Shown here piece after piece: positions 1-64,000 of a DNA stretch of 64,000 nt; position 1 is the stretch's first letter; every line of letters starts with the position of its first letter. Source of the stretch: Pseudomonas hygromyciniae (GTDB lineage Bacteria > Pseudomonadota > Gammaproteobacteria > Pseudomonadales > Pseudomonadaceae); NCBI RefSeq assembly GCF_016925675.1, contig NZ_CP070506.1, positions 5,144,501 to 5,208,500 of the forward strand, in the 5' to 3' direction. The position numbers were made by a program, and so were the translations under genes. The notes beneath the pieces were generated by a model, which saw nothing but the letters and a program-made list of their open reading frames with translations, was not told the origin of the DNA and did no database searches.

Positions 1-78
1 TTGCCAGTGGGCGGGCTGCGGGGCGCGGGATGCTGGAATGGCTCCAACGCCGATAGTTGCGGCGAACTCAGGTCCGCC

Positions 79-149
79 ATCGCAGGCAAGCCAGCTCCCA
101 CATTTGAATGTGTTCACAGTTCAAATGTGGGAGCTGGCTTGCCTGCGAT
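79..149. repeat. REP pair, perfect 30-bp palindrome
   Basis: Bases 79-108 and 120-149 are exact reverse complements around an 11-base centre. The arms carry the P. fluorescens REP core GGAGCTGGCTTGCCTGCGAT. The two REPs are arranged with their CCCAC ends inward, opposite to the other complete REPINs of this window. It lies just downstream of the rhlE stop codon and could act as a transcript end or mRNA stabiliser. Confidence 0.9.
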
Positions 150-173
150 GAGGCCCTGACAGGCAGCAAAGAA

Positions 174-1505
174 TTACTTCTTCTTACGCGGCCCGGTATT
201 GAACACCGGCACCTTGCGCACCGGCTTGATCGAAGGCTCAGCCGCCACTTCACCGCTTTCTACCCATTTACCCAGGTTGCGCTTGCCGCCACCACCCGAG
301 GTTTTCGGCTTCTTCGGTTTTTTCGGCTTCTTCACCACCTGGCCACTGGCATCGGTGTCCGGCACGCGGTGTTCCGGTTCGAAGTCCTGTTCCATTTTGC
401 GGGTCAGGGTCTGGCGGGTCAGCATCTCGATGGCCGAAAGCATATTCACTTCATCGGCACACACCAGGGAAATCGCCTCGCCGGTGTTGCCAGCCCGGCC
501 AGTACGGCCGATGCGGTGGATGTAATCCTCGGCGACAATCGGCAGGTCGAAGTTGACCACCATCGGCAAATCTTCGATATCCAGACCACGGGCCGCCACA
601 TCGGTGGCCACCAGGATTTGCACGTCGCTGGCCTTGAAGCGGTCCAGGGCTCGTTGGCGCGTAGCTTGTGGCTTGTCGCCGTGAATGCCGTCGGCATTGA
701 TCCCCAGGCCTTGTAGCTTATCTACCAGCGCATCCACGCCATTGCGGGTCTTGGCGAACACCAGCACCTGCTTCCATTTGCCCTTGCGCATCAGGTGCAC
801 AAACAGCTCGGCCTTGCGCTTCTTGTCCACCGGCACCACCCACTGCTTGACGGTGTTGGCGGCGACGTTGCGCGGGCTGACTTCAATGCTCAAAGGGTCA
901 TTGAGCATCTGCCCGGCCAGCAGGCGGATATCGTCGGAGAAGGTCGCGGAAAACAGCAGGGTCTGGCGCTTTTTCGGCAGCATGCGGTAAATGTTCGCCA
1001 GTTCTTCCGAGAAGCCCAAGTCGAGCATGCGGTCGGCTTCATCCAGCACCAGGGTTTGCAGCTGATTGAGTTTCAGCGCGTTCTGGCGGAACAGGTCGAT
1101 CAAGCGCCCAGGGGTGGCAACCAGAATGTCGACGCCCTTGCGCAGCTTCATCATCTGCGGGTTGATGCTGACGCCGCCGTATACCGCGTAGGTGGTCAGG
1201 GGCAGGTGTTCAGCATACTCGGCGACGCTGGCGTGGACCTGCTCGGCCAACTCGCGGGTCGGGCACAGGATCAAGGCGCGCACCGAGTTAGCGGTGACTT
1301 TCGGCCCTTCCATGGTCAGCAATTGCAGGAGCGGCACGGCAAAACCGGCGGTCTTGCCAGTGCCGGTCTGGGCCGCAGCCATCAGGTCGCGACCGGCCAG
1401 CACCGCCGGAATGGCTTGCGCCTGCACCGGCGTCGGGGTCTGGTAGCCAAGCGCCTCAAGGGCGCGCAGCAAGGGTTCGATCAGGCCAAGTGTGGCGAAA
1501 GTCAT
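174..1505 (-). CDS. rhlE: ATP-dependent DEAD-box RNA helicase RhlE
   Basis: This 443-residue DEAD-box RNA helicase unwinds short RNA duplexes and in bacteria acts on ribosome assembly and mRNA turnover. Visible motifs are the Q motif (around residues 22-33), Walker A AQTGTGKT (45-52), PTRELAEQ (82-89), DEAD (155-158), SAT (186-188), ARGLDIEDLP and HRIGRTGRAG. After about residue 375 comes a basic, low-complexity tail with repeated KKPKKPKKPK and a C-terminal RKKK, typical of the RNA-binding extension of pseudomonad RhlE. The ATG at 1505 gives the usual N terminus. In memory-based synteny this is PA3950. The gene is apparently monocistronic, with a REP pair behind its stop. Confidence 0.93.
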   Translation of the reverse strand: MTFATLGLIEPLLRALEALGYQTPTPVQAQAIPAVLAGRDLMAAAQTGTGKTAGFAVPLLQLLTMEGPKVTANSVRALILCPTRELAEQVHASVAEYAEHLPLTTYAVYGGVSINPQMMKLRKGVDILVATPGRLIDLFRQNALKLNQLQTLVLDEADRMLDLGFSEELANIYRMLPKKRQTLLFSATFSDDIRLLAGQMLNDPLSIEVSPRNVAANTVKQWVVPVDKKRKAELFVHLMRKGKWKQVLVFAKTRNGVDALVDKLQGLGINADGIHGDKPQATRQRALDRFKASDVQILVATDVAARGLDIEDLPMVVNFDLPIVAEDYIHRIGRTGRAGNTGEAISLVCADEVNMLSAIEMLTRQTLTRKMEQDFEPEHRVPDTDASGQVVKKPKKPKKPKTSGGGGKRNLGKWVESGEVAAEPSIKPVRKVPVFNTGPRKKK

Positions 1506-1553
1506 GTGTTTACCGTAGGAAAAATTCAGCGCAAGGGCGTAATGCGCGGCAGT

Positions 1554-2450
1554 TTACCTTATTTCCGGCTTCGGCTTACGCCACTGGGGCAGGCTGATCA
1601 ACAGCACTGCGCTGATGATCACGAGCATCGCCAGGGCTTCTTCCAGGCCGATGGTCTCGCCGACAAACACAATCCCCAGCAATACCGCCACGGCCGGGTT
1701 GACGTAGGCATAGCTGGTGGCCGCTGCCGGACGCACATGCTTGAGCAGGTACATATACGCGTTGAACGCGATGATCGAGCCAAATACGGTCAAGTAGGCC
1801 AGGGCCAGCCAGCCTTCCACCGGGGGCATCGCCTCCAGGTGTTCGCCCTTGAGTGCGCTGCCGATCAACAGCACCACACCGGCGATCAGCATTTCAGCGG
1901 CGCTGGCCATGGCGCCCTGAGGCAACGGCAAGTGCCGGCTCCAGACCGAACCAAACGCCCAGGAAGCGGCGGCGAACAACAGCAGCCCAGCGCCCAGTGG
2001 GCTCGACTGCAGGTTGGAGCCCATATTGAGCATGGCGATGCCGATCATCCCCAGGATTACCCCGGCCCATTCCAGACGGGTGTTACGCGCGCCCCAGAAA
2101 TATCCGCAGAGCAAGGTAAACAGCGGCACCGTCGCTACCGCCAGCGCGGCGACGCCGGAGGTCACGCCGGTGTGTTCAGCCACACTCACGGCACCATTGC
2201 CGAACGTCAGCAGCAAAATGCCGATCATGCCCGCGGCTTTCCACTGCGCCCAGGTCGGCGCCGGCACCCCGCGCCAGCGCAAGTAGCCATACATCAGCGC
2301 CCCCGCCGTACAAAAGCGAATCCCCGCCAGCATCAACGGCGGCCAGTACTCCACACCAATGCGGATAACCAGGTAGGTAGAACCCCAGATCACGTACAAC
2401 GCAAAAAAAGCGGCGATCAACGGTAACGGAAAACGACGTGGGCCAGGCAT
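1554..2450 (-). CDS. EamA/DMT-family transporter (YedA-like)
   Basis: This is an inner-membrane protein of the drug/metabolite transporter superfamily. It is about 298 residues long with roughly ten hydrophobic segments in two EamA repeats; the first holds the family signature YVIWGSTYLVIRIGVEYWPP. The closest well-known type is the YedA/RhaT-like exporter group, whose substrates (amino acids, drugs, metabolites) cannot be told from sequence. I chose the ATG at 2450 because the protein then begins with a short basic stretch before the first membrane span; the open frame extends further upstream without membrane-protein character. It is divergent from an Lrp-type regulator 160 bp away, a common arrangement in which the regulator controls an amino-acid exporter. 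Confidence 0.85.
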   Translation of the reverse strand: MPGPRRFPLPLIAAFFALYVIWGSTYLVIRIGVEYWPPLMLAGIRFCTAGALMYGYLRWRGVPAPTWAQWKAAGMIGILLLTFGNGAVSVAEHTGVTSGVAALAVATVPLFTLLCGYFWGARNTRLEWAGVILGMIGIAMLNMGSNLQSSPLGAGLLLFAAASWAFGSVWSRHLPLPQGAMASAAEMLIAGVVLLIGSALKGEHLEAMPPVEGWLALAYLTVFGSIIAFNAYMYLLKHVRPAAATSYAYVNPAVAVLLGIVFVGETIGLEEALAMLVIISAVLLISLPQWRKPKPEIR

Positions 2451-2541
2451 GGGCAGCTCTGCGGCAAGACAAGGGATCGCTATTTTAGGAATCCACGCCA
2501 GTAAACATAAGTTACAAAACCTGTTTAAAGCGCCCATACAC

Positions 2542-2575
2542 TTTTCAAATCATGGTTATCAAGGCTATAAGCCTT
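2542..2575 (+). promoter_or_regulatory. Candidate promoter of the Lrp-type gene with an overlapping inverted repeat
   Basis: TTTTCA (2542-2547) and TATAAG (2566-2571) are spaced 18 bases apart and sit 39 bases upstream of the regulator's ATG. The -10 lies inside AAGGC-TATAA-GCCTT (2561-2575), a 5-bp inverted repeat. Many Lrp/AsnC proteins repress their own gene, so this is a plausible operator. The call rests on pattern matching only. Confidence 0.4.
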
Positions 2576-2609
2576 GTATTCGAAAGCCCCCTATCGCCAG
2601 AGCCTTATC

Positions 2610-3068
2610 ATGGACAAATACGACCGCATGCTCCTCAGCGCCCTGCTGGAGGATGGCCGCGCCACCTACGCGCAACTGGCCCGCACCGTTAACCTCTCCG
2701 CCCCCGCCGTGGCCGAACGCGTGGCCAAGCTGGAAGCCAGCGGCGTGATTACCGGCTACCAGGCCAAGGTCGACCTGTCCAAGATCGGCTTGCCGATCCA
2801 GTGCACGATCGAACTGCGCTTGACCAACAACGGCAGCCAGAAGGTGTACGACGCCCTGGCAGAAATCCCCGAGTTGACCGAATGCCACCGGGTCACCGGC
2901 GACCCGTGCGTGATCATGCAGGCGGCGGTGGGTTCGATGCCAGAACTGGAAAACCTGATCAACCGCGTGGCGAAGTTTGGCTTCAGCAAGACCTCGATCA
3001 TCTTGTCGAGCGCCATAGCTCGGCGGGTGCCGCTGGGGCATTTGGAGGGGAAGAATGGCGGCGCCTGA
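2610..3068 (+). CDS. Lrp/AsnC-family transcriptional regulator
   Basis: This is a 152-residue feast/famine regulator. The N-terminal winged helix-turn-helix starts MDKYDRMLLSALLEDGR and contains the recognition region LSAPAVAERVAKLEASGVI. From about residue 65 the RAM (AsnC ligand-binding) domain follows, with the usual TGDPCVIMQAAVGSMPELEN stretch. Such proteins bind amino acids as octamers and regulate transport and catabolism. The start at 2610 (rather than an upstream ATG at 2574) is chosen because the family N terminus begins at the KYDRMLL motif. It is divergent from the EamA exporter at 1554-2450, a probable target. The effector is unknown. Confidence 0.9.
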   Translation: MDKYDRMLLSALLEDGRATYAQLARTVNLSAPAVAERVAKLEASGVITGYQAKVDLSKIGLPIQCTIELRLTNNGSQKVYDALAEIPELTECHRVTGDPCVIMQAAVGSMPELENLINRVAKFGFSKTSIILSSAIARRVPLGHLEGKNGGA

Positions 3069-3114
3069 GCGCAGGCCTAGTGTTGATCGGGTTGCAGGGG
3101 CTGGATGCGAATAA

Positions 3115-3204
3115 GTGTAGGAGCGGGCTTGCCCGCGATAGCGGTGTGTCAGGCCCGAATGGCTAAACTGACACACCGCCATCGCGGGCAAGCCCACTCC
3201 CACA
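3115..3204. repeat. REPIN (GAGCGGGCTTGCCCGCGAT variant)
   Basis: Two inverted REP halves flank a palindromic centre (GGTGTGTCAG ... CTGACACACC). The halves are nearly perfect complements. It lies between the convergent Lrp gene and exonuclease gene. Confidence 0.88.
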
Positions 3205-3234
3205 GTTTGATCTTAGTTGTGCTCGGGATTGAGA

Positions 3235-3846
3235 TCAGAACCCGCGATGCTTCTTCAGATGGTCATTGATCTTCGCCGCCGGCACTTTCTGCAAGCTGCA
3301 CAGCAGGTCATGGGACAGCTCGCGCAAGCCGTGGGTGCGGCGCAGTTCCTGGGCCAGGTGGGCGGTGAGGTTGGCCGCCATTTCCGCGTCCGCCATCGCC
3401 CGGTGAGCCTTGCCGGTATGGGGCAACTGGGCGTAGGAGGTCAAGGTGCCGAGCTTGTGGTTGGGCGCCGTGGGCATCAGCCGGCGGGCCAGGAGCAGTG
3501 AACAGGCGAATTTTTGCAGGCGGGTGCGGCGGATCAGGCCGAGCTCGAAGTCCCAGAACTTCTGGTCGAACGCGGCGTTGTGCGCCAGTAGCGGTGTGGT
3601 GCCGACGAACTCGTTGACCTCATTCATCACCCGCTCCGCCGGCGGTGCGCTGCGCAGCATGGCGTTGCTGATGCCGGTCAGTTGCTCGATAAAACCCGGC
3701 ACGCGTACGCCGGCGTTCATCAGGCTCTGGTAGCGGTCCACAATCTGGCCCTGTTCCAGGATGACCACGGCAATTTCCGTGGCCCGGCAACTGCTGCTCG
3801 GCGAGATGCCGGTGGTTTCAAAGTCGATGACCGCTATACGTTCCAA
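3235..3846 (-). CDS. DEDDh-family 3'-5' exonuclease (DnaQ-like)
   Basis: This 203-residue protein has the DnaQ/PolC-epsilon exonuclease fold. Exo I is the IDFETTG motif (residues 8-14, catalytic Asp and Glu), Exo II is LLAHNAAFD, and Exo III is HRAMADAEM, with the catalytic His and Asp spaced as in DEDDh enzymes. No BRCT or helicase part is present, so it is a stand-alone exonuclease of undetermined substrate. The frame opens with TTG at 3846; no in-frame ATG lies close upstream and the next residues already form the first beta strand, so TTG is probably the true start. It follows the NYN gene (stop at 3872) on the same strand with a 25-base gap, suggesting co-transcription. Confidence 0.87.
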   Translation of the reverse strand: MERIAVIDFETTGISPSSSCRATEIAVVILEQGQIVDRYQSLMNAGVRVPGFIEQLTGISNAMLRSAPPAERVMNEVNEFVGTTPLLAHNAAFDQKFWDFELGLIRRTRLQKFACSLLLARRLMPTAPNHKLGTLTSYAQLPHTGKAHRAMADAEMAANLTAHLAQELRRTHGLRELSHDLLCSLQKVPAAKINDHLKKHRGF

Positions 3847-3871
3847 ACCTGTTCCAACCCCATCTGAAAAT

Positions 3872-4348
3872 CTATTTGAGCAACAACGCGCCTTCGATAG
3901 GCACGTAGCGGCTGGCTGCGCGGATCAACGAGTTGGCCGTCAACCCCGGCACGCCGTAAGCCACGGCTTCGACGCCATGTTTATGAATGATGCGGTCGAG
4001 CAACATGTCGAAATCGCCATCCCCCGAGGCCAGCACTACTTCATCGACATGGTCGGCGGCGTCCATGATGTCGATGGTGATGCCCACGTCCCAGTCGCCC
4101 TTGGCCGAGCCATCGCTGCGCTGGATGTACGGCTTGAGCTTCACGGTAAAGCCCAGGTTGCGCAGGATCTGCTGGAACTGCTGCTGCTTGCTGTCGCCAC
4201 GGTCGATGGCATAGGCATACGCCTCAACGATCTGCCCGCGCTGGCTGATATCAGCCCACAGGGCGGCGTAGTTGAAGTGGCAGCCGTAGGCTTGGCGCAC
4301 GGTGTAGTAGAGGTTCTGCACATCGGCGAACACTGCTATTTTTTTCAC
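3872..4348 (-). CDS. NYN-domain (LabA/DUF88-like) putative nuclease
   Basis: This 158-residue protein matches the LabA-like NYN family of PIN-fold RNases. The acidic residues expected for metal binding are visible: FADVQN (Asp9), DWDVGITIDIMD and ASGDGDFD. The C terminus ends with a VPIEG motif common in this family. NYN proteins are predicted endoribonucleases; the substrate of this small cytosolic form is unknown. It is the first gene of a probable two-gene unit with the DEDDh exonuclease. Confidence 0.85.
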   Translation of the reverse strand: MKKIAVFADVQNLYYTVRQAYGCHFNYAALWADISQRGQIVEAYAYAIDRGDSKQQQFQQILRNLGFTVKLKPYIQRSDGSAKGDWDVGITIDIMDAADHVDEVVLASGDGDFDMLLDRIIHKHGVEAVAYGVPGLTANSLIRAASRYVPIEGALLLK

Positions 4349-4423
4349 CGCATATCCTCATGGCACCGGGGACGTGATGGCCCGCAAAGGCGCTCAGTAT
4401 GCCAGCCAAGAGGAGGTTTCCGA

Positions 4424-4455
4424 GAAAAATCAGACCGGGGCGACAGAGCGCCCCG
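4424..4455 (-). terminator. Rho-independent terminator downstream of the DUF2076 gene
   Basis: On the minus strand a 7-bp GC stem (CGGGGCG/CGCCCCG, 4436-4455) with a six-base loop is followed by GTCTGATTTTTCTCG. It lies 12 bases beyond the stop codon at 4468. Confidence 0.7.
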
Positions 4456-4467
4456 ATTCAGTGAGTG

Positions 4468-5160
4468 TCAGACGAAGGAATCGTCGTCACCAAAGTAGGA
4501 GGAGTCGTCGGCATAACCACTGTCGGCGAAGCTGTCAGCGCTGTCATTGCCCCAACCGCCGTTGTCACTGGCCGGCGCCGGCTCTTCGCGGACGATCTCT
4601 TCCACCACCTGCGGCTGCTGGTTATGGCTGAACAGACTGCTGATGCCTTGGGCCAGCATCACACCACCGGCCACGCCGGCTGCGGTTTTCAGGGCGCCGC
4701 CGAGAAAGCCGCCACCGGCGGGCGCTGCCTGCTGGGGTTGCTGATAATTCTGTTGCGGTGCAGGCGCGCTGTTGAAGCCCGGTCGGGTCGGCTCGCGCCA
4801 ACCACCCGCGCCAGAGGCCGGCGCGCTGGGCGCAGGCTGCGGCTCGCGGGAGCTGCCGCCAAAGATGCTCGACAGGAACCCACCGCTGCTCGCGGCCGGC
4901 TGCGCGGTCTTGGCCCGCTGCAACTCATCCTGCAATTGCTGGATCTGCTGCGCCTGCTGCTTGTTCTGCGCATCCAGGCTCTTGATCGCGGCTTCCTGCA
5001 CCAGAATCGCCTGGGTCATGAAATACCCGGCGGCTGGTTGGCGAGTAATGTGCTCCTTGATCCGCGCTTCTGCCTGGGCGTCGCGGGGGGCTGAGTCCGT
5101 TTCGGCTTGCTGCAACCGTGAAAACAGTCCATCGATCAGGGTTTGCTCTTCGCTGTTCAT
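4468..5160 (-). CDS. DUF2076 family protein
   Basis: This is a 230-residue protein of the DUF2076 family. It begins with an N-terminal helical domain (MNSEEQTLIDGLFSRLQQAE) and a predicted coiled coil rich in Gln (LDAQNKQQAQQIQQLQDELQ). A low-complexity Ala/Pro/Gly/Gln linker follows, then a short hydrophobic stretch (GGFLGGALKTAAGVAGGVML) and an acidic C terminus full of Asp and Ser. Function is not established; the family is often called a periplasmic ligand-binding sensor protein, but I see no signal peptide at this start. The ATG at 5160 is chosen because it matches the family N terminus. A terminator follows the gene. Confidence 0.82.
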   Translation of the reverse strand: MNSEEQTLIDGLFSRLQQAETDSAPRDAQAEARIKEHITRQPAAGYFMTQAILVQEAAIKSLDAQNKQQAQQIQQLQDELQRAKTAQPAASSGGFLSSIFGGSSREPQPAPSAPASGAGGWREPTRPGFNSAPAPQQNYQQPQQAAPAGGGFLGGALKTAAGVAGGVMLAQGISSLFSHNQQPQVVEEIVREEPAPASDNGGWGNDSADSFADSGYADDSSYFGDDDSFV

Positions 5161-5320
5161 GGCGACCTCGTTAGATTGCCGGTAAAAATCTGCGTCCCGC
5201 CCGCAATGGGCAAGGTACGCCACCAGTAATGGGGCTGGCCCGCGGCGTTTCAATGGTCTTTACCCAAGGTTTACGTTTGTCGGTGATCGGTTAAAGTGTC
5301 CGCTGCTTTTTTGGCCTGTG

Positions 5321-5992
5321 ATGACTTTGATGAATCCGTTGACCGTTCTGCGCGACTCTTTCTACTTTTTCCAGCGCAACCTGGGCGCCATCGTGCAGTT
5401 GTGCCTGCCGCTGGTGATTCTGGAAGCCGCCCTGCAACAAGTGCTCGACCGTTCGCTGGGCCCGGATGCATTCCCCGGCTACAGCGTGGTCGTGGGGTTG
5501 CTGGTGTATCCGCTGTACACCGCGGCCTTGATCCTGTTCCTCGACGCCCGCAGCCGTGGCGAGTCGCCGCGCACCGCTGACGTGCTGGCCATGGCGCTGA
5601 CCCTGTGGCCTCGCTATGCGCTGCTGACCGCCATGAGCACCCTGCTGATCCTGCTGGGGCTGTCGCTGTATTTCCTGCCGGGGATATGGCTGATGGTCAC
5701 CCTGGCCTTCGCCGAGTACCTGTTGGTTTTGCGCGGCATGTCTGCGCTGGCGGCGATGAAGGAAAGTTTGCGCCTGACCCGGGGGCATTTCCTGCGCATC
5801 CTGGTGTGCCTGTTGTGCGTAATGGCCCCACTGTGGCTGCTCAAGGGCGCCAGCGTCTCTGCCTGGCCCGACCTCCAGAACCCACTGCTGGCGGTGCTGA
5901 TCGACAGCGCCCATAGCTTCTTGCAGTTGTTTACCAGCGTGGTGCTGTTCCGCCTGTTCATGCTGATCGCCGGTGATGCCGACGCCCGCTAA
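5321..5992 (+). CDS. YciC-family (UPF0259) inner-membrane protein
   Basis: This is a protein of about 223 residues with five to six hydrophobic spans, resembling the YciC/UPF0259 and DUF975-like membrane proteins. The first cytosolic segment is the NPLTVLRDSFYFFQRNLG motif seen in Pseudomonas YciC proteins. No catalytic residues are apparent and function is unknown. Translation could start at 5321 or at the second ATG at 5330 (MNPLTVL); neither has a strong ribosome-binding site. The next gene (6065) is on the same strand 72 bases downstream and may be co-transcribed. Confidence 0.8.
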   Translation: MTLMNPLTVLRDSFYFFQRNLGAIVQLCLPLVILEAALQQVLDRSLGPDAFPGYSVVVGLLVYPLYTAALILFLDARSRGESPRTADVLAMALTLWPRYALLTAMSTLLILLGLSLYFLPGIWLMVTLAFAEYLLVLRGMSALAAMKESLRLTRGHFLRILVCLLCVMAPLWLLKGASVSAWPDLQNPLLAVLIDSAHSFLQLFTSVVLFRLFMLIAGDADAR

Positions 5993-6064
5993 CATGACCC
6001 TTGGGCTCCCGGCCGCCGGTCGGGTATGCTCGGTGCCTGTCCAGCAGCGCCATAAGGCGAGCCG

Positions 6065-7153
6065 ATGACCCGTTTACTGCGTATAACCCTGCTGAGCCTG
6101 CTGATCCTCGCAGGTTTGTTGAGCGCCCTGCTCTACAGCCTGACCTGGCGCCCCGCCGACAAACAGACCTTGCCCGTCAGCTGCGTCGCCCCGCGTGCGC
6201 CGACGCTGTTGCCCGGCCAGGCGCTCAAGGTGATGACCTGGAACGTGCAATACCTGGCGGGCAAGAACTACGTGTTCTGGTACGACACCCCCGACGGCAG
6301 CGGCCCGGACGAACGCCCCACCATTGAAGACATGGCCTCCAGCCTGGACGAAGTGGCGCGGGTGATCCGTGACGAACAGCCGGACGTGCTGTTGCTGCAG
6401 GAGTTGGACGAAGGCGCCAAGCCCTCCCATTACCAGGATCAACTGGCGCTGCTCCAGGAGCGTCTGGTGGACCTCTACCCGTGCAGCGTCCAGGCCTTCG
6501 ACTGGAAAGCCGACTTTGTCCCCGACTGGCATATATTCGGCAGCGTCGGCCGCAAGCTGGTAACCCTCAGCCGCTACCAGATCGAACATGCCGAACGCCT
6601 GCAACTGCCGGTGGCTTCGGGCAACCTGATCAGTCGCCAATTCCAACCCAAGCCAGCATTGCTGCTCAGCTACCTGCCATTAAGCGATGGCGGCCAACTG
6701 GCGGTGCTCAACACCCGCCTGGACAATGGCGCGCCCGGCCACAGCGCGGTGCGCGAACAAGTACAGGCAACCGTCAAACTGCTGGATAAATTCGAAAGCC
6801 GGGGCACGCCGTGGCTGATTGGCGGGGATTTCAACCTGCTGCCGCTGGGGCAATTCCTGCGCCTGGACGCCGGCAGGCGCGGACAGTATTCACCGGACAG
6901 TGAGCTGCATCTGCTGTGGGACAAATACCCGATGATCCCCAGCAACAGCCAATCCAGCGGGATTGACCGAGCGCAGTGGCTGACCCACTTCCCCAATGAC
7001 CCGAGCCTCGATGGGCCGGATCGCACGGTGGATTATCTATTCTTCAGCCCACGCCTGAAAAAAGTGGAAGCGCGGGTGCGGCAGGACGATACGTTACGTA
7101 TTTCCAATCATTTGCCGGTGATTGCGCGGTTCCTGCTGCCTGCGGCGCAATAG
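6065..7153 (+). CDS. Endonuclease/exonuclease/phosphatase family protein
   Basis: This 362-residue protein has an N-terminal hydrophobic segment (residues 6-24, signal anchor or signal peptide) followed by an EEP-fold domain. Hallmarks are VMTWNVQYLAG (metal-binding Asn), LLLQELDE (Glu), IGGDFNLLP (Asp/Asn) and the C-terminal RTVDYLFFS and ISNHLPVIARF (catalytic Asp-His). EEP proteins cleave phosphodiester or phosphate-ester bonds in nucleic acids, lipids or inositides. The exported position suggests a periplasmic or membrane-facing phosphodiesterase rather than DNA repair. The substrate is not deducible. Confidence 0.85.
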   Translation: MTRLLRITLLSLLILAGLLSALLYSLTWRPADKQTLPVSCVAPRAPTLLPGQALKVMTWNVQYLAGKNYVFWYDTPDGSGPDERPTIEDMASSLDEVARVIRDEQPDVLLLQELDEGAKPSHYQDQLALLQERLVDLYPCSVQAFDWKADFVPDWHIFGSVGRKLVTLSRYQIEHAERLQLPVASGNLISRQFQPKPALLLSYLPLSDGGQLAVLNTRLDNGAPGHSAVREQVQATVKLLDKFESRGTPWLIGGDFNLLPLGQFLRLDAGRRGQYSPDSELHLLWDKYPMIPSNSQSSGIDRAQWLTHFPNDPSLDGPDRTVDYLFFSPRLKKVEARVRQDDTLRISNHLPVIARFLLPAAQ

Positions 7154-7187
7154 CAAACACCCCCAAACCCAATGTGGAATAGGGTTT

Positions 7188-7276
7188 GTGTAGGAGCTGG
7201 CTTGCCTGCGATAGCGGTCTGTCATCCAGAACCTGGCTAACTGCCCCACCGCCATCGCAGGCAAGCCAGCTCCCAC
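7188..7276. repeat. REPIN (GAGCTGGCTTGCCTGCGAT variant)
   Basis: Inverted REP halves GTAGGAGCTGGCTTGCCTGC and GCAGGCAAGCCAGCTCCCAC lie around a spacer of about 48 bases between the convergent EEP and hrpB genes. Confidence 0.88.
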
Positions 7277-7295
7277 ATTTAGATCTCGATCGGGA

Positions 7296-9803
7296 TTACT
7301 TGCGGGGCTTGATCCGCGCAGTCGCTTCTGCCACCAAGGGGTCATCCGGCCAGTAATGCTTGGGATACCGCCCCTTCAGATCCTTCTTCACCTCGGCGTA
7401 GGTACTGCGCCAGAAGTTCGCCAGATCCTGGGTCACCTGCACCGGCCGCCGCGCTGGCGACAGCAGGTGCAACTTCACCACCTGCCGCCCACCGGCGATG
7501 CGTGGGGTGTCGGCAAGGCCGAACAACTCCTGCAAGCGCACCGCAAGAATCGGCGGCTGCTCACTGTAGTCCAGGCGCACCGATGAGCCCGACGGCACTT
7601 TCAAATGATGGGGCGCCAGTTCGTCCAGGCGCTGGGGCAGCGGCCAAGGCAACAGGTTATGCAGGAAGCTGGAAATATCCAGGTTGGCGAAATGGCTCAA
7701 GCGCGAGACCTTGCCCAGGTACGGCATCAACCAGTGCTCCAGGCTGGCGAGCAAGGCGCTGTCGCTGACGTCAGGCCATTGACTGGGTTTGCCGGCATCC
7801 AGTTGACGCAGCAACATGACGCGGGCCTGCCACTGGCGCAGCTCCGGGGTCCAAGGCAGCAGCTCCAGGCCCTTGCGCCGTACCAGATTGACCAGCGCCT
7901 GGCTGCGGGCGGACTCGTCCAGACCCGTCAGCGGCTCGCGGCTGAGGACCAGTTCACCAACCTTGCGCTGGCGTTCGGCGCGCAACACGCCTTCGCGCTC
8001 ATCCCAATCCAATTGATCGAAGCTGCGCACTTGCTCGGCTAATACCGAATCGAACAGCGCCGGATCAAAATCCGCAGCCAGGTAGATCCGCTCTTCACGC
8101 TGGCCCTGCCGGCTGCCCAGGTCGGCGATCACCAACCATGCTTGTTTCATCAGGCTATCGGCCTCTGCAAACAACGCGGCGCGACCGTTGGCCAGGCGAT
8201 ATTCCGCACCGCCCGCACGACGCTGCTGCGCCACCCGGTCGGGGTAGGCCAGCGCCAGCAACGCGCCAAGCCAACGCGGGTGATCGGGATCGGCCACCGG
8301 CTGCTCGGCCTTGCCTCTTAGATAACCGCGATACTGCCGGGCCAACTGCCTGGCCCGCTGTACGCCACCTTGAGTGCCACGGGCGCGCTCCTCGCCGGAC
8401 AACAACGCCAGGCGACTGTGCAAATCGGCGCCCGCACCGCGCAAGATGTCGCGCTCGCCCAGTAGCGCGGCGACATCACACGCCATGTTCGCCAGCCCCA
8501 GGTCCTGGCCGCGCAGCAACAAATGTGCAATACGCGGGTGCGCCGGCAGGCTGGCCATTTTCTGCCCGTGGGGAGTCAAGATCGCGTCCTTCAACGCGCC
8601 CAAACGTTCCAGCAAATCCTGGGCCTGGGCATAGGCGGCGGTGGGCGGGACATCAAGCCAGACCAACTGCGTCGGCGTCACGCCCCAACGCGCCAGTTGC
8701 AGGGCGAGGCCGGCCAGGTCCGCCGAGAGGATTTCCGCGCTGCCATAGGCCGCCAGCCCTTCATGCTGGTCTTCGGACCACAAGCGATAACACACGCCTG
8801 GCTCCAGTCGCCCGGCCCGGCCTGCGCGCTGCGTAGCACTGGCACGGGAGATGCGCTGGGTGTCGAGACGGGTCATGCCGCTACCGGGGTCAAAACGCGG
8901 GACCCGCGCCAGCCCCGCGTCGATCACCACCCGCACGCCATTGATGGTCAGGCTGGTCTCGGCAATGTTGGTGGCCAGCACCACCTTGCGCTTGCCCGCC
9001 GGCGCCGGGTCAATGGCTGCCCGCTGGGCTGCCAGATCGAGCTCGCCATGCAGCGGGCAGAGCAGCACATCGCTACGCTCACCGAGGGCGTCGGCCAGCT
9101 GTTGATTGACCCGGCGAATCTCCGCCTGCCCCGGCAGGAACACCAGCACGCTGCCGGTTTCGTCGTGCAGGGCTTCAAGGATGGTCTGCACCAACCGTGG
9201 CTCGATAAATTCACCGGGCTGAAACGGCCGCCCCCAGCGCATCTGCACCGGATACATGCGGCCTTCGCTGCGCAGGATCGGTGCGTCGTCCAGCAGACCC
9301 GACAAACGTTCGCCTTCGAGGGTGGCGGACATCAGGAGGATTTTCAGCGGCTGCTCGTCGCGAAACAGTTCGCGGCCATTAAGGCTCAGGGCCAATGCCA
9401 GGTCGGCGTCGAGGCTGCGCTCGTGGAATTCGTCGAAGATCAGCAGGCCCACGCCATCGAGTGCCGGATCATCCTGCAGGCGGCGGGTGAGGATGCCTTC
9501 GGTGACTACTTCGATACGGGTGTTGGGGCCGACCTTGCTGTCCAGGCGGATGCGGTAGCCGACGGTTTCCCCGACATTTTCCCCCAGTTCACTGGCCAAG
9601 CGCTCGGCGGCGGCACGGGCGGCGAGCCGACGGGGTTCAAGCATCAGGATGGTTTGCCCGGCCAGCCAGGTTTCATTCAACAGCGCCAACGGCACCCGCG
9701 TGGTTTTACCGGCGCCGGGCGGTGCTTCGAGCACAGCTTCATGGCGCGTCGCCAAGGCTTCACGCAAGGCGGGTAAAACATCATCGATTGGCAACGAATT
9801 CAT
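7296..9803 (-). CDS. hrpB: ATP-dependent helicase HrpB
   Basis: This 835-residue DEAH-box helicase has Walker A PPGAGKTT (residues 28-35), the DEFH box (124-127), SATLEGERL, LVFLPGQAEI, the IAETSLTINGV block and QRAGRAGR. It also has the long HrpB-specific C-terminal region ending in YAEVKKDLKGRYPKHYWPDDP. Length matches HrpB of other gammaproteobacteria. The physiological role is poorly defined; it is probably an RNA helicase, with links to cell envelope and septum proteins reported in E. coli. The ATG at 9803 fits the family N terminus (MNSLPIDDVLPAL); the frame is open further upstream. Confidence 0.94.
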   Translation of the reverse strand: MNSLPIDDVLPALREALATRHEAVLEAPPGAGKTTRVPLALLNETWLAGQTILMLEPRRLAARAAAERLASELGENVGETVGYRIRLDSKVGPNTRIEVVTEGILTRRLQDDPALDGVGLLIFDEFHERSLDADLALALSLNGRELFRDEQPLKILLMSATLEGERLSGLLDDAPILRSEGRMYPVQMRWGRPFQPGEFIEPRLVQTILEALHDETGSVLVFLPGQAEIRRVNQQLADALGERSDVLLCPLHGELDLAAQRAAIDPAPAGKRKVVLATNIAETSLTINGVRVVIDAGLARVPRFDPGSGMTRLDTQRISRASATQRAGRAGRLEPGVCYRLWSEDQHEGLAAYGSAEILSADLAGLALQLARWGVTPTQLVWLDVPPTAAYAQAQDLLERLGALKDAILTPHGQKMASLPAHPRIAHLLLRGQDLGLANMACDVAALLGERDILRGAGADLHSRLALLSGEERARGTQGGVQRARQLARQYRGYLRGKAEQPVADPDHPRWLGALLALAYPDRVAQQRRAGGAEYRLANGRAALFAEADSLMKQAWLVIADLGSRQGQREERIYLAADFDPALFDSVLAEQVRSFDQLDWDEREGVLRAERQRKVGELVLSREPLTGLDESARSQALVNLVRRKGLELLPWTPELRQWQARVMLLRQLDAGKPSQWPDVSDSALLASLEHWLMPYLGKVSRLSHFANLDISSFLHNLLPWPLPQRLDELAPHHLKVPSGSSVRLDYSEQPPILAVRLQELFGLADTPRIAGGRQVVKLHLLSPARRPVQVTQDLANFWRSTYAEVKKDLKGRYPKHYWPDDPLVAEATARIKPRK

Positions 9804-9970
9804 ACTGGCTCCAAGGCAGAGCGGCGAGTATAACGGCGAACGGCTGGATATCGGTGGAGTGCCGCGTCCAATTGGAATGCGACCAAAAGTAGGCGCTGGC
9901 CCCCACATTAGAGGGGGGGCGCGCGGTAGATCTGCTTTATAGTCAACCCATACAAGTTCAGGAGAATCCC

Positions 9971-10390
9971 ATGCGTATTGCTACCCGTGTCATCGGCGGT
10001 GTTCTGGCCGTCACCCTGTTGAGCCAACTGACGGCCTGCGGTTCGATTTTCTATCCTGACCGCCGTGGCCAGATCGACGGCAAGATCGACCCAGCGATTG
10101 CCGTGCTCGATGCGGTCGGCTTGCTGTTCTACGTGATCCCCGGCCTGATCGCCTTCGGCGTGGACTTCGCCACCGGCGCGATTTACTTCGAGCCGGGCAA
10201 GACCGCACAAGTGGCCCCCGAGAAGCTGCAAGAAGCCATCGGCGCCGACGGCAAGGTGGATAACACCAAGCTGCAAACCATCATCGAGCACGAAACCGGG
10301 CGCAGCCTGCCGCTGGATGACCCGCGCCTGATCCAGTTCAAGGGCAGCGTGCAGCAACTCGCGTCCCTGGGCCTGCAACCTGCCGCGTAA
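9971..10390 (+). CDS. YceK/YidQ-like small lipoprotein
   Basis: This 139-residue protein has a lipoprotein signal peptide with the lipobox LTAC (Cys at about residue 19). Then come GSIFYPDRRGQIDGKIDPAI and a hydrophobic segment LDAVGLLFYVIPGLIAFGVD, the pattern of YceK/YidQ-type lipoproteins. The C-terminal 60 residues are hydrophilic and family-specific. Homologues have been mislabelled polyribonucleotide nucleotidyltransferase in some genomes; nothing here supports that. Function is unknown. A GGAG ribosome-binding site precedes the ATG. fieF follows 15 bases downstream, so the two genes are probably co-transcribed. Confidence 0.85.
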   Translation: MRIATRVIGGVLAVTLLSQLTACGSIFYPDRRGQIDGKIDPAIAVLDAVGLLFYVIPGLIAFGVDFATGAIYFEPGKTAQVAPEKLQEAIGADGKVDNTKLQTIIEHETGRSLPLDDPRLIQFKGSVQQLASLGLQPAA

Positions 10391-10405
10391 GGATTTGATT
10401 GCCCC

Positions 10406-11293
10406 ATGAGCACCGAACACGCCCGCCTATTGCGCCTGGCCACCCGCGCCTCGGTCGCCGTGGCCAGCATCCTGATTATCGGTAAAGCCGTCGCGTGGTG
10501 GTTCAGTGGTTCGGTGAGCATGCTCGCCGGGCTGACCGACTCGCTGCTCGACGGCGTGACTTCGCTGCTCAACCTGTTGGCGGTGCATTACGCACTGCGC
10601 CCGGCGGATGACGAACACCGTTATGGGCATGGCAAGGCGGAATCCCTGGCGGGCATGGCCCAGGCGCTGTTTATCGCCGGCAGTGCGGTGTTGATCGCCT
10701 ACCAGGCTTACCAGCGTTTGCAGCACCCGGAGCCGGTGGGCGCGCCATGGCTGAGTATCGCGGTGATTGTGCTGTCGCTGGCGCTGACCGTGGCGCTGCT
10801 GACTTTGCAATACCGGGTGATCCGCGAAACCGGCTCGAACGCGGTGCGCGCCGACTCGCTGCACTACCGCTCGGACCTGTTGCTCAATGGCAGCATTCTA
10901 TTGGCGCTGGTGCTGGCGGCCTTTGGCTTGCATCAAGTCGATGCCTGGTTTGGCCTGGGGATTGCCGCCTATATCTTGTGGAGCGCGATCCAGATCGCCC
11001 GGGAAAGCTTTGCCGTGCTGATGGACGAGGAACTGCCGGCCGAAGTCAGCCAGCACATGCTCGAACTGGCCCGTAGCGTACCCGGCGTGCTGGGGGCCCA
11101 TGATTTACGCACGCGGATTTCCGGCCACCACTGGTTTGTGCAGTTGCATCTGGAGTTACCGGGAGAGTTGAGCCTGTCGGTAGCCCATGACATCAGCGAC
11201 CAGGCCGCCGATGCCATCCATCAGGCCTATCCACGGGCCGAGGTGCTGGTGCACGCCGACCCGCTGGAAGTGGTCACCGGCAACAAGACTTAG
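10406..11293 (+). CDS. fieF: Cation-efflux transporter FieF (CDF family)
   Basis: This 295-residue cation diffusion facilitator exports Fe2+/Zn2+ in exchange for protons across the inner membrane. Six transmembrane segments are visible. The site-A motif LLDGVTSLLN lies in TM2, the HRYGHGKAE loop follows it, and HYRSDLLLN lies in TM5. A cytoplasmic domain ends in HADPLEV. These match E. coli FieF/YiiP, whose Asp45/Asp49/His153/Asp157 site corresponds to the DSLLDGV and HYRSD residues. The stop codon overlaps the stop codon of the convergent DUF6515 gene by 4 bases. Confidence 0.92.
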   Translation: MSTEHARLLRLATRASVAVASILIIGKAVAWWFSGSVSMLAGLTDSLLDGVTSLLNLLAVHYALRPADDEHRYGHGKAESLAGMAQALFIAGSAVLIAYQAYQRLQHPEPVGAPWLSIAVIVLSLALTVALLTLQYRVIRETGSNAVRADSLHYRSDLLLNGSILLALVLAAFGLHQVDAWFGLGIAAYILWSAIQIARESFAVLMDEELPAEVSQHMLELARSVPGVLGAHDLRTRISGHHWFVQLHLELPGELSLSVAHDISDQAADAIHQAYPRAEVLVHADPLEVVTGNKT

Positions 11294-12297
11294 TAGGTCA
11301 CCTGATACCCGCGACTGCTCAGGCAGTTGCCCTGGGCCTGGCGGTAGGTTTGCACCACCGCTGGCGCAGGCGCGTAGGTGACGGTCTGCGGGTCGAAGCC
11401 ACTCTGCTGCACTGCCCAGCGATAGCAATCGTAACCGTCCTGCTGCACCTGGGCGGGCGATTGGCCGTTGGCGGGATAGGCCACCACGTCATACCCATTG
11501 CCCTGGGGCGCCGGCTGCGGCGGCAAACTGGCCACCGGCGGTTGCACCACCACGTACTGCTGGGTACTGGTCTCGTAACTGTAATAGGCGCCAGCGGCGA
11601 GAAAAAACAGCGCGCCTCCCACCCATACTTCCCGCGCATAGTCCGGCAGGTAATGCACACGAATCCCATAGGGTGGCGCGACCACTACGTAGCGCGGGCC
11701 TTGGGGCCGATACCAATAGCCGCCCGAGAAGAAATAATCCTGGCCGCGATAGGGCACGCGGTAATTACGGTCGGGGAAGCGGTCCACCGTGTAGCCGGGC
11801 CGATACTGCGGGCCGGGGCCCCAGCCATTGCCATGCCCGTCGGGGCGGCCTGGCCAGCGATTGTCATTGGGGTGGCCGTTGTAGCCTGGGCGCGAGCCGG
11901 GGCCGCCGGCTTGCCAATGCGGATTACCGTCGTTGCGCCTGGGAATGTCACGGTAATTGCCCTGGCGCGGCTCCTGGGTCTGGCCTACGGAATCGGGACG
12001 GCCCTGGATTGGCAGGTTGCTCCCGGCCTGGGGTGCAGGGCGTGGTGCTTCGTGCCCTTGCGGACGAGCCTGCCACTGGCCATTCTGGCCGCCGCGCTCA
12101 CCCTGCTGTTCTTGCGGGCGTGGCTGGATGTGTTCCGCACGCGGCTGGTTGGTCGAAGGCCCTCGCTCTCGCTGCCCGCCACCGCCCTGCGGACCTTGGC
12201 CCTGATGTGGTGAATTGTCTCGTTCGTCGGCCATCACCTGCGTGCCGAAGGTGACCATCAACATCCCTACACCTGCCAAACGCCAGATGCGCTTCAT
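11290..12297 (-). CDS. DUF6515 family secreted protein
   Basis: This is a 335-residue exported protein. A signal peptide (MKRIWRLAGVGMLMVTFGTQ, cleavage near VMA-DE) is followed by about 130 residues rich in Gly, Pro, Gln, Arg and His. Next comes a region of DYFFSGGYWYRPQGPRYVVV type and a hydrophobic segment WVGGALFFLAAGAYYSY. The C terminus carries DCYRWAVQQSGFDPQT and RAQGNCLSSRGYQVTY-like Cys-containing motifs (SRGYQVTY at the end). This is the DUF6515/YXWGXW-like envelope protein layout; function is unknown. The start at 12297 is chosen because the signal peptide begins there; a second ATG lies 12 bases upstream. The 5' leader contains a terminator and a short ORF. Confidence 0.82.
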   Translation of the reverse strand: MKRIWRLAGVGMLMVTFGTQVMADERDNSPHQGQGPQGGGGQRERGPSTNQPRAEHIQPRPQEQQGERGGQNGQWQARPQGHEAPRPAPQAGSNLPIQGRPDSVGQTQEPRQGNYRDIPRRNDGNPHWQAGGPGSRPGYNGHPNDNRWPGRPDGHGNGWGPGPQYRPGYTVDRFPDRNYRVPYRGQDYFFSGGYWYRPQGPRYVVVAPPYGIRVHYLPDYAREVWVGGALFFLAAGAYYSYETSTQQYVVVQPPVASLPPQPAPQGNGYDVVAYPANGQSPAQVQQDGYDCYRWAVQQSGFDPQTVTYAPAPAVVQTYRQAQGNCLSSRGYQVTY

Positions 12298-12402
12298 GCT
12301 ATTCCTCACTGCGGATTAGGGCCTACGCATGAGACTGGAAAAGCCGGGCCCGGTTCTGCAACAGGTTATCAGTCGCCAGAACAATTTTCGCAGGCAAAAG
12401 AA

Positions 12403-12428
12403 AAGGGGCGACCCGTCGGTCGCCCCTT
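12403..12428 (-). terminator. Strong intrinsic terminator in the leader of the DUF6515 gene
   Basis: AAGGGGCGACC-CGTC-GGTCGCCCCTT forms a perfect 11-bp stem with a 4-base loop. Read on the minus strand it is followed by CCCCTTTTCTTTTGC, a good U tract. It ends transcription coming from about 12.6 kb before the DUF6515 start at 12297, and so acts either as the end of a short transcript or as an attenuator. Confidence 0.75.
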
Positions 12429-12445
12429 GAGAACTTCGTCCTGGC

Positions 12446-12601
12446 TCAACGCTTATGACGTTGGCTCACCTCACGCCGTCTTGTGGACAGTGTGTAGCCC
12501 GGGGGCCAGCGCAACCCGGTGGGGTTGGCGGGCCGCAGCCGGCCTGATTGGGCGGGCTGCAGTGGACTGTATGTCCGGGCAGTGATTCTGTTGGTAATCA
12601 T
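12446..12601 (-). CDS. Candidate 51-residue small protein or small-RNA locus
   Basis: An ATG at 12601 opens a 51-codon frame ending in TGA at 12446, 18 bases before the terminator at 12403-12428. The peptide is Arg- and Pro-rich (start MITNRITARTYSPLQPAQSG, end VSQRHKR). No good Shine-Dalgarno sequence precedes the ATG. The same DNA has inverted repeats (CAACCC/GGGTTG and GCAGCC/GGCTGC), so the real product could be a structured RNA or leader rather than a protein. The region is otherwise an unexplained 416-base gap between divergent genes. I do not recognise the family. Confidence 0.35.
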   Translation of the reverse strand: MITNRITARTYSPLQPAQSGRLRPANPTGLRWPPGYTLSTRRREVSQRHKR

Positions 12602-12652
12602 AGGCGTGAGGCGCCGGCAGATGATTGCGAAGATTGCGTCAATAAACAGTGC

Positions 12653-12682
12653 TTGCGCAATTTTTAACCCTGGATAGATAAT
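12653..12682 (+). promoter_or_regulatory. Candidate sigma-70 promoter of the second Lrp gene
   Basis: TTGCGC (12653-12658) is followed after 16-18 bases by the AT-rich TAGATAAT (12675-12682), 33 bases before the ATG at 12715. The spacing is plausible and the match to consensus is moderate. Confidence 0.4.
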
Positions 12683-12714
12683 TCACAGCAATAGTTACGA
12701 CAAAGGCCATCCCC

Positions 12715-13194
12715 ATGAGCAAACTTGACCGATACGACCTGAGTATTTTGGCGGAATTACAGCGCGACGCGAGGATCTCCAACCAGGAGTTGGCCGAGCG
12801 GATCGGCCTGTCGCCGTCACCCTGCTCGCGCCGGGTCAAGCAATTGGAAGACGACGGCTACATCTCACGCCAAGTCGCCCTGCTCGACCGCAAGATGCTC
12901 GGCCTAAGCCTTACAGCCTACGTATTGATCGGCATGGACCGACACACCCCCGAGCGTTTCGAGAACTTCGAAGCAGCCATCCGCACCTTGCCGCAGGTGC
13001 TGGAATGCAGCCTGGTCACCGGGATGGATGCCGACTATCAGCTGAAAGTGGTGGTGCCGGATATGGATCACTATCAAAAACTGCTGCTGGGCCACCTGAC
13101 CCGGATTGAAGGGGTGACCAGCGTGCGCTCAAGCTTTGTGCTCAACCAGGTGCTTAACAGCACGGAGTTGCCGTTGACTCACCTGCGTACCTAA
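12715..13194 (+). CDS. Lrp/AsnC-family transcriptional regulator
   Basis: This is a 159-residue leucine-responsive-type regulator. The HTH domain (MSKLDRYDLSILAELQRDAR, ISNQELAERIGLSPSPCSRR) precedes a RAM domain containing LVTGMDADYQLKVVVPDMDH. SPSPCSRRVKQLE is the recognition helix typical of the Lrp/BkdR group, so it is more Lrp-like than the regulator at 2610. It probably binds an amino acid and regulates amino-acid metabolism. In PAO1 memory-based synteny it is PA3965. No partner gene is adjacent; downstream lies a repeat-filled gap. Confidence 0.9.
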   Translation: MSKLDRYDLSILAELQRDARISNQELAERIGLSPSPCSRRVKQLEDDGYISRQVALLDRKMLGLSLTAYVLIGMDRHTPERFENFEAAIRTLPQVLECSLVTGMDADYQLKVVVPDMDHYQKLLLGHLTRIEGVTSVRSSFVLNQVLNSTELPLTHLRT

Positions 13195-13213
13195 GACTCA
13201 CCATCGAACCCAT

Positions 13214-13541
13214 GTGGGAGCTGGCTTGCCTGCGATAGCGGTGTTTCAGCCGCTGATAGGCCAGCTGACAGTCCGCTATCGCAGCATAGGTATCTACACA
13301 ACTTTGCCGCAACGCCTAAATCCAGGCAGATAGCGCAGTTGTGGCGAGCGGGCTTGCCCCGCGCTGGGCTGCGAAGCAGCCCCAATAAGCCGAATGCGTT
13401 GTACCAGATACACCGCAGCGGCTGGTTTTGGGGCTGCTTCGCAGCCCAGCGCGAGGGCAAGCCCGCTCGCCACAGGGGAGTTCGTCAGTTTCTGAAAGTT
13501 GTGTAGATACTTATGGCTATCGCAGGCAAGCCAGCGCCTAC
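13214..13541. repeat. REPIN interrupted by a MITE-like element
   Basis: A complete left REP (GTGGGAGCTGGCTTGCCTGC at 13214) and a palindromic spacer run to CCGCTATCGCAG at 13284. The right REP resumes at 13516 (GCTATCGCAGGCAAGCCAGC) and ends at about 13541. The 231 bp between are a separate palindromic element listed on its own. The 458-base gap between genes here holds nothing else that I can see. Confidence 0.85.
13285..13515. mobile_element. MITE-like palindromic element, copy 1 (231 bp)
   Basis: The ends are terminal inverted repeats, CATAGGTATCTACACAACTT on the left and, read on the minus strand, CATAAGTATCTACACAACTT on the right. The 10-bp sequence GCTATCGCAG is repeated directly on both sides (13275-13284 and 13516-13525), as expected of a target-site duplication. 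Inside are a second inverted pair (about 13341-13385 and 13429-13473) with REP-like GTGGCGAGCGGGCTTGCCCC and CTGGGCTGCGAAGCAGCCCC arms. No ORF is present, so it must be moved by a transposase elsewhere in the genome. Confidence 0.8.
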
Positions 13542-13653
13542 ATTTTGGGCGTGCTCAGGCAGTGACACCTGGGTGCGACGCACCGACGCAGGTCAACGTT
13601 GCACCTGCCTCATTGCCTTATACTTCGCGCCTGCCTTTGTCGGAAACTGCCCA

Positions 13654-13872
13654 ATGAATTCGATTGACCCCGTGCTGTTTGAAGAGTGGATGATGACCGG
13701 ACTGGTCACAATCCTGATCATTTTCATGGGCTTTATCGTCTGGGACCTGGCGAAGAAATCCAAAGCCGGGCGCTTTGGCTCGATGATTCTGTTCTTCGTG
13801 CTGGGCCTGGGCGTGGCCGCGTTTATCATCAAGAGCGTGGTGATCGGCCTGATCGAATCCGGGGCTTTATAA
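13654..13872 (+). CDS. DUF2788 small membrane protein
   Basis: This 72-residue inner-membrane protein has two hydrophobic spans ([20 protein letters not shown] and [20 protein letters not shown]) separated by a short basic loop, as in the DUF2788 family of pseudomonads. Function is unknown. The ATG at 13654 is chosen because the open frame upstream is repeat DNA and the family starts with MNSIDP-like residues. Its last 6 bases overlap the 3' end of the convergent rluE gene. Confidence 0.85.
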
Positions 13873-14502
13873 GCGCGCCGGCACTTCGCGGTACTGGCCT
13901 TGGCCTAGGCCTTCAATCGACCAATCGCCGATTTTCACCCGCACCAGGCGCAAGGTCGGCAAGCCTACGGCGGCGGTCATGCGCCGTACCTGACGGTTGC
14001 GCCCCTCGCGAATCACCAGTTCCAGCCAATAGGTCGGCAGGTTTTTACGAAACCGCACCGGCGGGTTGCGCGGCCACAGTTCTGGCTCATCCAATCGCCG
14101 GGCTTCAGCCGGCAGGGTCATACCGTCATTCAACTCCACCCCCGCGCGCAGGCGTTGCAGATGCTCCTCGGTAGGCTCGCCTTCTACTTGTACCCAGTAG
14201 GTCTTTGCCAGTTTGTGCTTGGGGTCGGCAATCCGCGCCTGCAACTGGCCATCGTTGGTCAGCAGCAACAGGCCTTCACTGTCCCGATCCAGGCGTCCGG
14301 CGGGGTAGATGCCTGGAATATCAATGAAATCCTTGAGGGTCGCGCGCCCGCCTTCGTCACTGAATTGGGTCAGCACGTCGAAGGGTTTGTTGAACAGGAT
14401 CAACTTCGGCTCGGCCGGCGGCGCCTTGGCGACACGGCGAGCAGCGGCATGTGGAGGTTTCACGCCAGGGCGGCGCGAGTCAGGACGGGCAGGACGGGAC
14501 AT
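13867..14502 (-). CDS. rluE: 23S rRNA pseudouridine synthase RluE-like
   Basis: This is a 211-residue enzyme of the RsuA/RluB/E/F family. It isomerises a uridine in 23S rRNA (U2457 in E. coli for RluE). After a basic Pro-rich N-terminal tail comes [19 protein letters not shown], the catalytic-Asp motif [19 protein letters not shown] (Asp in GRLDRDS) and the C-terminal [20 protein letters not shown]. No S4 domain is present and the length is about 217 residues as in E. coli RluE, which separates it from RsuA and RluB. It is transcribed alone. Confidence 0.87.
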
Positions 14503-14572
14503 GGCAACGGAATATCTAACGGTCAGGACCGACCATGCTAGTGGCCTGACCGTTAAATAACCACCCTGCTAT

Positions 14573-16072
14573 TTAGCGGAACGGCGGCTCGTCGAAGCTG
14601 CGCAGTTTGCGCGAATGCAACGAGTTGAGCTCGGTGCGCAACAAGTCCACCGCCTCGATGCCGATCTTCAAGTGCTGGCTCACAGCCCGCTCATAGAACG
14701 CGTTGGCCGAACCTGGCAACTTGATTTCACTGTGCAGCGGCTTGTCCGACACACACAGCAATGTGCCGTAAGGCACCCGCAAACGGTAGCCTTGCGCGGC
14801 GATGGTGCCGCTTTCCATATCCACCGCCACCGCACGCGACAGGTTGATCAACGGCCGTTCCTGAGCCCAGCGCAGCTCCCAGTTTCGGTCGTCGTAGGTC
14901 AACACGGTGCCGGTACGCAGGCGTTTTTTCAGCTCTTCGCCCTTCTCGCCGGTGACGTTGGCCGCCGCTTGTTGCAACGCCATCTGCACTTCGGCCAGCG
15001 CCGGGATCGGGATGTTCGGCGGCACCACGCGGTCGAGAATGCCATCACGGCGCATGTAAGCGTGGGCCAGCACGTAGTCACCGATGGTCTGGGATTGGCG
15101 CAAGCCACCGCAGTGACCGATCATCAGCCAGCAATGGGGACGCAACACCGCCAGGTGGTCGGTGATGTTCTTGGCATTGGACGGGCCGACACCGATGTTG
15201 ACCAGGGTCACGCCATGGCCGTCGCTGGCCTGCAAGTGGTAGGCCGGCATCTGATAACGGTGCCAGACCACGCCTGCAGCAATGGCAGACGCTTCGCCAT
15301 GGTCCATGCCTTTTTCGATGATCACGTTGCCCGGCAACACCATGCGGATAAAGCGTGGGTCGCTGCGCAATTGTTCCAGGCCATGGACGATGAACTGGTC
15401 GACGTAACGGTGGTAGTTGGTCAGCAGAATCCACGGCTGCACATGCCGCCAATCGCTGCCGGTGTAGTGCACCAGACGGCGCAGGGAGAAATCCACGCGG
15501 GCCGCATCGAAGAGCGCCAGGGGCAGCGGATCGGTATTTTCCCAGTCATACAGACCATCAGCGATACCATCGGTGGCGGCGGACAGGTCGGTGCTCGGGA
15601 ACACCCGCGCCAGGGTCGCGGCGGTCACGCCGGAACCGGCCAACTCGTCGCCCTGCTCCACCACATAGGGGTACGGGATATTCTGCTGGCTGACGCCCAC
15701 TTCCACCGTCACGGTAAAGTCGTGCATCAACGGCACCAACTGCTCCAGCAGGTATTTGCGGAACGCCGCCGGATGGGTGACGGTGACGCTGTAGGTGCCC
15801 GGCAACTGCACCTTGGCGTAAGCGCGAGTGGTCTGTGGGACTTCGCCATGGCAGTGGTAGGTCAGGCGCAGTTCGGGGTAGCGAAAGAGCGCACGTTGTG
15901 CAGCGTCGGGCTCGACGCGATCCTTGAGGTATTGCTTGAGAGCCTGGTTGAGCGCACCGGTAGCACGCTCATGCAGAGCGGCCAGCCGGTCAACGGCCTC
16001 TTCAGCGGTTTGAACGACAACAAAAGCTTCGGTCACGGTAAGCATCCTGTGTTCTGACGTGCAGGCCTTCAT
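14573..16072 (-). CDS. amn: AMP nucleosidase
   Basis: The enzyme splits AMP to adenine and ribose 5-phosphate and tunes adenylate pools. The sequence aligns by eye along its whole length with E. coli Amn: IPYPYV, FDAARVDFSLRRLVHYTGSD, VNIGVGPSNAK, MIGHCGGLRQSQ, RTGTVLTYDDRNWELR, VDMESGTIAAQGYR and the ending HSRKLRSFDEPPFR. It is 499 residues from the ATG at 16072. A second ATG at 16045 (MLTVTEAF) is the likelier family start by content, but it has no better ribosome-binding site. It is flanked downstream by rluE and upstream by a repeat cluster. Confidence 0.94.
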   Translation of the reverse strand: MKACTSEHRMLTVTEAFVVVQTAEEAVDRLAALHERATGALNQALKQYLKDRVEPDAAQRALFRYPELRLTYHCHGEVPQTTRAYAKVQLPGTYSVTVTHPAAFRKYLLEQLVPLMHDFTVTVEVGVSQQNIPYPYVVEQGDELAGSGVTAATLARVFPSTDLSAATDGIADGLYDWENTDPLPLALFDAARVDFSLRRLVHYTGSDWRHVQPWILLTNYHRYVDQFIVHGLEQLRSDPRFIRMVLPGNVIIEKGMDHGEASAIAAGVVWHRYQMPAYHLQASDGHGVTLVNIGVGPSNAKNITDHLAVLRPHCWLMIGHCGGLRQSQTIGDYVLAHAYMRRDGILDRVVPPNIPIPALAEVQMALQQAAANVTGEKGEELKKRLRTGTVLTYDDRNWELRWAQERPLINLSRAVAVDMESGTIAAQGYRLRVPYGTLLCVSDKPLHSEIKLPGSANAFYERAVSQHLKIGIEAVDLLRTELNSLHSRKLRSFDEPPFR

Positions 16073-16167
16073 CTTGCCTGCATCGCCGCCAGACGCAAAC
16101 TCTGAATTGGCAGGCCTGATTATCCATAGGCTGACCTACCCACCTCTGAGTTGAAATGCGTTCAAAT

Positions 16168-16430
16168 GTGGGAGCTGGCTTGCCTGCGATGGCCATAGGT
16201 ATCTACACAACTTCAGAAACTGACGCCCCCGTGGCGAGCGGGCTTGCCCCACGCTGGGCTGCGAAGCAGCCCTAAACCCTGCCATCGCGGTTTATCTGAA
16301 GAAACGCGGCGGGCTTTTTGGGGCTGCTTCGCAGCCCAGCGCGGGGCAAGCCCGCTCGCCACAGGGGAGCTCATCAGTGTCTGACAGTTGTGTAGATACC
16401 TATGGCCATCGCAGGCAAATCAGCCCCTAC
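16168..16430. repeat. REPIN split by a second MITE-like element
   Basis: The left REP (GTGGGAGCTGGCTTGCCTGC, from 16168) and the right REP (GCAGGCAAATCAGCCCCTAC, to 16430) sit at the outer ends. The interior is the 211-bp element below. The 375-base gap between amn and aidB holds only these repeats. Confidence 0.85.
16194..16404. mobile_element. MITE-like palindromic element, copy 2 (211 bp)
   Basis: Left end CATAGGTATCTACACAACTT and right end AGTTGTGTAGATACCTATG are inverted repeats, the same termini as at 13285-13515. The two copies share the CAGAAACTGACG-like stretch next to the termini and the internal GTGGCGAGCGGGCTTGCCCC / CTGGGCTGCGAAGCAGCCC arms. The central loop of about 45 bases is different. 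Insertion is in the loop of a REPIN, and here no clear target duplication is visible because the flanks GATGGC and GCCATC are themselves inverted. Confidence 0.8.
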
Positions 16431-16448
16431 ATTGTTTACCGTGGTTAT

Positions 16449-18098
16449 TCAGAGCGATGGGGTTGAGCGAGCGACGATGGCCTGCACATCCACACCTCGT
16501 GGCAAGGTGCCGTACACCCGCCCCGACGACTCACCCAGGCGACTGGCGATAAACCCATCGCTGACACTGGCATTGCCCGCCTCCAGCAACAACTTTGCCT
16601 GCAACGCCACAGCGATAGCTTCGGTCAGTTGCCGCGCCCGGTACTGGATGTCCTGGGTATCCATAAACGCCAACTTCAATTGCTCGATATGCCGCGCCAG
16701 GCGCTTATCGCCATGCCCATCGCCCAATTCGACAAACAATGTCTCCAGCACCCCGGGCTCTTTCGACAAGGCCCGCAGCACGTCCAGGCATTGCACGTTG
16801 CCAGAACCTTCCCACGTCGAATTGACCGGCGCCTCACGGTACAGGCGCGGCAGGATGCTGTCCTCGACATACCCGGCGCCGCCCATGCACTCGGCGGCTT
16901 CGTTGATCATCGCCGGCGCGCGCTTGCAGATCCAATACTTGCCCACCGCCGTCACCAGCCGCGCGAACTTGGCTTGCTGCTCATCGTCCAGATGATCCAG
17001 CGCCTGGCCCATGCGCAAGCTCAAGGCCAGGGCCGCCTCGCTTTCCAGGGCCAGATCGGCCAACACGTTTTGCATCAAGGGCTGCTCACTGAGCACGCGA
17101 CCACCCACCAAACGATGGGCACAATGATGGCTGGCCTGGGTCAGCGCCTGGCGCATCAAGGCGCTGGAGCCGACCATGCAATCGAAACGGGTCATGGCGA
17201 CCATTTCGATGATGGTCGGTACGCCACGGCCTTCTTCGCCGACCATCCAGGCCAGGGCGCCACGGAACTCGACTTCACTGGACGCATTGGAGCAATTGCC
17301 GAGTTTGTTTTTCAGGCGCTGGATATAGAACTGGTTACGCGTGTCATCCGGGCGCTGGCGGGGCAGTAGGAAACAGGTCAGGCCCTTGTCGGTCTGCGCC
17401 AGGGTCAGAAAGGCATCGCACATCGGCGCCGAGCAGAACCACTTATGCCCCACCAACTCATAGGGCTGGCCAGGGCCGCCAGTACCCACGGGGTAAGCGC
17501 GGGTGGTATTGGCACGCACGTCGGTGCCGCCCTGTTTCTCGGTCATGGCCATGCCGATGGTTGCGCCGGCCTTATGGGCGATGCCGACGTTGCGCGGATC
17601 ATATTCGGTGTTGAGGATTTTCCCCAGCCAGGTGTCGGCCAGGTCCGGTTGCAGGCGCAGTGCCGGCACGCAGGCGAAGGTCATGGTCAGCGGGCAACCC
17701 GTGCCGGCTTCGGCCTGGCTGTGCAGGTAGGTCAAGGCCGCACGGGCGACATGGGCACCCGCCTGGGGATGGGCCCAGGGCAGCGACGGCAGGCCATGTT
17801 CGACGGCGGTGCGCATCAGTTGGTGATACGCCGGGTGGAACTCCACCAGGTCAATGCGGTGACCATAGCGATCATGGCTGCTGAACACCGGCTTGTTCTG
17901 ATTCGCCAGGAACCCGGCCTCCATCAGCGGCCCGCCCGCCAAGGCGCCATAGGCATCGATACGCGCCTCGGCCCAGCCCGCGCCAAAGCGCCGCGACCAT
18001 TCCTGCAGGGGCAGGTCGAGCCGATACAGATTGGCGCCGTCCAGGGACGGCGGCTGGTTGGTGACGTCGTGGGTTTCGGCGAACTGGTGCAGATTCAT
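16449..18098 (-). CDS. aidB: Acyl-CoA dehydrogenase family protein AidB
   Basis: This 549-residue flavoprotein is related to E. coli AidB, part of the adaptive response to alkylation damage. It has the AidB/acyl-CoA dehydrogenase signatures GMAMTEKQGGTDVRANTTRA, HKWFCSAPMCDAFL, FIQRLKNKLGNCSNASSEVE-like residues (IQRLKNKLGNCSNASSE) and ECMGGAGYVEDSILPRLYRE with VNSTWEGSGNVQCLDVLRAL. The last motif contains the Glu that serves as base in isovaleryl-CoA dehydrogenase-type enzymes. AidB binds DNA through its C-terminal domain, which is of full length here. No ada or alkB neighbour is seen in the window, although mpg lies near 56.5 kb. Confidence 0.88.
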   Translation of the reverse strand: MNLHQFAETHDVTNQPPSLDGANLYRLDLPLQEWSRRFGAGWAEARIDAYGALAGGPLMEAGFLANQNKPVFSSHDRYGHRIDLVEFHPAYHQLMRTAVEHGLPSLPWAHPQAGAHVARAALTYLHSQAEAGTGCPLTMTFACVPALRLQPDLADTWLGKILNTEYDPRNVGIAHKAGATIGMAMTEKQGGTDVRANTTRAYPVGTGGPGQPYELVGHKWFCSAPMCDAFLTLAQTDKGLTCFLLPRQRPDDTRNQFYIQRLKNKLGNCSNASSEVEFRGALAWMVGEEGRGVPTIIEMVAMTRFDCMVGSSALMRQALTQASHHCAHRLVGGRVLSEQPLMQNVLADLALESEAALALSLRMGQALDHLDDEQQAKFARLVTAVGKYWICKRAPAMINEAAECMGGAGYVEDSILPRLYREAPVNSTWEGSGNVQCLDVLRALSKEPGVLETLFVELGDGHGDKRLARHIEQLKLAFMDTQDIQYRARQLTEAIAVALQAKLLLEAGNASVSDGFIASRLGESSGRVYGTLPRGVDVQAIVARSTPSL

Positions 18099-18186
18099 GA
18101 CGGGCCTCCTGAGAAAAGGCCACGCTGATGGAGGCCTTAAATTCAGTTAAGCATCGTCACTGCGCTTAAAAAAGTGGCATATACGC

Positions 18187-20556
18187 CTAACTGCCGGCGC
18201 TTTCGCCCTCTAGCGGGCACAGCAGGCGCCGCTGCAATACGGCCTGCAACAGCTCAAACCGTACTGGCTTGAGCAACTGCTCGGAAAGGCCAATGCCATG
18301 ACAATGCTGGCGTGCGCCGCCTTGCAGGGAGTCACTCAAGGCGATCACCGGCAGCTCAGCACAGCCGGGCAAGGCGCGGATCTGGCAGCACAGGGAGAAG
18401 CCATCCTCGGGCACATCCAGCAGCACCGCATCAAACGCCCCAGCCTGCAGCATGGACAGGGCCACGGGGCCACTGTCCGCCACTTTCACCCGGTAACCCA
18501 GCTTGAGCAACATGCCGCGCAAGACCAATTGCGTGACGTTGTTCTCGTCCACCAACAGTACCGTGCAATCCTGTGGCGCGCGGTGCAGCTCCACGGCCCG
18601 GGCCGGCTCCGGCGGCACCGCAATGACGGCCACCTCCAGCTGAAAACGGCTGCCTTTGCGCGGCTCGGAATGATGGGTCAGGCGCCCGCCGAGCAACTCG
18701 ATCAACTGCCGACAGATCGCCAGGCCAATGCCCAGGCCGCCATATTCACGGGTGGTCGAGCCATCCACCTGGAAGAAGCGCTGATACAGGGTCGCTTCAT
18801 CCAGATGCGCAAAACCGATTCCGGAGTCGGTGACGATAAAGGTCAGATCCAGATGACCATCAGGCCGCGGCACGCCCACCACCCGCAGGCGCACGGCGCC
18901 TTCATGGGTGAACTTGAACGCGTTATCCAGCAGGCATTCCAGGCACTGCATCAGCTTGCCAGCGTCGCCCTCCAGGCGATCGGGCAACTGGCCAGCCACA
19001 TCGATGGAGAACTCCAGGCCCTTGCCTTGGGCATTACCCTGGAATTGCTGGCGCAAGGTATCCAGCACCCCACGCAGGCTGAACACTTGCGCCTGCGCGC
19101 TAAGGCGGCCGGCTTGCAATTCGGTGAGGGTGAGGATGCCATTGACCATGCGCATCATGTCCCGCGCCGAGCCGGCGGCGGTGTGCTGGTATTGCGCCAG
19201 GTCCCCGGCCAGGGGCACGGTCTGCATCAACTCCAATGAACCGATCACCCCATTCATCGGCGTGCGCAGTTCATGGGTCAGGGTCGCGAGGAATTCGTCT
19301 TTCAACTGGTTGCTGTGGGCCAGTTGCTGGTTGAGCACTTCCAGTTTCTGGCTGGCATCAAACAGGATTTGCGCCTGCTGTTCGCGCATCGCGTTGATTC
19401 GGTCGGCCAGGGCCAGGGACAACAGGGCGACTTCGATGGCCGAGCCGATCTGGCTCGAATACATGGTGAGAAACACGTTGGGCAAGTAGCCCAGCACCAT
19501 CATCGTGTTGACCACCCCGCCGATCAGGAACGCCGACCAGGCGATGATGAAATACCGTGCCACGCGCTGGCCGCAGCACCAGGCCTTGATCCCGGCGACA
19601 AAGATGGTCACGGTAAAAACCAGGGCCAGCGCGGTCGCCAGGCGCAGGGCAAGCGCGTAGCTGGTCATCAGCGACAACAACATCACCACCGCCCCTGTGC
19701 CCACCAGCATCAGCAGCAGCCGGTCCAGCCAGCGACTATAGAGGGCGGTGTGCAGGAAGCTGCGGGCAAACAGGCTGCCGAACAACGCTGACGCGCCGAT
19801 CAGGAACGGCGTCGCCGCATTCGCCCACCAAGGGTTGTCAGGCCAGAAGTACTCCACCGCCGCGCCATTCACCGAGAGCTGGTACATGCCGAACGAGGCG
19901 ATATAGAAGATGTAATAGAGGTAGCTGGTGTCGCGCACGCTGAGGTAGATGAACAGGTTGTACACCAGCATGCCCAGCAGCACGCCATAGATCAGGCCCA
20001 GCACGTACAGGCGCAGTGGCTGGTCTTCCAGGTACGCAGTGCTCGACCACAGGGTCAACGGCGCCTGGATCGAACCTTCGCTTTGCAGGCGCAGATAGAG
20101 CGTTTTCTGTTCACCGGCCTTGAAGTCGACATTGAACAAGTAATTGTTCTGGTGAATCTCACGGCTGGCAAAGGGCAATGCGTCCCCGGTGCGCCCGGCC
20201 AGGCGGTAGCCACCGGCACCATCGGGAACGTACAACTCCAGATGATCAAGGGGCGGATAGGCCAGCTCCAGCAGCCAGGTGCGCTGGGCCTGGGGATCCT
20301 TGGGCAGGTAATGCAGGTCGACCTTGAGCCAGAACGCCGAGCGTGAATAGCCGGCATTGAGGGTGTCTTTATCATGGCGGGTGTAACGACTGGCCAGTGC
20401 CGCAGAACGGGCATCGGCGATGGTGACGCTACCACTTGGGTCTTCGAGTACTTGCATGACCCGGCCCAAGGGAAGGCTTCGGGTAGTTTCATTGAACTCA
20501 ACGGCGCCGGCCAACATCGGCAGCCCACACAAGAGAAACATCAGCAAATAGCGCAT
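18187..20556 (-). CDS. ladS: Hybrid sensor histidine kinase LadS
   Basis: This is a 789-residue membrane hybrid kinase. It has a signal peptide (1-18), a periplasmic 7TMR-DISMED2 domain (about 25-170), seven membrane spans (about 180-385) and a short coiled coil. HisKA has the H box FLATLTHELRTPMNG (His428); HATPase_c follows (about 530-645), then a receiver domain (about 670-785) with Asp714 and Lys763. This architecture and its place next to thiD-thiE-hemL match P. aeruginosa LadS (PA3974). LadS passes phosphate to the GacS/GacA system, raises rsmY/rsmZ and favours biofilm over acute virulence; the DISMED2 domain senses calcium there. The receiver loop after Asp714 (DVPEDG) is shorter than the usual DxxMPxMDG. 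It is divergent from thiD. Confidence 0.88.
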   Translation of the reverse strand: MRYLLMFLLCGLPMLAGAVEFNETTRSLPLGRVMQVLEDPSGSVTIADARSAALASRYTRHDKDTLNAGYSRSAFWLKVDLHYLPKDPQAQRTWLLELAYPPLDHLELYVPDGAGGYRLAGRTGDALPFASREIHQNNYLFNVDFKAGEQKTLYLRLQSEGSIQAPLTLWSSTAYLEDQPLRLYVLGLIYGVLLGMLVYNLFIYLSVRDTSYLYYIFYIASFGMYQLSVNGAAVEYFWPDNPWWANAATPFLIGASALFGSLFARSFLHTALYSRWLDRLLLMLVGTGAVVMLLSLMTSYALALRLATALALVFTVTIFVAGIKAWCCGQRVARYFIIAWSAFLIGGVVNTMMVLGYLPNVFLTMYSSQIGSAIEVALLSLALADRINAMREQQAQILFDASQKLEVLNQQLAHSNQLKDEFLATLTHELRTPMNGVIGSLELMQTVPLAGDLAQYQHTAAGSARDMMRMVNGILTLTELQAGRLSAQAQVFSLRGVLDTLRQQFQGNAQGKGLEFSIDVAGQLPDRLEGDAGKLMQCLECLLDNAFKFTHEGAVRLRVVGVPRPDGHLDLTFIVTDSGIGFAHLDEATLYQRFFQVDGSTTREYGGLGIGLAICRQLIELLGGRLTHHSEPRKGSRFQLEVAVIAVPPEPARAVELHRAPQDCTVLLVDENNVTQLVLRGMLLKLGYRVKVADSGPVALSMLQAGAFDAVLLDVPEDGFSLCCQIRALPGCAELPVIALSDSLQGGARQHCHGIGLSEQLLKPVRFELLQAVLQRRLLCPLEGESAGS

Positions 20557-20842
20557 AGAGCCCCAGCGTGGCCTGTCCGGTTATGTCAAAAGCCCCCCAT
20601 TCCTTTTGAGAAGACGTACACCGGCGATACATTAAGTTGTTTGGATCCACTCTAGCATAGCCGCTAAAGGCCAAAAGACACCATTGAAATAATTTTTTGA
20701 AAGGCTCTAAAACGGGCCTTTCAGGGCACAACGTGCTGGAATTGCATGATAGCCCGTAGCCATCTCCCCAAGTGTTTCCGCCGGAAATACATGCGTTGCC
20801 CGACAGCCACGCAAAAAGCGTTTGGTGGTAAGCTCGCGCACC

Positions 20843-21640
20843 ATGAATATCTACAGCTCTCGCCCCGTTGTCCTCTGTCTCTCCGGCCATGATCCCAGTG
20901 GTGGCGCCGGCTTGCAGGCAGATATCGAAGCCCTGCTCGCCCAAGGCTGTCACGCGGCCCCGGCCGTGACCGCGCTGACCGTGCAGAACACCGTGAATGT
21001 CAGCGATTTCCGCGTGCTCGATCGCGAGTGGGTGTTGGCCCAGGCCAACGCCGTGCTTGGCGACTCCGAAGTCGCGGCGGTCAAGTTGGGCATGCTCGGT
21101 TCCACCGTGATGGTGGATACCGTGGTCGAACTGCTGCAGCAGCACCCCCACCTGCCGGTGGTCTGCGACCCGGTGCTGCGTGCCGGTGGCGGTGGCAGCC
21201 TGGGCAAGGATGAAGTCGGCTATGCGATGCGCGAGCGGCTGTTGCCGTTGTCGCTGATTGCCACGCCCAACTTGCCTGAGGCACGCATCCTCGCCGAACT
21301 GCCCGATGGCACGGCAGACGAATGCGCCGAGAAACTACTGCCGTTTATCAAGCACCTGTTGATCACCGGCGGCCACGGCGACGAGCATGAGGTGCACAAT
21401 CGCCTGTACAGCCGCGACGGCACGCGCCGCACCTTCACCTGCCAGCGCCTGCCAGGCAGCTATCACGGCTCCGGCTGCACCCTGGCCAGCGCCCTCGCCG
21501 GTCGCCTGGCCCAGGGCGAAGGCTTGGCCAGCGCCGTGGAGTCGGCACTCAATTACACCTGGCGCACCCTGCGGGACGCCGAACAACTGGGCCAGGGGCA
21601 GTTTGTGCCGCGGCGCCTGCCACTGGATTTCTGTTCGTAA
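20843..21640 (+). CDS. thiD: Bifunctional hydroxymethylpyrimidine kinase/phosphomethylpyrimidine kinase
   Basis: ThiD phosphorylates HMP to HMP-P and then HMP-PP for thiamine synthesis. The 265-residue protein has the ribokinase-fold motifs LSGHDPSGGAGLQADIEALL, the VKLGMLGS stretch, CDPVLRAGGGG and the anion-hole motif GSYHGSGCTLASALAG. The start at 20843 (MNIYSSRPVVLCLSG) is preferred over an ATG 21 bases upstream. It is followed 18 bases later by thiE and then hemL in one probable operon. No TPP riboswitch is recognisable in the 285-base region upstream, which is shared with the divergent ladS. Confidence 0.94.
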   Translation: MNIYSSRPVVLCLSGHDPSGGAGLQADIEALLAQGCHAAPAVTALTVQNTVNVSDFRVLDREWVLAQANAVLGDSEVAAVKLGMLGSTVMVDTVVELLQQHPHLPVVCDPVLRAGGGGSLGKDEVGYAMRERLLPLSLIATPNLPEARILAELPDGTADECAEKLLPFIKHLLITGGHGDEHEVHNRLYSRDGTRRTFTCQRLPGSYHGSGCTLASALAGRLAQGEGLASAVESALNYTWRTLRDAEQLGQGQFVPRRLPLDFCS

Positions 21641-21658
21641 CACCAAGGGGCCTGCTCG

Positions 21659-22282
21659 ATGAAACTACGTGGCCTGTATGCCATTACCGACAGCCAACTA
21701 TTGGCCGGTAAGTTCCTGTCCTACGTCGAGGCCGCGCTGGAAGGCGGCGTGACCTTGCTGCAATACCGCGATAAAAGCAGCGACGAGGCCCGTCGCCTGC
21801 GCGAAGCCGAAGCGCTGCGTGACCTGTGCTCGCGCTACAAGACCCAGTTGATCATCAATGATGACGCCGAACTGGCCGCGCGTCTTGGCGTCGGCGTCCA
21901 CCTGGGCCAGACCGACGGCCCACTGACCCCGGCCCGGGCGTTGCTGGGGCGCAATGCAATCATCGGTTCCACCTGTCATAGCCAGATCGAACTGGCTGAA
22001 CAGGCCGCGCGCGAAGGCGCCAGCTATGTTGCCTTTGGCCGTTTCTTCAACTCCACGACCAAACCCGGTGCGTCCGCGGCCACCGTTGAAATGCTGGCCC
22101 AGGCCCGCGCCCGCTTGCAGGTACCGATCTGCGTGATTGGTGGTATCACCCTGGAAAACGCCGCGCCCCTGGTGGAACACGGTGCCGATCTGCTGGCAGT
22201 TGTCCACGGCCTGTTCGGTGCCGACAGCCCCCAGGAAGTGACGCGCCGCGCCCGCGCCTTCAACGAACTCCTCAAATCCTGA
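21659..22282 (+). CDS. thiE: Thiamine-phosphate synthase
   Basis: ThiE joins HMP-PP and thiazole phosphate to give thiamine phosphate. The 207-residue TIM-barrel protein has [35 protein letters not shown], the [16 protein letters not shown] segment, [14 protein letters not shown] and [20 protein letters not shown], all matching the substrate and pyrophosphate sites of the family. Its product pathway follows directly from thiD, 18 bases upstream. hemL starts 17 bases after its stop. Confidence 0.94.
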
Positions 22283-22299
22283 ATTCAGAGAGCCTGCCC

Positions 22300-23583
22300 A
22301 TGTCTCGTTCCGAAACCCTGTTTGCCAATGCCCAGAAACATATCCCCGGCGGTGTGAACTCCCCCGTGCGCGCGTTCAAGAGCGTTGGCGGCACCCCGTT
22401 GTTCTTCAAGCACGCCGAAGGCGCCTACGTCACCGACGAAGATGACAAGCGCTATGTGGACTATGTGGGTTCCTGGGGCCCGATGATTCTCGGCCACAGC
22501 CACCCCGAGGTGCTGGACGCGGTACGCAAGCAACTGGAGCACGGCCTGTCCTATGGCGCGCCAACCGCCATGGAAACCGAGATGGCTGACCTGGTGTGCT
22601 CGATCGTGCCGTCGATGGAGATGGTGCGCATGGTCAGCTCCGGCACCGAGGCGACCATGAGCGCAATCCGCCTGGCCCGTGGCTTCACCGGCCGCGACAG
22701 CATCATCAAGTTCGAAGGCTGCTACCACGGCCATTCCGACAGCCTGCTGGTCAAGGCCGGCTCGGGCCTGCTGACCCAGGGCGTACCGAGTTCGGCGGGC
22801 GTGCCGGCGGCGTTTGCCAAGCACACCCTGACCTTGCCGTTCAATGACATCGCCGCCGTCGAAAAAATGCTCAGCGAAGTCGGCCAGGACGTAGCGTGCA
22901 TCATCGTCGAGCCGGTCGCCGGCAACATGAACTGCGTGCCACCGGCGCCGGGTTTCCTCGAAGGCCTGCGCGAGCAGTGCGACAAGCATGGCGTGGTGTT
23001 GATTTTCGACGAAGTGATGACCGGTTTCCGTGTTGCCCTCGGCGGTGCCCAGGCCTACTACGGCGTCACCCCGGACCTGAGCACTTTCGGCAAGATCATT
23101 GGCGGCGGCATGCCAGTCGGCTGCTTCGGCGGCAAGCGCGAAATCATGCAGCACATCGCGCCGCTGGGCCCGGTCTACCAGGCCGGCACCCTGTCCGGTA
23201 ACCCGCTGGCCATGGCCGCCGGCCTGACTACCCTGCGCCTGATCAGCCGCCCGGGCTTCCACGCCGAGCTGACCGACTACACCACGCGCCTGCTGGACGG
23301 CCTGCAACAACGCGCCGATGCGGCGGGCATCCCGTTCGTCACCACCCAGGCCGGTGGCATGTTCGGCCTGTATTTCAGCGGTGCCGACGACATCGTGACC
23401 TTTGACGATGTGATGGGCAGCGATGCCAACCTGTTCAAGCGCTTCTTCCACCTGATGCTCGAAGGCGGTGTGTACCTGGCACCGAGTGCCTTTGAGGCCG
23501 GTTTCACCTCCATCGCCCATGGCGACGCCGAGCTGAAGCTGACTCTGGACGCCGCCGAACGTGCCTTCGCCGCACTGAAGTAA
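22300..23583 (+). CDS. hemL: Glutamate-1-semialdehyde 2,1-aminomutase
   Basis: HemL converts glutamate-1-semialdehyde to 5-aminolevulinate, the first common heme precursor in the C5 pathway. The 427-residue PLP enzyme carries [19 protein letters not shown] at the N terminus, [54 protein letters not shown] and the PLP-lysine motif [12 protein letters not shown]. It is the last gene of the thiD-thiE-hemL run; a hairpin follows its stop. Confidence 0.96.
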
Positions 23584-23595
23584 ACCAGCCACAAC

Positions 23596-23620
23596 CTGAC
23601 GTCGCCCCTGGCGGCGTCAG
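23596..23620 (+). terminator. Probable terminator after hemL
   Basis: CTGACGTCGCC-CCT-GGCGGCGTCAG forms an 11-bp stem (one G-T pair) with a three-base loop, 13 bases after the hemL stop. The following ATTTGCTACCTTGC is only moderately T-rich. Confidence 0.6.
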
Positions 23621-23719
23621 ATTTGCTACCTTGCTTACAGAAATTTCCTTCTTTTTTCGAGAAATCACCTGCAATCCGGCAGATAACTTGCCCATGCAGC
23701 AGAAAAACGAGTAAAGACT

Positions 23720-23749
23720 TTGTAAGCAGGGGCCTGCTTATTTCATAAT
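23720..23749 (+). promoter_or_regulatory. Candidate promoter with an 18-base palindrome in the spacer
   Basis: TTGTAA (23720-23725) and CATAAT (23744-23749) are 18 bases apart, 60 bases before the ATG of the Sel1/TPR gene. Between and overlapping them lies TAAGCAGG-GG-CCTGCTTA (23723-23740), a perfect inverted repeat with 8-base arms. A dimeric repressor bound there would block the promoter. The regulator is unknown. Confidence 0.45.
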
Positions 23750-23808
23750 GCGCGCTTATTGGATCCCCACGTGGCTCCACGCGCCCCGTCAGAGGTAAGT
23801 CGATTCCC

Positions 23809-24363
23809 ATGAAACGCACCGGCCGCACCCTGGTTCTGGGCTGCCTGTTGCTCCTTCAACCGCTGCTTGCACTTGCACAAGCGGGCGGCAACTCGTTGTT
23901 GATCCCAGCGATGGGTCGTTGCACCCTCAATACTCAGCCCGACAGCCAGGCCGAGGCGCTGAGCGCCTGCCAAACGCTGGCCGATGGCGGGGATGCGCAG
24001 GCGCAATACGAGTTGGGCGAATTCTTCTACGACGACAAAAACCCTGCCCGCGACCTGAACAAGGCCCTGAGCTTCTTCGAGAAAGCCTCGTTGCAGGGCC
24101 ATGCCCAGGCACAGTTCAAGCTGGGCAGCATGTTCTTCCATGGCGAAGGCGTGCCGGCCAATAACGTGCAGGCGTACATCGTGCTGAAAATGGCCGCGGT
24201 CAACGGCGCCGAAGACGCGCTGGACACTGCCGACGAAGTCGCCGAACACATGCAGCGCGATGAACTGGAAGTAGCGACCCAGGTGCTGGGCCAGATTTTC
24301 CGCAACTATCTGCAGGAATTGCAGAGTGCGGATGGGCGTTCGCCGTTCTCCCCCCTGCCCTGA
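23809..24363 (+). CDS. Sel1-like/TPR repeat exported protein
   Basis: This 184-residue protein has a signal peptide (about 1-25, LVLGCLLLLQPLLALAQA) and at least two Sel1-like helical repeats: AQYELGEFFYDDKNPARDLNKA and AQFKLGSMFFHGEGVPANNVQA carry the alternating A-Q-x-x-L-G pattern. Such repeats mediate protein contacts in the periplasm. No partner is evident. It corresponds by position to PA3978, directly downstream of hemL, with its own promoter candidate. Confidence 0.82.
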   Translation: MKRTGRTLVLGCLLLLQPLLALAQAGGNSLLIPAMGRCTLNTQPDSQAEALSACQTLADGGDAQAQYELGEFFYDDKNPARDLNKALSFFEKASLQGHAQAQFKLGSMFFHGEGVPANNVQAYIVLKMAAVNGAEDALDTADEVAEHMQRDELEVATQVLGQIFRNYLQELQSADGRSPFSPLP

Positions 24364-24365
24364 CT

Positions 24366-25478
24366 TCAGGGCGATAACAGATACCCCTGTCGATAGGCCT
24401 TCGCGCCAGCGACATGGGCAATCGTCATACCCGCCGTCGCCATTCGTCGCACAGACCGAACATACAAGAGCCCTGCCCGCGCACAAGCGACGGGTGTCAC
24501 GCAGTCTGTGATCGGATCGATAATATCCGCCAGGATCTGCCCCGCTTCCAGGTAATCTCCCACCTGCGCGCAAAACACCATCAAGCCTCCCACCGGGCTC
24601 TGCACCGGCTCTACCCCCGCCAACGGTGTTGGCGGGTTGAGCAATGGCGGGAGCGGCGGTGCCTGGCCATCAATCGCGCCGCGCAGAATCAGGTAGTTGA
24701 TCAACCCCTGGCAATCCTGCCGCGCAAGCCCGTGATCAACATCGGCAACACCCCGCAATTCCACGGTCACAGCGAACCCAGGGACCGAAAAACGCCCGGC
24801 AAACCGCGCCTGCATCTGCTCCCAGAACAACGTAAAGCACTCATCGAACGATTGCCCACCTGCCTCCTTGGCCAAAAAACAGGCCCTGGCGCCCAGGTAA
24901 CGGGCCAAGGGCTCCACATGCGGCCAGGAATCCGGCGACAGATACAGGTGCTGCACAGCCTCGAAATCACAATGCAAGTCCAGCACTATATCGGCGTCAC
25001 AGGCCAGGGTTTGCAGGGTCAAGCGCATGGATTGCACCTGCGTGGCCGGTACTTGGCTGGCAAGCGTTTGCAACAAAGTCGAACGGATCAATCGCAGATT
25101 GCAGGCAGGGTCATCGCCCAGCAAGCCTTGCACGCGATCGCCGACCTGCTGGCTGACATCCAGGAAGAAACGATTGAAGTTCTCCCGACTGTCGTTATCG
25201 AAGCGCCCCTGCGGCACATCCATCAACACTTGCTCCAACCCCAGCGGGTTGGCCACCGGTACCAACACAACCGACCAGCGCAGTAACCCTGCCGCTTCCA
25301 GGCACGCCAGTTGCCGCTTCAGGTGCCATAAAACCAGCATCCCCGGCAGTTCATCGGCGTGCAGGGACGCCTGGATATACACCTTGCCAGCCGCCTTGGC
25401 CGGGCCGTAATGAAAGCTGTGGATCTGGCGCGTCGTACCCGGTACGCCCACCAGCAATGGGTGCCTTTGAGTCTGCAT
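24366..25478 (-). CDS. Succinylglutamate desuccinylase/aspartoacylase family protein (AotO-like)
   Basis: This 370-residue zinc-carboxypeptidase-fold protein is of the AstE/AspA family. The metal ligands are visible as H40-x-x-E43 (SLHADELPG) and His169 (VLDLHCD), with a catalytic Glu240 (VTVELRG). The family removes N-acyl groups from amino acids. It follows two amino-acid permeases and a binding protein, the same order as aotJ-aotQ-aotM-aotO of P. aeruginosa, where AotO belongs to this family and its role is unclear. It is therefore probably an AotO paralogue acting on an imported acylated or modified amino acid. It is convergent with the Sel1 gene, with 2 bases between the stops. Confidence 0.8.
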   Translation of the reverse strand: MQTQRHPLLVGVPGTTRQIHSFHYGPAKAAGKVYIQASLHADELPGMLVLWHLKRQLACLEAAGLLRWSVVLVPVANPLGLEQVLMDVPQGRFDNDSRENFNRFFLDVSQQVGDRVQGLLGDDPACNLRLIRSTLLQTLASQVPATQVQSMRLTLQTLACDADIVLDLHCDFEAVQHLYLSPDSWPHVEPLARYLGARACFLAKEAGGQSFDECFTLFWEQMQARFAGRFSVPGFAVTVELRGVADVDHGLARQDCQGLINYLILRGAIDGQAPPLPPLLNPPTPLAGVEPVQSPVGGLMVFCAQVGDYLEAGQILADIIDPITDCVTPVACARAGLLYVRSVRRMATAGMTIAHVAGAKAYRQGYLLSP

Positions 25479-25487
25479 ATCGGTCTC

Positions 25488-26198
25488 CTATCGGCCCGCA
25501 TCAAGAAAGCGCAGCCAACGTCGTTCAGCCAGGCGAAACAACCCAACCAAGACAAAGGTCACGCCGAGGTAGAGAACCGCAGCGAAGCCAAAGGATTGGA
25601 AGGTCAGGAAAGTGGCAGCGTTGGCATCCCGGGCAACCTTCAGGATGTCCGGCACCGTGGCCGTGAACGCCAACGTGGTGGAATGCAGCATGAAAATCAC
25701 TTCATTGCTGTAGTAGGGCAATGAGCGGCGCAAGGCCGAAGGCATGATCAGGTGGACATACAGCTTCCAACCGTCAAACCCCAGGGACCGTGCGGCTTCG
25801 ATTTCACCGCGAGGCATCGCACGAATGGCACCCGCCAGTATTTCCGTGGTGTACGCCCCGGTATTCAGGGCGAACGCCAACAGCGTGCAGTTCAGCGCCT
25901 CGCGGAAAAATCCGTCCAGCAACGGCTGTTCCCGCACGGCGGCGATGCTGTAGATACCGGTGTAGAAAATCAGTAACTGGATATACAGCGGCGTGCCGCG
26001 AAACACATAGGTAAAACCTTGCACCGGCCAACGCAGCCAGCGGCGGCTAGATACCCTGGCAATGGACAGCGGCAGTGCCAACAGCAGGCCTAAACACAGC
26101 GAAGCACTGGTCAGCCATAGGGTCATGGCTAGGCCGGTAACTTGTTGACCGTCTGAATAGATAAACGGCCGCCAGTATTCCAGGATCAGCTCAATCAC
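25488..26198 (-). CDS. Polar amino-acid ABC transporter permease (HisM/AotM-like)
   Basis: This 236-residue inner-membrane permease of the HisMQ family has five spans and the EAA loop near GEIEAARSLGFDGWKLYVHL and ITMPSA-like residues (HLIMPSALRRSLP). Translation begins at a GTG (26198) whose GTGA overlaps the TGA of the upstream permease, indicating coupling. It would form a heterodimeric channel with the other permease. The ATPase gene expected with such permeases is absent from the window. Confidence 0.87.
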   Translation of the reverse strand: MIELILEYWRPFIYSDGQQVTGLAMTLWLTSASLCLGLLLALPLSIARVSSRRWLRWPVQGFTYVFRGTPLYIQLLIFYTGIYSIAAVREQPLLDGFFREALNCTLLAFALNTGAYTTEILAGAIRAMPRGEIEAARSLGFDGWKLYVHLIMPSALRRSLPYYSNEVIFMLHSTTLAFTATVPDILKVARDANAATFLTFQSFGFAAVLYLGVTFVLVGLFRLAERRWLRFLDAGR

Positions 26199-26911
26199 CT
26201 TGAAGCCTCCTGCACACCGGCCCCGTAGCGGCGCGCCAACCAGCGCAAGATGGCGTTTGAAATGCTGCTGAGCAACAGGTAGATCAGCCCTGCCAGTATC
26301 AGAAAGGCCAGCAGTTGCTGGCTGCTTTTTCCTGCCAACTGGGCCACTTTTACCAAGTCCGCCAAGCCAATGATCGAAACCAGCGCCGTAGCCTTGAGCA
26401 AGACCATCCAGTTATTGCCCAGTCCCGGCAGCGCGAACCGCATCATTTGCGGGAATATCACATGCACAAAGCCCTGGCTGAAGGTCATGCCCAGGGCTTT
26501 GGCAGCCTGGAACTGGCCGCGGGGTACTGCCAGCAAGGAGCCACGAAAGGTTTCGGTGAAATAGGCGCCGTAGATAAACCCCAGAGTGAGTACGCCAGCG
26601 GCGAAGGGATCGATTTCGATGTAGGCCCAGCCCAGCGCTTGCGTCAGACGACTCAAGCCCGTTTGCACCCCATAGAAAATGAACAACATCAACAGCAGGT
26701 CCGGCACGCCGCGGATCAGCGTGGTGTAGAGCTGCGCGCAGACTCGCAAGGTTCTGACCCTGGAGAGCTTGGCACCGGCACCGATGAGGCCGAATGCCAG
26801 CCCCAGCAACAGGGACAACAGCGCCAGTTGCAGGGTGACCCAGACGCCGCGCAGCAACAACGGCGCAAATCCTTCCAGGGTCGAGGCGAATTGAGTGAAG
26901 GTAGGTAGCAT
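26195..26911 (-). CDS. Polar amino-acid ABC transporter permease (HisQ/AotQ-like)
   Basis: This 238-residue permease belongs to the HisMQ/GlnP type. The family features GVPDLLLMLFIFYGVQ, AYFTETFRGSLLAVPRGQFQ and the EAA motif GQFQAAKALGMTFSQGFVHV are visible. The ATG at 26911 is chosen for its GAGGGCG ribosome-binding site; an upstream ATG at 26932 overlaps the end of the binding-protein gene. It overlaps the next permease by 4 bases. Confidence 0.87.
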   Translation of the reverse strand: MLPTFTQFASTLEGFAPLLLRGVWVTLQLALLSLLLGLAFGLIGAGAKLSRVRTLRVCAQLYTTLIRGVPDLLLMLFIFYGVQTGLSRLTQALGWAYIEIDPFAAGVLTLGFIYGAYFTETFRGSLLAVPRGQFQAAKALGMTFSQGFVHVIFPQMMRFALPGLGNNWMVLLKATALVSIIGLADLVKVAQLAGKSSQQLLAFLILAGLIYLLLSSISNAILRWLARRYGAGVQEASR

Positions 26912-26928
26912 GGTTGCGCCCTCGCTGA

Positions 26929-27687
26929 TCATTGACCGCTGAACATATCCACACCCGGGAAGTAGTGCTCCTGCAACCGGGCATAGGTGCCGTCGGCATG
27001 GAGCGCGGCCAGTCCTTTGTCGAGCAGCGTTTTCAATCTGTCATTGCCCTTGGCAATGCCGATGGCGCTTCGGGAGGGCATCAATTCGCTTTCAATCAAT
27101 GGCCCCAGCACGAAATTCGCGCCTTGGGCGGAACGCAAAAATCCGCTTTGTGCCTGCTGCGCATCCTGAAGGGAGGCTTGCAAACGCCCCGCGACCAGGT
27201 CGGCATACACCTGCTCCTGATCGGCATAAGCCACAATTTTCATACCCTGCGGTGCCAGCACTTGCCGGGCGTAGGCTTCCTGGGTACTGCCCTGCAAATA
27301 ACCCACGGCAGTGCCACGGGAGAGCTCAGTGCCTGGCCGCCACACCATGGCGGAGGGGCTGGAAAAGACCTCCGAGGAAAAATCAATGACTTTCTGTCGC
27401 GCGTCAGTGACCGTCATTGAAGCCAGGATCGCATCGATTTTTCCCGCGTTCAGGCTCGGGACCAGTCCATCAAAGTCGCTCTCGACCCACTGACAGCGAA
27501 CGTTCAACTTCTCACAAATGGCATTACCGATATCAACTTCGAAGCCGGCCAAAGTTCCCTTATTGTCCTTATAGGCAAATGGGGCATAGTTGGGATCCGC
27601 ACCGAAACGGATAACCGTATAGTCGTTGGCAAAAGTTGGAAGCGTCACGAAGAGTGCGGCGAATAACATCAGGATTATTTTTTTCAT
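26929..27687 (-). CDS. Periplasmic binding protein for a basic amino acid or related compound (AotJ/HisJ-like)
   Basis: This 252-residue protein has a signal peptide (MKKIILMLFAALFVTLPTFA) and the family-3 binding-protein fold. The pattern IRFGADPNYAPFAYKDNKGT, GFEVDIGNAICEKLN and DGLVPSLNAGKIDAILASMT resembles E. coli HisJ/ArgT, and LQDAQQ carries the Asp that in HisJ/LAO contacts the ligand alpha-amino group. It therefore probably binds a cationic amino acid, amine or opine-like compound. It is preceded by the amine dehydrogenase gene (38-base gap) and followed by two permeases. Confidence 0.87.
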   Translation of the reverse strand: MKKIILMLFAALFVTLPTFANDYTVIRFGADPNYAPFAYKDNKGTLAGFEVDIGNAICEKLNVRCQWVESDFDGLVPSLNAGKIDAILASMTVTDARQKVIDFSSEVFSSPSAMVWRPGTELSRGTAVGYLQGSTQEAYARQVLAPQGMKIVAYADQEQVYADLVAGRLQASLQDAQQAQSGFLRSAQGANFVLGPLIESELMPSRSAIGIAKGNDRLKTLLDKGLAALHADGTYARLQEHYFPGVDMFSGQ

Positions 27688-27725
27688 TATTGTATTCCTC
27701 GTTATTGATCAAACAGCGAAACGAA

Positions 27726-29780
27726 CTACAACTCGATATAGGGGATTTCTCTGTGTACAACCAAGGAGTCAGCAGGCACATCAAACTCTCGGGCCATTCG
27801 ATGCCCCGAATACACGGCTGCGGCAATCGTGCCTGGCGCCACGCAGTCGCCGATCAACTTCAGTGTGCTGATACCGGCTGCGTGCACCCGTTCAGGTGCG
27901 TTGGCCAAGGCCTGATACAAGTCCTGCTCGGGCTCGCGGGAGGTAACCAACAACAACGATGTAGCGGGAATGAAGCGTGTCCGGTCGGTGTACACACAGC
28001 CGGTGACCAAGCCTTGCGGCGTACACCGCACCAGCGTATGGGACGGGACGATCGTAATATTCAATTCCAGCAGGCGCCGCTGGATGCGATGTTGTTCAAG
28101 GGTGTTGTGAGTCCAGGCCGCCACATCCGCCGCCGGCGTGACGAATATCACCTCCACGCCCCGCGCCACCAAGTGTTCGGCCAGCACGCTGCCCATGTAA
28201 TAGTGATCGTCGTCGAACAGCAGCACCGGCGACGGAGGCAGGACACCGGCCATCAGGTCGTCTGGCGTCAGCACGGGCAGGCACTCCAGGCCCGGTAATG
28301 ATTGACGCAGGGAACGCCCCAGGCCGTCCCGCCGCCAGTGCGAGCCGGTGGCGATAAACACATGCTCGGCAGCGAAGTCCAGGACGTCCTGGGCCTGCAA
28401 CGGGCTTTCCCGATAAATCTCAACCGATGCCAGACGGCTCAACGCATCCAGTCGATAGTCGATCACCCGCGCCCAACTCGCCAACCCCGGGAGTTTTGCC
28501 TCCAGCGCCACGCGCCCGCCCAACGTGCGCAGGCTGTCAGCCAACGCCACTTCCATCCCGCGCGCCCCCAGAATTCGTGCGCACTCAAGCCCTGCGGGAC
28601 CGGCCCCGACCACCAACACCCGCCCAGGTTGCTGCGCACACTTGACCGACTCGGGGTGCCAACCGCGTCGCCACTCCTCACCCATAGTCGGATTCTGCGT
28701 GCAGCGCAAAGGCGTGCTGGTGTGGTCGCCACTGACACAGACATTGCAGCCGATGCATTCACGAATCTCCTCCACGCGCCCCTCTTCAATCTTCTTCGGC
28801 AAGAAAGGGTCGGCAATCGAAGGGCGGGCGGCGCCAATCAGGTCCAGCACACCACGGCGGATCAGAGAGACCATGGTGTCCGGCGAAGTGAACCGCCCTA
28901 CGCCCACCACGGGCTTACGGGTCATGGCCTTAAGCCCCAAGAGAAAAGCCTCTTGGTAAGCTTCCGAGGCAAAGCGCGCCGTCACGCTGTCGTTGGACCA
29001 GTCGGCAACATTGACATCCCACAAGTCTGGCAAGTCGGCCAGCATCGAAAAGATCTCAGCACCTTCGCCCTCGCGACTCAGGCCGCCAGCCATGTGTTCA
29101 TCCACCGCCAGGCGTACCGCAACGGCGCACCGATCACCCACGGCATCGCGGGTGTCCTCAATCAATTCGCGCAACAGCCGCACGCGATTTTCCAGTACCC
29201 CGCCGTACTCATCGGTGCGGCGGTTATTGCGCGGCGTGAGGAAATGGAACGGCATGCCCAGGTCATGCCCGGCGTACACGTAGATAACGTCAAACCCCGC
29301 CTCCCGCGCCCGCAGCGCGGCGGCCCGGTGCATGACGCGCAATTGCTGGATATCCGCCCGGCTCATGGCCCGCGCCTGCACCGGGTCATAACCACGCACC
29401 GGCGTATTGGACGGTGCCCAGGGAATTTCCCGGCTGTAGCGGTTGGGCGCGGAATAGCCATTGAACGCCAACTCCACGCCGGCCAGTGAGCCGTGCTGGT
29501 GGACCGCCTCACACATGCGTGCCAGCGCCGGAATGTCACGCTCGTCCCACAGGCGTGCCTCAATGTAGGGAGAGAACTCACTGAGTGGGCTGATTTCACA
29601 TTCTTCCGTACAGACCACACCCCACCCGCCTTCGGCCTTTATGCCGCGCATACGTGCCATGGCTGAGGGGTGCACATGGCCCATGCCATTACAGTGGGGA
29701 ACTTGATAAAAGCGATTACGGGTGCGCACCGGGCCAATTTGTACCGGCTCAAACAGAACGTCATAGCGAGGATCGCGCAC
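27726..29780 (-). CDS. Amine dehydrogenase of the trimethylamine/histamine dehydrogenase family (covalent FMN, 4Fe-4S)
   Basis: This 684-residue flavoprotein has an old-yellow-enzyme barrel (1-340), a 4Fe-4S motif CIGCNVC (Cys342, 345, 348) plus Cys360, then an ADP/NAD(P)-type two-domain region (VLVVGAGPAGLECARILG). It matches trimethylamine dehydrogenase (TMADH) along its length. Cys30 in NRFYQVPHCNGMG would hold 6-S-cysteinyl FMN; Tyr169 and His172 align exactly and Asp264 corresponds to Asp267. Of the three substrate-binding aromatics, only the Trp (W261) is kept; Tyr60 is Glu60 and Trp355 is Asp352. The substrate is thus probably a different amine. I chose the GTG at 29780, with GGGAG 7 bases upstream, because it reproduces the TMADH N terminus; a TTG at 29798 is the alternative. 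Confidence 0.85.
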   Translation of the reverse strand: MRDPRYDVLFEPVQIGPVRTRNRFYQVPHCNGMGHVHPSAMARMRGIKAEGGWGVVCTEECEISPLSEFSPYIEARLWDERDIPALARMCEAVHQHGSLAGVELAFNGYSAPNRYSREIPWAPSNTPVRGYDPVQARAMSRADIQQLRVMHRAAALRAREAGFDVIYVYAGHDLGMPFHFLTPRNNRRTDEYGGVLENRVRLLRELIEDTRDAVGDRCAVAVRLAVDEHMAGGLSREGEGAEIFSMLADLPDLWDVNVADWSNDSVTARFASEAYQEAFLLGLKAMTRKPVVGVGRFTSPDTMVSLIRRGVLDLIGAARPSIADPFLPKKIEEGRVEEIRECIGCNVCVSGDHTSTPLRCTQNPTMGEEWRRGWHPESVKCAQQPGRVLVVGAGPAGLECARILGARGMEVALADSLRTLGGRVALEAKLPGLASWARVIDYRLDALSRLASVEIYRESPLQAQDVLDFAAEHVFIATGSHWRRDGLGRSLRQSLPGLECLPVLTPDDLMAGVLPPSPVLLFDDDHYYMGSVLAEHLVARGVEVIFVTPAADVAAWTHNTLEQHRIQRRLLELNITIVPSHTLVRCTPQGLVTGCVYTDRTRFIPATSLLLVTSREPEQDLYQALANAPERVHAAGISTLKLIGDCVAPGTIAAAVYSGHRMAREFDVPADSLVVHREIPYIEL

Positions 29781-30087
29781 AGGGCTACTCCCAAACAAGT
29801 AAGTTCGTTGATGGCTGCGTTAGAAAAAACTCGACGTTAACTAATGGGTAATGTTTAACGGGGCAATAGAATACGAATGCAGATCCATTTCAGGATCGCT
29901 TTTTTTCGATTGCCCATTAAGTAAAAAGCAGGCGTAAAGTGCGGCTGGAGTTCGGAAAGTCTCGCGGCGTTTTATTATTTATGTATTCAGGGCCTGCTCT
30001 CTGCATAAACAAAATCTGCTATTTTTCAAACAGAATGTCTATGCATGAGAGCGCAAAATCGGAAACACCCTACAAAATAATTGAATG

Positions 30088-30414
30088 CTACTTCTCAGGC
30101 ATCGGCATCGGAAACGGCATGACATTGCTCATGCCCCGGGCTTCGCTGATTTTCGGCGTGCCCAGGCGCTCGACTTCATCGATGCGCACGATCGAATGCA
30201 TCGGCACAAAACTGCGCACCACGCCTTCGAACTGGGCCTTGAGCTTTTCCTCGCCCGGTTCGACGACCAGTTGCGTGCGCTCGCCAAAGACGAACTCTTC
30301 CACTTCCAGGAAGCCCCACAGATCACTTTGATAGATCTGCTTGGCGTACATTTCGAACACCTGGCCCTGGTTAAGGAAAATCACCTTGTAGATTGGAGCT
30401 TCACGTTTGGTCAT
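30088..30414 (-). CDS. DUF1820 family protein
   Basis: This is a 108-residue cytosolic protein of the DUF1820 family, conserved in Pseudomonas and other gammaproteobacteria. It begins MTKREAPIYKVIFLNQGQVF and ends with a Met/Pro-rich tail (MPFPMPMPEK). Function is unknown. The ATG at 30414 is chosen because the family starts there, although the frame is open to 30495. It is divergent from miaB, as PA3979 is in P. aeruginosa. Confidence 0.85.
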   Translation of the reverse strand: MTKREAPIYKVIFLNQGQVFEMYAKQIYQSDLWGFLEVEEFVFGERTQLVVEPGEEKLKAQFEGVVRSFVPMHSIVRIDEVERLGTPKISEARGMSNVMPFPMPMPEK

Positions 30415-30485
30415 GGGGGGCGGGCAGCACATCGGCGGATATAAAGGAGGGCGCGAACTATAGCATGGCACCCGATGCACAGTGC

Positions 30486-30514
30486 TAGGAACCAATGGGC
30501 ATGCCCCCTATAAT
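30486..30514 (+). promoter_or_regulatory. Candidate promoter of miaB
   Basis: A perfect TATAAT (30509-30514) lies 32 bases before the miaB ATG. The -35 region (TAGGAA at 17 bases) is poor, so activity would depend mainly on the -10. Confidence 0.45.
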
Positions 30515-30546
30515 GCGCGGTTCTTTACCACCAGTTGACGATTCCC

Positions 30547-31875
30547 ATGGCCAAGAAGCTTTACATCGAAACCCACGGTTGCCAGATGAACGAGTACGAC
30601 AGCTCGCGCATGGTCGATCTGCTGGGTGAACATCAGGCCCTGGAAGTCACGGCTCGCGCCGAAGATGCCGACGTGATCCTGCTCAACACCTGCTCGATCC
30701 GCGAACGGGCCCAGGACCGGGTCTACTCGCAACTGGGCCGCTGGCGCGAACTGAAACTGGCCAACCCGGAGATGGTGATCGCCGTCGGCGGTTGCGTGGC
30801 CAGCCAGGAAGGCGCCGCCATTCGCGACCGCGCGCCCTATGTCGACGTGGTCTTCGGCCCGCAGACCCTGCACCGCCTGCCGGAAATGATCGACGCCGCG
30901 CGCATTACCAAGCTGCCGCAGGTTGACGTCTCGTTCCCGGAAATCGAAAAATTCGACCACTTGCCCGAGCCACGCATCGACGGCCCGAGTGCCTATGTGT
31001 CGGTGATGGAAGGTTGCAGCAAGTACTGCACCTTCTGCGTGGTGCCTTATACCCGTGGCGAAGAGGTCAGCCGCCCGTTCGACGACGTGCTGGCCGAAAT
31101 CATCCACCTGGCCGAAAACGGCGTGCGGGAAGTGACCCTGCTGGGGCAGAACGTCAACGGCTACCGGGGCCAGACCCATGATGGGCGCCTGGCGGACCTG
31201 GCCGAGCTGATTCGCGTGGTCGCGGCGGTGGACGGTATCGAGCGTATTCGCTACACCACCTCGCACCCGCTGGAGTTCTCCGACAGCCTGATCCAGGCAC
31301 ACGCCGAAGTGCCGGAACTGGTCAAGCACCTCCACTTGCCGGTGCAATCGGGCTCCGATCGCATCCTGTCGGCGATGAAGCGCAACCACACCGCCCTGGA
31401 ATACAAGTCCAAGCTGCGCAAACTGCGCGCCGCCGTGCCGGGCATCTGCATCAGTTCGGACTTTATCGTTGGCTTCCCCGGCGAGACCGAGAAAGATTTC
31501 CAGCAGACCATGAAGCTGATTGAAGACGTCGGTTTCGACTTTTCCTACTCCTTCGTCTACAGCCAGCGCCCCGGCACCCCGGCCGCAGACCTGGCGGACG
31601 AAACCCCGGAGGAGCTGAAAAAGGAACGCCTGAACGCGCTGCAACATCGCCTCAACCAGCAGGGTTTCGAGATCAGCCGACAAATGGTCGGTTCGACCCA
31701 GCGCATTCTGGTCACCGATTACTCGAAGAAAGACCCGGGCGAGTTGCAGGGACGTACCGAGAATAATCGGATCGTCAACTTCCGTTGCGATAACCCGACG
31801 CTGATCGGCCAGTTCGCCGATGTGCACATCGACGCGGCGCAACCGCACTCGCTGCGCGGCTCGTTGATCCAGTAA
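30547..31875 (+). CDS. miaB: tRNA-2-methylthio-N6-isopentenyladenosine synthase MiaB
   Basis: MiaB is a radical-SAM methylthiotransferase that adds the 2-methylthio group to i6A37 of tRNAs reading UNN codons. The 442-residue protein has the UPF0004 domain with cluster ligands Cys12, Cys49 and Cys83. The radical-SAM motif follows (CSKYCTFC; Cys157, Cys161, Cys164), then a C-terminal TRAM domain (about 378-440). The ATG at 30547 is preferred to an in-frame TTG at 30535. A REPIN follows its stop, so it seems to be transcribed separately from phoH. Confidence 0.95.
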
Positions 31876-31909
31876 CCGATCAATACTCCTGACTGATGGA
31901 GATCAAAAT

Positions 31910-31996
31910 GTGGGAGCGGGCTTGCTCGCGAAAGCGGTGGATCAGTGACAAATACATTGACTGACACACCGCTATCGCGAGCAAGCCCGCTCCCAC
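31910..31996. repeat. REPIN (GAGCGGGCTTGCTCGCGA variant)
   Basis: Inverted halves GTGGGAGCGGGCTTGCTCGC and GCGAGCAAGCCCGCTCCCAC lie between miaB and phoH, with AAAGCGGT-type spacer arms. Confidence 0.88.
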
Positions 31997-32100
31997 ATGG
32001 GAACCGCGCAGCATTCCGATAACTTAAGTGCTTTCGCACACCGGCAGCTGGCGTTATCCTCTATTTCACCTAAACAGCCAAAGGGCGGCTAAAAGCAACC

Positions 32101-33105
32101 TTGAACGCACCCATAGCAGAACCCCATCGTTTCCTCCTCGAGCCGTTTGAGGCTCGTCGTTTCGCCAATCTGTGCGGACAGTTCGACGAGCACCTGCGCC
32201 TGATCGAACAACGCCTGAGCATCGAGATCCGCAATCGCGGCAATCAGTTCGAGCTCATTGGTGAACCCCAGCACACCACGTCTGCAGAAAACCTGCTGCG
32301 TCGCCTCTACCGCGAAACCAAGGGTAGCGAGCTGTCGCCGGAGACGGTGCACCTGTACCTGCAGGAATCGGCCGTAGAAGACCTGGCCAACAACCCGGTG
32401 GCCGAAGCCAGCGTGGCGCTGCGGACCAAAAAAGGCATGATTCGCCCACGGGGCTTGAATCAGCAGCGCTACGTCAAGGAAATCCTCGGCAACGACATCA
32501 ACTTCGGCATCGGCCCGGCCGGTACGGGCAAGACCTACCTGGCCGTGGCCTGTGCGGTAGATGCCCTGGAGCGCGAACAGGTGCGACGCATCCTGTTGGT
32601 GCGCCCGGCAGTGGAAGCGGGCGAGAAACTGGGCTTTCTGCCCGGCGACCTGGCCCAGAAAATCGACCCATACCTGCGCCCGCTGTACGACGCGCTGTAT
32701 GAAATGCTCGGCTTCGAGTACGTGGCCAAGCTGATCGAGCGCCAGGTGATCGAGATCGCCCCGCTGGCCTATATGCGCGGCCGCACCCTGAACAACAGCT
32801 TCATCATCCTCGACGAAAGCCAGAACACCACGGTCGAGCAGATGAAGATGTTCCTGACTCGTATCGGTTTCGGCTCCACCGCCGTGATCACCGGCGATAT
32901 CACCCAGGTCGACCTGCCCAAGGGCACCAAGTCGGGCCTGGGCCAGGTCATCGAAGTGCTCAAGGATGTGCCGGGGATCAGCTTCACCCACTTCATGCCC
33001 AAGGACGTGGTGCGTCACCCGCTGGTGCAGCGCATTGTCGAGGCCTACGAGCGCTTCGAACACCGCGACGACGGCCTGTCGAAGGACAACCGACGCGATG
33101 CTTGA
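32101..33105 (+). CDS. ybeZ: PhoH family protein (YbeZ)
   Basis: This is a 334-residue P-loop ATPase. Walker A is [11 protein letters not shown] and Walker B is [10 protein letters not shown]; the N-terminal region resembles the KH-like part of YbeZ. YbeZ is an RNA-associated ATPase that partners the YbeY endoribonuclease in ribosome quality control. The frame begins with TTG at 32101 ([20 protein letters not shown]); the nearest family members start at the same residue, so TTG is accepted. It is the first gene of phoH-ybeY-corC-lnt, and its stop overlaps ybeY by 8 bases. Confidence 0.93.
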
Positions 33106-33556
33106 GCTTGACCTGCAACTGGCCACCCAAGCGCCAGCCCCCAGCGAAGCACAGTTCCGCCAATGGTGCGCACTGGCCCTGCGCCAGCGCACCGCTGACT
33201 CGGAACTGACCATCCGCCTGGTGGATGAGCCTGAAGGCCGCGAGCTCAATCACACCTGGCGCCAGAAAGACTACGCGACCAATGTGTTGTCGTTCCCCGC
33301 CGATGTACCGGATGAACTGCTGGATATCCCGCTACTGGGTGACCTGGTGATCTGCGTCGCAGTGGTGGAGCGCGAGGCAAAGGAACAAGGCAAGGCGCTG
33401 GAGGCCCACTGGGCCCACCTGGTCATGCACGGCTGCTTGCATCTGTTGGGTTACGACCATATAGATGATGAAGAAGCCGAAGAAATGGAAGCACTGGAAC
33501 GAACGTTGCTTGCAGAGTTGGGTCATCCTGATCCCTATGCCGACGACGAACACTAA
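33098..33556 (+). CDS. ybeY: rRNA maturation RNase YbeY
   Basis: This 152-residue single-strand endoribonuclease is needed for 16S rRNA 3'-end maturation and 70S quality control. It has the zinc-binding signature [11 protein letters not shown] (three His) preceded by LLGDLVICV. The ATG at 33098 overlaps the last 8 bases of phoH, indicating translational coupling. The protein is of usual length. Confidence 0.94.
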
Positions 33557-33598
33557 TCGACACTCAACTGAAACAATCAAGGATTTAGAGTAATCGCT

Positions 33599-34438
33599 AT
33601 GAGCGAAGACCGATCGAGCAACGGGCAAAAGTCATGGCTGGGTAAACTGACCCAGGCTTTTGCCCACGAGCCGAAAAACCGCCAGGAGCTTCTGGAGCTG
33701 CTGCGCGAGGCCCATCAGAACAAGTTGCTGGACAGCGAAGCGCTGGCCATCGTCGAAGGCGCCATCCAGGTGGCTGACCTGCAAGTTCGGGACATCATGG
33801 TCCCGCGTTCGCAGATGATCAGCATCAAGGCGACCCAGACCCCACGGGAATTCCTCCCGGCCGTGATCGACTCGGCGCACTCGCGCTACCCGGTGATCGG
33901 CGAAAGCCATGACGACGTCATGGGTGTCCTGCTGGCCAAGGACTTGCTGCCGCTGATCCTCAAGGAGAACGGCGACAGCTTCAACATCAAGGACCTGCTG
34001 CGCCCTGCGACCTTCGTGCCTGAATCCAAGCGCCTGAATGTGCTGCTGCGCGAATTTCGCGCCAATCACAATCACATGGCCATCGTCATTGACGAGTACG
34101 GCGGCGTCGCCGGCCTGGTGACTATTGAAGACGTGCTGGAACAGATCGTCGGCGATATCGAAGACGAACACGACGTCGAAGAAGACAGCTACATCAAGCC
34201 GCTGCCTAGCGGGGATTTCCTGGTCAAGGCGCTGACGCCGATCGAGAACTTCAATGAGTTCTTCGATAGCGAATTCTCCGACGATGAATTCGACACTGTC
34301 GGCGGCCTGGTGATGAGTGCATTTGGCCATCTGCCCAAGCGCAACGAAACCACCGAGATCGGTGCCTATCGCTTCCGCATCCTGAATGCCGATAGCCGTC
34401 GCATCCACCTGATCCGCCTGACACCTATTGCCCGCTAA
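33599..34438 (+). CDS. corC: CorC/HlyC-family CBS-domain protein
   Basis: This 279-residue cytosolic protein has two CBS domains (starting near VRDIMVPRSQMISIKA and LLRPATFVPESKRL) and a C-terminal CorC_HlyC (transporter-associated) domain from about residue 190. It is the YbeX/CorC type, implicated in magnesium/cobalt efflux and, through the ybeZ-ybeY-ybeX-lnt operon, in ribosome metabolism. It lies 42 bases after ybeY and 8 before lnt, all on the same strand. Confidence 0.9.
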   Translation: MSEDRSSNGQKSWLGKLTQAFAHEPKNRQELLELLREAHQNKLLDSEALAIVEGAIQVADLQVRDIMVPRSQMISIKATQTPREFLPAVIDSAHSRYPVIGESHDDVMGVLLAKDLLPLILKENGDSFNIKDLLRPATFVPESKRLNVLLREFRANHNHMAIVIDEYGGVAGLVTIEDVLEQIVGDIEDEHDVEEDSYIKPLPSGDFLVKALTPIENFNEFFDSEFSDDEFDTVGGLVMSAFGHLPKRNETTEIGAYRFRILNADSRRIHLIRLTPIAR

Positions 34439-34446
34439 GGACTGAT

Positions 34447-35970
34447 ATGCGCCGTCTCACCGCACCCGGCTGGCCCGGTAACCTGCTGGCCGTGGTGGCC
34501 GGTGCTATCACCACCCTGGCGCTGGCGCCGTTCGATATCTGGCCGCTGGCGCTGGTGGCGGTCGGGGTGTTCTATGCCGGCATGCGCCAACTGACACCGC
34601 GCCAGGCCTTCGGGCGTGGCTGGTGTTTCGGTTTTGGCCTGTTTGGCGCGGGCACCAGCTGGATCTACTACAGCATCCATCACTTTGGCGGCGCTTCGGT
34701 GCTGCTGGCCGGGCTGTTGATGCTCGCCTTCACCGCCGCGATCGCCCTATTCTTTGCCCTGCCAGCCTGGCTCTGGGCACGCTGGATCCGCCGTAACGAA
34801 GCGCCCCTGGCCGATGCCTTGGCGTTTGCCGCGCTATGGGTGGGCCAGGAAGCGTTTCGCGGCTGGTTCCTCACCGGGTTCCCCTGGCTGTACTCCGGTT
34901 ACAGCCAACTCGACGGCCCCCTGGCAGGGCTCGCGCCGCTGGGCGGGGTGTGGCTGATTTCGTTTGCCCTGGCCCTGAGCGCTGCGCTGATCGTCAACCT
35001 GCCCCGCTTGCTGGCGGCCAGGCGCAACGTGTTTGTCGGCGCCGGCCTGGTACTGCTGGTGGCACCGTGGGCCATTGGCCTGGCCCTCAAGCACCACGCC
35101 TGGACCAGCCCCGCTGGCGAGCCGCTGACCGTCGCCGCGATTCAGGGCAATGTCGAACAGAGCATGAAGTGGGATCCGGCGCAGCTCAACGAGCAACTGG
35201 CGCTGTACCGCGACATGAGTTTTGCCTCCAAGCGCGTAGACCTGCTGATCTGGCCGGAAACCGCCGTGCCAGTACTCAAGGAGTCCGTCGAGGGCTACCT
35301 GGGGATGATGGGCAAGTTTGCCGCCGACCGGAACGGCGCGATGATCACCGGCGTGCCGATCCGCCAGGAAGTGCGCCATGAAAAGCGCTACTTCAATGGC
35401 ATCACCGTGGTCGGCCAGGGCGACGGCACCTATCTGAAGCAGAAGCTGGTGCCTTTTGGCGAATACGTGCCGCTGCAGGATGTGCTGCGCGGCCTGATTG
35501 CTTTCTTCGACCTGCCGATGTCGGACTTTGCCCGCGGCCCTGAAGACCAGGCGCTGCTGCAAGCCAAGGGCTATCAGATCGCGCCGTATATCTGCTACGA
35601 AGTGGTCTACCCGGAGTTCGCCGCCAGCCTCGCCGCCCGCAGCGACTTGCTGCTGACCATCAGCAATGACACCTGGTTCGGCACCTCCATCGGCCCCTTG
35701 CAGCACCTGCAAATGGCCCAGATGCGCGCCCTCGAGGCTGGCCGCTGGATGATTCGCGCCACCAACAACGGCGTGACCGGCCTGATCAACCCGTACGGGC
35801 AGATCACCGAGCAGATCCCGCAGTTCCAGCGGGGCATCCTCTACGGCGAAGTGGTACCGATGCATAATCTGACGCCTTACCTGCAATGGCGTTCGTGGCC
35901 GCTGATCATCCTGTGCCTGGGGCTGTTTGGCTGGGCGCTGCTGGCCGGGCGCATGGCCAAGACCGTCTAA
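34447..35970 (+). CDS. lnt: Apolipoprotein N-acyltransferase
   Basis: Lnt adds the third acyl chain to lipoproteins in the inner membrane. The 507-residue protein has several N-terminal spans (1-215) and a nitrilase-fold domain with the triad Glu271 (WPETAVP), Lys331 (TYLKQKLVPFGEYVP) and Cys383 (PYICYEVVYPE). It has a final C-terminal span and is of full length. It is the last gene of the phoH operon; a REPIN follows. Confidence 0.95.
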   Translation: MRRLTAPGWPGNLLAVVAGAITTLALAPFDIWPLALVAVGVFYAGMRQLTPRQAFGRGWCFGFGLFGAGTSWIYYSIHHFGGASVLLAGLLMLAFTAAIALFFALPAWLWARWIRRNEAPLADALAFAALWVGQEAFRGWFLTGFPWLYSGYSQLDGPLAGLAPLGGVWLISFALALSAALIVNLPRLLAARRNVFVGAGLVLLVAPWAIGLALKHHAWTSPAGEPLTVAAIQGNVEQSMKWDPAQLNEQLALYRDMSFASKRVDLLIWPETAVPVLKESVEGYLGMMGKFAADRNGAMITGVPIRQEVRHEKRYFNGITVVGQGDGTYLKQKLVPFGEYVPLQDVLRGLIAFFDLPMSDFARGPEDQALLQAKGYQIAPYICYEVVYPEFAASLAARSDLLLTISNDTWFGTSIGPLQHLQMAQMRALEAGRWMIRATNNGVTGLINPYGQITEQIPQFQRGILYGEVVPMHNLTPYLQWRSWPLIILCLGLFGWALLAGRMAKTV

Positions 35971-35992
35971 GCAGAAAAACACAAAACCCAAT

Positions 35993-36079
35993 GTGGGAGC
36001 GGGCTTGCCCGCGATGGCAGTGGGTCAGTCAAGTATCCAATAACTGACACACCGCCATCGCGGGCAAGCCCGCTCCTAC
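35993..36079. repeat. REPIN (GAGCGGGCTTGCCCGCGAT variant)
   Basis: Inverted REP halves lie between the convergent lnt and ElyC/YdcF genes, with spacer ends GGCAGTGGGTCAG and CTGACACACCGCC. Confidence 0.88.
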
Positions 36080-36095
36080 ATGTTGATGTGCGGGG

Positions 36096-36857
36096 TTAAC
36101 GGTAGAACAGGCGGTAACCTACCTGCCCCACCGCCTCATTGATCAACTGCCCGCTCTGCCAGATCGACTTGAACTCGGGCATCCAACCGCCCAGCGGCCG
36201 GGCATTGTCCACCCCCAGGAAGCCGACCGGCGCCGGTACCACGGTAAAGCCGGCCTTCTCGAAGCTCCATACCGAACGGGGCATATGCCAGGCCTGGGTC
36301 ACGACCACCACGCGCTTGATGCCCTGGGGCAACAGGATCTCCGCACTCATCTGCGCATTTTCCCAGGTCGTGCGGCTGCGCTCTTCCTTCCAGCGCACGG
36401 CCACGCCAAAGTCTTGCTGCATCGACACCGCCATCAACTCCGCCTCGCTGGGCGGCGTGCCATAGTGCAGGCCGCCGGTGGTCAGCACCGGCAGTCCCGA
36501 CGCCTTGGCCAAGCGTGCGGCATAACGCTGGCGCTCCAGGCCGACACCGGTCGGTTGGTCTGCGCCCCAGGCCGGATCACCCCGCTCACGACCCGAGCCC
36601 AGCACGACAATGGCATCGGCCCGCTGCGCCAGGCTGGCCCAGTCTTCCACGGCCAATGGCGGTTCGGTTTCCAGGGTGCGTGCCCCCCACTCCACCATCA
36701 CCGGCAGGCTGATCAGCCACATCCCGCCAAACCCCAGGGCAAAGCACAGCCCCGCCAGGCGCGGACGGCTACGCCGAAACCACCAGGCAAGCGCCAGCAA
36801 CAGCAAGAGAATGCCGGGCGGCAGCAATAATTGTTTGATGAAATAACGAATAGGCAT
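36096..36857 (-). CDS. ElyC/SanA/YdcF-family (DUF218) protein
   Basis: This 253-residue inner-membrane protein has two N-terminal spans (about 10-26 and 32-52) and a periplasmic DUF218 domain with VVLGSGRERGDPAWGA, LPVLTTGG and SRTTWENAQMSAEIL. DUF218 proteins such as ElyC affect envelope polysaccharide and peptidoglycan precursor balance. The start ATG is at 36857. It is transcribed alone and faces lnt convergently across a REPIN. Confidence 0.85.
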   Translation of the reverse strand: MPIRYFIKQLLLPPGILLLLLALAWWFRRSRPRLAGLCFALGFGGMWLISLPVMVEWGARTLETEPPLAVEDWASLAQRADAIVVLGSGRERGDPAWGADQPTGVGLERQRYAARLAKASGLPVLTTGGLHYGTPPSEAELMAVSMQQDFGVAVRWKEERSRTTWENAQMSAEILLPQGIKRVVVVTQAWHMPRSVWSFEKAGFTVVPAPVGFLGVDNARPLGGWMPEFKSIWQSGQLINEAVGQVGYRLFYR

Positions 36858-36941
36858 CGAGCATCTCCAAAGATGCCCGAAGCCTAAGGTGTAACGGGGT
36901 TTAGCGACAATCTTTACAAGCGGTGGATAACCCTGATCAGG

Positions 36942-37259
36942 TCACTTGAATCGCACAGACCGTAGCTTTTCCGGGCCACGGCCGGCCGACAAGTCCTTGA
37001 GCCATACCACCTTGGACGATCGCACCGGCTCCCTGGCTGGCACAGGAGCCACCCATTGCGGGATTGGGTACACGTTCAAGTCCAGGTAGGCCTTGATCAC
37101 TTCAAACTCTGCGGGGCTCAAGCCTCGCAGCTCCAGCTCATCAGGCCGTTCGTCACGCAATCGGCCAGCGGTTCTTGCTGCGTCCAGTGCTCGACCCAAG
37201 CGGTCGATCAGTCCTTCATACACGTCAGGTTTCGTTCTCATTCGCTGCGAATCAACCAT
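36942..37259 (-). CDS. Conserved hypothetical protein, 105 residues
   Basis: This is a small charged cytosolic protein I do not recognise. It has a helical N terminus (YEGLIDRLGRALDAARTAGR), then ELELRGLSPAEFEVIKAYLD and a Pro-rich basic C terminus (SVRFK end). There is no membrane span, metal motif or signal. The ATG at 37259 has an AGGTG ribosome-binding site 5-6 bases upstream, which favours it over the Met at 37241. It is divergent from leuS. Confidence 0.65.
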   Translation of the reverse strand: MVDSQRMRTKPDVYEGLIDRLGRALDAARTAGRLRDERPDELELRGLSPAEFEVIKAYLDLNVYPIPQWVAPVPAREPVRSSKVVWLKDLSAGRGPEKLRSVRFK

Positions 37260-37359
37260 CCCCTCACCTCATTAAAGATAAGTCTCACTCCCCAATAAAC
37301 AGCGTAGCTGCACTGACGCAACCAACCGCGCGCCGCGACCAACGGCCTGCGCTGCGTAA

Positions 37360-40128
<2,769 letters not shown>

Positions 40129-40137
40129 TCGGATCGG

Positions 40138-40164
40138 GCGCCAGGGCAAGAGCCCCGGCGCCGA
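40138..40164 (+). promoter_or_regulatory. Hairpin between leuS and lptE
   Basis: GGCGCCAGGGC-AAGA-GCCCCGGCGCC forms a stem of ten pairs with one A-C mismatch, 10 bases after the leuS stop. No U tract follows, so it is more likely an RNA-processing or stability element (or a weak, leaky terminator) than a terminator. Confidence 0.4.
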
Positions 40165-40218
40165 ACAAAACCTCCAGGGCCTCGATAAGGCCCACATGGT
40201 TTCAAGGGGAGCAATAAA

Positions 40219-40824
40219 ATGATCAAACGCAACCTGCTGGTTATGGGCCTTGCCGTACTGCTGAGCGCTTGCGGCTTCCAGCTGCGCGGCACCGGCACCA
40301 CGGAACTGGCGATCAAGGAACTGGATGTCAGCGCACGCAACGCCTATGGCGAAACCGTGACTCAACTGCGCCAAACCCTGGAAAACAGCGGCGTCAAAGT
40401 CTATCCCGGAGCGGCTTACAAGCTGGTGCTGGTCGATGAGAAAGAAACCCAGCGTAATATCAGCTACGCCAGTGCCGGCCGCTCTTCCGATCTGGAAATG
40501 AGCAGCGTGCTCGTATTCCAAATCCAGGGCCACGACCAATTGCCACTGATCAACGACAAGTTGCAAGTGCAGAAAGTGGTGAGCTATGACGGCAACAATA
40601 TGGTCGGCTCCGACACCGAGGTCAGCCAGGTGCGCAATGAAATGCGCCGTGACCTGGTCCAGCGCATGGTCATGCGCCTGCAGATGATCAGCCCGGCCCA
40701 ACTGGATGCTCTGCAGCAGACTGCCGACGCCAAGGCCAAGGCGGATGCAGAGGCGCTGAAAGCCGCGCAGGACTATGAAAACAGCATCCCCAAGCAATCG
40801 CCTGTTGAAGTCCCTGCCGAGTAA
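40219..40824 (+). CDS. lptE: LPS-assembly lipoprotein LptE
   Basis: LptE is the outer-membrane lipoprotein that plugs the LptD barrel. The 201-residue protein has a lipobox LSACGF (Cys at residue 19), then FQLRGTGTTELAIKELDVSA and the usual alpha/beta sandwich. It ends in a Lys/Ala-rich helical tail (LQQTADAKAKADAEALKAAQ). It lies 90 bases downstream of leuS, and holA follows 39 bases after its stop, the conserved leuS-lptE-holA order. Confidence 0.94.
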   Translation: MIKRNLLVMGLAVLLSACGFQLRGTGTTELAIKELDVSARNAYGETVTQLRQTLENSGVKVYPGAAYKLVLVDEKETQRNISYASAGRSSDLEMSSVLVFQIQGHDQLPLINDKLQVQKVVSYDGNNMVGSDTEVSQVRNEMRRDLVQRMVMRLQMISPAQLDALQQTADAKAKADAEALKAAQDYENSIPKQSPVEVPAE

Positions 40825-40829
40825 ACCAG

Positions 40830-40852
40830 ACGGGGCGCGTCAAGCGCCCCGT
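40830..40852 (+). promoter_or_regulatory. 9-bp GC hairpin immediately upstream of holA
   Basis: ACGGGGCGC-GTCAA-GCGCCCCGT is a perfect 9-bp stem, with 11 bases (TCATCCTGCCT) between it and the holA ATG. It covers the region where a ribosome-binding site would lie and could limit holA translation or pause transcription. Confidence 0.55.
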
Positions 40853-40863
40853 TCATCCTGCCT

Positions 40864-41901
40864 ATGAAACTCGCTCCCGCCCAACTCGCCAAACACCTGC
40901 AAGGCAGCCTCGCGCCTGTGTACATCATCAGTGGCGATGATCCACTGCTGTGCCAGGAAGCCGCCGACACCATTCGCCAAGCTGCGCGCCAGCAAGGCTT
41001 TGATGAACGCCAGGTGTTCAGCGCCGACGCCAGCTTCGACTGGGGTACCCTGCTCCAGGCTGGGGCCAGCATGTCGTTGTTTGCCGAAAAACGCCTGCTG
41101 GAACTGCGCCTGCCCTCGGGCAAGCCTGGGGATAAAGGCGCGGCAGCCCTGATGGAATACTGTTCACGCCCCGCCGAGGACACGCTGCTGTTGATCAGCT
41201 TGCCCAAGCTCGATGGCAGTGCGCAGAAAACCAAATGGGGCAAGGCCTTGGTGGAAGGGGCGCAAACCCAGCTCATCCAGATCTGGCCGGTCGATAGCAG
41301 CCAGTTGCCACAATGGATTCGTCAACGCCTGTCGCAAGCTGGGCTATCGGCCACCCAGGATGCTGTCGAACTGATTGCTGCTCGGGTCGAGGGCAACCTG
41401 CTGGCCGCCGCCCAGGAAATCGAAAAGCTCAAGCTGATGGCCGAAGACGGGCAGATTACCGTCGAAACCGTGCAGGGAGCGGTGGCCGACAGTGCGCGTT
41501 TTGACGTGTTCGGGTTGGTGGACGCGATCCTCAATGGCGAGCCGGCGCATGCCCTGCGCATGCTCGAAGGGCTGCGCGGCGAAGGCGTGGAACCGCCAGT
41601 GATTCTCTGGGCCCTGGCCCGCGAACTGCGCGTGCTGGCCAATATTGCCCTGCAATACAGCCAGGGCACGCCACTGGACAAATGTTTCAGCCAGGCCCGC
41701 CCGCCGATCTGGGACAAGCGCAAGCCCCTGATGAGCAAGGCGCTGCAACGGCACTCGGCGCAACGCTGGGCGCAACTGTTACTCGAGGCACAGCGCATCG
41801 ATGCACAGATCAAGGGCCAGGCTGCAGGATCGCCGTGGATGAGCTTGAGCCGTTTGTCGCTGCTCATGTCCGGCCAGCGCCTGACACTGCCTGCCGAATA
41901 A
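40864..41901 (+). CDS. holA: DNA polymerase III delta subunit
   Basis: HolA opens the beta clamp as part of the clamp loader. The 345-residue protein shows PVYIISGDDPLLCQEAADTI, FSADASFDWGTLLQ, LLLISLPKLDGSAQKTKW, VEGNLLAAAQEIEKLKLM and a C-terminal ARPPIWDKRKPLM segment as in other delta subunits. Its length fits the family. It is the third gene of the leuS-lptE-holA set. Confidence 0.94.
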   Translation: MKLAPAQLAKHLQGSLAPVYIISGDDPLLCQEAADTIRQAARQQGFDERQVFSADASFDWGTLLQAGASMSLFAEKRLLELRLPSGKPGDKGAAALMEYCSRPAEDTLLLISLPKLDGSAQKTKWGKALVEGAQTQLIQIWPVDSSQLPQWIRQRLSQAGLSATQDAVELIAARVEGNLLAAAQEIEKLKLMAEDGQITVETVQGAVADSARFDVFGLVDAILNGEPAHALRMLEGLRGEGVEPPVILWALARELRVLANIALQYSQGTPLDKCFSQARPPIWDKRKPLMSKALQRHSAQRWAQLLLEAQRIDAQIKGQAAGSPWMSLSRLSLLMSGQRLTLPAE

Positions 41902-41930
41902 TAAATTCCCCAGAGCAACACAAAACCAAT

Positions 41931-42018
41931 GTGGGAGCGGGCTTGCTCGCGAAGGCGCAGTGTCAGTCAATGGATCAGGTGACTGACACTCCGCCTTCGC
42001 GAGCAAGCCCGCTCCCAC
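41931..42018. repeat. REPIN, 88 bp, near-identical to that at 63591
   Basis: Inverted halves GTGGGAGCGGGCTTGCTCGC and GCGAGCAAGCCCGCTCCCAC flank a spacer (CAGTGTCAGTCA ... GACTGACACTC). The whole 88 bp differs from 63591-63678 by one base. Confidence 0.9.
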
Positions 42019-42138
42019 ACAAACCGGCATTTCACATTCAGACCGAGGCCATGTCCTACATCGCGCCGGGCTGGACAGCCGGCCAACTTCGGCAGATGAT
42101 TTGCACCGCATTACCCACCCCATCGGAGAGTCCCGATC

Positions 42139-42303
42139 ATGAGCAAAAAGCCATCCAAGCATGGCCCCAACAAGGCCAAATCCATCATCGCCCAGCCGTT
42201 GTTCCGCAGTCGCCAGGAACGAGCCGGCAAAGGCAAAGGCAGCTACCGCCGCGAAGCCTTCCAGTCTAATAGCTGGGAGGCTTCTTACTTTCTGGCTGCC
42301 TGA
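42139..42303 (+). CDS. arfA: Alternative ribosome-rescue factor A (ArfA)
   Basis: This short gene encodes a 54-residue basic protein beginning MSKKPSKHGPNKAKSIIAQP, followed by LFRSRQERAGKGKGSYRRE. It is clearly ArfA-like. ArfA enters the empty A site of stalled ribosomes and recruits RF2; it works as a backup to tmRNA. In E. coli its mRNA is cut in a coding-sequence hairpin so that the truncated product is normally tagged by tmRNA. A comparable 12-bp hairpin spans codons 39-49 here. The ATG at 42139 is the only suitable start. It lies between holA and the lytic transglycosylase on the same strand. Confidence 0.9.
   Translation: MSKKPSKHGPNKAKSIIAQPLFRSRQERAGKGKGSYRREAFQSNSWEASYFLAA
42253..42284 (+). 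promoter_or_regulatory. Hairpin within the arfA coding sequence
   Basis: GAAGCCTTCCAG (42253-42264) pairs with CTGGGAGGCTTC (42273-42284) around an 8-base loop: 12 pairs with one T-G. It lies before the stop codon and is followed by TTACTTTCTGG. By analogy with E. coli arfA it should be an RNase III or termination site that makes a non-stop mRNA. Confidence 0.75.
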
Positions 42304-42364
42304 AGGCAAGCGCCCCTCTGGCATGATAAGGTCTGCACCTGATTCGTATTTCCTGGACCTGTGC

Positions 42365-43690
42365 ATGCCCTCTAGTCTTTCCCGTCGTTGGCACCTTCGC
42401 CAATTGATTGCTGCCTCCAGCCTGATCCTGTTAGTCGCCTGCGCCGAAAAACCCACCGCCGCCGACGCTCAGCCCCTACCCACGCTCCAGACCGCACCGG
42501 TTGCCGCACCCGCCGTAGTTGCGCCCCTGGCCGTGACCAATCTCGATATCCAGCCGACCCAGACCTTCGCCCAATGGCAGGCAGGTTTTCGCGTCGAGGC
42601 CCTCAAGGCCGGCATTACCCCTGCGGTGTTTGATACAGCATTCGCCAACGTCACCCCCGACATGGCAGTCATCCGCGCCGATCGCAGCCAACCGGAGTTT
42701 TCCCGCCCGGTCTGGGAATACCTCAACGGCGCCTTGTCGCCACTACGCGTGCGCAATGGCCAGGCGTTGCTGATCAAACACGCCGATATCCTGCAAAGCA
42801 TCGAACAACGCTACGGCGTCGATCGCCAGGTGCTGGTCTCGGTGTGGGGCATGGAGAGTAACTTCGGCACGTTCCAGGGCAACAACTCGGTGATCCGCTC
42901 GCTGGCGACCCTGGCCTACGAAGGCCGCCGCCCGGCATTCGCCCAGGCGCAGTTGCTGGCCGCGCTGCAAATCATCCAGCACGGCGATATCCCGGCCGAG
43001 CAGATGCGCGGTTCCTGGGCCGGTGCCATGGGCCAGACTCAGTTCATTCCAACCACCTATAACACCCACGCGGTGGACTTCGATGGCGACGGTCGCCGCG
43101 ATATCTGGAATAGCTCGGCCGACGCCCTCGCTTCCACCGCGCACTACCTGCAGAGCTCGGGCTGGCAGAAAGGCCAGCCCTGGGGTTTTGAGGTGCAACA
43201 GTTACCCGTGAGCTTCGATTACGCGCTGGCCGATGGCGTGGTACGCAAGCCAGTGGGCGAATGGTTGAGACTGGGGCTGCAGGTGCCCGCCGGTGCCAGC
43301 GTACCGCCCAATGTAGATACGCTGTCCGCTGCCCTTCTGCTGCCGGCAGGCCACCGTGGTCCGGCATTCCTGGTGCTGGATAACTTCCGTGCGATCCTCA
43401 AGTACAACAACTCGTCGTCCTACGCCCTGGCGGTCGGCCTGTTGTCCGAGCGTTTTGGCGGGGGCGGCGTGATTCGTGGGGATTGGCCAACGGACGAACT
43501 GCCACTGACCCGCTCCCAGCGTATCGAGTTGCAGACGGTGTTGAGTGCCAAGGGTTATGAGGCGGGCAACCCGGATGGGATCATCGGTGCCAATACGCGC
43601 AAGGCGATTCGTGCGGCGCAGCAGTCGTTGGGCTGGCCGGCGGATGGGTACCCGACGGTGAAGTTGCTGGAATCCTTGCAAAGCCGCTAG
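42365..43690 (+). CDS. Lytic murein transglycosylase (MltB_2 type) with peptidoglycan-binding domain
   Basis: This is a 441-residue outer-membrane lipoprotein. Lipobox LVAC (Cys at about residue 24), a transglycosylase domain with SVWGMESNFGTFQGNNSVIR (catalytic Glu) and GAMGQTQFIPTTYNTHAVDF are followed by a C-terminal peptidoglycan-binding domain (about 378-440; GYEAGNPDGIIGANTRKAIR). It cleaves glycan strands to 1,6-anhydro-muramic ends. The ATG at 42365 is chosen because it directly precedes the basic signal-peptide start. It is separate from the MltB at 49248. Confidence 0.9.
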   Translation: MPSSLSRRWHLRQLIAASSLILLVACAEKPTAADAQPLPTLQTAPVAAPAVVAPLAVTNLDIQPTQTFAQWQAGFRVEALKAGITPAVFDTAFANVTPDMAVIRADRSQPEFSRPVWEYLNGALSPLRVRNGQALLIKHADILQSIEQRYGVDRQVLVSVWGMESNFGTFQGNNSVIRSLATLAYEGRRPAFAQAQLLAALQIIQHGDIPAEQMRGSWAGAMGQTQFIPTTYNTHAVDFDGDGRRDIWNSSADALASTAHYLQSSGWQKGQPWGFEVQQLPVSFDYALADGVVRKPVGEWLRLGLQVPAGASVPPNVDTLSAALLLPAGHRGPAFLVLDNFRAILKYNNSSSYALAVGLLSERFGGGGVIRGDWPTDELPLTRSQRIELQTVLSAKGYEAGNPDGIIGANTRKAIRAAQQSLGWPADGYPTVKLLESLQSR

Positions 43691-43708
43691 AACTGCGTAA
43701 AGCGGCTA

Positions 43709-43768
43709 CCGCCTTCGCGAGCAAGCCCGCTCCCACAGGGGCAAATGCGGGCTTGCTGGCGATAACGG
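43709..43768. repeat. REP pair, one half degenerate
   Basis: A complete REP (CCTTCGCGAGCAAGCCCGCTCCCAC, GC-type) and a degenerate one (GCGGGCTTGCTGGCGATAACGG) lie with CCCAC ends inward. They are between the convergent lytic transglycosylase and ldcA genes. Confidence 0.75.
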
Positions 43769-43788
43769 CCTGACAGACGACTAAATAC

Positions 43789-44721
43789 TCAGGCCCTGAG
43801 CACCACATCCTGCTCCAGCACCAACCGCTGTTCCCCCGCATCCAGGCGCACCAAAGCGCCCATCGGTAAGGTCAGGTTCGGGTCGCAATGCCCGCTGCGC
43901 CAGCCGGACAGGACCGGGATGCATAACGGTGCGAACGTCTGTTTCAGCAGCCTGTCCAGCGCCGCGCTATCTACCCCCGCTACATCCCCCACCAGCACAC
44001 CGCGAACCTGCGCCAACTTGCCTGCCAGTCGCAAATGCGTCAGCAGGCGGTCGATACGGTAGATCGGTTCGTTGACGTCTTCGATAAACAGGATGATGCC
44101 CTCGGCATCGATTTCGAACGGTGTGCCCATCACGGCCGCGATCATCGACAGGTTGCCACCCAGCAGGCGCCCACAAGCGATGCCAGGTTCGATGGTGGTC
44201 AACGGGTAGGCCGCCGGATGCGCCAGCACACTACCGGCACCTAGTTGCCCACGCAGCAGGCTGAACAGCGATGACTCAGTGGGTGGTTGTTTGTCGCCCA
44301 GCAGATCAGCATTGAGCATTGGGCCATGGAAGGTCACAAAACCGGCGTAGCGGCTGATTGCCAGATGCAGCGCGGTGATATCGCTGTAGCCGACGAAGGG
44401 CTTAGGATTGGCGGCCAGCAGCTCGAAATCCACGCTGTCGAGTAAGCGTGGGGTGCCATAGCCACCGCGCAGGCAGAAGATGGCGTCGATATCAGGGTCA
44501 GCGAAGGCCGCGTGCAGGTCGCGCAGACGTACTTCATCGCTGCCGGCCAGGTAGCCGTCGCGCTCGTACACCCCCGAGAAAATCCGCAGCTCGTAGCCGC
44601 GGGTACGCATCCATTGCCCGGCCTTCTCAACATCCAGCGCGGCGGGGCCTGCGGGGGCGATGAGGCCGATCACGCCTTCGGCGCGTAGGGCGGGGACGAC
44701 GGTGGCAGGAGGGTTAGTCAT
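43789..44721 (-). CDS. ldcA: LD-carboxypeptidase (S66 family)
   Basis: This 310-residue serine peptidase of family S66 removes the terminal D-Ala of tetrapeptides during murein recycling in the cytosol. The catalytic triad is visible: Ser in PFVGYSDITAL, Glu in LFIEDVNEPIYRIDR and His in RSGHCDPNLTLPMGA; GGYGTPRLL precedes. No signal peptide is seen. In PAO1 the ldcA-type gene lies elsewhere, so this is either a relocated copy or a paralogue. A REPIN follows upstream of its start. Confidence 0.88.
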   Translation of the reverse strand: MTNPPATVVPALRAEGVIGLIAPAGPAALDVEKAGQWMRTRGYELRIFSGVYERDGYLAGSDEVRLRDLHAAFADPDIDAIFCLRGGYGTPRLLDSVDFELLAANPKPFVGYSDITALHLAISRYAGFVTFHGPMLNADLLGDKQPPTESSLFSLLRGQLGAGSVLAHPAAYPLTTIEPGIACGRLLGGNLSMIAAVMGTPFEIDAEGIILFIEDVNEPIYRIDRLLTHLRLAGKLAQVRGVLVGDVAGVDSAALDRLLKQTFAPLCIPVLSGWRSGHCDPNLTLPMGALVRLDAGEQRLVLEQDVVLRA

Positions 44722-44757
44722 CCTTGGTTCTCCCTATTCTGTACAGCGTAACGAACT

Positions 44758-44842
44758 GTGGGAGCGGGCTTGCCCGCGATAGCATCACCTCGGCGCAACT
44801 GATACACCGGGGCGTCTGCATCGCGGGCAAGCCCGCTCCCAC
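44758..44842. repeat. REPIN (GAGCGGGCTTGCCCGCGAT variant)
   Basis: Inverted halves GTGGGAGCGGGCTTGCCCGC and GCGGGCAAGCCCGCTCCCAC lie between ldcA and the lipA stop. Confidence 0.88.
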
Positions 44843-44876
44843 ACAAGCCCGCATTCCACATTGATTGCGGTGCGGC

Positions 44877-45902
44877 TTACGAAACCAGGCTCGCCTTGAC
44901 CAGCTTGGCCTGCTCGTCGGCGTGGTACGACGAACGCACCAGCGGGCCCGACGCAACGTTCTTGAAGCCCATCTTGTAGCCTTCTTCGGCAAACCAGGCA
45001 AAGGTGTCCGGGTGTACGAAGCGCTGCACCGGCAAGTGGCTGCGCGACGGCTGCAGGTACTGACCCAGGGTCAGCATGTCGATGTCGTGTTCGCGCATGC
45101 GCTTCATGACTTCGATCACTTCCTCGTCGGTTTCGCCCAGGCCCAGCATCAGACCGGACTTGGTCGGGATGTGCGGCATCATCTGCTTGAATTTCTGCAG
45201 CAGGGTCAGCGACCACTGGTAGTCCGAACCCGGACGCGCGGCCTTGTACAGGCGCGGCACGGTTTCCAGGTTGTGGTTGAACACATCTGGCGGCTCGGCA
45301 GCGGTGATTTCCAGGGCGACATCCATGCGGCCACGGTAGTCCGGGACCAGGGTCTCGAGCATCACGTTCGGCGACAATTTGCGGATTTCGCGAATGCAGT
45401 CGGCAAAGTGCTGGGCACCGCCGTCGCGCAGGTCATCACGGTCTACCGAGGTGATCACCACGTACTTGAGTTTCAGGTCGGCAATGGCGATGGCCAGGCT
45501 TTCTGGCTCGTTGACGTCCAGTGGCTTCGGCCGGCCATGGCCAACGTCGCAGAACGGGCAACGACGGGTGCAGATGTCACCCATGATCATGAAGGTGGCG
45601 GTGCCGCCGGAGAAGCATTCGCCCAGGTTCGGGCAGGAGGCTTCTTCGCACACGCTGTGCAGCTTGTGTTTGCGCAGCAGGGCCTTGATACGGTCGACTT
45701 CCGGAGAAACCGGGATGCGCACGCGGATCCAGTCGGGCTTTTTCGGCAGTTCGGTGGTCGGAATGATCTTCACCGGGATGCGTGCAACCTTCTCGGCGCC
45801 GCGCAGCTTGACGCCGGCTTCCACCTTGGCACGCGGAGCCGGGGCCGGACGTTCGGTAATGTCCAGCGTCGGGATCATGGTTTGCACAACATCAGTAGTC
45901 AT
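44877..45902 (-). CDS. lipA: Lipoyl synthase
   Basis: LipA is a radical-SAM enzyme that inserts two sulfurs into octanoyl groups on carrier proteins. The 341-residue protein has the auxiliary cluster motif [12 protein letters not shown] and the radical-SAM motif [13 protein letters not shown], plus [14 protein letters not shown]. It ends with [14 protein letters not shown], whose Ser residue ligates the auxiliary cluster. The ATG at 45902 starts one base after the lipB stop, so translation is coupled. Confidence 0.96.
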
Positions 45903-45903
45903 A

Positions 45904-46551
45904 TCAGTCGATTCCGCCCGTCAGGGTCGTCTGCTCAGCATAGTCGAGGTGTTTGACGAGCTGCGCGCGCAGCCGGGCACTTACCTCGGCAAATTCTATG
46001 GGTGTTGCGTGATCGCTCAACTGGGTCATGGCCAAACCGGCGTAACCACAGGGATTGATCCGGCGAAACGGCGCCAGGTCCATGTCCACGTTCAGGGCCA
46101 GGCCATGAAAGGAACAACCATGGCGGATGCGCAGGCCCAGGGAGGCGATTTTCGCGCCGTCGACATACACACCAGGTGCATCGGGCTTGGCCGTCGCCGC
46201 TACACCGTAGCTGGCCAAGAGTTCGATCAGGCAGTTTTCCATGCGACTGACCAGCTCGCGCACGCCATAACCCAGCTTGCGCACATCCAGCAGCAAATAA
46301 GCCACCAGTTGCCCGGGCCCATGGTAAGTCACTTGACCACCTCGGTCGACCTGCACCACCGCAATATCACCCGGAAGTAGTAGATGCTCAGCCTTACCGG
46401 CCTGGCCCTGGGTGAATACCGGCGGGTGCTCCACCAACCAGACTTCATCAGGAGCCGAAGTGCCGCGCTCATTGGTGAAGCGCTGCATGGCGTGCCAGAC
46501 GGGCTCGTAGGCCATCTGGCCGAGCTCGCGAAAGCCCAGGACCTGTGACAT
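45904..46551 (-). CDS. lipB: Lipoyl(octanoyl) transferase
   Basis: LipB transfers octanoate from octanoyl-ACP to lipoyl domains. The 215-residue protein has [40 protein letters not shown] (catalytic Lys) and [13 protein letters not shown] (catalytic Cys). The ATG at 46551 overlaps the ybeD TGA by one base (TGATG); a GTG codon is one codon upstream. ybeD-lipB-lipA forms one unit. Confidence 0.95.
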
Positions 46552-46826
46552 CACAACACCATGTGTACGAAACCGGTGGCTCGCAGTGCGCTATTGATGT
46601 CGTAGAGCTGGTCTTGATCGGTTGCAACGATGTGCAACTGGATCGTGGTGTATTTGCCGGTAGAGCTGGAGCGCTCATCCACTCGCTGATCGTTGATCGT
46701 AGCGTGCTTGCGCACGATTTCGAGGATCAGGTCTTTACGGCCTACACCGGTATCGCTGATCACCTTGATGGGATAGTCCACCACCGGGAATTCGATCTTT
46801 GGCGCCTTTACTTCTTTATCGGTCAT
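46551..46826 (-). CDS. ybeD: DUF493/YbeD family protein
   Basis: This 91-residue ACT-like fold protein has [20 protein letters not shown] and [20 protein letters not shown]. It is the conserved first gene of the lipB-lipA unit. YbeD resembles the regulatory ACT domain, but the ligand is unknown. The ATG at 46826 is the family start; the frame is open farther upstream, through the terminator region. Confidence 0.92.
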
Positions 46827-46864
46827 GGCGTAACGGCCTCGTAAGCGGTAAGCCGTGGCGACGA

Positions 46865-46899
46865 GCAAAGCCCCGCGTCGGATCAACGCGGGGCTTTGC
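46865..46899 (-). terminator. 14-bp hairpin between dacC and ybeD
   Basis: GCAAAGCCCCGCGT/ACGCGGGGCTTTGC pair perfectly around a 7-base loop, 13 bases after the dacC stop. The stem itself supplies the U run (GGCUUUGC) on the minus strand. It separates dacC from ybeD-lipB-lipA. Confidence 0.65.
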
Positions 46900-46911
46900 G
46901 GGTGCACACAA

Positions 46912-48069
46912 TCAGTTGAACAAGCCGTAGAAGAATAGACGGATGCTATCCCACACGCGACGGAAGATACCACCTTCCTCAACAGCGTCGAGTGCGATCA
47001 GATCGGCGCTGTGTACGACTTTGTCGTCCAGCTTCACTTCGACTTTACCGATCACATCGCCCTTGGCGATAGGCGCGGTCAGTTGTGGGTTCATGGTCAT
47101 GCTGGCAGCCAGTTTCTTCAGCTGGCCTTTAGGCATGGTCAGGGTCAGGTCATCAGCCAGGCCGGCCTTGACTTGACGCTCGGTACCTTTCCAGACCGGA
47201 GCCTGGGCCAGTTCAGCGCCCTTCTGGTAGAAGGTCTGGGTTTCGAAGAAACGGAAACCGTAGGTCAGCAGCTTCTGAGTCTCGGCGGCACGAGCCTGCT
47301 CGCTGTTGGTGCCGAAGACCACGGCGATCAGGCGCTGGCCGTCACGCACAGCCGAAGACACCATGCAGTAGCCGGCTTCGTCGGTGTGGCCGGTTTTCAG
47401 GCCATCCACAGTCTTGTCACGCCACAGCAGCAGGTTGCGGTTAGGCTGCTTGATGTTGTTCCAGAAGAACTCTTTCTGGGAGTAGATGGCGTAGTGCACC
47501 GGGTCGACACGAATGATCGCGCGCGCCAGGATCGCCATGTCATGGGCCGACGAGTAGTGGTCTGGGTTCGGCAGGCCGGTCGGGTTCATGAAGTGGCTGT
47601 TGGTCATGCCCAGGTCAGTCACGGTTTTATTCATCATGTCGGCGAATGCATCTTCGCTGCCAGCAATGTGCTCAGCCAGGGCGACGCTAGCGTCGTTGCC
47701 GGACTGGATGATGATGCCGTGCAGCAGGTCGCTGACAGTTACCTGGGAGCCGACCTTGATGAACATCCGCGAACCGCCGGTACGCCAGGCGTTTTCGCTG
47801 ACGGTCACCGGATCGTTTTCACCGATCTGGCCGCGACGGATTTCCAGGGTCGCGATGTAGGCGGTCATCAGCTTGGTCAGGCTGGCCGGCGGCAGGCGCT
47901 GGTCACCATTGTTTTCGACCAGCACGTTGCCGCTGGCGGCATCCATGAGCACGTAGGACTTGGCAGCCAGTTGCGGTGGCGCTGGCATCATTTCGACGGC
48001 CCAGGCAGCGGGCGCGATGATCAGCGGGACAAGCAGGCACAGGCGTTTGGCTAAGGTGGTGATGTTCAT
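46912..48069 (-). CDS. dacC: D-alanyl-D-alanine carboxypeptidase (PBP5-type)
   Basis: This 385-residue penicillin-binding protein trims pentapeptide stems in the periplasm. It has a signal peptide (about 1-24, ending AAWA), SxxK at SLTKLMTAYIA, SxN at IQSGNDASVALAEH and KTG at LKTGHTDEAGYCM, then the PBP5_C domain and an amphipathic C-terminal helix (IRLFFYGLFN) for membrane attachment. PA3999 is dacC in PAO1. The gene is downstream of rlpA in the same direction; about 180 bases separate them. Confidence 0.92.
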   Translation of the reverse strand: MNITTLAKRLCLLVPLIIAPAAWAVEMMPAPPQLAAKSYVLMDAASGNVLVENNGDQRLPPASLTKLMTAYIATLEIRRGQIGENDPVTVSENAWRTGGSRMFIKVGSQVTVSDLLHGIIIQSGNDASVALAEHIAGSEDAFADMMNKTVTDLGMTNSHFMNPTGLPNPDHYSSAHDMAILARAIIRVDPVHYAIYSQKEFFWNNIKQPNRNLLLWRDKTVDGLKTGHTDEAGYCMVSSAVRDGQRLIAVVFGTNSEQARAAETQKLLTYGFRFFETQTFYQKGAELAQAPVWKGTERQVKAGLADDLTLTMPKGQLKKLAASMTMNPQLTAPIAKGDVIGKVEVKLDDKVVHSADLIALDAVEEGGIFRRVWDSIRLFFYGLFN

Positions 48070-48252
48070 CCGTCTCTCGAAATTGCTTATGGAAACTTGC
48101 CCTCGCGGGCAAAACTATTCAGACAACCCGTTGCCAGGCTGTCGCGTATTCAGTTGCCAGCTCAACCCTTGCCTTCGGGTTTTTATTATTCGACGAGCCT
48201 ACAACCAGGGCCCCGGCACGCAAGCGCGCCAGCACCCTAGATCCGCTACTGC

Positions 48253-49248
48253 TTATTCGGCGCTGACCACGCTGGGCTGACCCAGGTTGGCCAATCGCAC
48301 GCTGTTCTGCACCTGGGCAATCTCGCCCGCCGAGCCCAGGGGGCCCAGGCGTACCCGGTGCAGGGTCTGTTGGTTACGCACGATGGAGCTGATAAACACT
48401 GGCGCGCTGACCATCCCGCTGAGCTTGGACCTTAACAGTTCTGCCGCATCCGGGTTGGCGAAAGCGCCGACTTGCAGGTATTGCCCGCCCGCCGCGTTGC
48501 CCGGCGCCGCCTGTGGCACGGCCACGACTGGCGCGGCGTGTTGCTGGGGCGGCGGCGTCCACTGCTCGACCTTGCCCGCCGAAGCGGTGATCTGCGGTTG
48601 CGCGCTTTGTGGTTCGTTGAGCATCAATGGCGCCGGTTTGCCGCGCTGGGCCCAGTACTGGGCCGGGTCGATGCCTTCGACCTTGACCCGCGCCGTGCCG
48701 GATTCGGCATAGCCGAGTTTTTTCGCGGCAGCGTAGGACAAGTCGATGATTCGATCGGAATAGAACGGCCCACGGTCGTTGACCCGCAGGATCACCGTGC
48801 GGTTGTTGTCCAGGTTGGTCACGCGCACATAGGCAGGCAGCGGCAGGGTCTTGTGTGCCGCGCTCATGCCGTACAGGTCATACACCTCGCCGTTGGCGGT
48901 GTTCTGGCCGTGGAACTTGGTGCCGTACCAGGACGCCGTGCCCGACTGCACGTAGTTCTTGGACTCTTGCAGCGGGAAGTAAGTCTTGCCCAGCACCGTG
49001 TAGGGGTTGGCTTTGTAGTTGCCGGTATGCAGGGTCGGCGTGGCATCCGGGATACGCGAGACGTCGACGTCCCACCACGGCGCGCCGTCCTTGTGGGCCC
49101 GGTTGATGTCCAGCCCCGGCTGCGCGCGGACTACCGGGCCACCGGCCTTCTGCACCGGCGCTCGGCTGGTGGAGCAACTGACAACCAGCAAGGACAATGC
49201 GGCTAGCGCCACCAGCTTGAGCGGTTTATTGATCGGCGATACCCGCAT
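48253..49248 (-). CDS. rlpA: Septal ring lytic transglycosylase RlpA
   Basis: This 331-residue lipoprotein has a lipobox VVSC (Cys25, after LVALAALSLLVVSCSTS). It has a double-psi beta-barrel catalytic domain with YVQSGTASWYGTKFHGQNTA and NDRGPFYSDRIIDLSYAAAK, and a C-terminal SPOR domain (about 245-325; GGQYLQVGAFANPDAAELLR) that binds denuded glycan at the septum. In P. aeruginosa RlpA cleaves glycan lacking stem peptides during division. The ATG shares its A with the mltB stop (TAATG). Confidence 0.93.
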   Translation of the reverse strand: MRVSPINKPLKLVALAALSLLVVSCSTSRAPVQKAGGPVVRAQPGLDINRAHKDGAPWWDVDVSRIPDATPTLHTGNYKANPYTVLGKTYFPLQESKNYVQSGTASWYGTKFHGQNTANGEVYDLYGMSAAHKTLPLPAYVRVTNLDNNRTVILRVNDRGPFYSDRIIDLSYAAAKKLGYAESGTARVKVEGIDPAQYWAQRGKPAPLMLNEPQSAQPQITASAGKVEQWTPPPQQHAAPVVAVPQAAPGNAAGGQYLQVGAFANPDAAELLRSKLSGMVSAPVFISSIVRNQQTLHRVRLGPLGSAGEIAQVQNSVRLANLGQPSVVSAE

Positions 49249-50264
49249 TACTTGACGCCCCGTGCTTGAACCAGCATGTCTGACAGCTGATGCACGGCCA
49301 TGGCGTACATCACACTGCGGTTATAACGCGTGATTGCGTAAAAATTCTTCAGGCCCATCCAATATTCCGGGCCGTCTGCACCTTCCAGGCGGAAGGCGGT
49401 AACCGGCATATCATCGCGCAGCGCATCATGACTTGACCAGCCCAGCGCCCGCAACTCCCCGACGGTTTTCACCGGCTCGATGCCCTGGGTCAGGCCCTCA
49501 TCGGCGCGATCGCCCGTGACGTCCGCACGGATCACCACCGGTTCGCCACCTACCCAGCCATGACGCTTGAAGTAACTGGCAACGCTGCCAATGGCATCAT
49601 CGGGGTTGCTCCAGATATTGATATGGCCATCACCGTCAAAATCCACGGCATAGGCGCGAAAGCTGCTGGGCATGAATTGGGGTAGGCCCATGGCACCGGC
49701 GTAGGAGCCTTTGAGGGTCAATGGGTCGACCTGCTCTTCACGGGCCAGCAGCAGGAACTCACGCAGTTCCTTGCGGAAGAATTCGGCGCGGGGCGGGTAA
49801 TCGAAGCCCAGGGTCGACAAGGCGTCGATCACCCGGTAACTGCCGGTATTGCGCCCATAAAAAGTTTCTACGCCGATGATCGACACGATCACCTGGGCAG
49901 GCACGCCGTATTCCTGCTCGGCGCGGGCCAGCACGGCCTCGTGCTGCCGCCAGAAGTCCACACCCCGCGCTATACGTGCGTCGGTAAGGAACATCGGGCG
50001 ATAGTCCTTCCACTGTTTAACGCGCTCGGCAGGGCGAGAAATGGCGTCGAGTATCGCCTGCTTGCGCTGGGCCTCGCGGAACACGCCCATCAGTTGTTCG
50101 CCGGCAAAACCATAGTCACGGGTCATCTCACCGACAAATTCGGCGACCTGGGGCGAGCCGTCGTAATCGCCGGCCAGGGCTGGCTGTGAAGCGCCAAAGG
50201 CGCCCAGCAGGCCCAGACAGGACGCGTATCGAGCAGCCCAGCCGCGCATTGCTTGCATTGACAT
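49248..50264 (-). CDS. mltB: Lytic murein transglycosylase B (soluble, SltB1-like)
   Basis: This 338-residue lytic transglycosylase has the catalytic Glu in SIIGVETFYGRNTGSYRVID, GAMGLPQFMPSSFRAYAVDF and VDFDGDGHINIWSNPDDAIG. It has a signal peptide ending PALA-GDY and no lipobox, as for the soluble SltB1 of PAO1 (PA4001). The ATG at 50264 is preceded by AAGGTG; the frame is open into the end of rodA. The stop overlaps the start of rlpA. Confidence 0.92.
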   Translation of the reverse strand: MSMQAMRGWAARYASCLGLLGAFGASQPALAGDYDGSPQVAEFVGEMTRDYGFAGEQLMGVFREAQRKQAILDAISRPAERVKQWKDYRPMFLTDARIARGVDFWRQHEAVLARAEQEYGVPAQVIVSIIGVETFYGRNTGSYRVIDALSTLGFDYPPRAEFFRKELREFLLLAREEQVDPLTLKGSYAGAMGLPQFMPSSFRAYAVDFDGDGHINIWSNPDDAIGSVASYFKRHGWVGGEPVVIRADVTGDRADEGLTQGIEPVKTVGELRALGWSSHDALRDDMPVTAFRLEGADGPEYWMGLKNFYAITRYNRSVMYAMAVHQLSDMLVQARGVK

Positions 50265-50275
50265 CTTCACCTTAT

Positions 50276-51421
50276 TCAAACCTGTGCGATCCACTTGCGA
50301 TGGGTATGGATCGACATCAAAACCCCAAACGCTGACAGTAATGTCACCAGCGAAGTTCCGCCGTAGCTAATGAACGGCAACGGCACCCCAACCACCGGCA
50401 GCAGGCCACTGACCATACCGATGTTGACGAAAACGTAAACAAAAAAAGTCATTGTCAGCGCACCGGCGAGCAATTTGCCGAACAGCGTCTGCGCTTGCGC
50501 GGTAATCACCAGGCCGCGCCCGATCAACAGCAAGTAGATCAACAGCAGTGCGCAGATGCCCACCAGGCCGAACTCCTCACCCATCACCGCAATAATAAAG
50601 TCAGTGTGGCTTTCCGGCAGGAAGTCCAGGTGCGACTGGGTGCCCAGCAGCCAGCCCTTGCCAAACACCCCGCCGGAACCGATGGCGGCTTTGGACTGGA
50701 TGATATTCCACCCGGTGCCCAGCGGATCGCTCTCGGGATCGAGGAACGTCAGGACCCGCTGCTTCTGATAGTCATGCATGAAAAAGAACCACATGGCGAC
50801 AGCCACTGGCACGGCCGCCACCAGCACGCTGACGATCCAGCGCCAGCGCAGGCCGCCCATGAACAGCACGAACGCACCGCCGGCGAGGATCAGCAGGCCG
50901 GTGCCGAGGTCGGGCTGGCGCACAATCAGGATGAAGGGGATGCCGATCAGGATCAGGCTGATCCCCACATGCTTGAGCTGCGGCGGCAAGGTGCGCTTGG
51001 CCAGGTACCAGGCGATGGTGGCCGGCATCAGGATCTTCATGAATTCCGACGGCTGGAAGCGAATCACCCCAGGGATATTGATCCAGCGGGTGGCGCCCAT
51101 GGCGTTATGCCCCATGACGTCCACCACCACCAGCAACAGTACGCCGGCGACGTATCCCAGCGGCACCCAGCGCGCCATGAAACGCGGCTCCAGCTGGGCG
51201 ATCACCACCATCGACAACAGACCCAAACCAAATGACGACGCCTGCTTGATCAACAGATCCCAGTTCTTGCCACTGGCCGAATACAACACGAACAGGCTGC
51301 CGGCCGCCAGGGTCAGCAGCAGGATCAGCAACGGGCCATCAATGTGCAAGCGCTGCAACAAAGTGGCGCGGCGACGCATCACATCCTCACTGGAGAGAAT
51401 GCGATCAAAATTACTCTTCAC
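50276..51421 (-). CDS. rodA: Rod-shape-determining SEDS protein RodA
   Basis: RodA is the peptidoglycan glycosyltransferase of the elongasome. This 381-residue protein has ten hydrophobic spans and the SEDS hallmarks PSEFMKILMPATIAWYL, PDLGTGLLILAGG, GTQSHLDFLPESHTDFI and GVPLPFISYGGTSLV. I chose the GTG at 51421 (VKSNFDRILSSEDVMRRRAT) because the family N terminus is present there; it overlaps the mrdA 3' end by 11 bases. An internal ATG lies at the MRRRAT position. Confidence 0.92.
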   Translation of the reverse strand: MKSNFDRILSSEDVMRRRATLLQRLHIDGPLLILLLTLAAGSLFVLYSASGKNWDLLIKQASSFGLGLLSMVVIAQLEPRFMARWVPLGYVAGVLLLVVVDVMGHNAMGATRWINIPGVIRFQPSEFMKILMPATIAWYLAKRTLPPQLKHVGISLILIGIPFILIVRQPDLGTGLLILAGGAFVLFMGGLRWRWIVSVLVAAVPVAVAMWFFFMHDYQKQRVLTFLDPESDPLGTGWNIIQSKAAIGSGGVFGKGWLLGTQSHLDFLPESHTDFIIAVMGEEFGLVGICALLLIYLLLIGRGLVITAQAQTLFGKLLAGALTMTFFVYVFVNIGMVSGLLPVVGVPLPFISYGGTSLVTLLSAFGVLMSIHTHRKWIAQV

Positions 51422-53306
51422 GGGCCGTAGCCTCCGCGCTTGAAGGGTTGGCAAACTCAGGCTTGAGCTTGCCGTCCGGGTCCAGCAACCAGGCGTCCAT
51501 GATCTGGCGCACCACCGGGGCGGCCACACCGGAACCGGACTCGCCGTTCTCGACCATCACCGCCACGGTGATCTTCGGGTTGTCGGCCGGGGCAAAACCG
51601 ACGAACAAGGCGTGGTCGCGATGGCGTTCCTGGACCTTGGAGCGGTCGTATTTCTCGCCCTGCTTGATTGCCACCACTTGGGCGGTCCCGCTCTTGCCGG
51701 CAATCCGGTACTGCGCACCAACGGCCGCCTTGCGCGCCGTACCCCGGGCGCCATGCATCACTTGTTGCATGCCGTGGTTGACCTTGGCCCAGTCGGACGG
51801 GTCGCGCAGGATGATGTCCGCAATCGGGTTTTCATCCACCGGCTTTTCACCCTCGATGGTCTTGGCCAGATGCGGGCGAATCCACTTGCCCTTGCTGGCC
51901 ACCAGTGCCGTAGCCTGGGCCAACTGCAAAGGGGTGGCCTGCATGTAGCCCTGACCGATCCCCAGGATCAGCGTCTCGCCCGGGAACCAGGCCTGGCGAC
52001 GGGTTGCGCGCTTCCACTCCCGGGAAGGCATCAGGCCTGGGGATTCTTCAAACATGTCCAGGGACACTTTCTGACCCAGGCCAAACTTGCCCATGTAGGT
52101 CGACAAACGATCAATCCCCAGCTTATGGGCCAGGTCATAGAAGTAGGTGTCGTTGGAGCGCATGATCGCCGTGTCCAGGTCCACATAGCCGTCGCCGGTA
52201 CGGTTCCAGTTACGGTACTTGTGATCGTAATTGGGCAGCATGTAATAGCCCGGATCGTAGACCCGGCTGGAGGCCGTGACCACACCCGCGTCCAGGCCAG
52301 CAATCGCCACCGCTGGCTTGATGGTCGAACCCGGTGGATACAGACCGCGCAGCACTCGGTTGAACAGCGGTCGATCAATGGAGTCGCGCAACTCGGCATA
52401 GGCCTTGAAGCTGATCCCCGTCACGAACAGGTTGGGGTCGAAACTCGGCTGACTGACCATCGCCAGGACCTCGCCGGTGTTCGGATCCAACGCCACCACC
52501 GCTCCGCGACGCCCGCCGAGGGCCATTTCTGCGGCCTCCTGCAGCTTGATATCCAGGCTCAGGACAATGTCCTTGCCGGGAATCGGGTCAGTCCGCTTGA
52601 GCACCCGCAGCACGCGGCCACGGGCGTTGGTCTCGACTTCCTCGTAACCCACCTGACCGTGCAACTGCGGCTCGTAGAAGCGCTCGATACCGGTCTTGCC
52701 GATATGGTGGGTGCCGCTGTAATTGACCGGATCGAGGGTTTTGAGCTCTTTCTCGTTGATCCGCCCCATGTAACCCACCGAGTGGGCAAAGTGCGCCCCT
52801 TGCGGATAATGGCGCACCAACTGCGCCACCACTTCCACGCCCGGCAGGCGGAACTGGTTCACCGCGATCCTGGCGATCTGCTCTTCGGTCAGCTCAAACA
52901 GGATCGGCACCGGTTCAAACGGGCGCCGCCCCTGCTTCATGCGCTTCTCGAAGATCAGCCGATCTTCCGGCGTCAGCTGCAGCACCTCGACAATCACATC
53001 GAGGACCTGCGGCCAATCACCGGAGCGTTCGCGGGTCATGCTCAGGCTGAAACTGGGCCGGTTATCGGCGATCACCACGCCATTTCGGTCGAAAATCAAG
53101 CCACGGGTCGGCGGAATCGGTTGCACATGCACCCGGTTGTTTTCCGACAACGTGGAGTGATACTCGTACTGAATCACCTGCAGGTAATACAGACGGGCGA
53201 TCAACACGCACATCAACGCCACCACCGCGATAGCGCCAAAGATCACCCGCGCGCGTACAAGGCGTGCGTCTTTCTCGTGGTCCTTGATGCGGATCGGCTG
53301 GGTCAT
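51411..53306 (-). CDS. mrdA: Penicillin-binding protein 2 (elongasome transpeptidase)
   Basis: MrdA/PbpA crosslinks peptidoglycan during elongation together with RodA. The 631-residue protein has one N-terminal span (about 18-40), a pedestal domain (EVVAQLVRHYPQGAHFAHSV), catalytic SxxK in YPPGSTIKPAVAI, SxN at MRSNDTYFYDLAHKLG and KTG as KSGTAQVVAI. The ATG is at 53306. It is upstream of rodA with 11-base overlap. Confidence 0.95.
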   Translation of the reverse strand: MTQPIRIKDHEKDARLVRARVIFGAIAVVALMCVLIARLYYLQVIQYEYHSTLSENNRVHVQPIPPTRGLIFDRNGVVIADNRPSFSLSMTRERSGDWPQVLDVIVEVLQLTPEDRLIFEKRMKQGRRPFEPVPILFELTEEQIARIAVNQFRLPGVEVVAQLVRHYPQGAHFAHSVGYMGRINEKELKTLDPVNYSGTHHIGKTGIERFYEPQLHGQVGYEEVETNARGRVLRVLKRTDPIPGKDIVLSLDIKLQEAAEMALGGRRGAVVALDPNTGEVLAMVSQPSFDPNLFVTGISFKAYAELRDSIDRPLFNRVLRGLYPPGSTIKPAVAIAGLDAGVVTASSRVYDPGYYMLPNYDHKYRNWNRTGDGYVDLDTAIMRSNDTYFYDLAHKLGIDRLSTYMGKFGLGQKVSLDMFEESPGLMPSREWKRATRRQAWFPGETLILGIGQGYMQATPLQLAQATALVASKGKWIRPHLAKTIEGEKPVDENPIADIILRDPSDWAKVNHGMQQVMHGARGTARKAAVGAQYRIAGKSGTAQVVAIKQGEKYDRSKVQERHRDHALFVGFAPADNPKITVAVMVENGESGSGVAAPVVRQIMDAWLLDPDGKLKPEFANPSSAEATAREE

Positions 53307-53321
53307 CAGGCAGGGCGCAGA

Positions 53322-53789
53322 CTATTTGTGGTAAGGGTGCCCGGACAGAACTGTCCAGGCGCGATACAGCTGTTCACCAATCAGGATCCGCACCAGCGGA
53401 TGGGGCAACGTCAGGGGCGACAGCGACCAGCGCTGATCGGCCCGGGCGCAGACTTCCGGCGCCAGCCCCTCGGGGCCGCCGACCATGAAGTTGACCGTAC
53501 GCGAATCCAGGCGCCAGCGATCCAGCTCCACCGCCAACTGCTCGGTGCTCCAGGGCTTGCCGTGCACCTCAAGGGTGACGATGCGCTCGTTGGCACCGAC
53601 CTTGGCCAGCATCGCCTCGCCTTCCTGACGGATAAAGCGCGCCACATCGGCGTTCTTGCCCCGGGTGTTGAGCGGTATTTCCACCAGTTCCAGCGCAAGC
53701 TCGGATGGCAGACGCTTGGCATATTCATGCCAGCCTTCTTCCACCCACTTGGGCATGCGTGAACCGACAGCAATCAGACGCAGGCGCAC
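53322..53789 (-). CDS. rlmH: 23S rRNA (pseudouridine1915-N3)-methyltransferase RlmH
   Basis: This 155-residue SPOUT methyltransferase acts on helix 69 of 23S rRNA. The SAM-binding knot is seen in [20 protein letters not shown], with [20 protein letters not shown] and the ending SGHPYHK, as in E. coli RlmH, which has the same length. The start is a GTG (53789). It lies 9 bases from the rsfS stop. Confidence 0.95.
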
Positions 53790-53798
53790 AGCCGTTCC

Positions 53799-54293
53799 TT
53801 ATTCCTGGTCTTTGTTGAGCTTGTCGAAGTGCGCGTGACCGACTTCCGGGCTGTGGTGCTTGCCATCGGCGGCACGGCTCTGCTCGGCGCCTTTCCACAG
53901 ACGCTCCAGGTCGTAGAACTGGCGGGCGTTGCTGGTCATCATGTGTACGATCACGGTGTCCAGGTCAGCCAGCACCCAGTCGCTGTCGCCCTTGCCTTCT
54001 TCACCCAATGGCTTGACGCCCTGGGCTTTGACGGCTTCGCGAACCTTGTCCAGCATCGCGCCGATCTGGCGGTTGGAGGTACCGGTGGCGATGATCATGA
54101 AGTCGGTGATGCTTTGCTTGTCACGCACGTCCAGGACCTGAATGTCCTGGGCCTTCACGTCTTCCAGGGCCGCGACGGCCAGCGCTACCAGCGCTTCACC
54201 CTCGGGAGCCGGGACCAACAGGGCTTCCACCGGCAACGGTGCGCTCTTGAACGTGCCTTTGCGCTTAACTTTGCTTACGTCTTTGTTCGTCAT
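53799..54293 (-). CDS. rsfS: Ribosome silencing factor RsfS
   Basis: RsfS binds ribosomal protein L14 and blocks subunit joining in stationary phase. The core domain is visible as VAALEDVKAQDIQVLDVRDK, SITDFMIIATGTSNRQIGAM and DWVLADLDTVIVHMMTSNAR. At 164 residues this frame is longer than most RsfS because of an N-terminal extension of about 33 residues rich in Lys and Pro; internal starts are possible. It lies downstream of nadD (71-base gap) and upstream of rlmH. Confidence 0.92.
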   Translation of the reverse strand: MTNKDVSKVKRKGTFKSAPLPVEALLVPAPEGEALVALAVAALEDVKAQDIQVLDVRDKQSITDFMIIATGTSNRQIGAMLDKVREAVKAQGVKPLGEEGKGDSDWVLADLDTVIVHMMTSNARQFYDLERLWKGAEQSRAADGKHHSPEVGHAHFDKLNKDQE

Positions 54294-54363
54294 ATAAAAC
54301 TCGTTTTGCTCATTAGTTCGGGCGCTTCAATACACGATTATTCGTGCCTTCAAGCGCGCCTTT

Positions 54364-55008
54364 TCAGTTCGACGCACGGTAAAGCCCGTGCGCATCGATG
54401 TAGGCCAGGACCGCGTCAGGCACCAGGAAACGTACCGACTTACCGCTGGCCAGCAGTTGACGGATCTGGGTGGCCGACACCGCAAGCGGGGTCTGCCAGA
54501 CGAATGCAATATTCCCGCTCGGCCCGGTCAGGGCCTGTGGGTCACTTACCGACCGCGCTGCCAGCAGGTTGCGCAAGGCATCCGGCGGTTCGCTGTCGGC
54601 ATCCGGGCGTTGCAAAACCAGGATGTGGCAATGCTGGAGCAACTCTTCCCAGCGATGCCAAGTGGGCAGTCCGCAAAATGCGTCCCAGCCCAAAAGCAAA
54701 AACAACTGGTCATCGGCGGCCAACTCGGCCCGCGTCTGTTCCAGGGTGTCGATAGTGTAGGACGGTTTGTCGCGCTTGAGCTCGCGGTCGTCCACCACCA
54801 ACGGGGCAATCCCGGCCACCGCGCACTGCACCATCGCCAGGCGCTCCTGCGCGCTGACTTGCGGGGTGTCGCGGTGCGGCGGCCTGGCATTGGGGATCAG
54901 CCGCAGCTCTTGCAGCCCGAGGGTATCCGCCACTTCCAGGGCACTGCGCAAATGGCCGATGTGCACGGGGTCGAAGGTACCGCCGAACAGCCCGATGCGT
55001 TTACCCAT
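54364..55008 (-). CDS. nadD: Nicotinate-nucleotide adenylyltransferase
   Basis: NadD makes deamido-NAD from nicotinate mononucleotide and ATP. The 214-residue Rossmann-fold enzyme has [20 protein letters not shown] (HxGH nucleotidyltransferase motif), [17 protein letters not shown] and [20 protein letters not shown]. The ATG at 55008 overlaps the proA stop (TGATG), so the proA-nadD pair is coupled. Confidence 0.94.
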
Positions 55009-56273
55009 CAAGTGCGCACATGACCGTCACCAAACACCACGTACTTCTCGCTGGTCAGGCCTTCCAGACCAACCGGCCCACGGGCATGCAGCTTATCGGT
55101 GGAAATCCCGATCTCCGCCCCCAGGCCATACTCGAAGCCGTCGGCAAAGCGTGTCGAGGCGTTGATCATCACCGAAGCGGAGTCCACTTCGTTAAGGAAA
55201 CGCCGGGCATCGCTGAAATGCTCGGAAACAATGGCGTCAGTATGCTTGGAGCCGTAGGTGTTGATGTGCTCGATGGCCTGGTCCAGATCATCGACGATCC
55301 GAATCGACAGGATCGGCGCGGTGTATTCGGTGTACCAGTCCTGCTCGGTAGCCTCGATCACATCGCTGCCCAACAGCGCCCGGGTACGCTCGCAACCGCG
55401 CAGTTCCACGCCCTTGTCGCGGTAGATCGCAGCCAGCGGCGGCAACACGCGCGCGGCAATACCGGCGTGGACCAACAGGGTTTCCATGGTGTTGCACGGC
55501 GCATAGCGATGGGTCTTGGCGTTGTCGGCAATGCGGATCGCCTTGTCGAGATCGGCCGCCACATCGATAAAGACGTGGCAGACGCCATCCAGGTGTTTGA
55601 TCACTGGCACCTTGGCATCACGGCTGACGCGCTCGATCAGGCTCTTGCCGCCACGCGGCACAATCACATCGACATATTCAGGCATGGTGATCAGCGCGCC
55701 AACGGCAGCGCGGTCGGTGGTTTCCACCACTTGCACCACCTCGGCCGGCAACTCGGCCACGGCCAGGCCTTGCTGGATGCAGGCGGCGATGGCGCGGTTG
55801 GAATGGATGGCCTCGGAGCCGCCACGCAGGATGGTGGCATTGCCGGACTTCAGGCACAGGCTCGCGGCGTCGATGGTCACGTTCGGACGCGACTCATAGA
55901 TGATGCCGATCACGCCCAGGGGCACGCGCATCTTGCCGACCTGGATGCCTGACGGCAGGTAACGCATATCGCGGATTTCACCGATGGGGTCAGGCAGTTT
56001 GGCTACCTGGCGCAGGCCTTCGATCATGTCGTCGATACGGGCCGGCGTCAGCGCCAGGCGATCCAGCAATGCCGGCTCCAGACCATTGGCCCGGCCGTTG
56101 GCCAGGTCCAACTCGTTGGCGGCGGTCAACTCGGAGCGCGAGGCATCCAGAGCATCGGCGGCAGCCAGCAGGGCACGGTTCTTCTGCGCGGTGCTCGCAC
56201 GGGCGATCAACCGCGAGGCCTGACGGGCAGCGCGACCCAGGCGGGTCATGTAGTCAAGAACGGACTCAGTCAT
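55008..56273 (-). CDS. proA: Gamma-glutamyl phosphate reductase
   Basis: ProA converts glutamyl phosphate to glutamate semialdehyde in proline synthesis. The 421-residue enzyme has [33 protein letters not shown] and the catalytic Cys in [14 protein letters not shown]. The ATG at 56273 ([20 protein letters not shown]) is the family start. It is the first gene of the long minus-strand run that includes nadD, rsfS, rlmH, mrdA, rodA, mltB and rlpA. Confidence 0.95.
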
Positions 56274-56450
56274 GGTCTGGTGGGGTCTTGGCAAAGAGGA
56301 AAGCGGCAGATTATAGCTGTCGCGCCGTCCTACGGACAGCGGTGAGGGGCGGATGGTCGAAATGAACTGTAAAAACTCGAGGTTCAGCGGTGATTAAGCC
56401 TGGAGTTGATATCATCCTGTCACATTTGGCCTGCGCAACCGTCCATCGTC

Positions 56451-57134
56451 ATGTCCAGTTCCCACCCCAAGATCCCCGCCAAGCCCCTGCCTGATGGTTT
56501 TTTCGACCGCGATGCGCAAACGCTCGCGAAAGATTTGCTGGGCAAAGTCATCCGCCATCGTGTCGGCGATGTGTGGCTGTCGGCGCGAATTATTGAAACC
56601 GAAGCCTATTACCTGGCCGAAAAAGGCAGCCATGCGTCCCTTGGCTACACAGAAAAGCGTAAGGCTTTGTTTCTGGATGGCGGCCACATCTATATGTACT
56701 ACGCCCGTGGTGGGGACTCCCTGAACTTCAGCGCCCAGGGGCCAGGCAACGCCGTCTTGATCAAGTCGGCCTACCCATGGACGGATGAGGTCTCAGGGCC
56801 TGCAAGCCTGGCGCAAATGTTGTTGAACAATCCCGACGCTAGCGGCCGTCCGCGCCCAGCCCATAAGCTCTGCGCCGGACAGACGTTGCTGTGCAAGGCC
56901 CTGGGTTTGAAGGTACCGATGTGGGACGCCAAACGCTTCGACCAGGAGGGGCTCTACGTCGAAGATGTGGGCCTGGCGCCCGCGCAAATTATCCAGACCA
57001 CCCGCCTGGGCATTCCCGGCGGGCGCGATGAACACCTGATGTATCGCTTCGTGGATGCTGACTTGGCGCCCTATTGCACACGGAACCCGTTGCGACGCGG
57101 CCAGGTCGAAGGCCGCGATTACGTTTTGATTTGA
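56451..57134 (+). CDS. 3-methyladenine DNA glycosylase (AAG/MPG family)
   Basis: This 227-residue enzyme belongs to the MPG/AAG family that excises alkylated purines. Visible features are LAKDLLGKVIRH, ARIIETEAYYL (catalytic Glu), HIYMYYARGGDSLNFSAQGP and GRPRPAHKLCAGQTLLCKAL, with ending RRGQVEGRDYVLI. The ATG at 56451 is the likely start, although the frame is open to 56406. It is divergent from proA. Confidence 0.88.
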   Translation: MSSSHPKIPAKPLPDGFFDRDAQTLAKDLLGKVIRHRVGDVWLSARIIETEAYYLAEKGSHASLGYTEKRKALFLDGGHIYMYYARGGDSLNFSAQGPGNAVLIKSAYPWTDEVSGPASLAQMLLNNPDASGRPRPAHKLCAGQTLLCKALGLKVPMWDAKRFDQEGLYVEDVGLAPAQIIQTTRLGIPGGRDEHLMYRFVDADLAPYCTRNPLRRGQVEGRDYVLI

Positions 57135-57248
57135 ATATTTGAAACAACCGTTTTTGCTGGAAATGGCATCTGCAACACAGCGCCTACAGGGGGCGCCGGT
57201 GTTTTGAGAAGCGTATTCCAGGTAGCGGTTCATTGATGGAGTGATTTT

Positions 57249-58565
57249 ATGGGCCCATGGCTCGATGGCATTACCGGCTGGCTGACCCTTAACCCGCAAT
57301 GGCTGGCGGCGGCGGTGTTTATCGTCGCTTTTGTGGAATGCCTGGCCATCGCCGGGATTATCGTGCCGGGGACGGTACTGCTGTTCGCCATTGCCGCGCT
57401 GGCCGGCAGCGGCGCACTTTCGCTGGGCGAAACCCTGCTGCTGGGCCTGCTCGGCGGGCTGCTGGGCGACGGGATTTCCTACTACGTGGGTCGGCATTTC
57501 CACCAGAACATCCGCCGCCTGCCAGGCCTGCGTCATCATCCCGAGTGGATGGACGGGGCTGAGGCCTACTTTCAGAAGTACGGCATCGTCAGTTTGCTGG
57601 TAGGACGTTTCATTGGCCCATTGCGTCCGATGTTGCCCATGGTCGCCGGGATGTGCGACATGCCCTTCCCGCGCTTTGCCGCCGTGAGCGTGCTGGCCGC
57701 CGCCGGCTGGACGGTAGCCTATCTGCTGCCAGGCTGGGCTGCTGGCGCGGCGTTTCGCCTGCCGCTGCCCGAAGGGTTCTGGCCCGAGGCCGGGGTGGTT
57801 GCCGCCTGCTTGGCCGTGCTGTTCGGCGTCACCCTCAATAGCACCCTGCGCGGCCACCGCCGCGCCACACTGTGGATGGGCTGCGCGAGCCTGGCGCTAC
57901 TGATTGCGATGTTTATCGGCTACCCCTACCTGAACCATTTCGACCAAGGTTTGATGGCGCTGGTCCAGGAACACCGCAGCCCGGCCATGGACCAGGCCAT
58001 GGTGATGATCACCCAACTGGGCGAGTTCAAGAAGATGTTCGTCGCCAGCGCCGTGCTGACCGGCCTGCTGTTGCTGGCACGGCAATGGCGCCAGGCGATT
58101 TTCGTCGGCGCTACGCTGCTGGGTGCCGCGCTGATCAACACGGCAAGCAAGCTGTTCTTTGCCCGTGGCCGCCCCGAAATCCTCGTCGACCCGTTGACCA
58201 GCTTCAGCATGCCCAGCGGTCACGCCTCTGGCTCGTTTGCGTTCTTCCTTGCGCTGGCGGTGCTGGCCGGTCGCGGCCAGCCAATTCGCATGCGCCTGGC
58301 CTGGTTGCTGCTGGGTGCAATCCCGGCTGCGGCCATTGCCCTGTCGCGGGTATATCTGGGGGCACACTGGCCGAGCGATATTCTCGCCGGCACCTTGCTG
58401 GCCATGACCGTCTGCGCCTTCAGCCTGACCTTGAGCCAGCGCCACAGCCTGCTCCCGCCCATGGCGCCAAAGGTGTGGTGGTTGATCGTGCCGGGGTGCG
58501 TGGCGGTCTTGGGGTTCTTTGCCCTGAGCGGAACCTCCCACGCCCTGCTCCGATACGCTTATTGA
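57249..58565 (+). CDS. DedA-PAP2 fusion membrane phosphatase (LssY-like)
   Basis: This 438-residue protein joins two membrane domains. The DedA domain (about 15-175) has the signature VGRFIGPLRPMLPMVAG and the internal GIISYYVGR-like DGISYYVGRHF. The PAP2 phosphatase domain (about 225-410) shows all three motifs, K-x6-RP (KLFFARGRP), PSGH (SMPSGHASGS) and SR-x5-H (SRVYLGAHWPSD), which serve to dephosphorylate lipid phosphates or undecaprenyl pyrophosphate. DedA proteins flip lipids or C55-P. A protein with both suggests transport and dephosphorylation of the same lipid carrier. No partner gene is seen. Confidence 0.88.
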   Translation: MGPWLDGITGWLTLNPQWLAAAVFIVAFVECLAIAGIIVPGTVLLFAIAALAGSGALSLGETLLLGLLGGLLGDGISYYVGRHFHQNIRRLPGLRHHPEWMDGAEAYFQKYGIVSLLVGRFIGPLRPMLPMVAGMCDMPFPRFAAVSVLAAAGWTVAYLLPGWAAGAAFRLPLPEGFWPEAGVVAACLAVLFGVTLNSTLRGHRRATLWMGCASLALLIAMFIGYPYLNHFDQGLMALVQEHRSPAMDQAMVMITQLGEFKKMFVASAVLTGLLLLARQWRQAIFVGATLLGAALINTASKLFFARGRPEILVDPLTSFSMPSGHASGSFAFFLALAVLAGRGQPIRMRLAWLLLGAIPAAAIALSRVYLGAHWPSDILAGTLLAMTVCAFSLTLSQRHSLLPPMAPKVWWLIVPGCVAVLGFFALSGTSHALLRYAY

Positions 58566-58607
58566 GCTACGCCGACGGCAATTTCGACAATGGCCTGCGG
58601 GGCGGAC

Positions 58608-59198
58608 TCACTGGAACAGTTCGCCCTGCAACTCATCCAGCATTAACTGAATGGCGTCCAGCCGTTGCAGGGGATCGTCAAGCTCCAGCAACTCGATCTT
58701 GTCGGTGTCGGCAAACGGCAATAGGTAAGCCAGACGGTTGCTCAACTGTTGCTGCCCTTGCACATCGGCGTCCATGCCCAGGGAGGCGACCATCGGGTGT
58801 TCCGCCAGGGCCATCAGCAGCGCCAATAGATCGCCATCTTCCTCCTCCAAGTCGCGCTCGGGCATCTCCTCCAGCCACTCGACATCGGCCACCAGTAACT
58901 GATCGCGCTGCACCTGGGCCCCGCGCACGCGGAACCTGCGCCCACCCTCGACCCGAATCCCCAGCAAGCCGTTGTCCTGCTGCTCGAAATCACGAATCAT
59001 CGCTTCGCAGCCAATCACCGCATAGCGCTCCGGCACCTGGCCGACCTCCTGGCCGCCGAAGAGGCAGACCACACCAAAGCCTTCGCCCTTTTTCATGCAG
59101 CGGCCGATCATATCCAGGTAGCGCGCCTCGAACAGTTGCAGGTCGAGGGTGCAGCCTGGAAACAGCACCGTATTGAGAGGGAACAGCGCCAGACTCAT
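58608..59198 (-). CDS. Lon substrate-binding (LON) domain protein
   Basis: This 196-residue stand-alone LON N-terminal domain protein begins MSLALFPLNTVLFPGCTLDL, with EARYLDMIGRCMKKGEGFGV and a C-terminal helical part (DKIELLELDDPLQRLDAIQL). It lacks the ATPase and protease of Lon, so it is likely a regulator or substrate adaptor; function is unknown. It is convergent with the DedA-PAP2 gene and 21 bases upstream of lrgB's stop. Confidence 0.88.
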   Translation of the reverse strand: MSLALFPLNTVLFPGCTLDLQLFEARYLDMIGRCMKKGEGFGVVCLFGGQEVGQVPERYAVIGCEAMIRDFEQQDNGLLGIRVEGGRRFRVRGAQVQRDQLLVADVEWLEEMPERDLEEEDGDLLALLMALAEHPMVASLGMDADVQGQQQLSNRLAYLLPFADTDKIELLELDDPLQRLDAIQLMLDELQGELFQ

Positions 59199-59219
59199 AA
59201 AGCGTTCCTTAAACCCGAC

Positions 59220-59936
59220 TTAAATCACCAAAGACACGGCCAGTGGCAGGAACACTGCCGTGGCCACGCCCATCAAACTCATCGCCAGTGCGGCAAAGGC
59301 CCCGCACTCCTCGCTTTCTTGCAAGGCCACCGAGGTGCCGACCGCGTGGGCGGTCATGCCCAGGGCCATGCCCCGTGCCTCAGGGCTGTGCACCCCCAGG
59401 CGCGACAGGAAGGCCGGCCCGATCATGGCACCGATCACCCCGGTGATCAGCACGAACACCGCCGCCAGCGCCGCGACGCCGCCGATCTGCTCGGCCACCA
59501 GCATGGCGATGGGCGAGGTCACGGACTTGGGCGCCATGGTCATCAGCACCATGTGTTCAGCGCCAAACCACCAACCGAGCCACACACACAGGCCGGTGGC
59601 AAACACCCCACCCACCATCAGCGTAGTAAAAATCGGCCAGAACAACTGTCGAATCCGCCGCAGGTTCAAATACAGCGGCACCGCCAGCGCCACGGTGGCC
59701 GGGCCCAGCAGGATGCTCATGATCTCGGTGCTTTTGCGGTATTCGACATAGGTCAACCCGCACCCCAGCAGCACGCCTATCACCAGCAACATCGAGACCA
59801 GCACCGGCTGCAGGAAGATCCAGCGGGTTTTCTCGAACCCCGCCAGTACCAGTTGATAGGCGCCCAACGTGATGCCAATACCAAATAAGGGATGGTGGAT
59901 CACCGCCGTCCATGCGCCCTGCCAATCGAAGGTCAT
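59220..59936 (-). CDS. lrgB: LrgB/CidB-family membrane protein
   Basis: This 238-residue inner-membrane protein has about eight hydrophobic spans and the family motifs ITGVIGAMIGPAFLSRLGVH, GMALGMTAHAVGTSVALQES and EECGAFAALAMSLMGVA. LrgB/CidB proteins act with LrgA/CidA in holin-like or metabolite (pyruvate, glycolate) transport. It overlaps lrgA by 4 bases (ATGA), so the two are co-translated. Confidence 0.9.
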   Translation of the reverse strand: MTFDWQGAWTAVIHHPLFGIGITLGAYQLVLAGFEKTRWIFLQPVLVSMLLVIGVLLGCGLTYVEYRKSTEIMSILLGPATVALAVPLYLNLRRIRQLFWPIFTTLMVGGVFATGLCVWLGWWFGAEHMVLMTMAPKSVTSPIAMLVAEQIGGVAALAAVFVLITGVIGAMIGPAFLSRLGVHSPEARGMALGMTAHAVGTSVALQESEECGAFAALAMSLMGVATAVFLPLAVSLVI

Positions 59937-60295
59937 TGCCCCTCCTCCCGCCGTGCCTGGCGCTTGACCAGTTTTTGCATCATCACGCCAACAACGCCCA
60001 TGGCGATCACCAACGACAGGACCAGCGCCCCGACGATGGCCCAGAAATCGGCAGCAATGTCCTTGGCATATACCATCACCCCCACCGCCGGCGGCACCAG
60101 CAGCAGTGGCAGGTAACGCAGCAGGCTGCTGGCCGCCAGGCTCAGCGGTTCACCAACCTCGCCGCGCCACACCAGATACGCCAGCAGCAACAGCAGGCCG
60201 ACAATCGGCCCGGGCAAGATCGGCAGGAACAAGTGATTGATCGCCGTGCCCAGCAATTGAAACAACACCAGCCAAGTCAGACCGCGTAACAGCAT
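59933..60295 (-). CDS. lrgA: LrgA/CidA-family membrane protein
   Basis: This 120-residue small membrane protein has four hydrophobic spans and the family LrgA pattern LFLPILPGPIVGLLLLLAYL plus LLRYLPLLLVPPAVGVMVYA. It is the first gene of the lrgAB pair. No LytTR or LysR regulator is next to it, and the substrate is unknown. The start ATG is at 60295. Confidence 0.9.
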   Translation of the reverse strand: MLLRGLTWLVLFQLLGTAINHLFLPILPGPIVGLLLLLAYLVWRGEVGEPLSLAASSLLRYLPLLLVPPAVGVMVYAKDIAADFWAIVGALVLSLVIAMGVVGVMMQKLVKRQARREEGQ

Positions 60296-60443
60296 GGGTT
60301 TTCTCCCCCCAAAAGCCCGTGGGCATTATAAGCACGCCGCTCCTATGAACAGGCATTCGCCAAAAGCATGGAGGGTTGACCGGGCCATTTGCCCATGATG
60401 ATCTACATTGGTTCTCGGGAATCCACCTAAAACAACAACACCC

Positions 60444-60543
60444 TGTAGGAGCGAGCTTGCTCGCGAAGGTCGTCCAGGCACCGGGCATATCCAGGATGCC
60501 CGCGTTATCGTTGACGACTTTCGCGAGCAAGCTCGCGCCTACA
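60444..60543. repeat. REPIN (GAGCGAGCTTGCTCGCGA variant)
   Basis: Inverted REP halves TGTAGGAGCGAGCTTGCTCG and CGAGCAAGCTCGCGCCTACA lie between divergent lrgA and maoC genes, with a longer spacer (about 55 bases) than most. Confidence 0.85.
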
Positions 60544-60576
60544 GGGAGACAGACTGATGAACCAAGGAGAGTCGCA

Positions 60577-61032
60577 ATGCCCTTCGTACCTGTAGCGCAA
60601 CTCAATGATTATGTCGGCAAGGAACTGGGACGTTCCGCATGGCTCACCATCGACCAGGAGCGTATCAACCTGTTCGCAGAAGCGACCGGCGATTTTCAGT
60701 TCATCCACGTCGACCCGGTAAAGGCCGCCCAGACCCCATTTGGCAGCACTATCGCCCACGGTTTCCTGTCGCTGTCGCTGATCCCCAAGTTGATCGAAGA
60801 CATCCTGATCATGCCCGAGGGCCTGAAGATGGCGGTCAACTACGGCCTGGACAGCGTGCGCTTTATCCAGCCGGTGAAAGTCAATTCCAAGGTGCGCCTG
60901 GCGGTGACCCTCACCGACGCCACCGAGAAAAAGCCTGGCCAGTGGCTGCTCAAGGCCACCTGCACCCTGGAAATCGACGGCCAGGAAAAACCCGCCTACA
61001 TCGCCGAGTCATTGTCACTGTGCTTCGTCTGA
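60577..61032 (+). CDS. MaoC-family (R)-specific enoyl-CoA hydratase-like protein
   Basis: This 151-residue single hotdog-fold protein is of the MaoC/PhaJ type. The hydratase-2 signature, catalytic Asp and His in FAEATGDFQFIHVDPVKAAQ, is complete, with IAHGFLSLSLIPKLIEDILI. It may act on (R)-3-hydroxyacyl-CoA or similar thioesters. An AAGGAGAG ribosome-binding site lies 6-7 bases before the ATG at 60577, which decides the start. It appears monocistronic. Confidence 0.87.
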   Translation: MPFVPVAQLNDYVGKELGRSAWLTIDQERINLFAEATGDFQFIHVDPVKAAQTPFGSTIAHGFLSLSLIPKLIEDILIMPEGLKMAVNYGLDSVRFIQPVKVNSKVRLAVTLTDATEKKPGQWLLKATCTLEIDGQEKPAYIAESLSLCFV

Positions 61033-61039
61033 TACATCC

Positions 61040-61092
61040 GTAGGAGCCGGCTTGCCGGCGATAGCGCCCGCTGCGGCGCCATCGCCGACAAG
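61040..61092. repeat. REP pair, truncated
   Basis: A REP of the GTAGGAGCCGGCTTGCCGGC type is followed by CGCCATCGCCGACAAGTC, a second half missing its outer end. It lies 8 bases downstream of the maoC stop. Confidence 0.7.
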
Positions 61093-61170
61093 TCATGATT
61101 ACCACACAGACCACTAGGTATAGCTTCCCCCGCTGCGGCATACTCGGCGCTCAATTATCCGGATCCCGCT

Positions 61171-62889
61171 ATGCGCCCAATCGTTCCCCTTGCTCTGGCC
61201 TTGTTGCTCACCGCTTGCGGCGACGGCGAACCCTTGTTGCCGCCCGACGCACGGCTGCCGGACGGCGGGCGTTATCGCGGGGATGTGGTCGATGGGCTGC
61301 TGCAAGGCCAGGGCCGGGTGGACTACCCCAACGGCAGTTGGTACGCCGGGCAGTTCGACAAGGGCCAGTGGCATGGCCAGGGCGAATGGCACGGCAGCAA
61401 CGGCGAGATCTATAAAGGGCAGTTCCAGCAAGGCCTGTTCGATGGCCAGGGCACCCTGACCACGGCGGCCAACACCTACATCGGCGGCTTCAAGCAAGGC
61501 CGGCGCAACGGCGAAGGCACCCTCAAAGAGGGGCAAATGACCTATCGCGGCGAGTTCAAGGACGACCAGTATTCCGGCCTCGGTCGCCTGGAGCTGGCGG
61601 ATGGCAGTCAGTACCAGGGACTGTTCGCCCACGGCAAACCCAACGGTGAAGGCCAGCGCAACGACGACAGCGGCAACCAGTTCAGCGGTCACTTCGTCAA
61701 TGGCCAACTGGAAGGCAACGGCACCTTCAACAGCGCCGAAGGCGACATGTACATCGGCCACTTCAAGCAGAACCAACTCAACGGCAAGGGCCGCTACGAA
61801 AACGCCGACGGCGATGTGTGGACCGGCGAATTTCGCGAAGGCGCCCTCAGCGGCAAAGGCGAGCTGACCGGCGTGGATGGCAGCCATTACATCGGGCAAT
61901 TCAGTGACTGGCGCTTTACCGGTGAAGGGCGTCTGAACCTCAGCGATGGCAGTTTCTACATCGGTGGCTTCGACAACGACAGCTATCACGGGCAAGGCAC
62001 CCTGGTGCTCACCGATGGCACGGTGCAGGCCGGGACCTGGGCCAACGGCCTGCGCGTACGCGATGCCGACGGCAAGCTGCTGCCCGATGCCCTGGAGGTC
62101 GGGGTACTGGCCCAGGGCCGCTTGCTCGACGACGCCCTCGCCGCCGTGCCGGCGTCCACCCCGGCGGTCGAGCTGTACACCCTGGTGGTGGCCGGCGACG
62201 GCAAGCAAAGCGTGTTCTTGCGCGAGGCCGACTATGTCAGCAACCTGCTGGCCAGCCGTTTCGGCGCCCGCGGGCAGATCCGCCTGGTCAACCACCGCGA
62301 CCATATCGCCGACCGCCCGATGGCGACCCGCGAAAGCCTGCGCCGCGCCGTGCAGACCCTGGCCGAGCGCACCGGCCCCGAAGACCTGGTGTTTATCTAC
62401 CTGACCAGCCACGGCACCCACGAACACCAACTGGTGCTCGACCAACCCCGCATGGAGCTGGCCGACCTGCCGAGCGACGAACTGGCAGCGGTGATGGCGC
62501 CGCTGAAAAACCGTGACAAGGTCATCGTGATCTCAGCGTGTTACTCCGGTGGATTCATCCCGGCACTCAAGGATGATCACACCCTGATCATGACCGCCTC
62601 CCGCGCCGATCGTGTGTCGTTTGGCTGCTCGGAAGAAGCCGACTTCACCTACTTTGGCGATGCCTTGTTCGCCCAGGCCCTGACCCAGACCGACGATTTG
62701 CAACACGCCTTCAAGCTGGCCCAACGGCATGTGACCGAACGCGAAATGGCTGACAACTTCGAAGCCTCCGAACCACAGATCTGGGCCCCCAAGAGCGTCA
62801 TCGCCCGCTGGCAATTATTACGCAAACAGCAGGCACGAAAGGCGCTGGAAAGCGTCTCTATCAATAGCAAGGAAGCAAAGAGCAACTAA
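61171..62889 (+). CDS. MORN-repeat lipoprotein with C-terminal caspase-like C13 peptidase domain
   Basis: This is a 572-residue protein. Lipoprotein signal peptide and lipobox LTAC (Cys16). Residues 34-295 hold eleven MORN repeats of about 23 residues plus a partial one, each with the YxGxFxxGxxxGxG pattern. From about 330 comes a caspase-fold (clan CD, C13-like) domain with His414 (YLTSHGTHEH) and Cys457 (VISACYSGGF), the two catalytic residues, and a short basic C terminus. MORN repeats form beta hairpin blades that often bind membranes or other proteins. The signal and the catalytic dyad point to a periplasmic, membrane-anchored protease. The substrate and physiological role are unknown. 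Confidence 0.88.
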   Translation: MRPIVPLALALLLTACGDGEPLLPPDARLPDGGRYRGDVVDGLLQGQGRVDYPNGSWYAGQFDKGQWHGQGEWHGSNGEIYKGQFQQGLFDGQGTLTTAANTYIGGFKQGRRNGEGTLKEGQMTYRGEFKDDQYSGLGRLELADGSQYQGLFAHGKPNGEGQRNDDSGNQFSGHFVNGQLEGNGTFNSAEGDMYIGHFKQNQLNGKGRYENADGDVWTGEFREGALSGKGELTGVDGSHYIGQFSDWRFTGEGRLNLSDGSFYIGGFDNDSYHGQGTLVLTDGTVQAGTWANGLRVRDADGKLLPDALEVGVLAQGRLLDDALAAVPASTPAVELYTLVVAGDGKQSVFLREADYVSNLLASRFGARGQIRLVNHRDHIADRPMATRESLRRAVQTLAERTGPEDLVFIYLTSHGTHEHQLVLDQPRMELADLPSDELAAVMAPLKNRDKVIVISACYSGGFIPALKDDHTLIMTASRADRVSFGCSEEADFTYFGDALFAQALTQTDDLQHAFKLAQRHVTEREMADNFEASEPQIWAPKSVIARWQLLRKQQARKALESVSINSKEAKSN

Positions 62890-62918
62890 GCTGAAACTGT
62901 ATCAAGGGGGGAAACACC

Positions 62919-63560
62919 ATGTACTTGACGCCTCAGCATATATTGCTTGCCGGAGCCTCTGGCTTGACCGGGGAACATCTGCTGGACCGCCTGCTCAACG
63001 AGCCCACCGTCACCCGCGTATTGGCGCCCAGCCGCCGCCCGCTGGCCGAACACCCGCACCTGGAAAACCCGGTCGGCGACCCTAGCATATTGCTGCCACA
63101 ACTGAGCGGCCGGGTGGACCTGGCCTTCTGCTGCCTGGGCACCACTCTCAAGCAAGCAGGTTCCGAACAGGCGTTCCGCGCCGTTGACCTGGACCTGGTC
63201 GTCGCATTCTCCAAGCGTGCCCGGGAAATGGGGGCGCGGCACCTGATCGTGATCAGCGCAATTGGCGCCGACCCGAAATCCTCGGTGTTCTACAACCGGG
63301 TCAAGGGTGAGATGGAGCAGGCCTTGCAGGCCCAGGACTGGCCGCAACTGACCATCGTGCGGCCCTCGCTGCTGCTGGGCGAACGCCTGGAAACACGCCT
63401 GGCAGAAAAGCTCGTGGGGCCATTGTCGCGGCTGATTCCCGGCAAGTATCGTGGCATTGAAGTGTGTGAACTGGCCCGGGCCATGTGGCGCCTGGCGCTG
63501 GAAGAGCAGGATGGAGTGCGGATCGTCGAGTCGGATGAGTTGCGCAAGCTCGGCAAGTGA
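62919..63560 (+). CDS. NAD(P)-binding (HTATIP2-like) oxidoreductase family protein
   Basis: This 213-residue Rossmann-fold protein has a glycine-rich N-terminal [39 protein letters not shown] and [20 protein letters not shown] with Tyr-x3-Lys (Y-NRVK) complete the atypical-SDR pattern of HTATIP2/NmrA-like proteins. It probably binds NAD(P)H, but the substrate is unknown. It begins 29 bases after the MORN-C13 gene on the same strand with an AGGGGGG ribosome-binding site, so is likely co-transcribed. Confidence 0.85.
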
Positions 63561-63590
63561 GTCTGTTCAACAGTTTTGCACCGCCCCAAT

Positions 63591-63678
63591 GTGGGAGCGG
63601 GCTTGCTCGCGAAGGCGCAGTGTCAGTCAATGGATCAGGTGACTGACACTGCGCCTTCGCGAGCAAGCCCGCTCCCAC
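63591..63678. repeat. REPIN, 88 bp, near-identical to that at 41931
   Basis: This is a perfect-arm REPIN: GTGGGAGCGGGCTTGCTCGC and GCGAGCAAGCCCGCTCCCAC, spacer CAGTGTCAGTCA ... GACTGACACTG. It differs from 41931-42018 by a single base. Confidence 0.9.
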
Positions 63679-63710
63679 ATTTCAGGTCGGTGTTAAACCT
63701 TGGCTCAGCG

Positions 63711-63995
63711 TTACAACCCACCCGTCGCATTAAACCCAACCCCCAGCACCGTCAACGCCGACAGCGGCAACAGCAGCGTGTCGAGCAATGCACTGGCTGG
63801 CAGATCAAGGCCCGGATAACTCGGCGCTTGCGCGCCGAAGCGATCCATGGCGCAACAACCACCTTGCATCGCATACAAGTCCAGGCGTGTCCCCGCATAC
63901 ACCACCGGCGCCCCAGGTTTCGCCGCATCGAGGGTGCGCACCGTGGCGCAGCCTGTCAGGTGCAGCGCCAGCAGCATCAGCAAGATTTTATTCAT
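63711..63995 (-). CDS. YceK/YidQ-family lipoprotein
   Basis: This 94-residue lipoprotein has a signal peptide with lipobox LTGC (Cys16 from this start). It carries the YceK/YidQ features VYAGTRLDLYAMQGGCCAMD and PGLDLPASALLDTLLLPLSA. Function is unknown. The ATG at 63995 is preferred to an in-frame GTG at 63998. The whole coding sequence ends at 63711, so it is intact; its promoter is beyond the window edge. Confidence 0.85.
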   Translation of the reverse strand: MNKILLMLLALHLTGCATVRTLDAAKPGAPVVYAGTRLDLYAMQGGCCAMDRFGAQAPSYPGLDLPASALLDTLLLPLSALTVLGVGFNATGGL

Positions 63996-64000
63996 CACTG

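Follow-up and report, generated by a model that had tools for sequence, protein, structure and literature searches.

A palindromic MITE-like element of Pseudomonas with IS4-type ends, found mostly in the tails of REP sequences

Overview

We describe here an imperfectly palindromic element of 231 bp from Pseudomonas hygromyciniae, one of a family of intergenic elements which share their ends, are commonly flanked by 10-bp direct duplications, and show a preference for one place in the REP sequence. Many copies are present in this genome and the family is spread patchily over the genus; the site of the element is element-free in one relative, and ends like its own bound IS4-type insertion sequences (ISs) in other genera. 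We consider it likely that the element is a non-autonomous MITE moved by an IS4-type transposase, mostly into REP tails, the mobilisation in trans being the part of this explanation that we infer. The DNA analysed, referred to below as the window, is a stretch of 64,000 nucleotides of contig NZ_CP070506.1; the named proteins nearest to one encoded in it include a P. protegens protein at 96% identity, which is in keeping with a Pseudomonas genome.

The element is a palindrome inserted in a REPIN

A reading of the window from its letters alone (the sequence-only reading) had proposed a 231-bp element at 13285-13515 with inverted ends of about 20 bp, and these limits proved exact to the base. Judged by its ends, fold and copies, this MITE-like element is an imperfect palindrome over its whole sequence. 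It is bounded by a left terminal inverted repeat, CATAGGTATCTACACAACTTT (13285-13305, plus strand), and a right one, CATAAGTATCTACACAACTTT (13495-13515, minus strand), both recognised by repeat pairing and by the genome end pattern; the terminal arms are 21 nt each and pair at 20 of 21 positions (95% complementary). The 10-base sequence GCTATCGCAG, claimed to lie on both sides, was indeed seen as a direct 10-mer at 13275-13284 and again at 13516-13525, and we regard these as the left and right copies of a target-site duplication. The nested REP-like arms that had been proposed were also recovered, by inverted-repeat pairing, as two sets within an inner core at 13340-13474: the outer arms (13340-13359 and 13455-13474) are 20 nt long and 100% complementary, the inner ones (13357-13385 and 13428-13456) 29 nt long and 97% complementary. 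It is this core which explains the strong folding of the element, -101.7 kcal/mol as DNA (z -16.9) and -166.9 kcal/mol as RNA (z -17.1); none of 200 shuffled sequences folded as well, be it as DNA or as RNA.

The proposed insertion into a REPIN agrees with the flanks. The left REP of the interrupted REPIN (13212-13239, plus strand) pairs with the right one (13516-13543, minus strand), whose tail is the insertion place, over 28 nt at 93%, so that taking away the element together with one 10-mer leaves a REPIN-like pair; a REPIN without interruption is present at this site in a relative, G032, described below.

A gene frame ends at 13194 on one side of the element, and on the other side a frame with its start read near 13654 ends at 13872. 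The statement that the element has no ORF stood insofar as there is no closed ATG frame of at least 90 aa inside the 231 bp, but two open frames overlap it. One is an 89-aa frame on the minus strand (13191-13460) which covers most of the element, and the other (13513-13872, plus strand) begins at an ATG in the right end of the element, in frame with the downstream gene. As the latter frame reads into that gene (start near 13654), the annotated N-terminus may be wrong. No promoter- or terminator-like site was found at 13150-13700, and the three Rfam matches to the element were all far under gathering scores.

One relative carries an element-free site

The window holds a second copy, recognised by end pattern and flank reading, of 211 bp at 16194-16404. 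It has no direct duplication and lies between inverted REP tails, CTGCGATGGC on its left (16184-16193, plus strand) and GCCATCGCAG on its right (16405-16414, minus strand), the right tail being the exact reverse complement of the left one. In 57 genomes we searched for the 2.4 kb that separate the two insertion places, and fetched 30 loci, one of them from the own genome. Where the interval was measurable, the 13-base core of the ends (at most 1 mismatch) was present in 0 of 24 relatives at site 1 (that of the 231-bp element) and in 0 of 19 at site 2, most of these loci being too divergent to read.

An empty site in a sister strain, as the sequence-only reading had advised to look for, was found in G032, the closest relative (93% identity), in which site 1 is occupied by an uninterrupted REPIN with a single 10-mer, GCTATCACAG; the base-by-base reading of the element-free state refers to this one site in this one relative. 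At site 2, G032 has a collapsed REP. Its genome contains no exact copy of the ends, and no match to the element at E 1e-10 among the best 40 of 102 candidates scored. As a separate observation, the REPIN loop at site 1 of G032 (L170) is roughly the reverse complement of the window loop, as if it had been flipped between the REP arms.

The element belongs to a family of many copies

With at most 2 mismatches, the end pattern occurs at 53+49 sites in the 6.29-Mb genome, the reversed pattern at 0+0. We listed 100 of these 102 end sites and fetched 331 kb around sites and BLAST matches, in which 106 ends with at most 5 mismatches formed 43 facing pairs and left 20 unpaired; one of the unpaired ends was later paired by reading its right end, which gives 44 elements and 19 unpaired ends. 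There are, therefore, at least 44 two-ended elements of 117-875 bp in the own genome, a lower bound because elements whose ends match less well escape if they lie beyond the 331 kb fetched, and a number that leaves out both the 19 unpaired ends and BLAST places without ends (e.g. 818391 and 3847570). BLAST of the element against its own genome, in which the best 40 of 328 candidate places were scored, missed the second window copy, and some of the copies scored are 97-99% identical.

Six elements of 117-143 bp have a core reduced to about 20-45 bp, and therefore the core seems not to be needed for spread. Two others reach 829 and 875 bp. Elements of 829-996 bp bounded by these ends (L071, 2027-2901; L095, G000:C1 5554558-5555386; L138, 578-1518; L160, 523-1518) contain a different repeat (GTACATATCCGTT... 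or near variants), its halves inverted around a REPIN-like middle, and this other repeat is a candidate for some relation to R200, a known intergenic repeat of P. fluorescens SBW25. One frame of L071 has no Pfam match, and the frames of at least 110 aa at five own-genome loci with unpaired or far-apart ends include none recognised as a transposase by eye.

Duplications of 10 bp mark insertion into REP tails

An exact 10-bp direct duplication flanks 23 of the 44 own-genome elements, and 30 of 44 have one within 1 mismatch. Because the target is itself repeated, flanks were swapped between elements as a control, which gave exact duplications in 62/1892 pairs and duplications within 1 mismatch in 179/1892. 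At other lengths from 4 to 15, exact duplications were limited to one at 4 and one at 9. The sequence-only reading had asked whether the genome copies share ends and duplications; the ends are consistent, and the duplications are as just given.

The left-copy 10-mers of the 30 elements fit CYGCGATRRS, the tail of a REP, exactly in 25 cases, are off at one position in 4, and in 1 are unrelated (ATGGGGAAGG). When the element and one copy are removed, a REP (at most 5/22 mismatches) is restored in 23 of 30, a count that stands without a control. Orientation relative to the REP is mixed (7, 6, 6 and 5 among 24 typable of 43 elements). The window has 19 places that fit the 10-mer, both duplication copies included, and 12 of them are in REP context.

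The 14 elements of 44 without a direct duplication within 1 mismatch comprise 2 with two mismatches, 1 with an exact 9-bp duplication, 6 with exactly inverted flanks and 5 with none recognised. Exactly inverted flanks, found in 6/44 elements versus 63/1892 swapped pairs, could stem from two insertions, one into each REP of a single REPIN, and a later recombination event between the two elements.

The ends recur in other Pseudomonas genomes around varied cargo

Among 398 genomes of the genus, the exact end pattern CATNRGTATCTACACAAC was present in 46 (the own genome included), with a patchy distribution and up to 47+53 sites in one genome, and its reversed control in none; an end variant finishing in ATC was present in 22. 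From 51 loci of other genomes (L138-L167 and L199-L219) we obtained 26 distinct elements after single-ended loci and repeats had been dropped. Exact 10-bp duplications flank 10 of these 26, duplications within 1 mismatch 14, and exactly inverted flanks were seen in 1, compared with 3/650 exact and 20/650 within 1 mismatch after swapping. Consistent ends and 10-bp duplications, the lack of which in other genomes would have spoken against the sequence-only reading, were seen in these copies as well. By eye, some elements or ends (L142, L163, L210 and L217) lie not in REPs but in CCC..GGG-type palindromes.

The cargo between the ends varies widely among these elements. A closed ATG frame of at least 90 aa was found in 3 of 70 elements (44 from the own genome and 26 from others), and none of the three matches Pfam at E 0.001. 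At L151, a left end is followed by the repeat, which is broken up by frames that encode HTH_Tnp_1 and rve domains, and no right end was seen; apparently another IS has inserted there.

Similar ends bound IS4-type insertion sequences of other genera

Comparison of the element with plasmids gave matches at E >=0.2, among which one in Methylotuvimicrobium alone was useful. On this plasmid (L127), facing ends surround an interrupted IS4-type element with an 8-bp duplication, and one end is identical to the right end of our element over 18 bases. A short end query led to Acinetobacter plasmids, in which four complete ISs of 1366-1370 bp (L128, L131, L132 and L133) match at 17/18 positions at each end and have duplications of 9, 10, 9 and 9 bp, respectively; the targets of L131-L133 are, by eye, also palindromes. 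A 41-nt query against plasmids gave matches at E >=2, among which the Acinetobacter IS of L128 came up once more. The element had no match in phages, and the matches there of a 30-nt end query (E >=0.05) were taken as chance.

Related ends (2-3 mismatches) with 9-bp duplications were found in Citrobacter (L265) and Aeromonas (L266), which share one transposase (40.6% identical to that of L128) at two different places. In Arsenophonus (L267) and a viral contig (L264) the ends are present and no duplication was seen; as their flanks are alike, they probably represent one insertion. A Sulfurovum relative (L134, 36% identity) has an end variant on both sides, again with no duplication seen. The misses were L129 with one end only, L135 (a partial gene) with none, and L130 with one end beside an IS3-type gene, and the ends were not found in two distant IS4 controls, L268 and L269 (about 25% identity). 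The YREK spacing (Y295, R298, E302, K309) is the same in all 20 relatives that were aligned, a minority of which had their ends read, and NCBIfam IS4 models match these transposases under their cut-offs. The NCBIfam model NF011312, named for FlhF, also matches them over its positions 432-767 (E 3e-32, 1e-23 and 2e-21), and this part of it looks like IS sequence inside the model.

Within the IS4 family, the IS4Sa subgroup is described as having ends of the form CA------T and duplications of 8-10 bp (PMC2266710). The element begins with CA, has a T as its ninth base (CATAGGTAT) and a duplication of 10 bp, and the end patterns of ISH8 and IS231 as listed in that paper fit it less well. The assignment to IS4Sa is a putative one, a fit by ends only.

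Search for a partner transposase in Pseudomonas

The Methylotuvimicrobium transposase as a query found nothing in 149 genomes of the genus, and the Acinetobacter one nothing in 398, judged by the best candidates (at most 4 per genome) in the rows listed. A 20-row alignment searched over the order matched in 33 of 390 genomes, none of them from the genus or the family (best candidates, at most 4 per genome); since a strong relative was picked up in this search (G468, E 2e-73), the method can detect such genes. The same alignment gave weak matches, with E up to 0.1, in 3 of the 46 end-carrying genomes, and the genes concerned (in G296, G066 and G337) were rejected as partners, none having these ends. 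One match at E 2e-4, among 149 genomes, came from a further partner search in the genus, with no ends near it.

The gene in G296 belongs to an IS4-family IS (NF033592, above cut-off) whose own ends differ, so that resident IS4 enzymes exist which do not share the ends of the element; a CATAGG-like string in this IS was discarded as an end, since it lies inside the gene. G296 has four IS4-family copies with these other ends (CCAGCCCTTTCAAGGTC; L259, L261, L262 and L263), all, by eye, in a long intergenic repeat. A transposase with the same terminal repeats, which had been named as something to search for, was thus found in other genera but in none of the Pseudomonas genomes searched. Loss or absence of the partner is compatible with a MITE and does not exclude one.

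A proposed mechanism and its alternatives

That the element is a non-autonomous transposon, as first suggested from its sequence, is in keeping with the consistent ends and 10-bp duplications in its own genome and in others, and with the one element-free site. A plausible course of events would be as follows. The ends, about 18-21 bp long, would be recognised by an IS4-family DDE transposase supplied in trans, which would pair them and excise the element, presumably by the cut-and-paste transposition that has been described for the IS4 family (PMC2266710). Insertion would proceed by a 10-bp staggered cut, mostly at CYGCGATRRS in a REP tail and in either orientation, and repair of the gaps would duplicate the 10 bp. 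What lies between the ends may be interchangeable, mostly palindromic and non-coding cargo, in the present case the REP-like core. The enzyme might have been present in these bacteria only transiently, or it might come from a lineage missed by the searches. Several findings speak against this explanation: the ISs have mostly 9-bp duplications versus the 10 bp of the elements, the Pseudomonas genomes searched yielded no transposase of the clade, 14 of the 44 elements have no direct duplication within 1 mismatch, L134, L264 and L267 have the ends with no duplication seen, and the IS4-family IS of G296 has other ends.

A bolder version, which we regard as speculative and rather unlikely, is that the ends are a free-standing vehicle in Pseudomonas which, with no transposase resident there, brings many unrelated, mostly palindromic, non-coding cargoes (REP-like cores, and palindromes of 0.8-1 kb made of other repeats) into REP hairpins. 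The palindromic nature of the cargo and the inverted flanks would then arise because an IS4-type enzyme, acquired only transiently, inserts the elements into REPIN hairpins that have been extruded. If true, the two mobile systems would form a nested hierarchy, each acting for the other as target and as cargo.

The IS4 connection itself might be misleading if a transposase of another kind, resident in Pseudomonas, moves the element and the likeness to IS4-type ends is old or accidental. The failure of the searches in Pseudomonas genomes to find a transposase of this clade, though some copies are 97-99% identical, would suit this idea. We nevertheless think it improbable, as the ends of the element and those of ISs from other genera are alike at 17-18 of 18 positions, the two distant IS4 controls lack the ends, and IS4 typically makes duplications about as long as one turn of the helix (PMC2266710).

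Still less probable, in our opinion, is that the element is a passenger of REPINs, spread by RAYT (the tyrosine transposase of REPs) or by REPIN copying, its ends being merely part of a larger hairpin. The REP-like arms of the core and the location in a REPIN would fit such an origin, as would the observation that degenerate REP units, linked to other stem-loops, flank a RAYT gene of P. putida and one of P. fluorescens, hundreds of such structures being present in these genomes (PMC3733652). Against it, the ends are kept while the cores vary or shrink, and similar ends flank DDE transposase genes elsewhere. Moreover, the elements have 10-bp direct duplications, which are not expected from IS200/IS605-like enzymes. 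For the same reason a RAYT-mobilised REPIN, that is two inverted REPs around a loop with no target duplication, was rejected as an identity for the element in spite of its REP-like arms.

Recombination between REPs, rather than transposition, could account for the exactly inverted flanks without direct duplication (6/44 versus 63/1892 swapped), yet as an explanation of how the copies were placed it is highly improbable given direct duplications within 1 mismatch in 30/44 versus 179/1892 and the element-free site in G032. We give almost no credence to the element being a natural mini-Mu that has the ends of a Mu-like transposable phage. This idea arose because the ends are found next to Mu-like phage genes in L106 (on one contig with L109) and where contig L103 stops, past its tail genes. 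In the alignment of 9 left ends the phage starts at TGTGGGGAGG, which in L109 is 51 bp within the repeat, and no such end occurs at the other 17 of 18 phage loci; a Mu-like origin is refuted for the left ends read, the phage sitting in the repeat. Apart from this, the DNA outside TGTGGGGAGG resembles, by eye, these intergenic repeats at 9 of 9 left ends (L109, L110, L112, L115-L119 and L126), which suggests that Mu-like phages have an insertion preference for them.

If the element is a MITE moved by an IS4-type enzyme, as we favour, then one family of intergenic palindromes of Pseudomonas owes its spread to transposition into REPs with a 10-bp duplication, and REPs provide a non-autonomous element with landing sites between genes. 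Its ends are linked to a known transposase family, which makes mobilisation in trans directly testable, and the patchy, high-copy distribution (46/398 genomes) marks the lineages in which the missing enzyme may be sought.

Comparison with known systems

No report of the element was found by title or start of abstract, subscription papers and supplements lying outside that search, and neither GTATCTACACAAC nor its complement was found in the open full-text literature searched. Mobile insertion cassettes with IS231 ends, which are moved in trans, have in common with the element that they are non-autonomous and have IS4-family ends; in Bacillus they carry genes, whereas the element is non-coding, palindromic and REP-specific. 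The element shares with IS4Sa the CA------T ends and a duplication within 8-10 bp, but it has no transposase gene, while the ISs with like ends carry YREK (PMC2266710).

Several ISs insert at one place in REPs, namely ISPsy8, ISPa11, ISPpu9, ISPpu10, ISRm22 and ISRm19, with duplications of 3 bp for ISPsy8, none for ISPa11, 2 bp for both ISPpu9 and ISPpu10, and 6 bp for ISRm22 (PMC1525189), and IS481 of SBW25 also targets REPs (PMC11708052). The use of one REP place is common to these ISs and the element; they carry transposases, however, and the element has a 10-bp duplication and no gene. ISRm22 is of particular relevance, being both REP-specific (PMC1525189) and placed in IS4Sa (PMC2266710).

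REPINs share the REP-like arms and serve as the target, but the part of their description that was consulted mentions neither a 10-bp duplication nor IS4-type ends; according to the same source, single REPs might arise when DNA is inserted into a REPIN (PMC3116915). The intergenic repeats R0, R2, R178 (101 bp) and R200 (320 bp) of P. fluorescens SBW25 come from the same genus as the element, and R0 and R2 have been suggested to be MITEs (PMC2718517); that R178 or R200 may be related to the element was a suggestion of the sequence-only reading. The TIMEs of Pseudomonas are likewise non-autonomous with inverted ends, but derive from Tn3 (PMC4133298). MITEs, IS4-family ends and REP targeting are therefore each known singly, and what is new, in our view, is their combination in one high-copy family.
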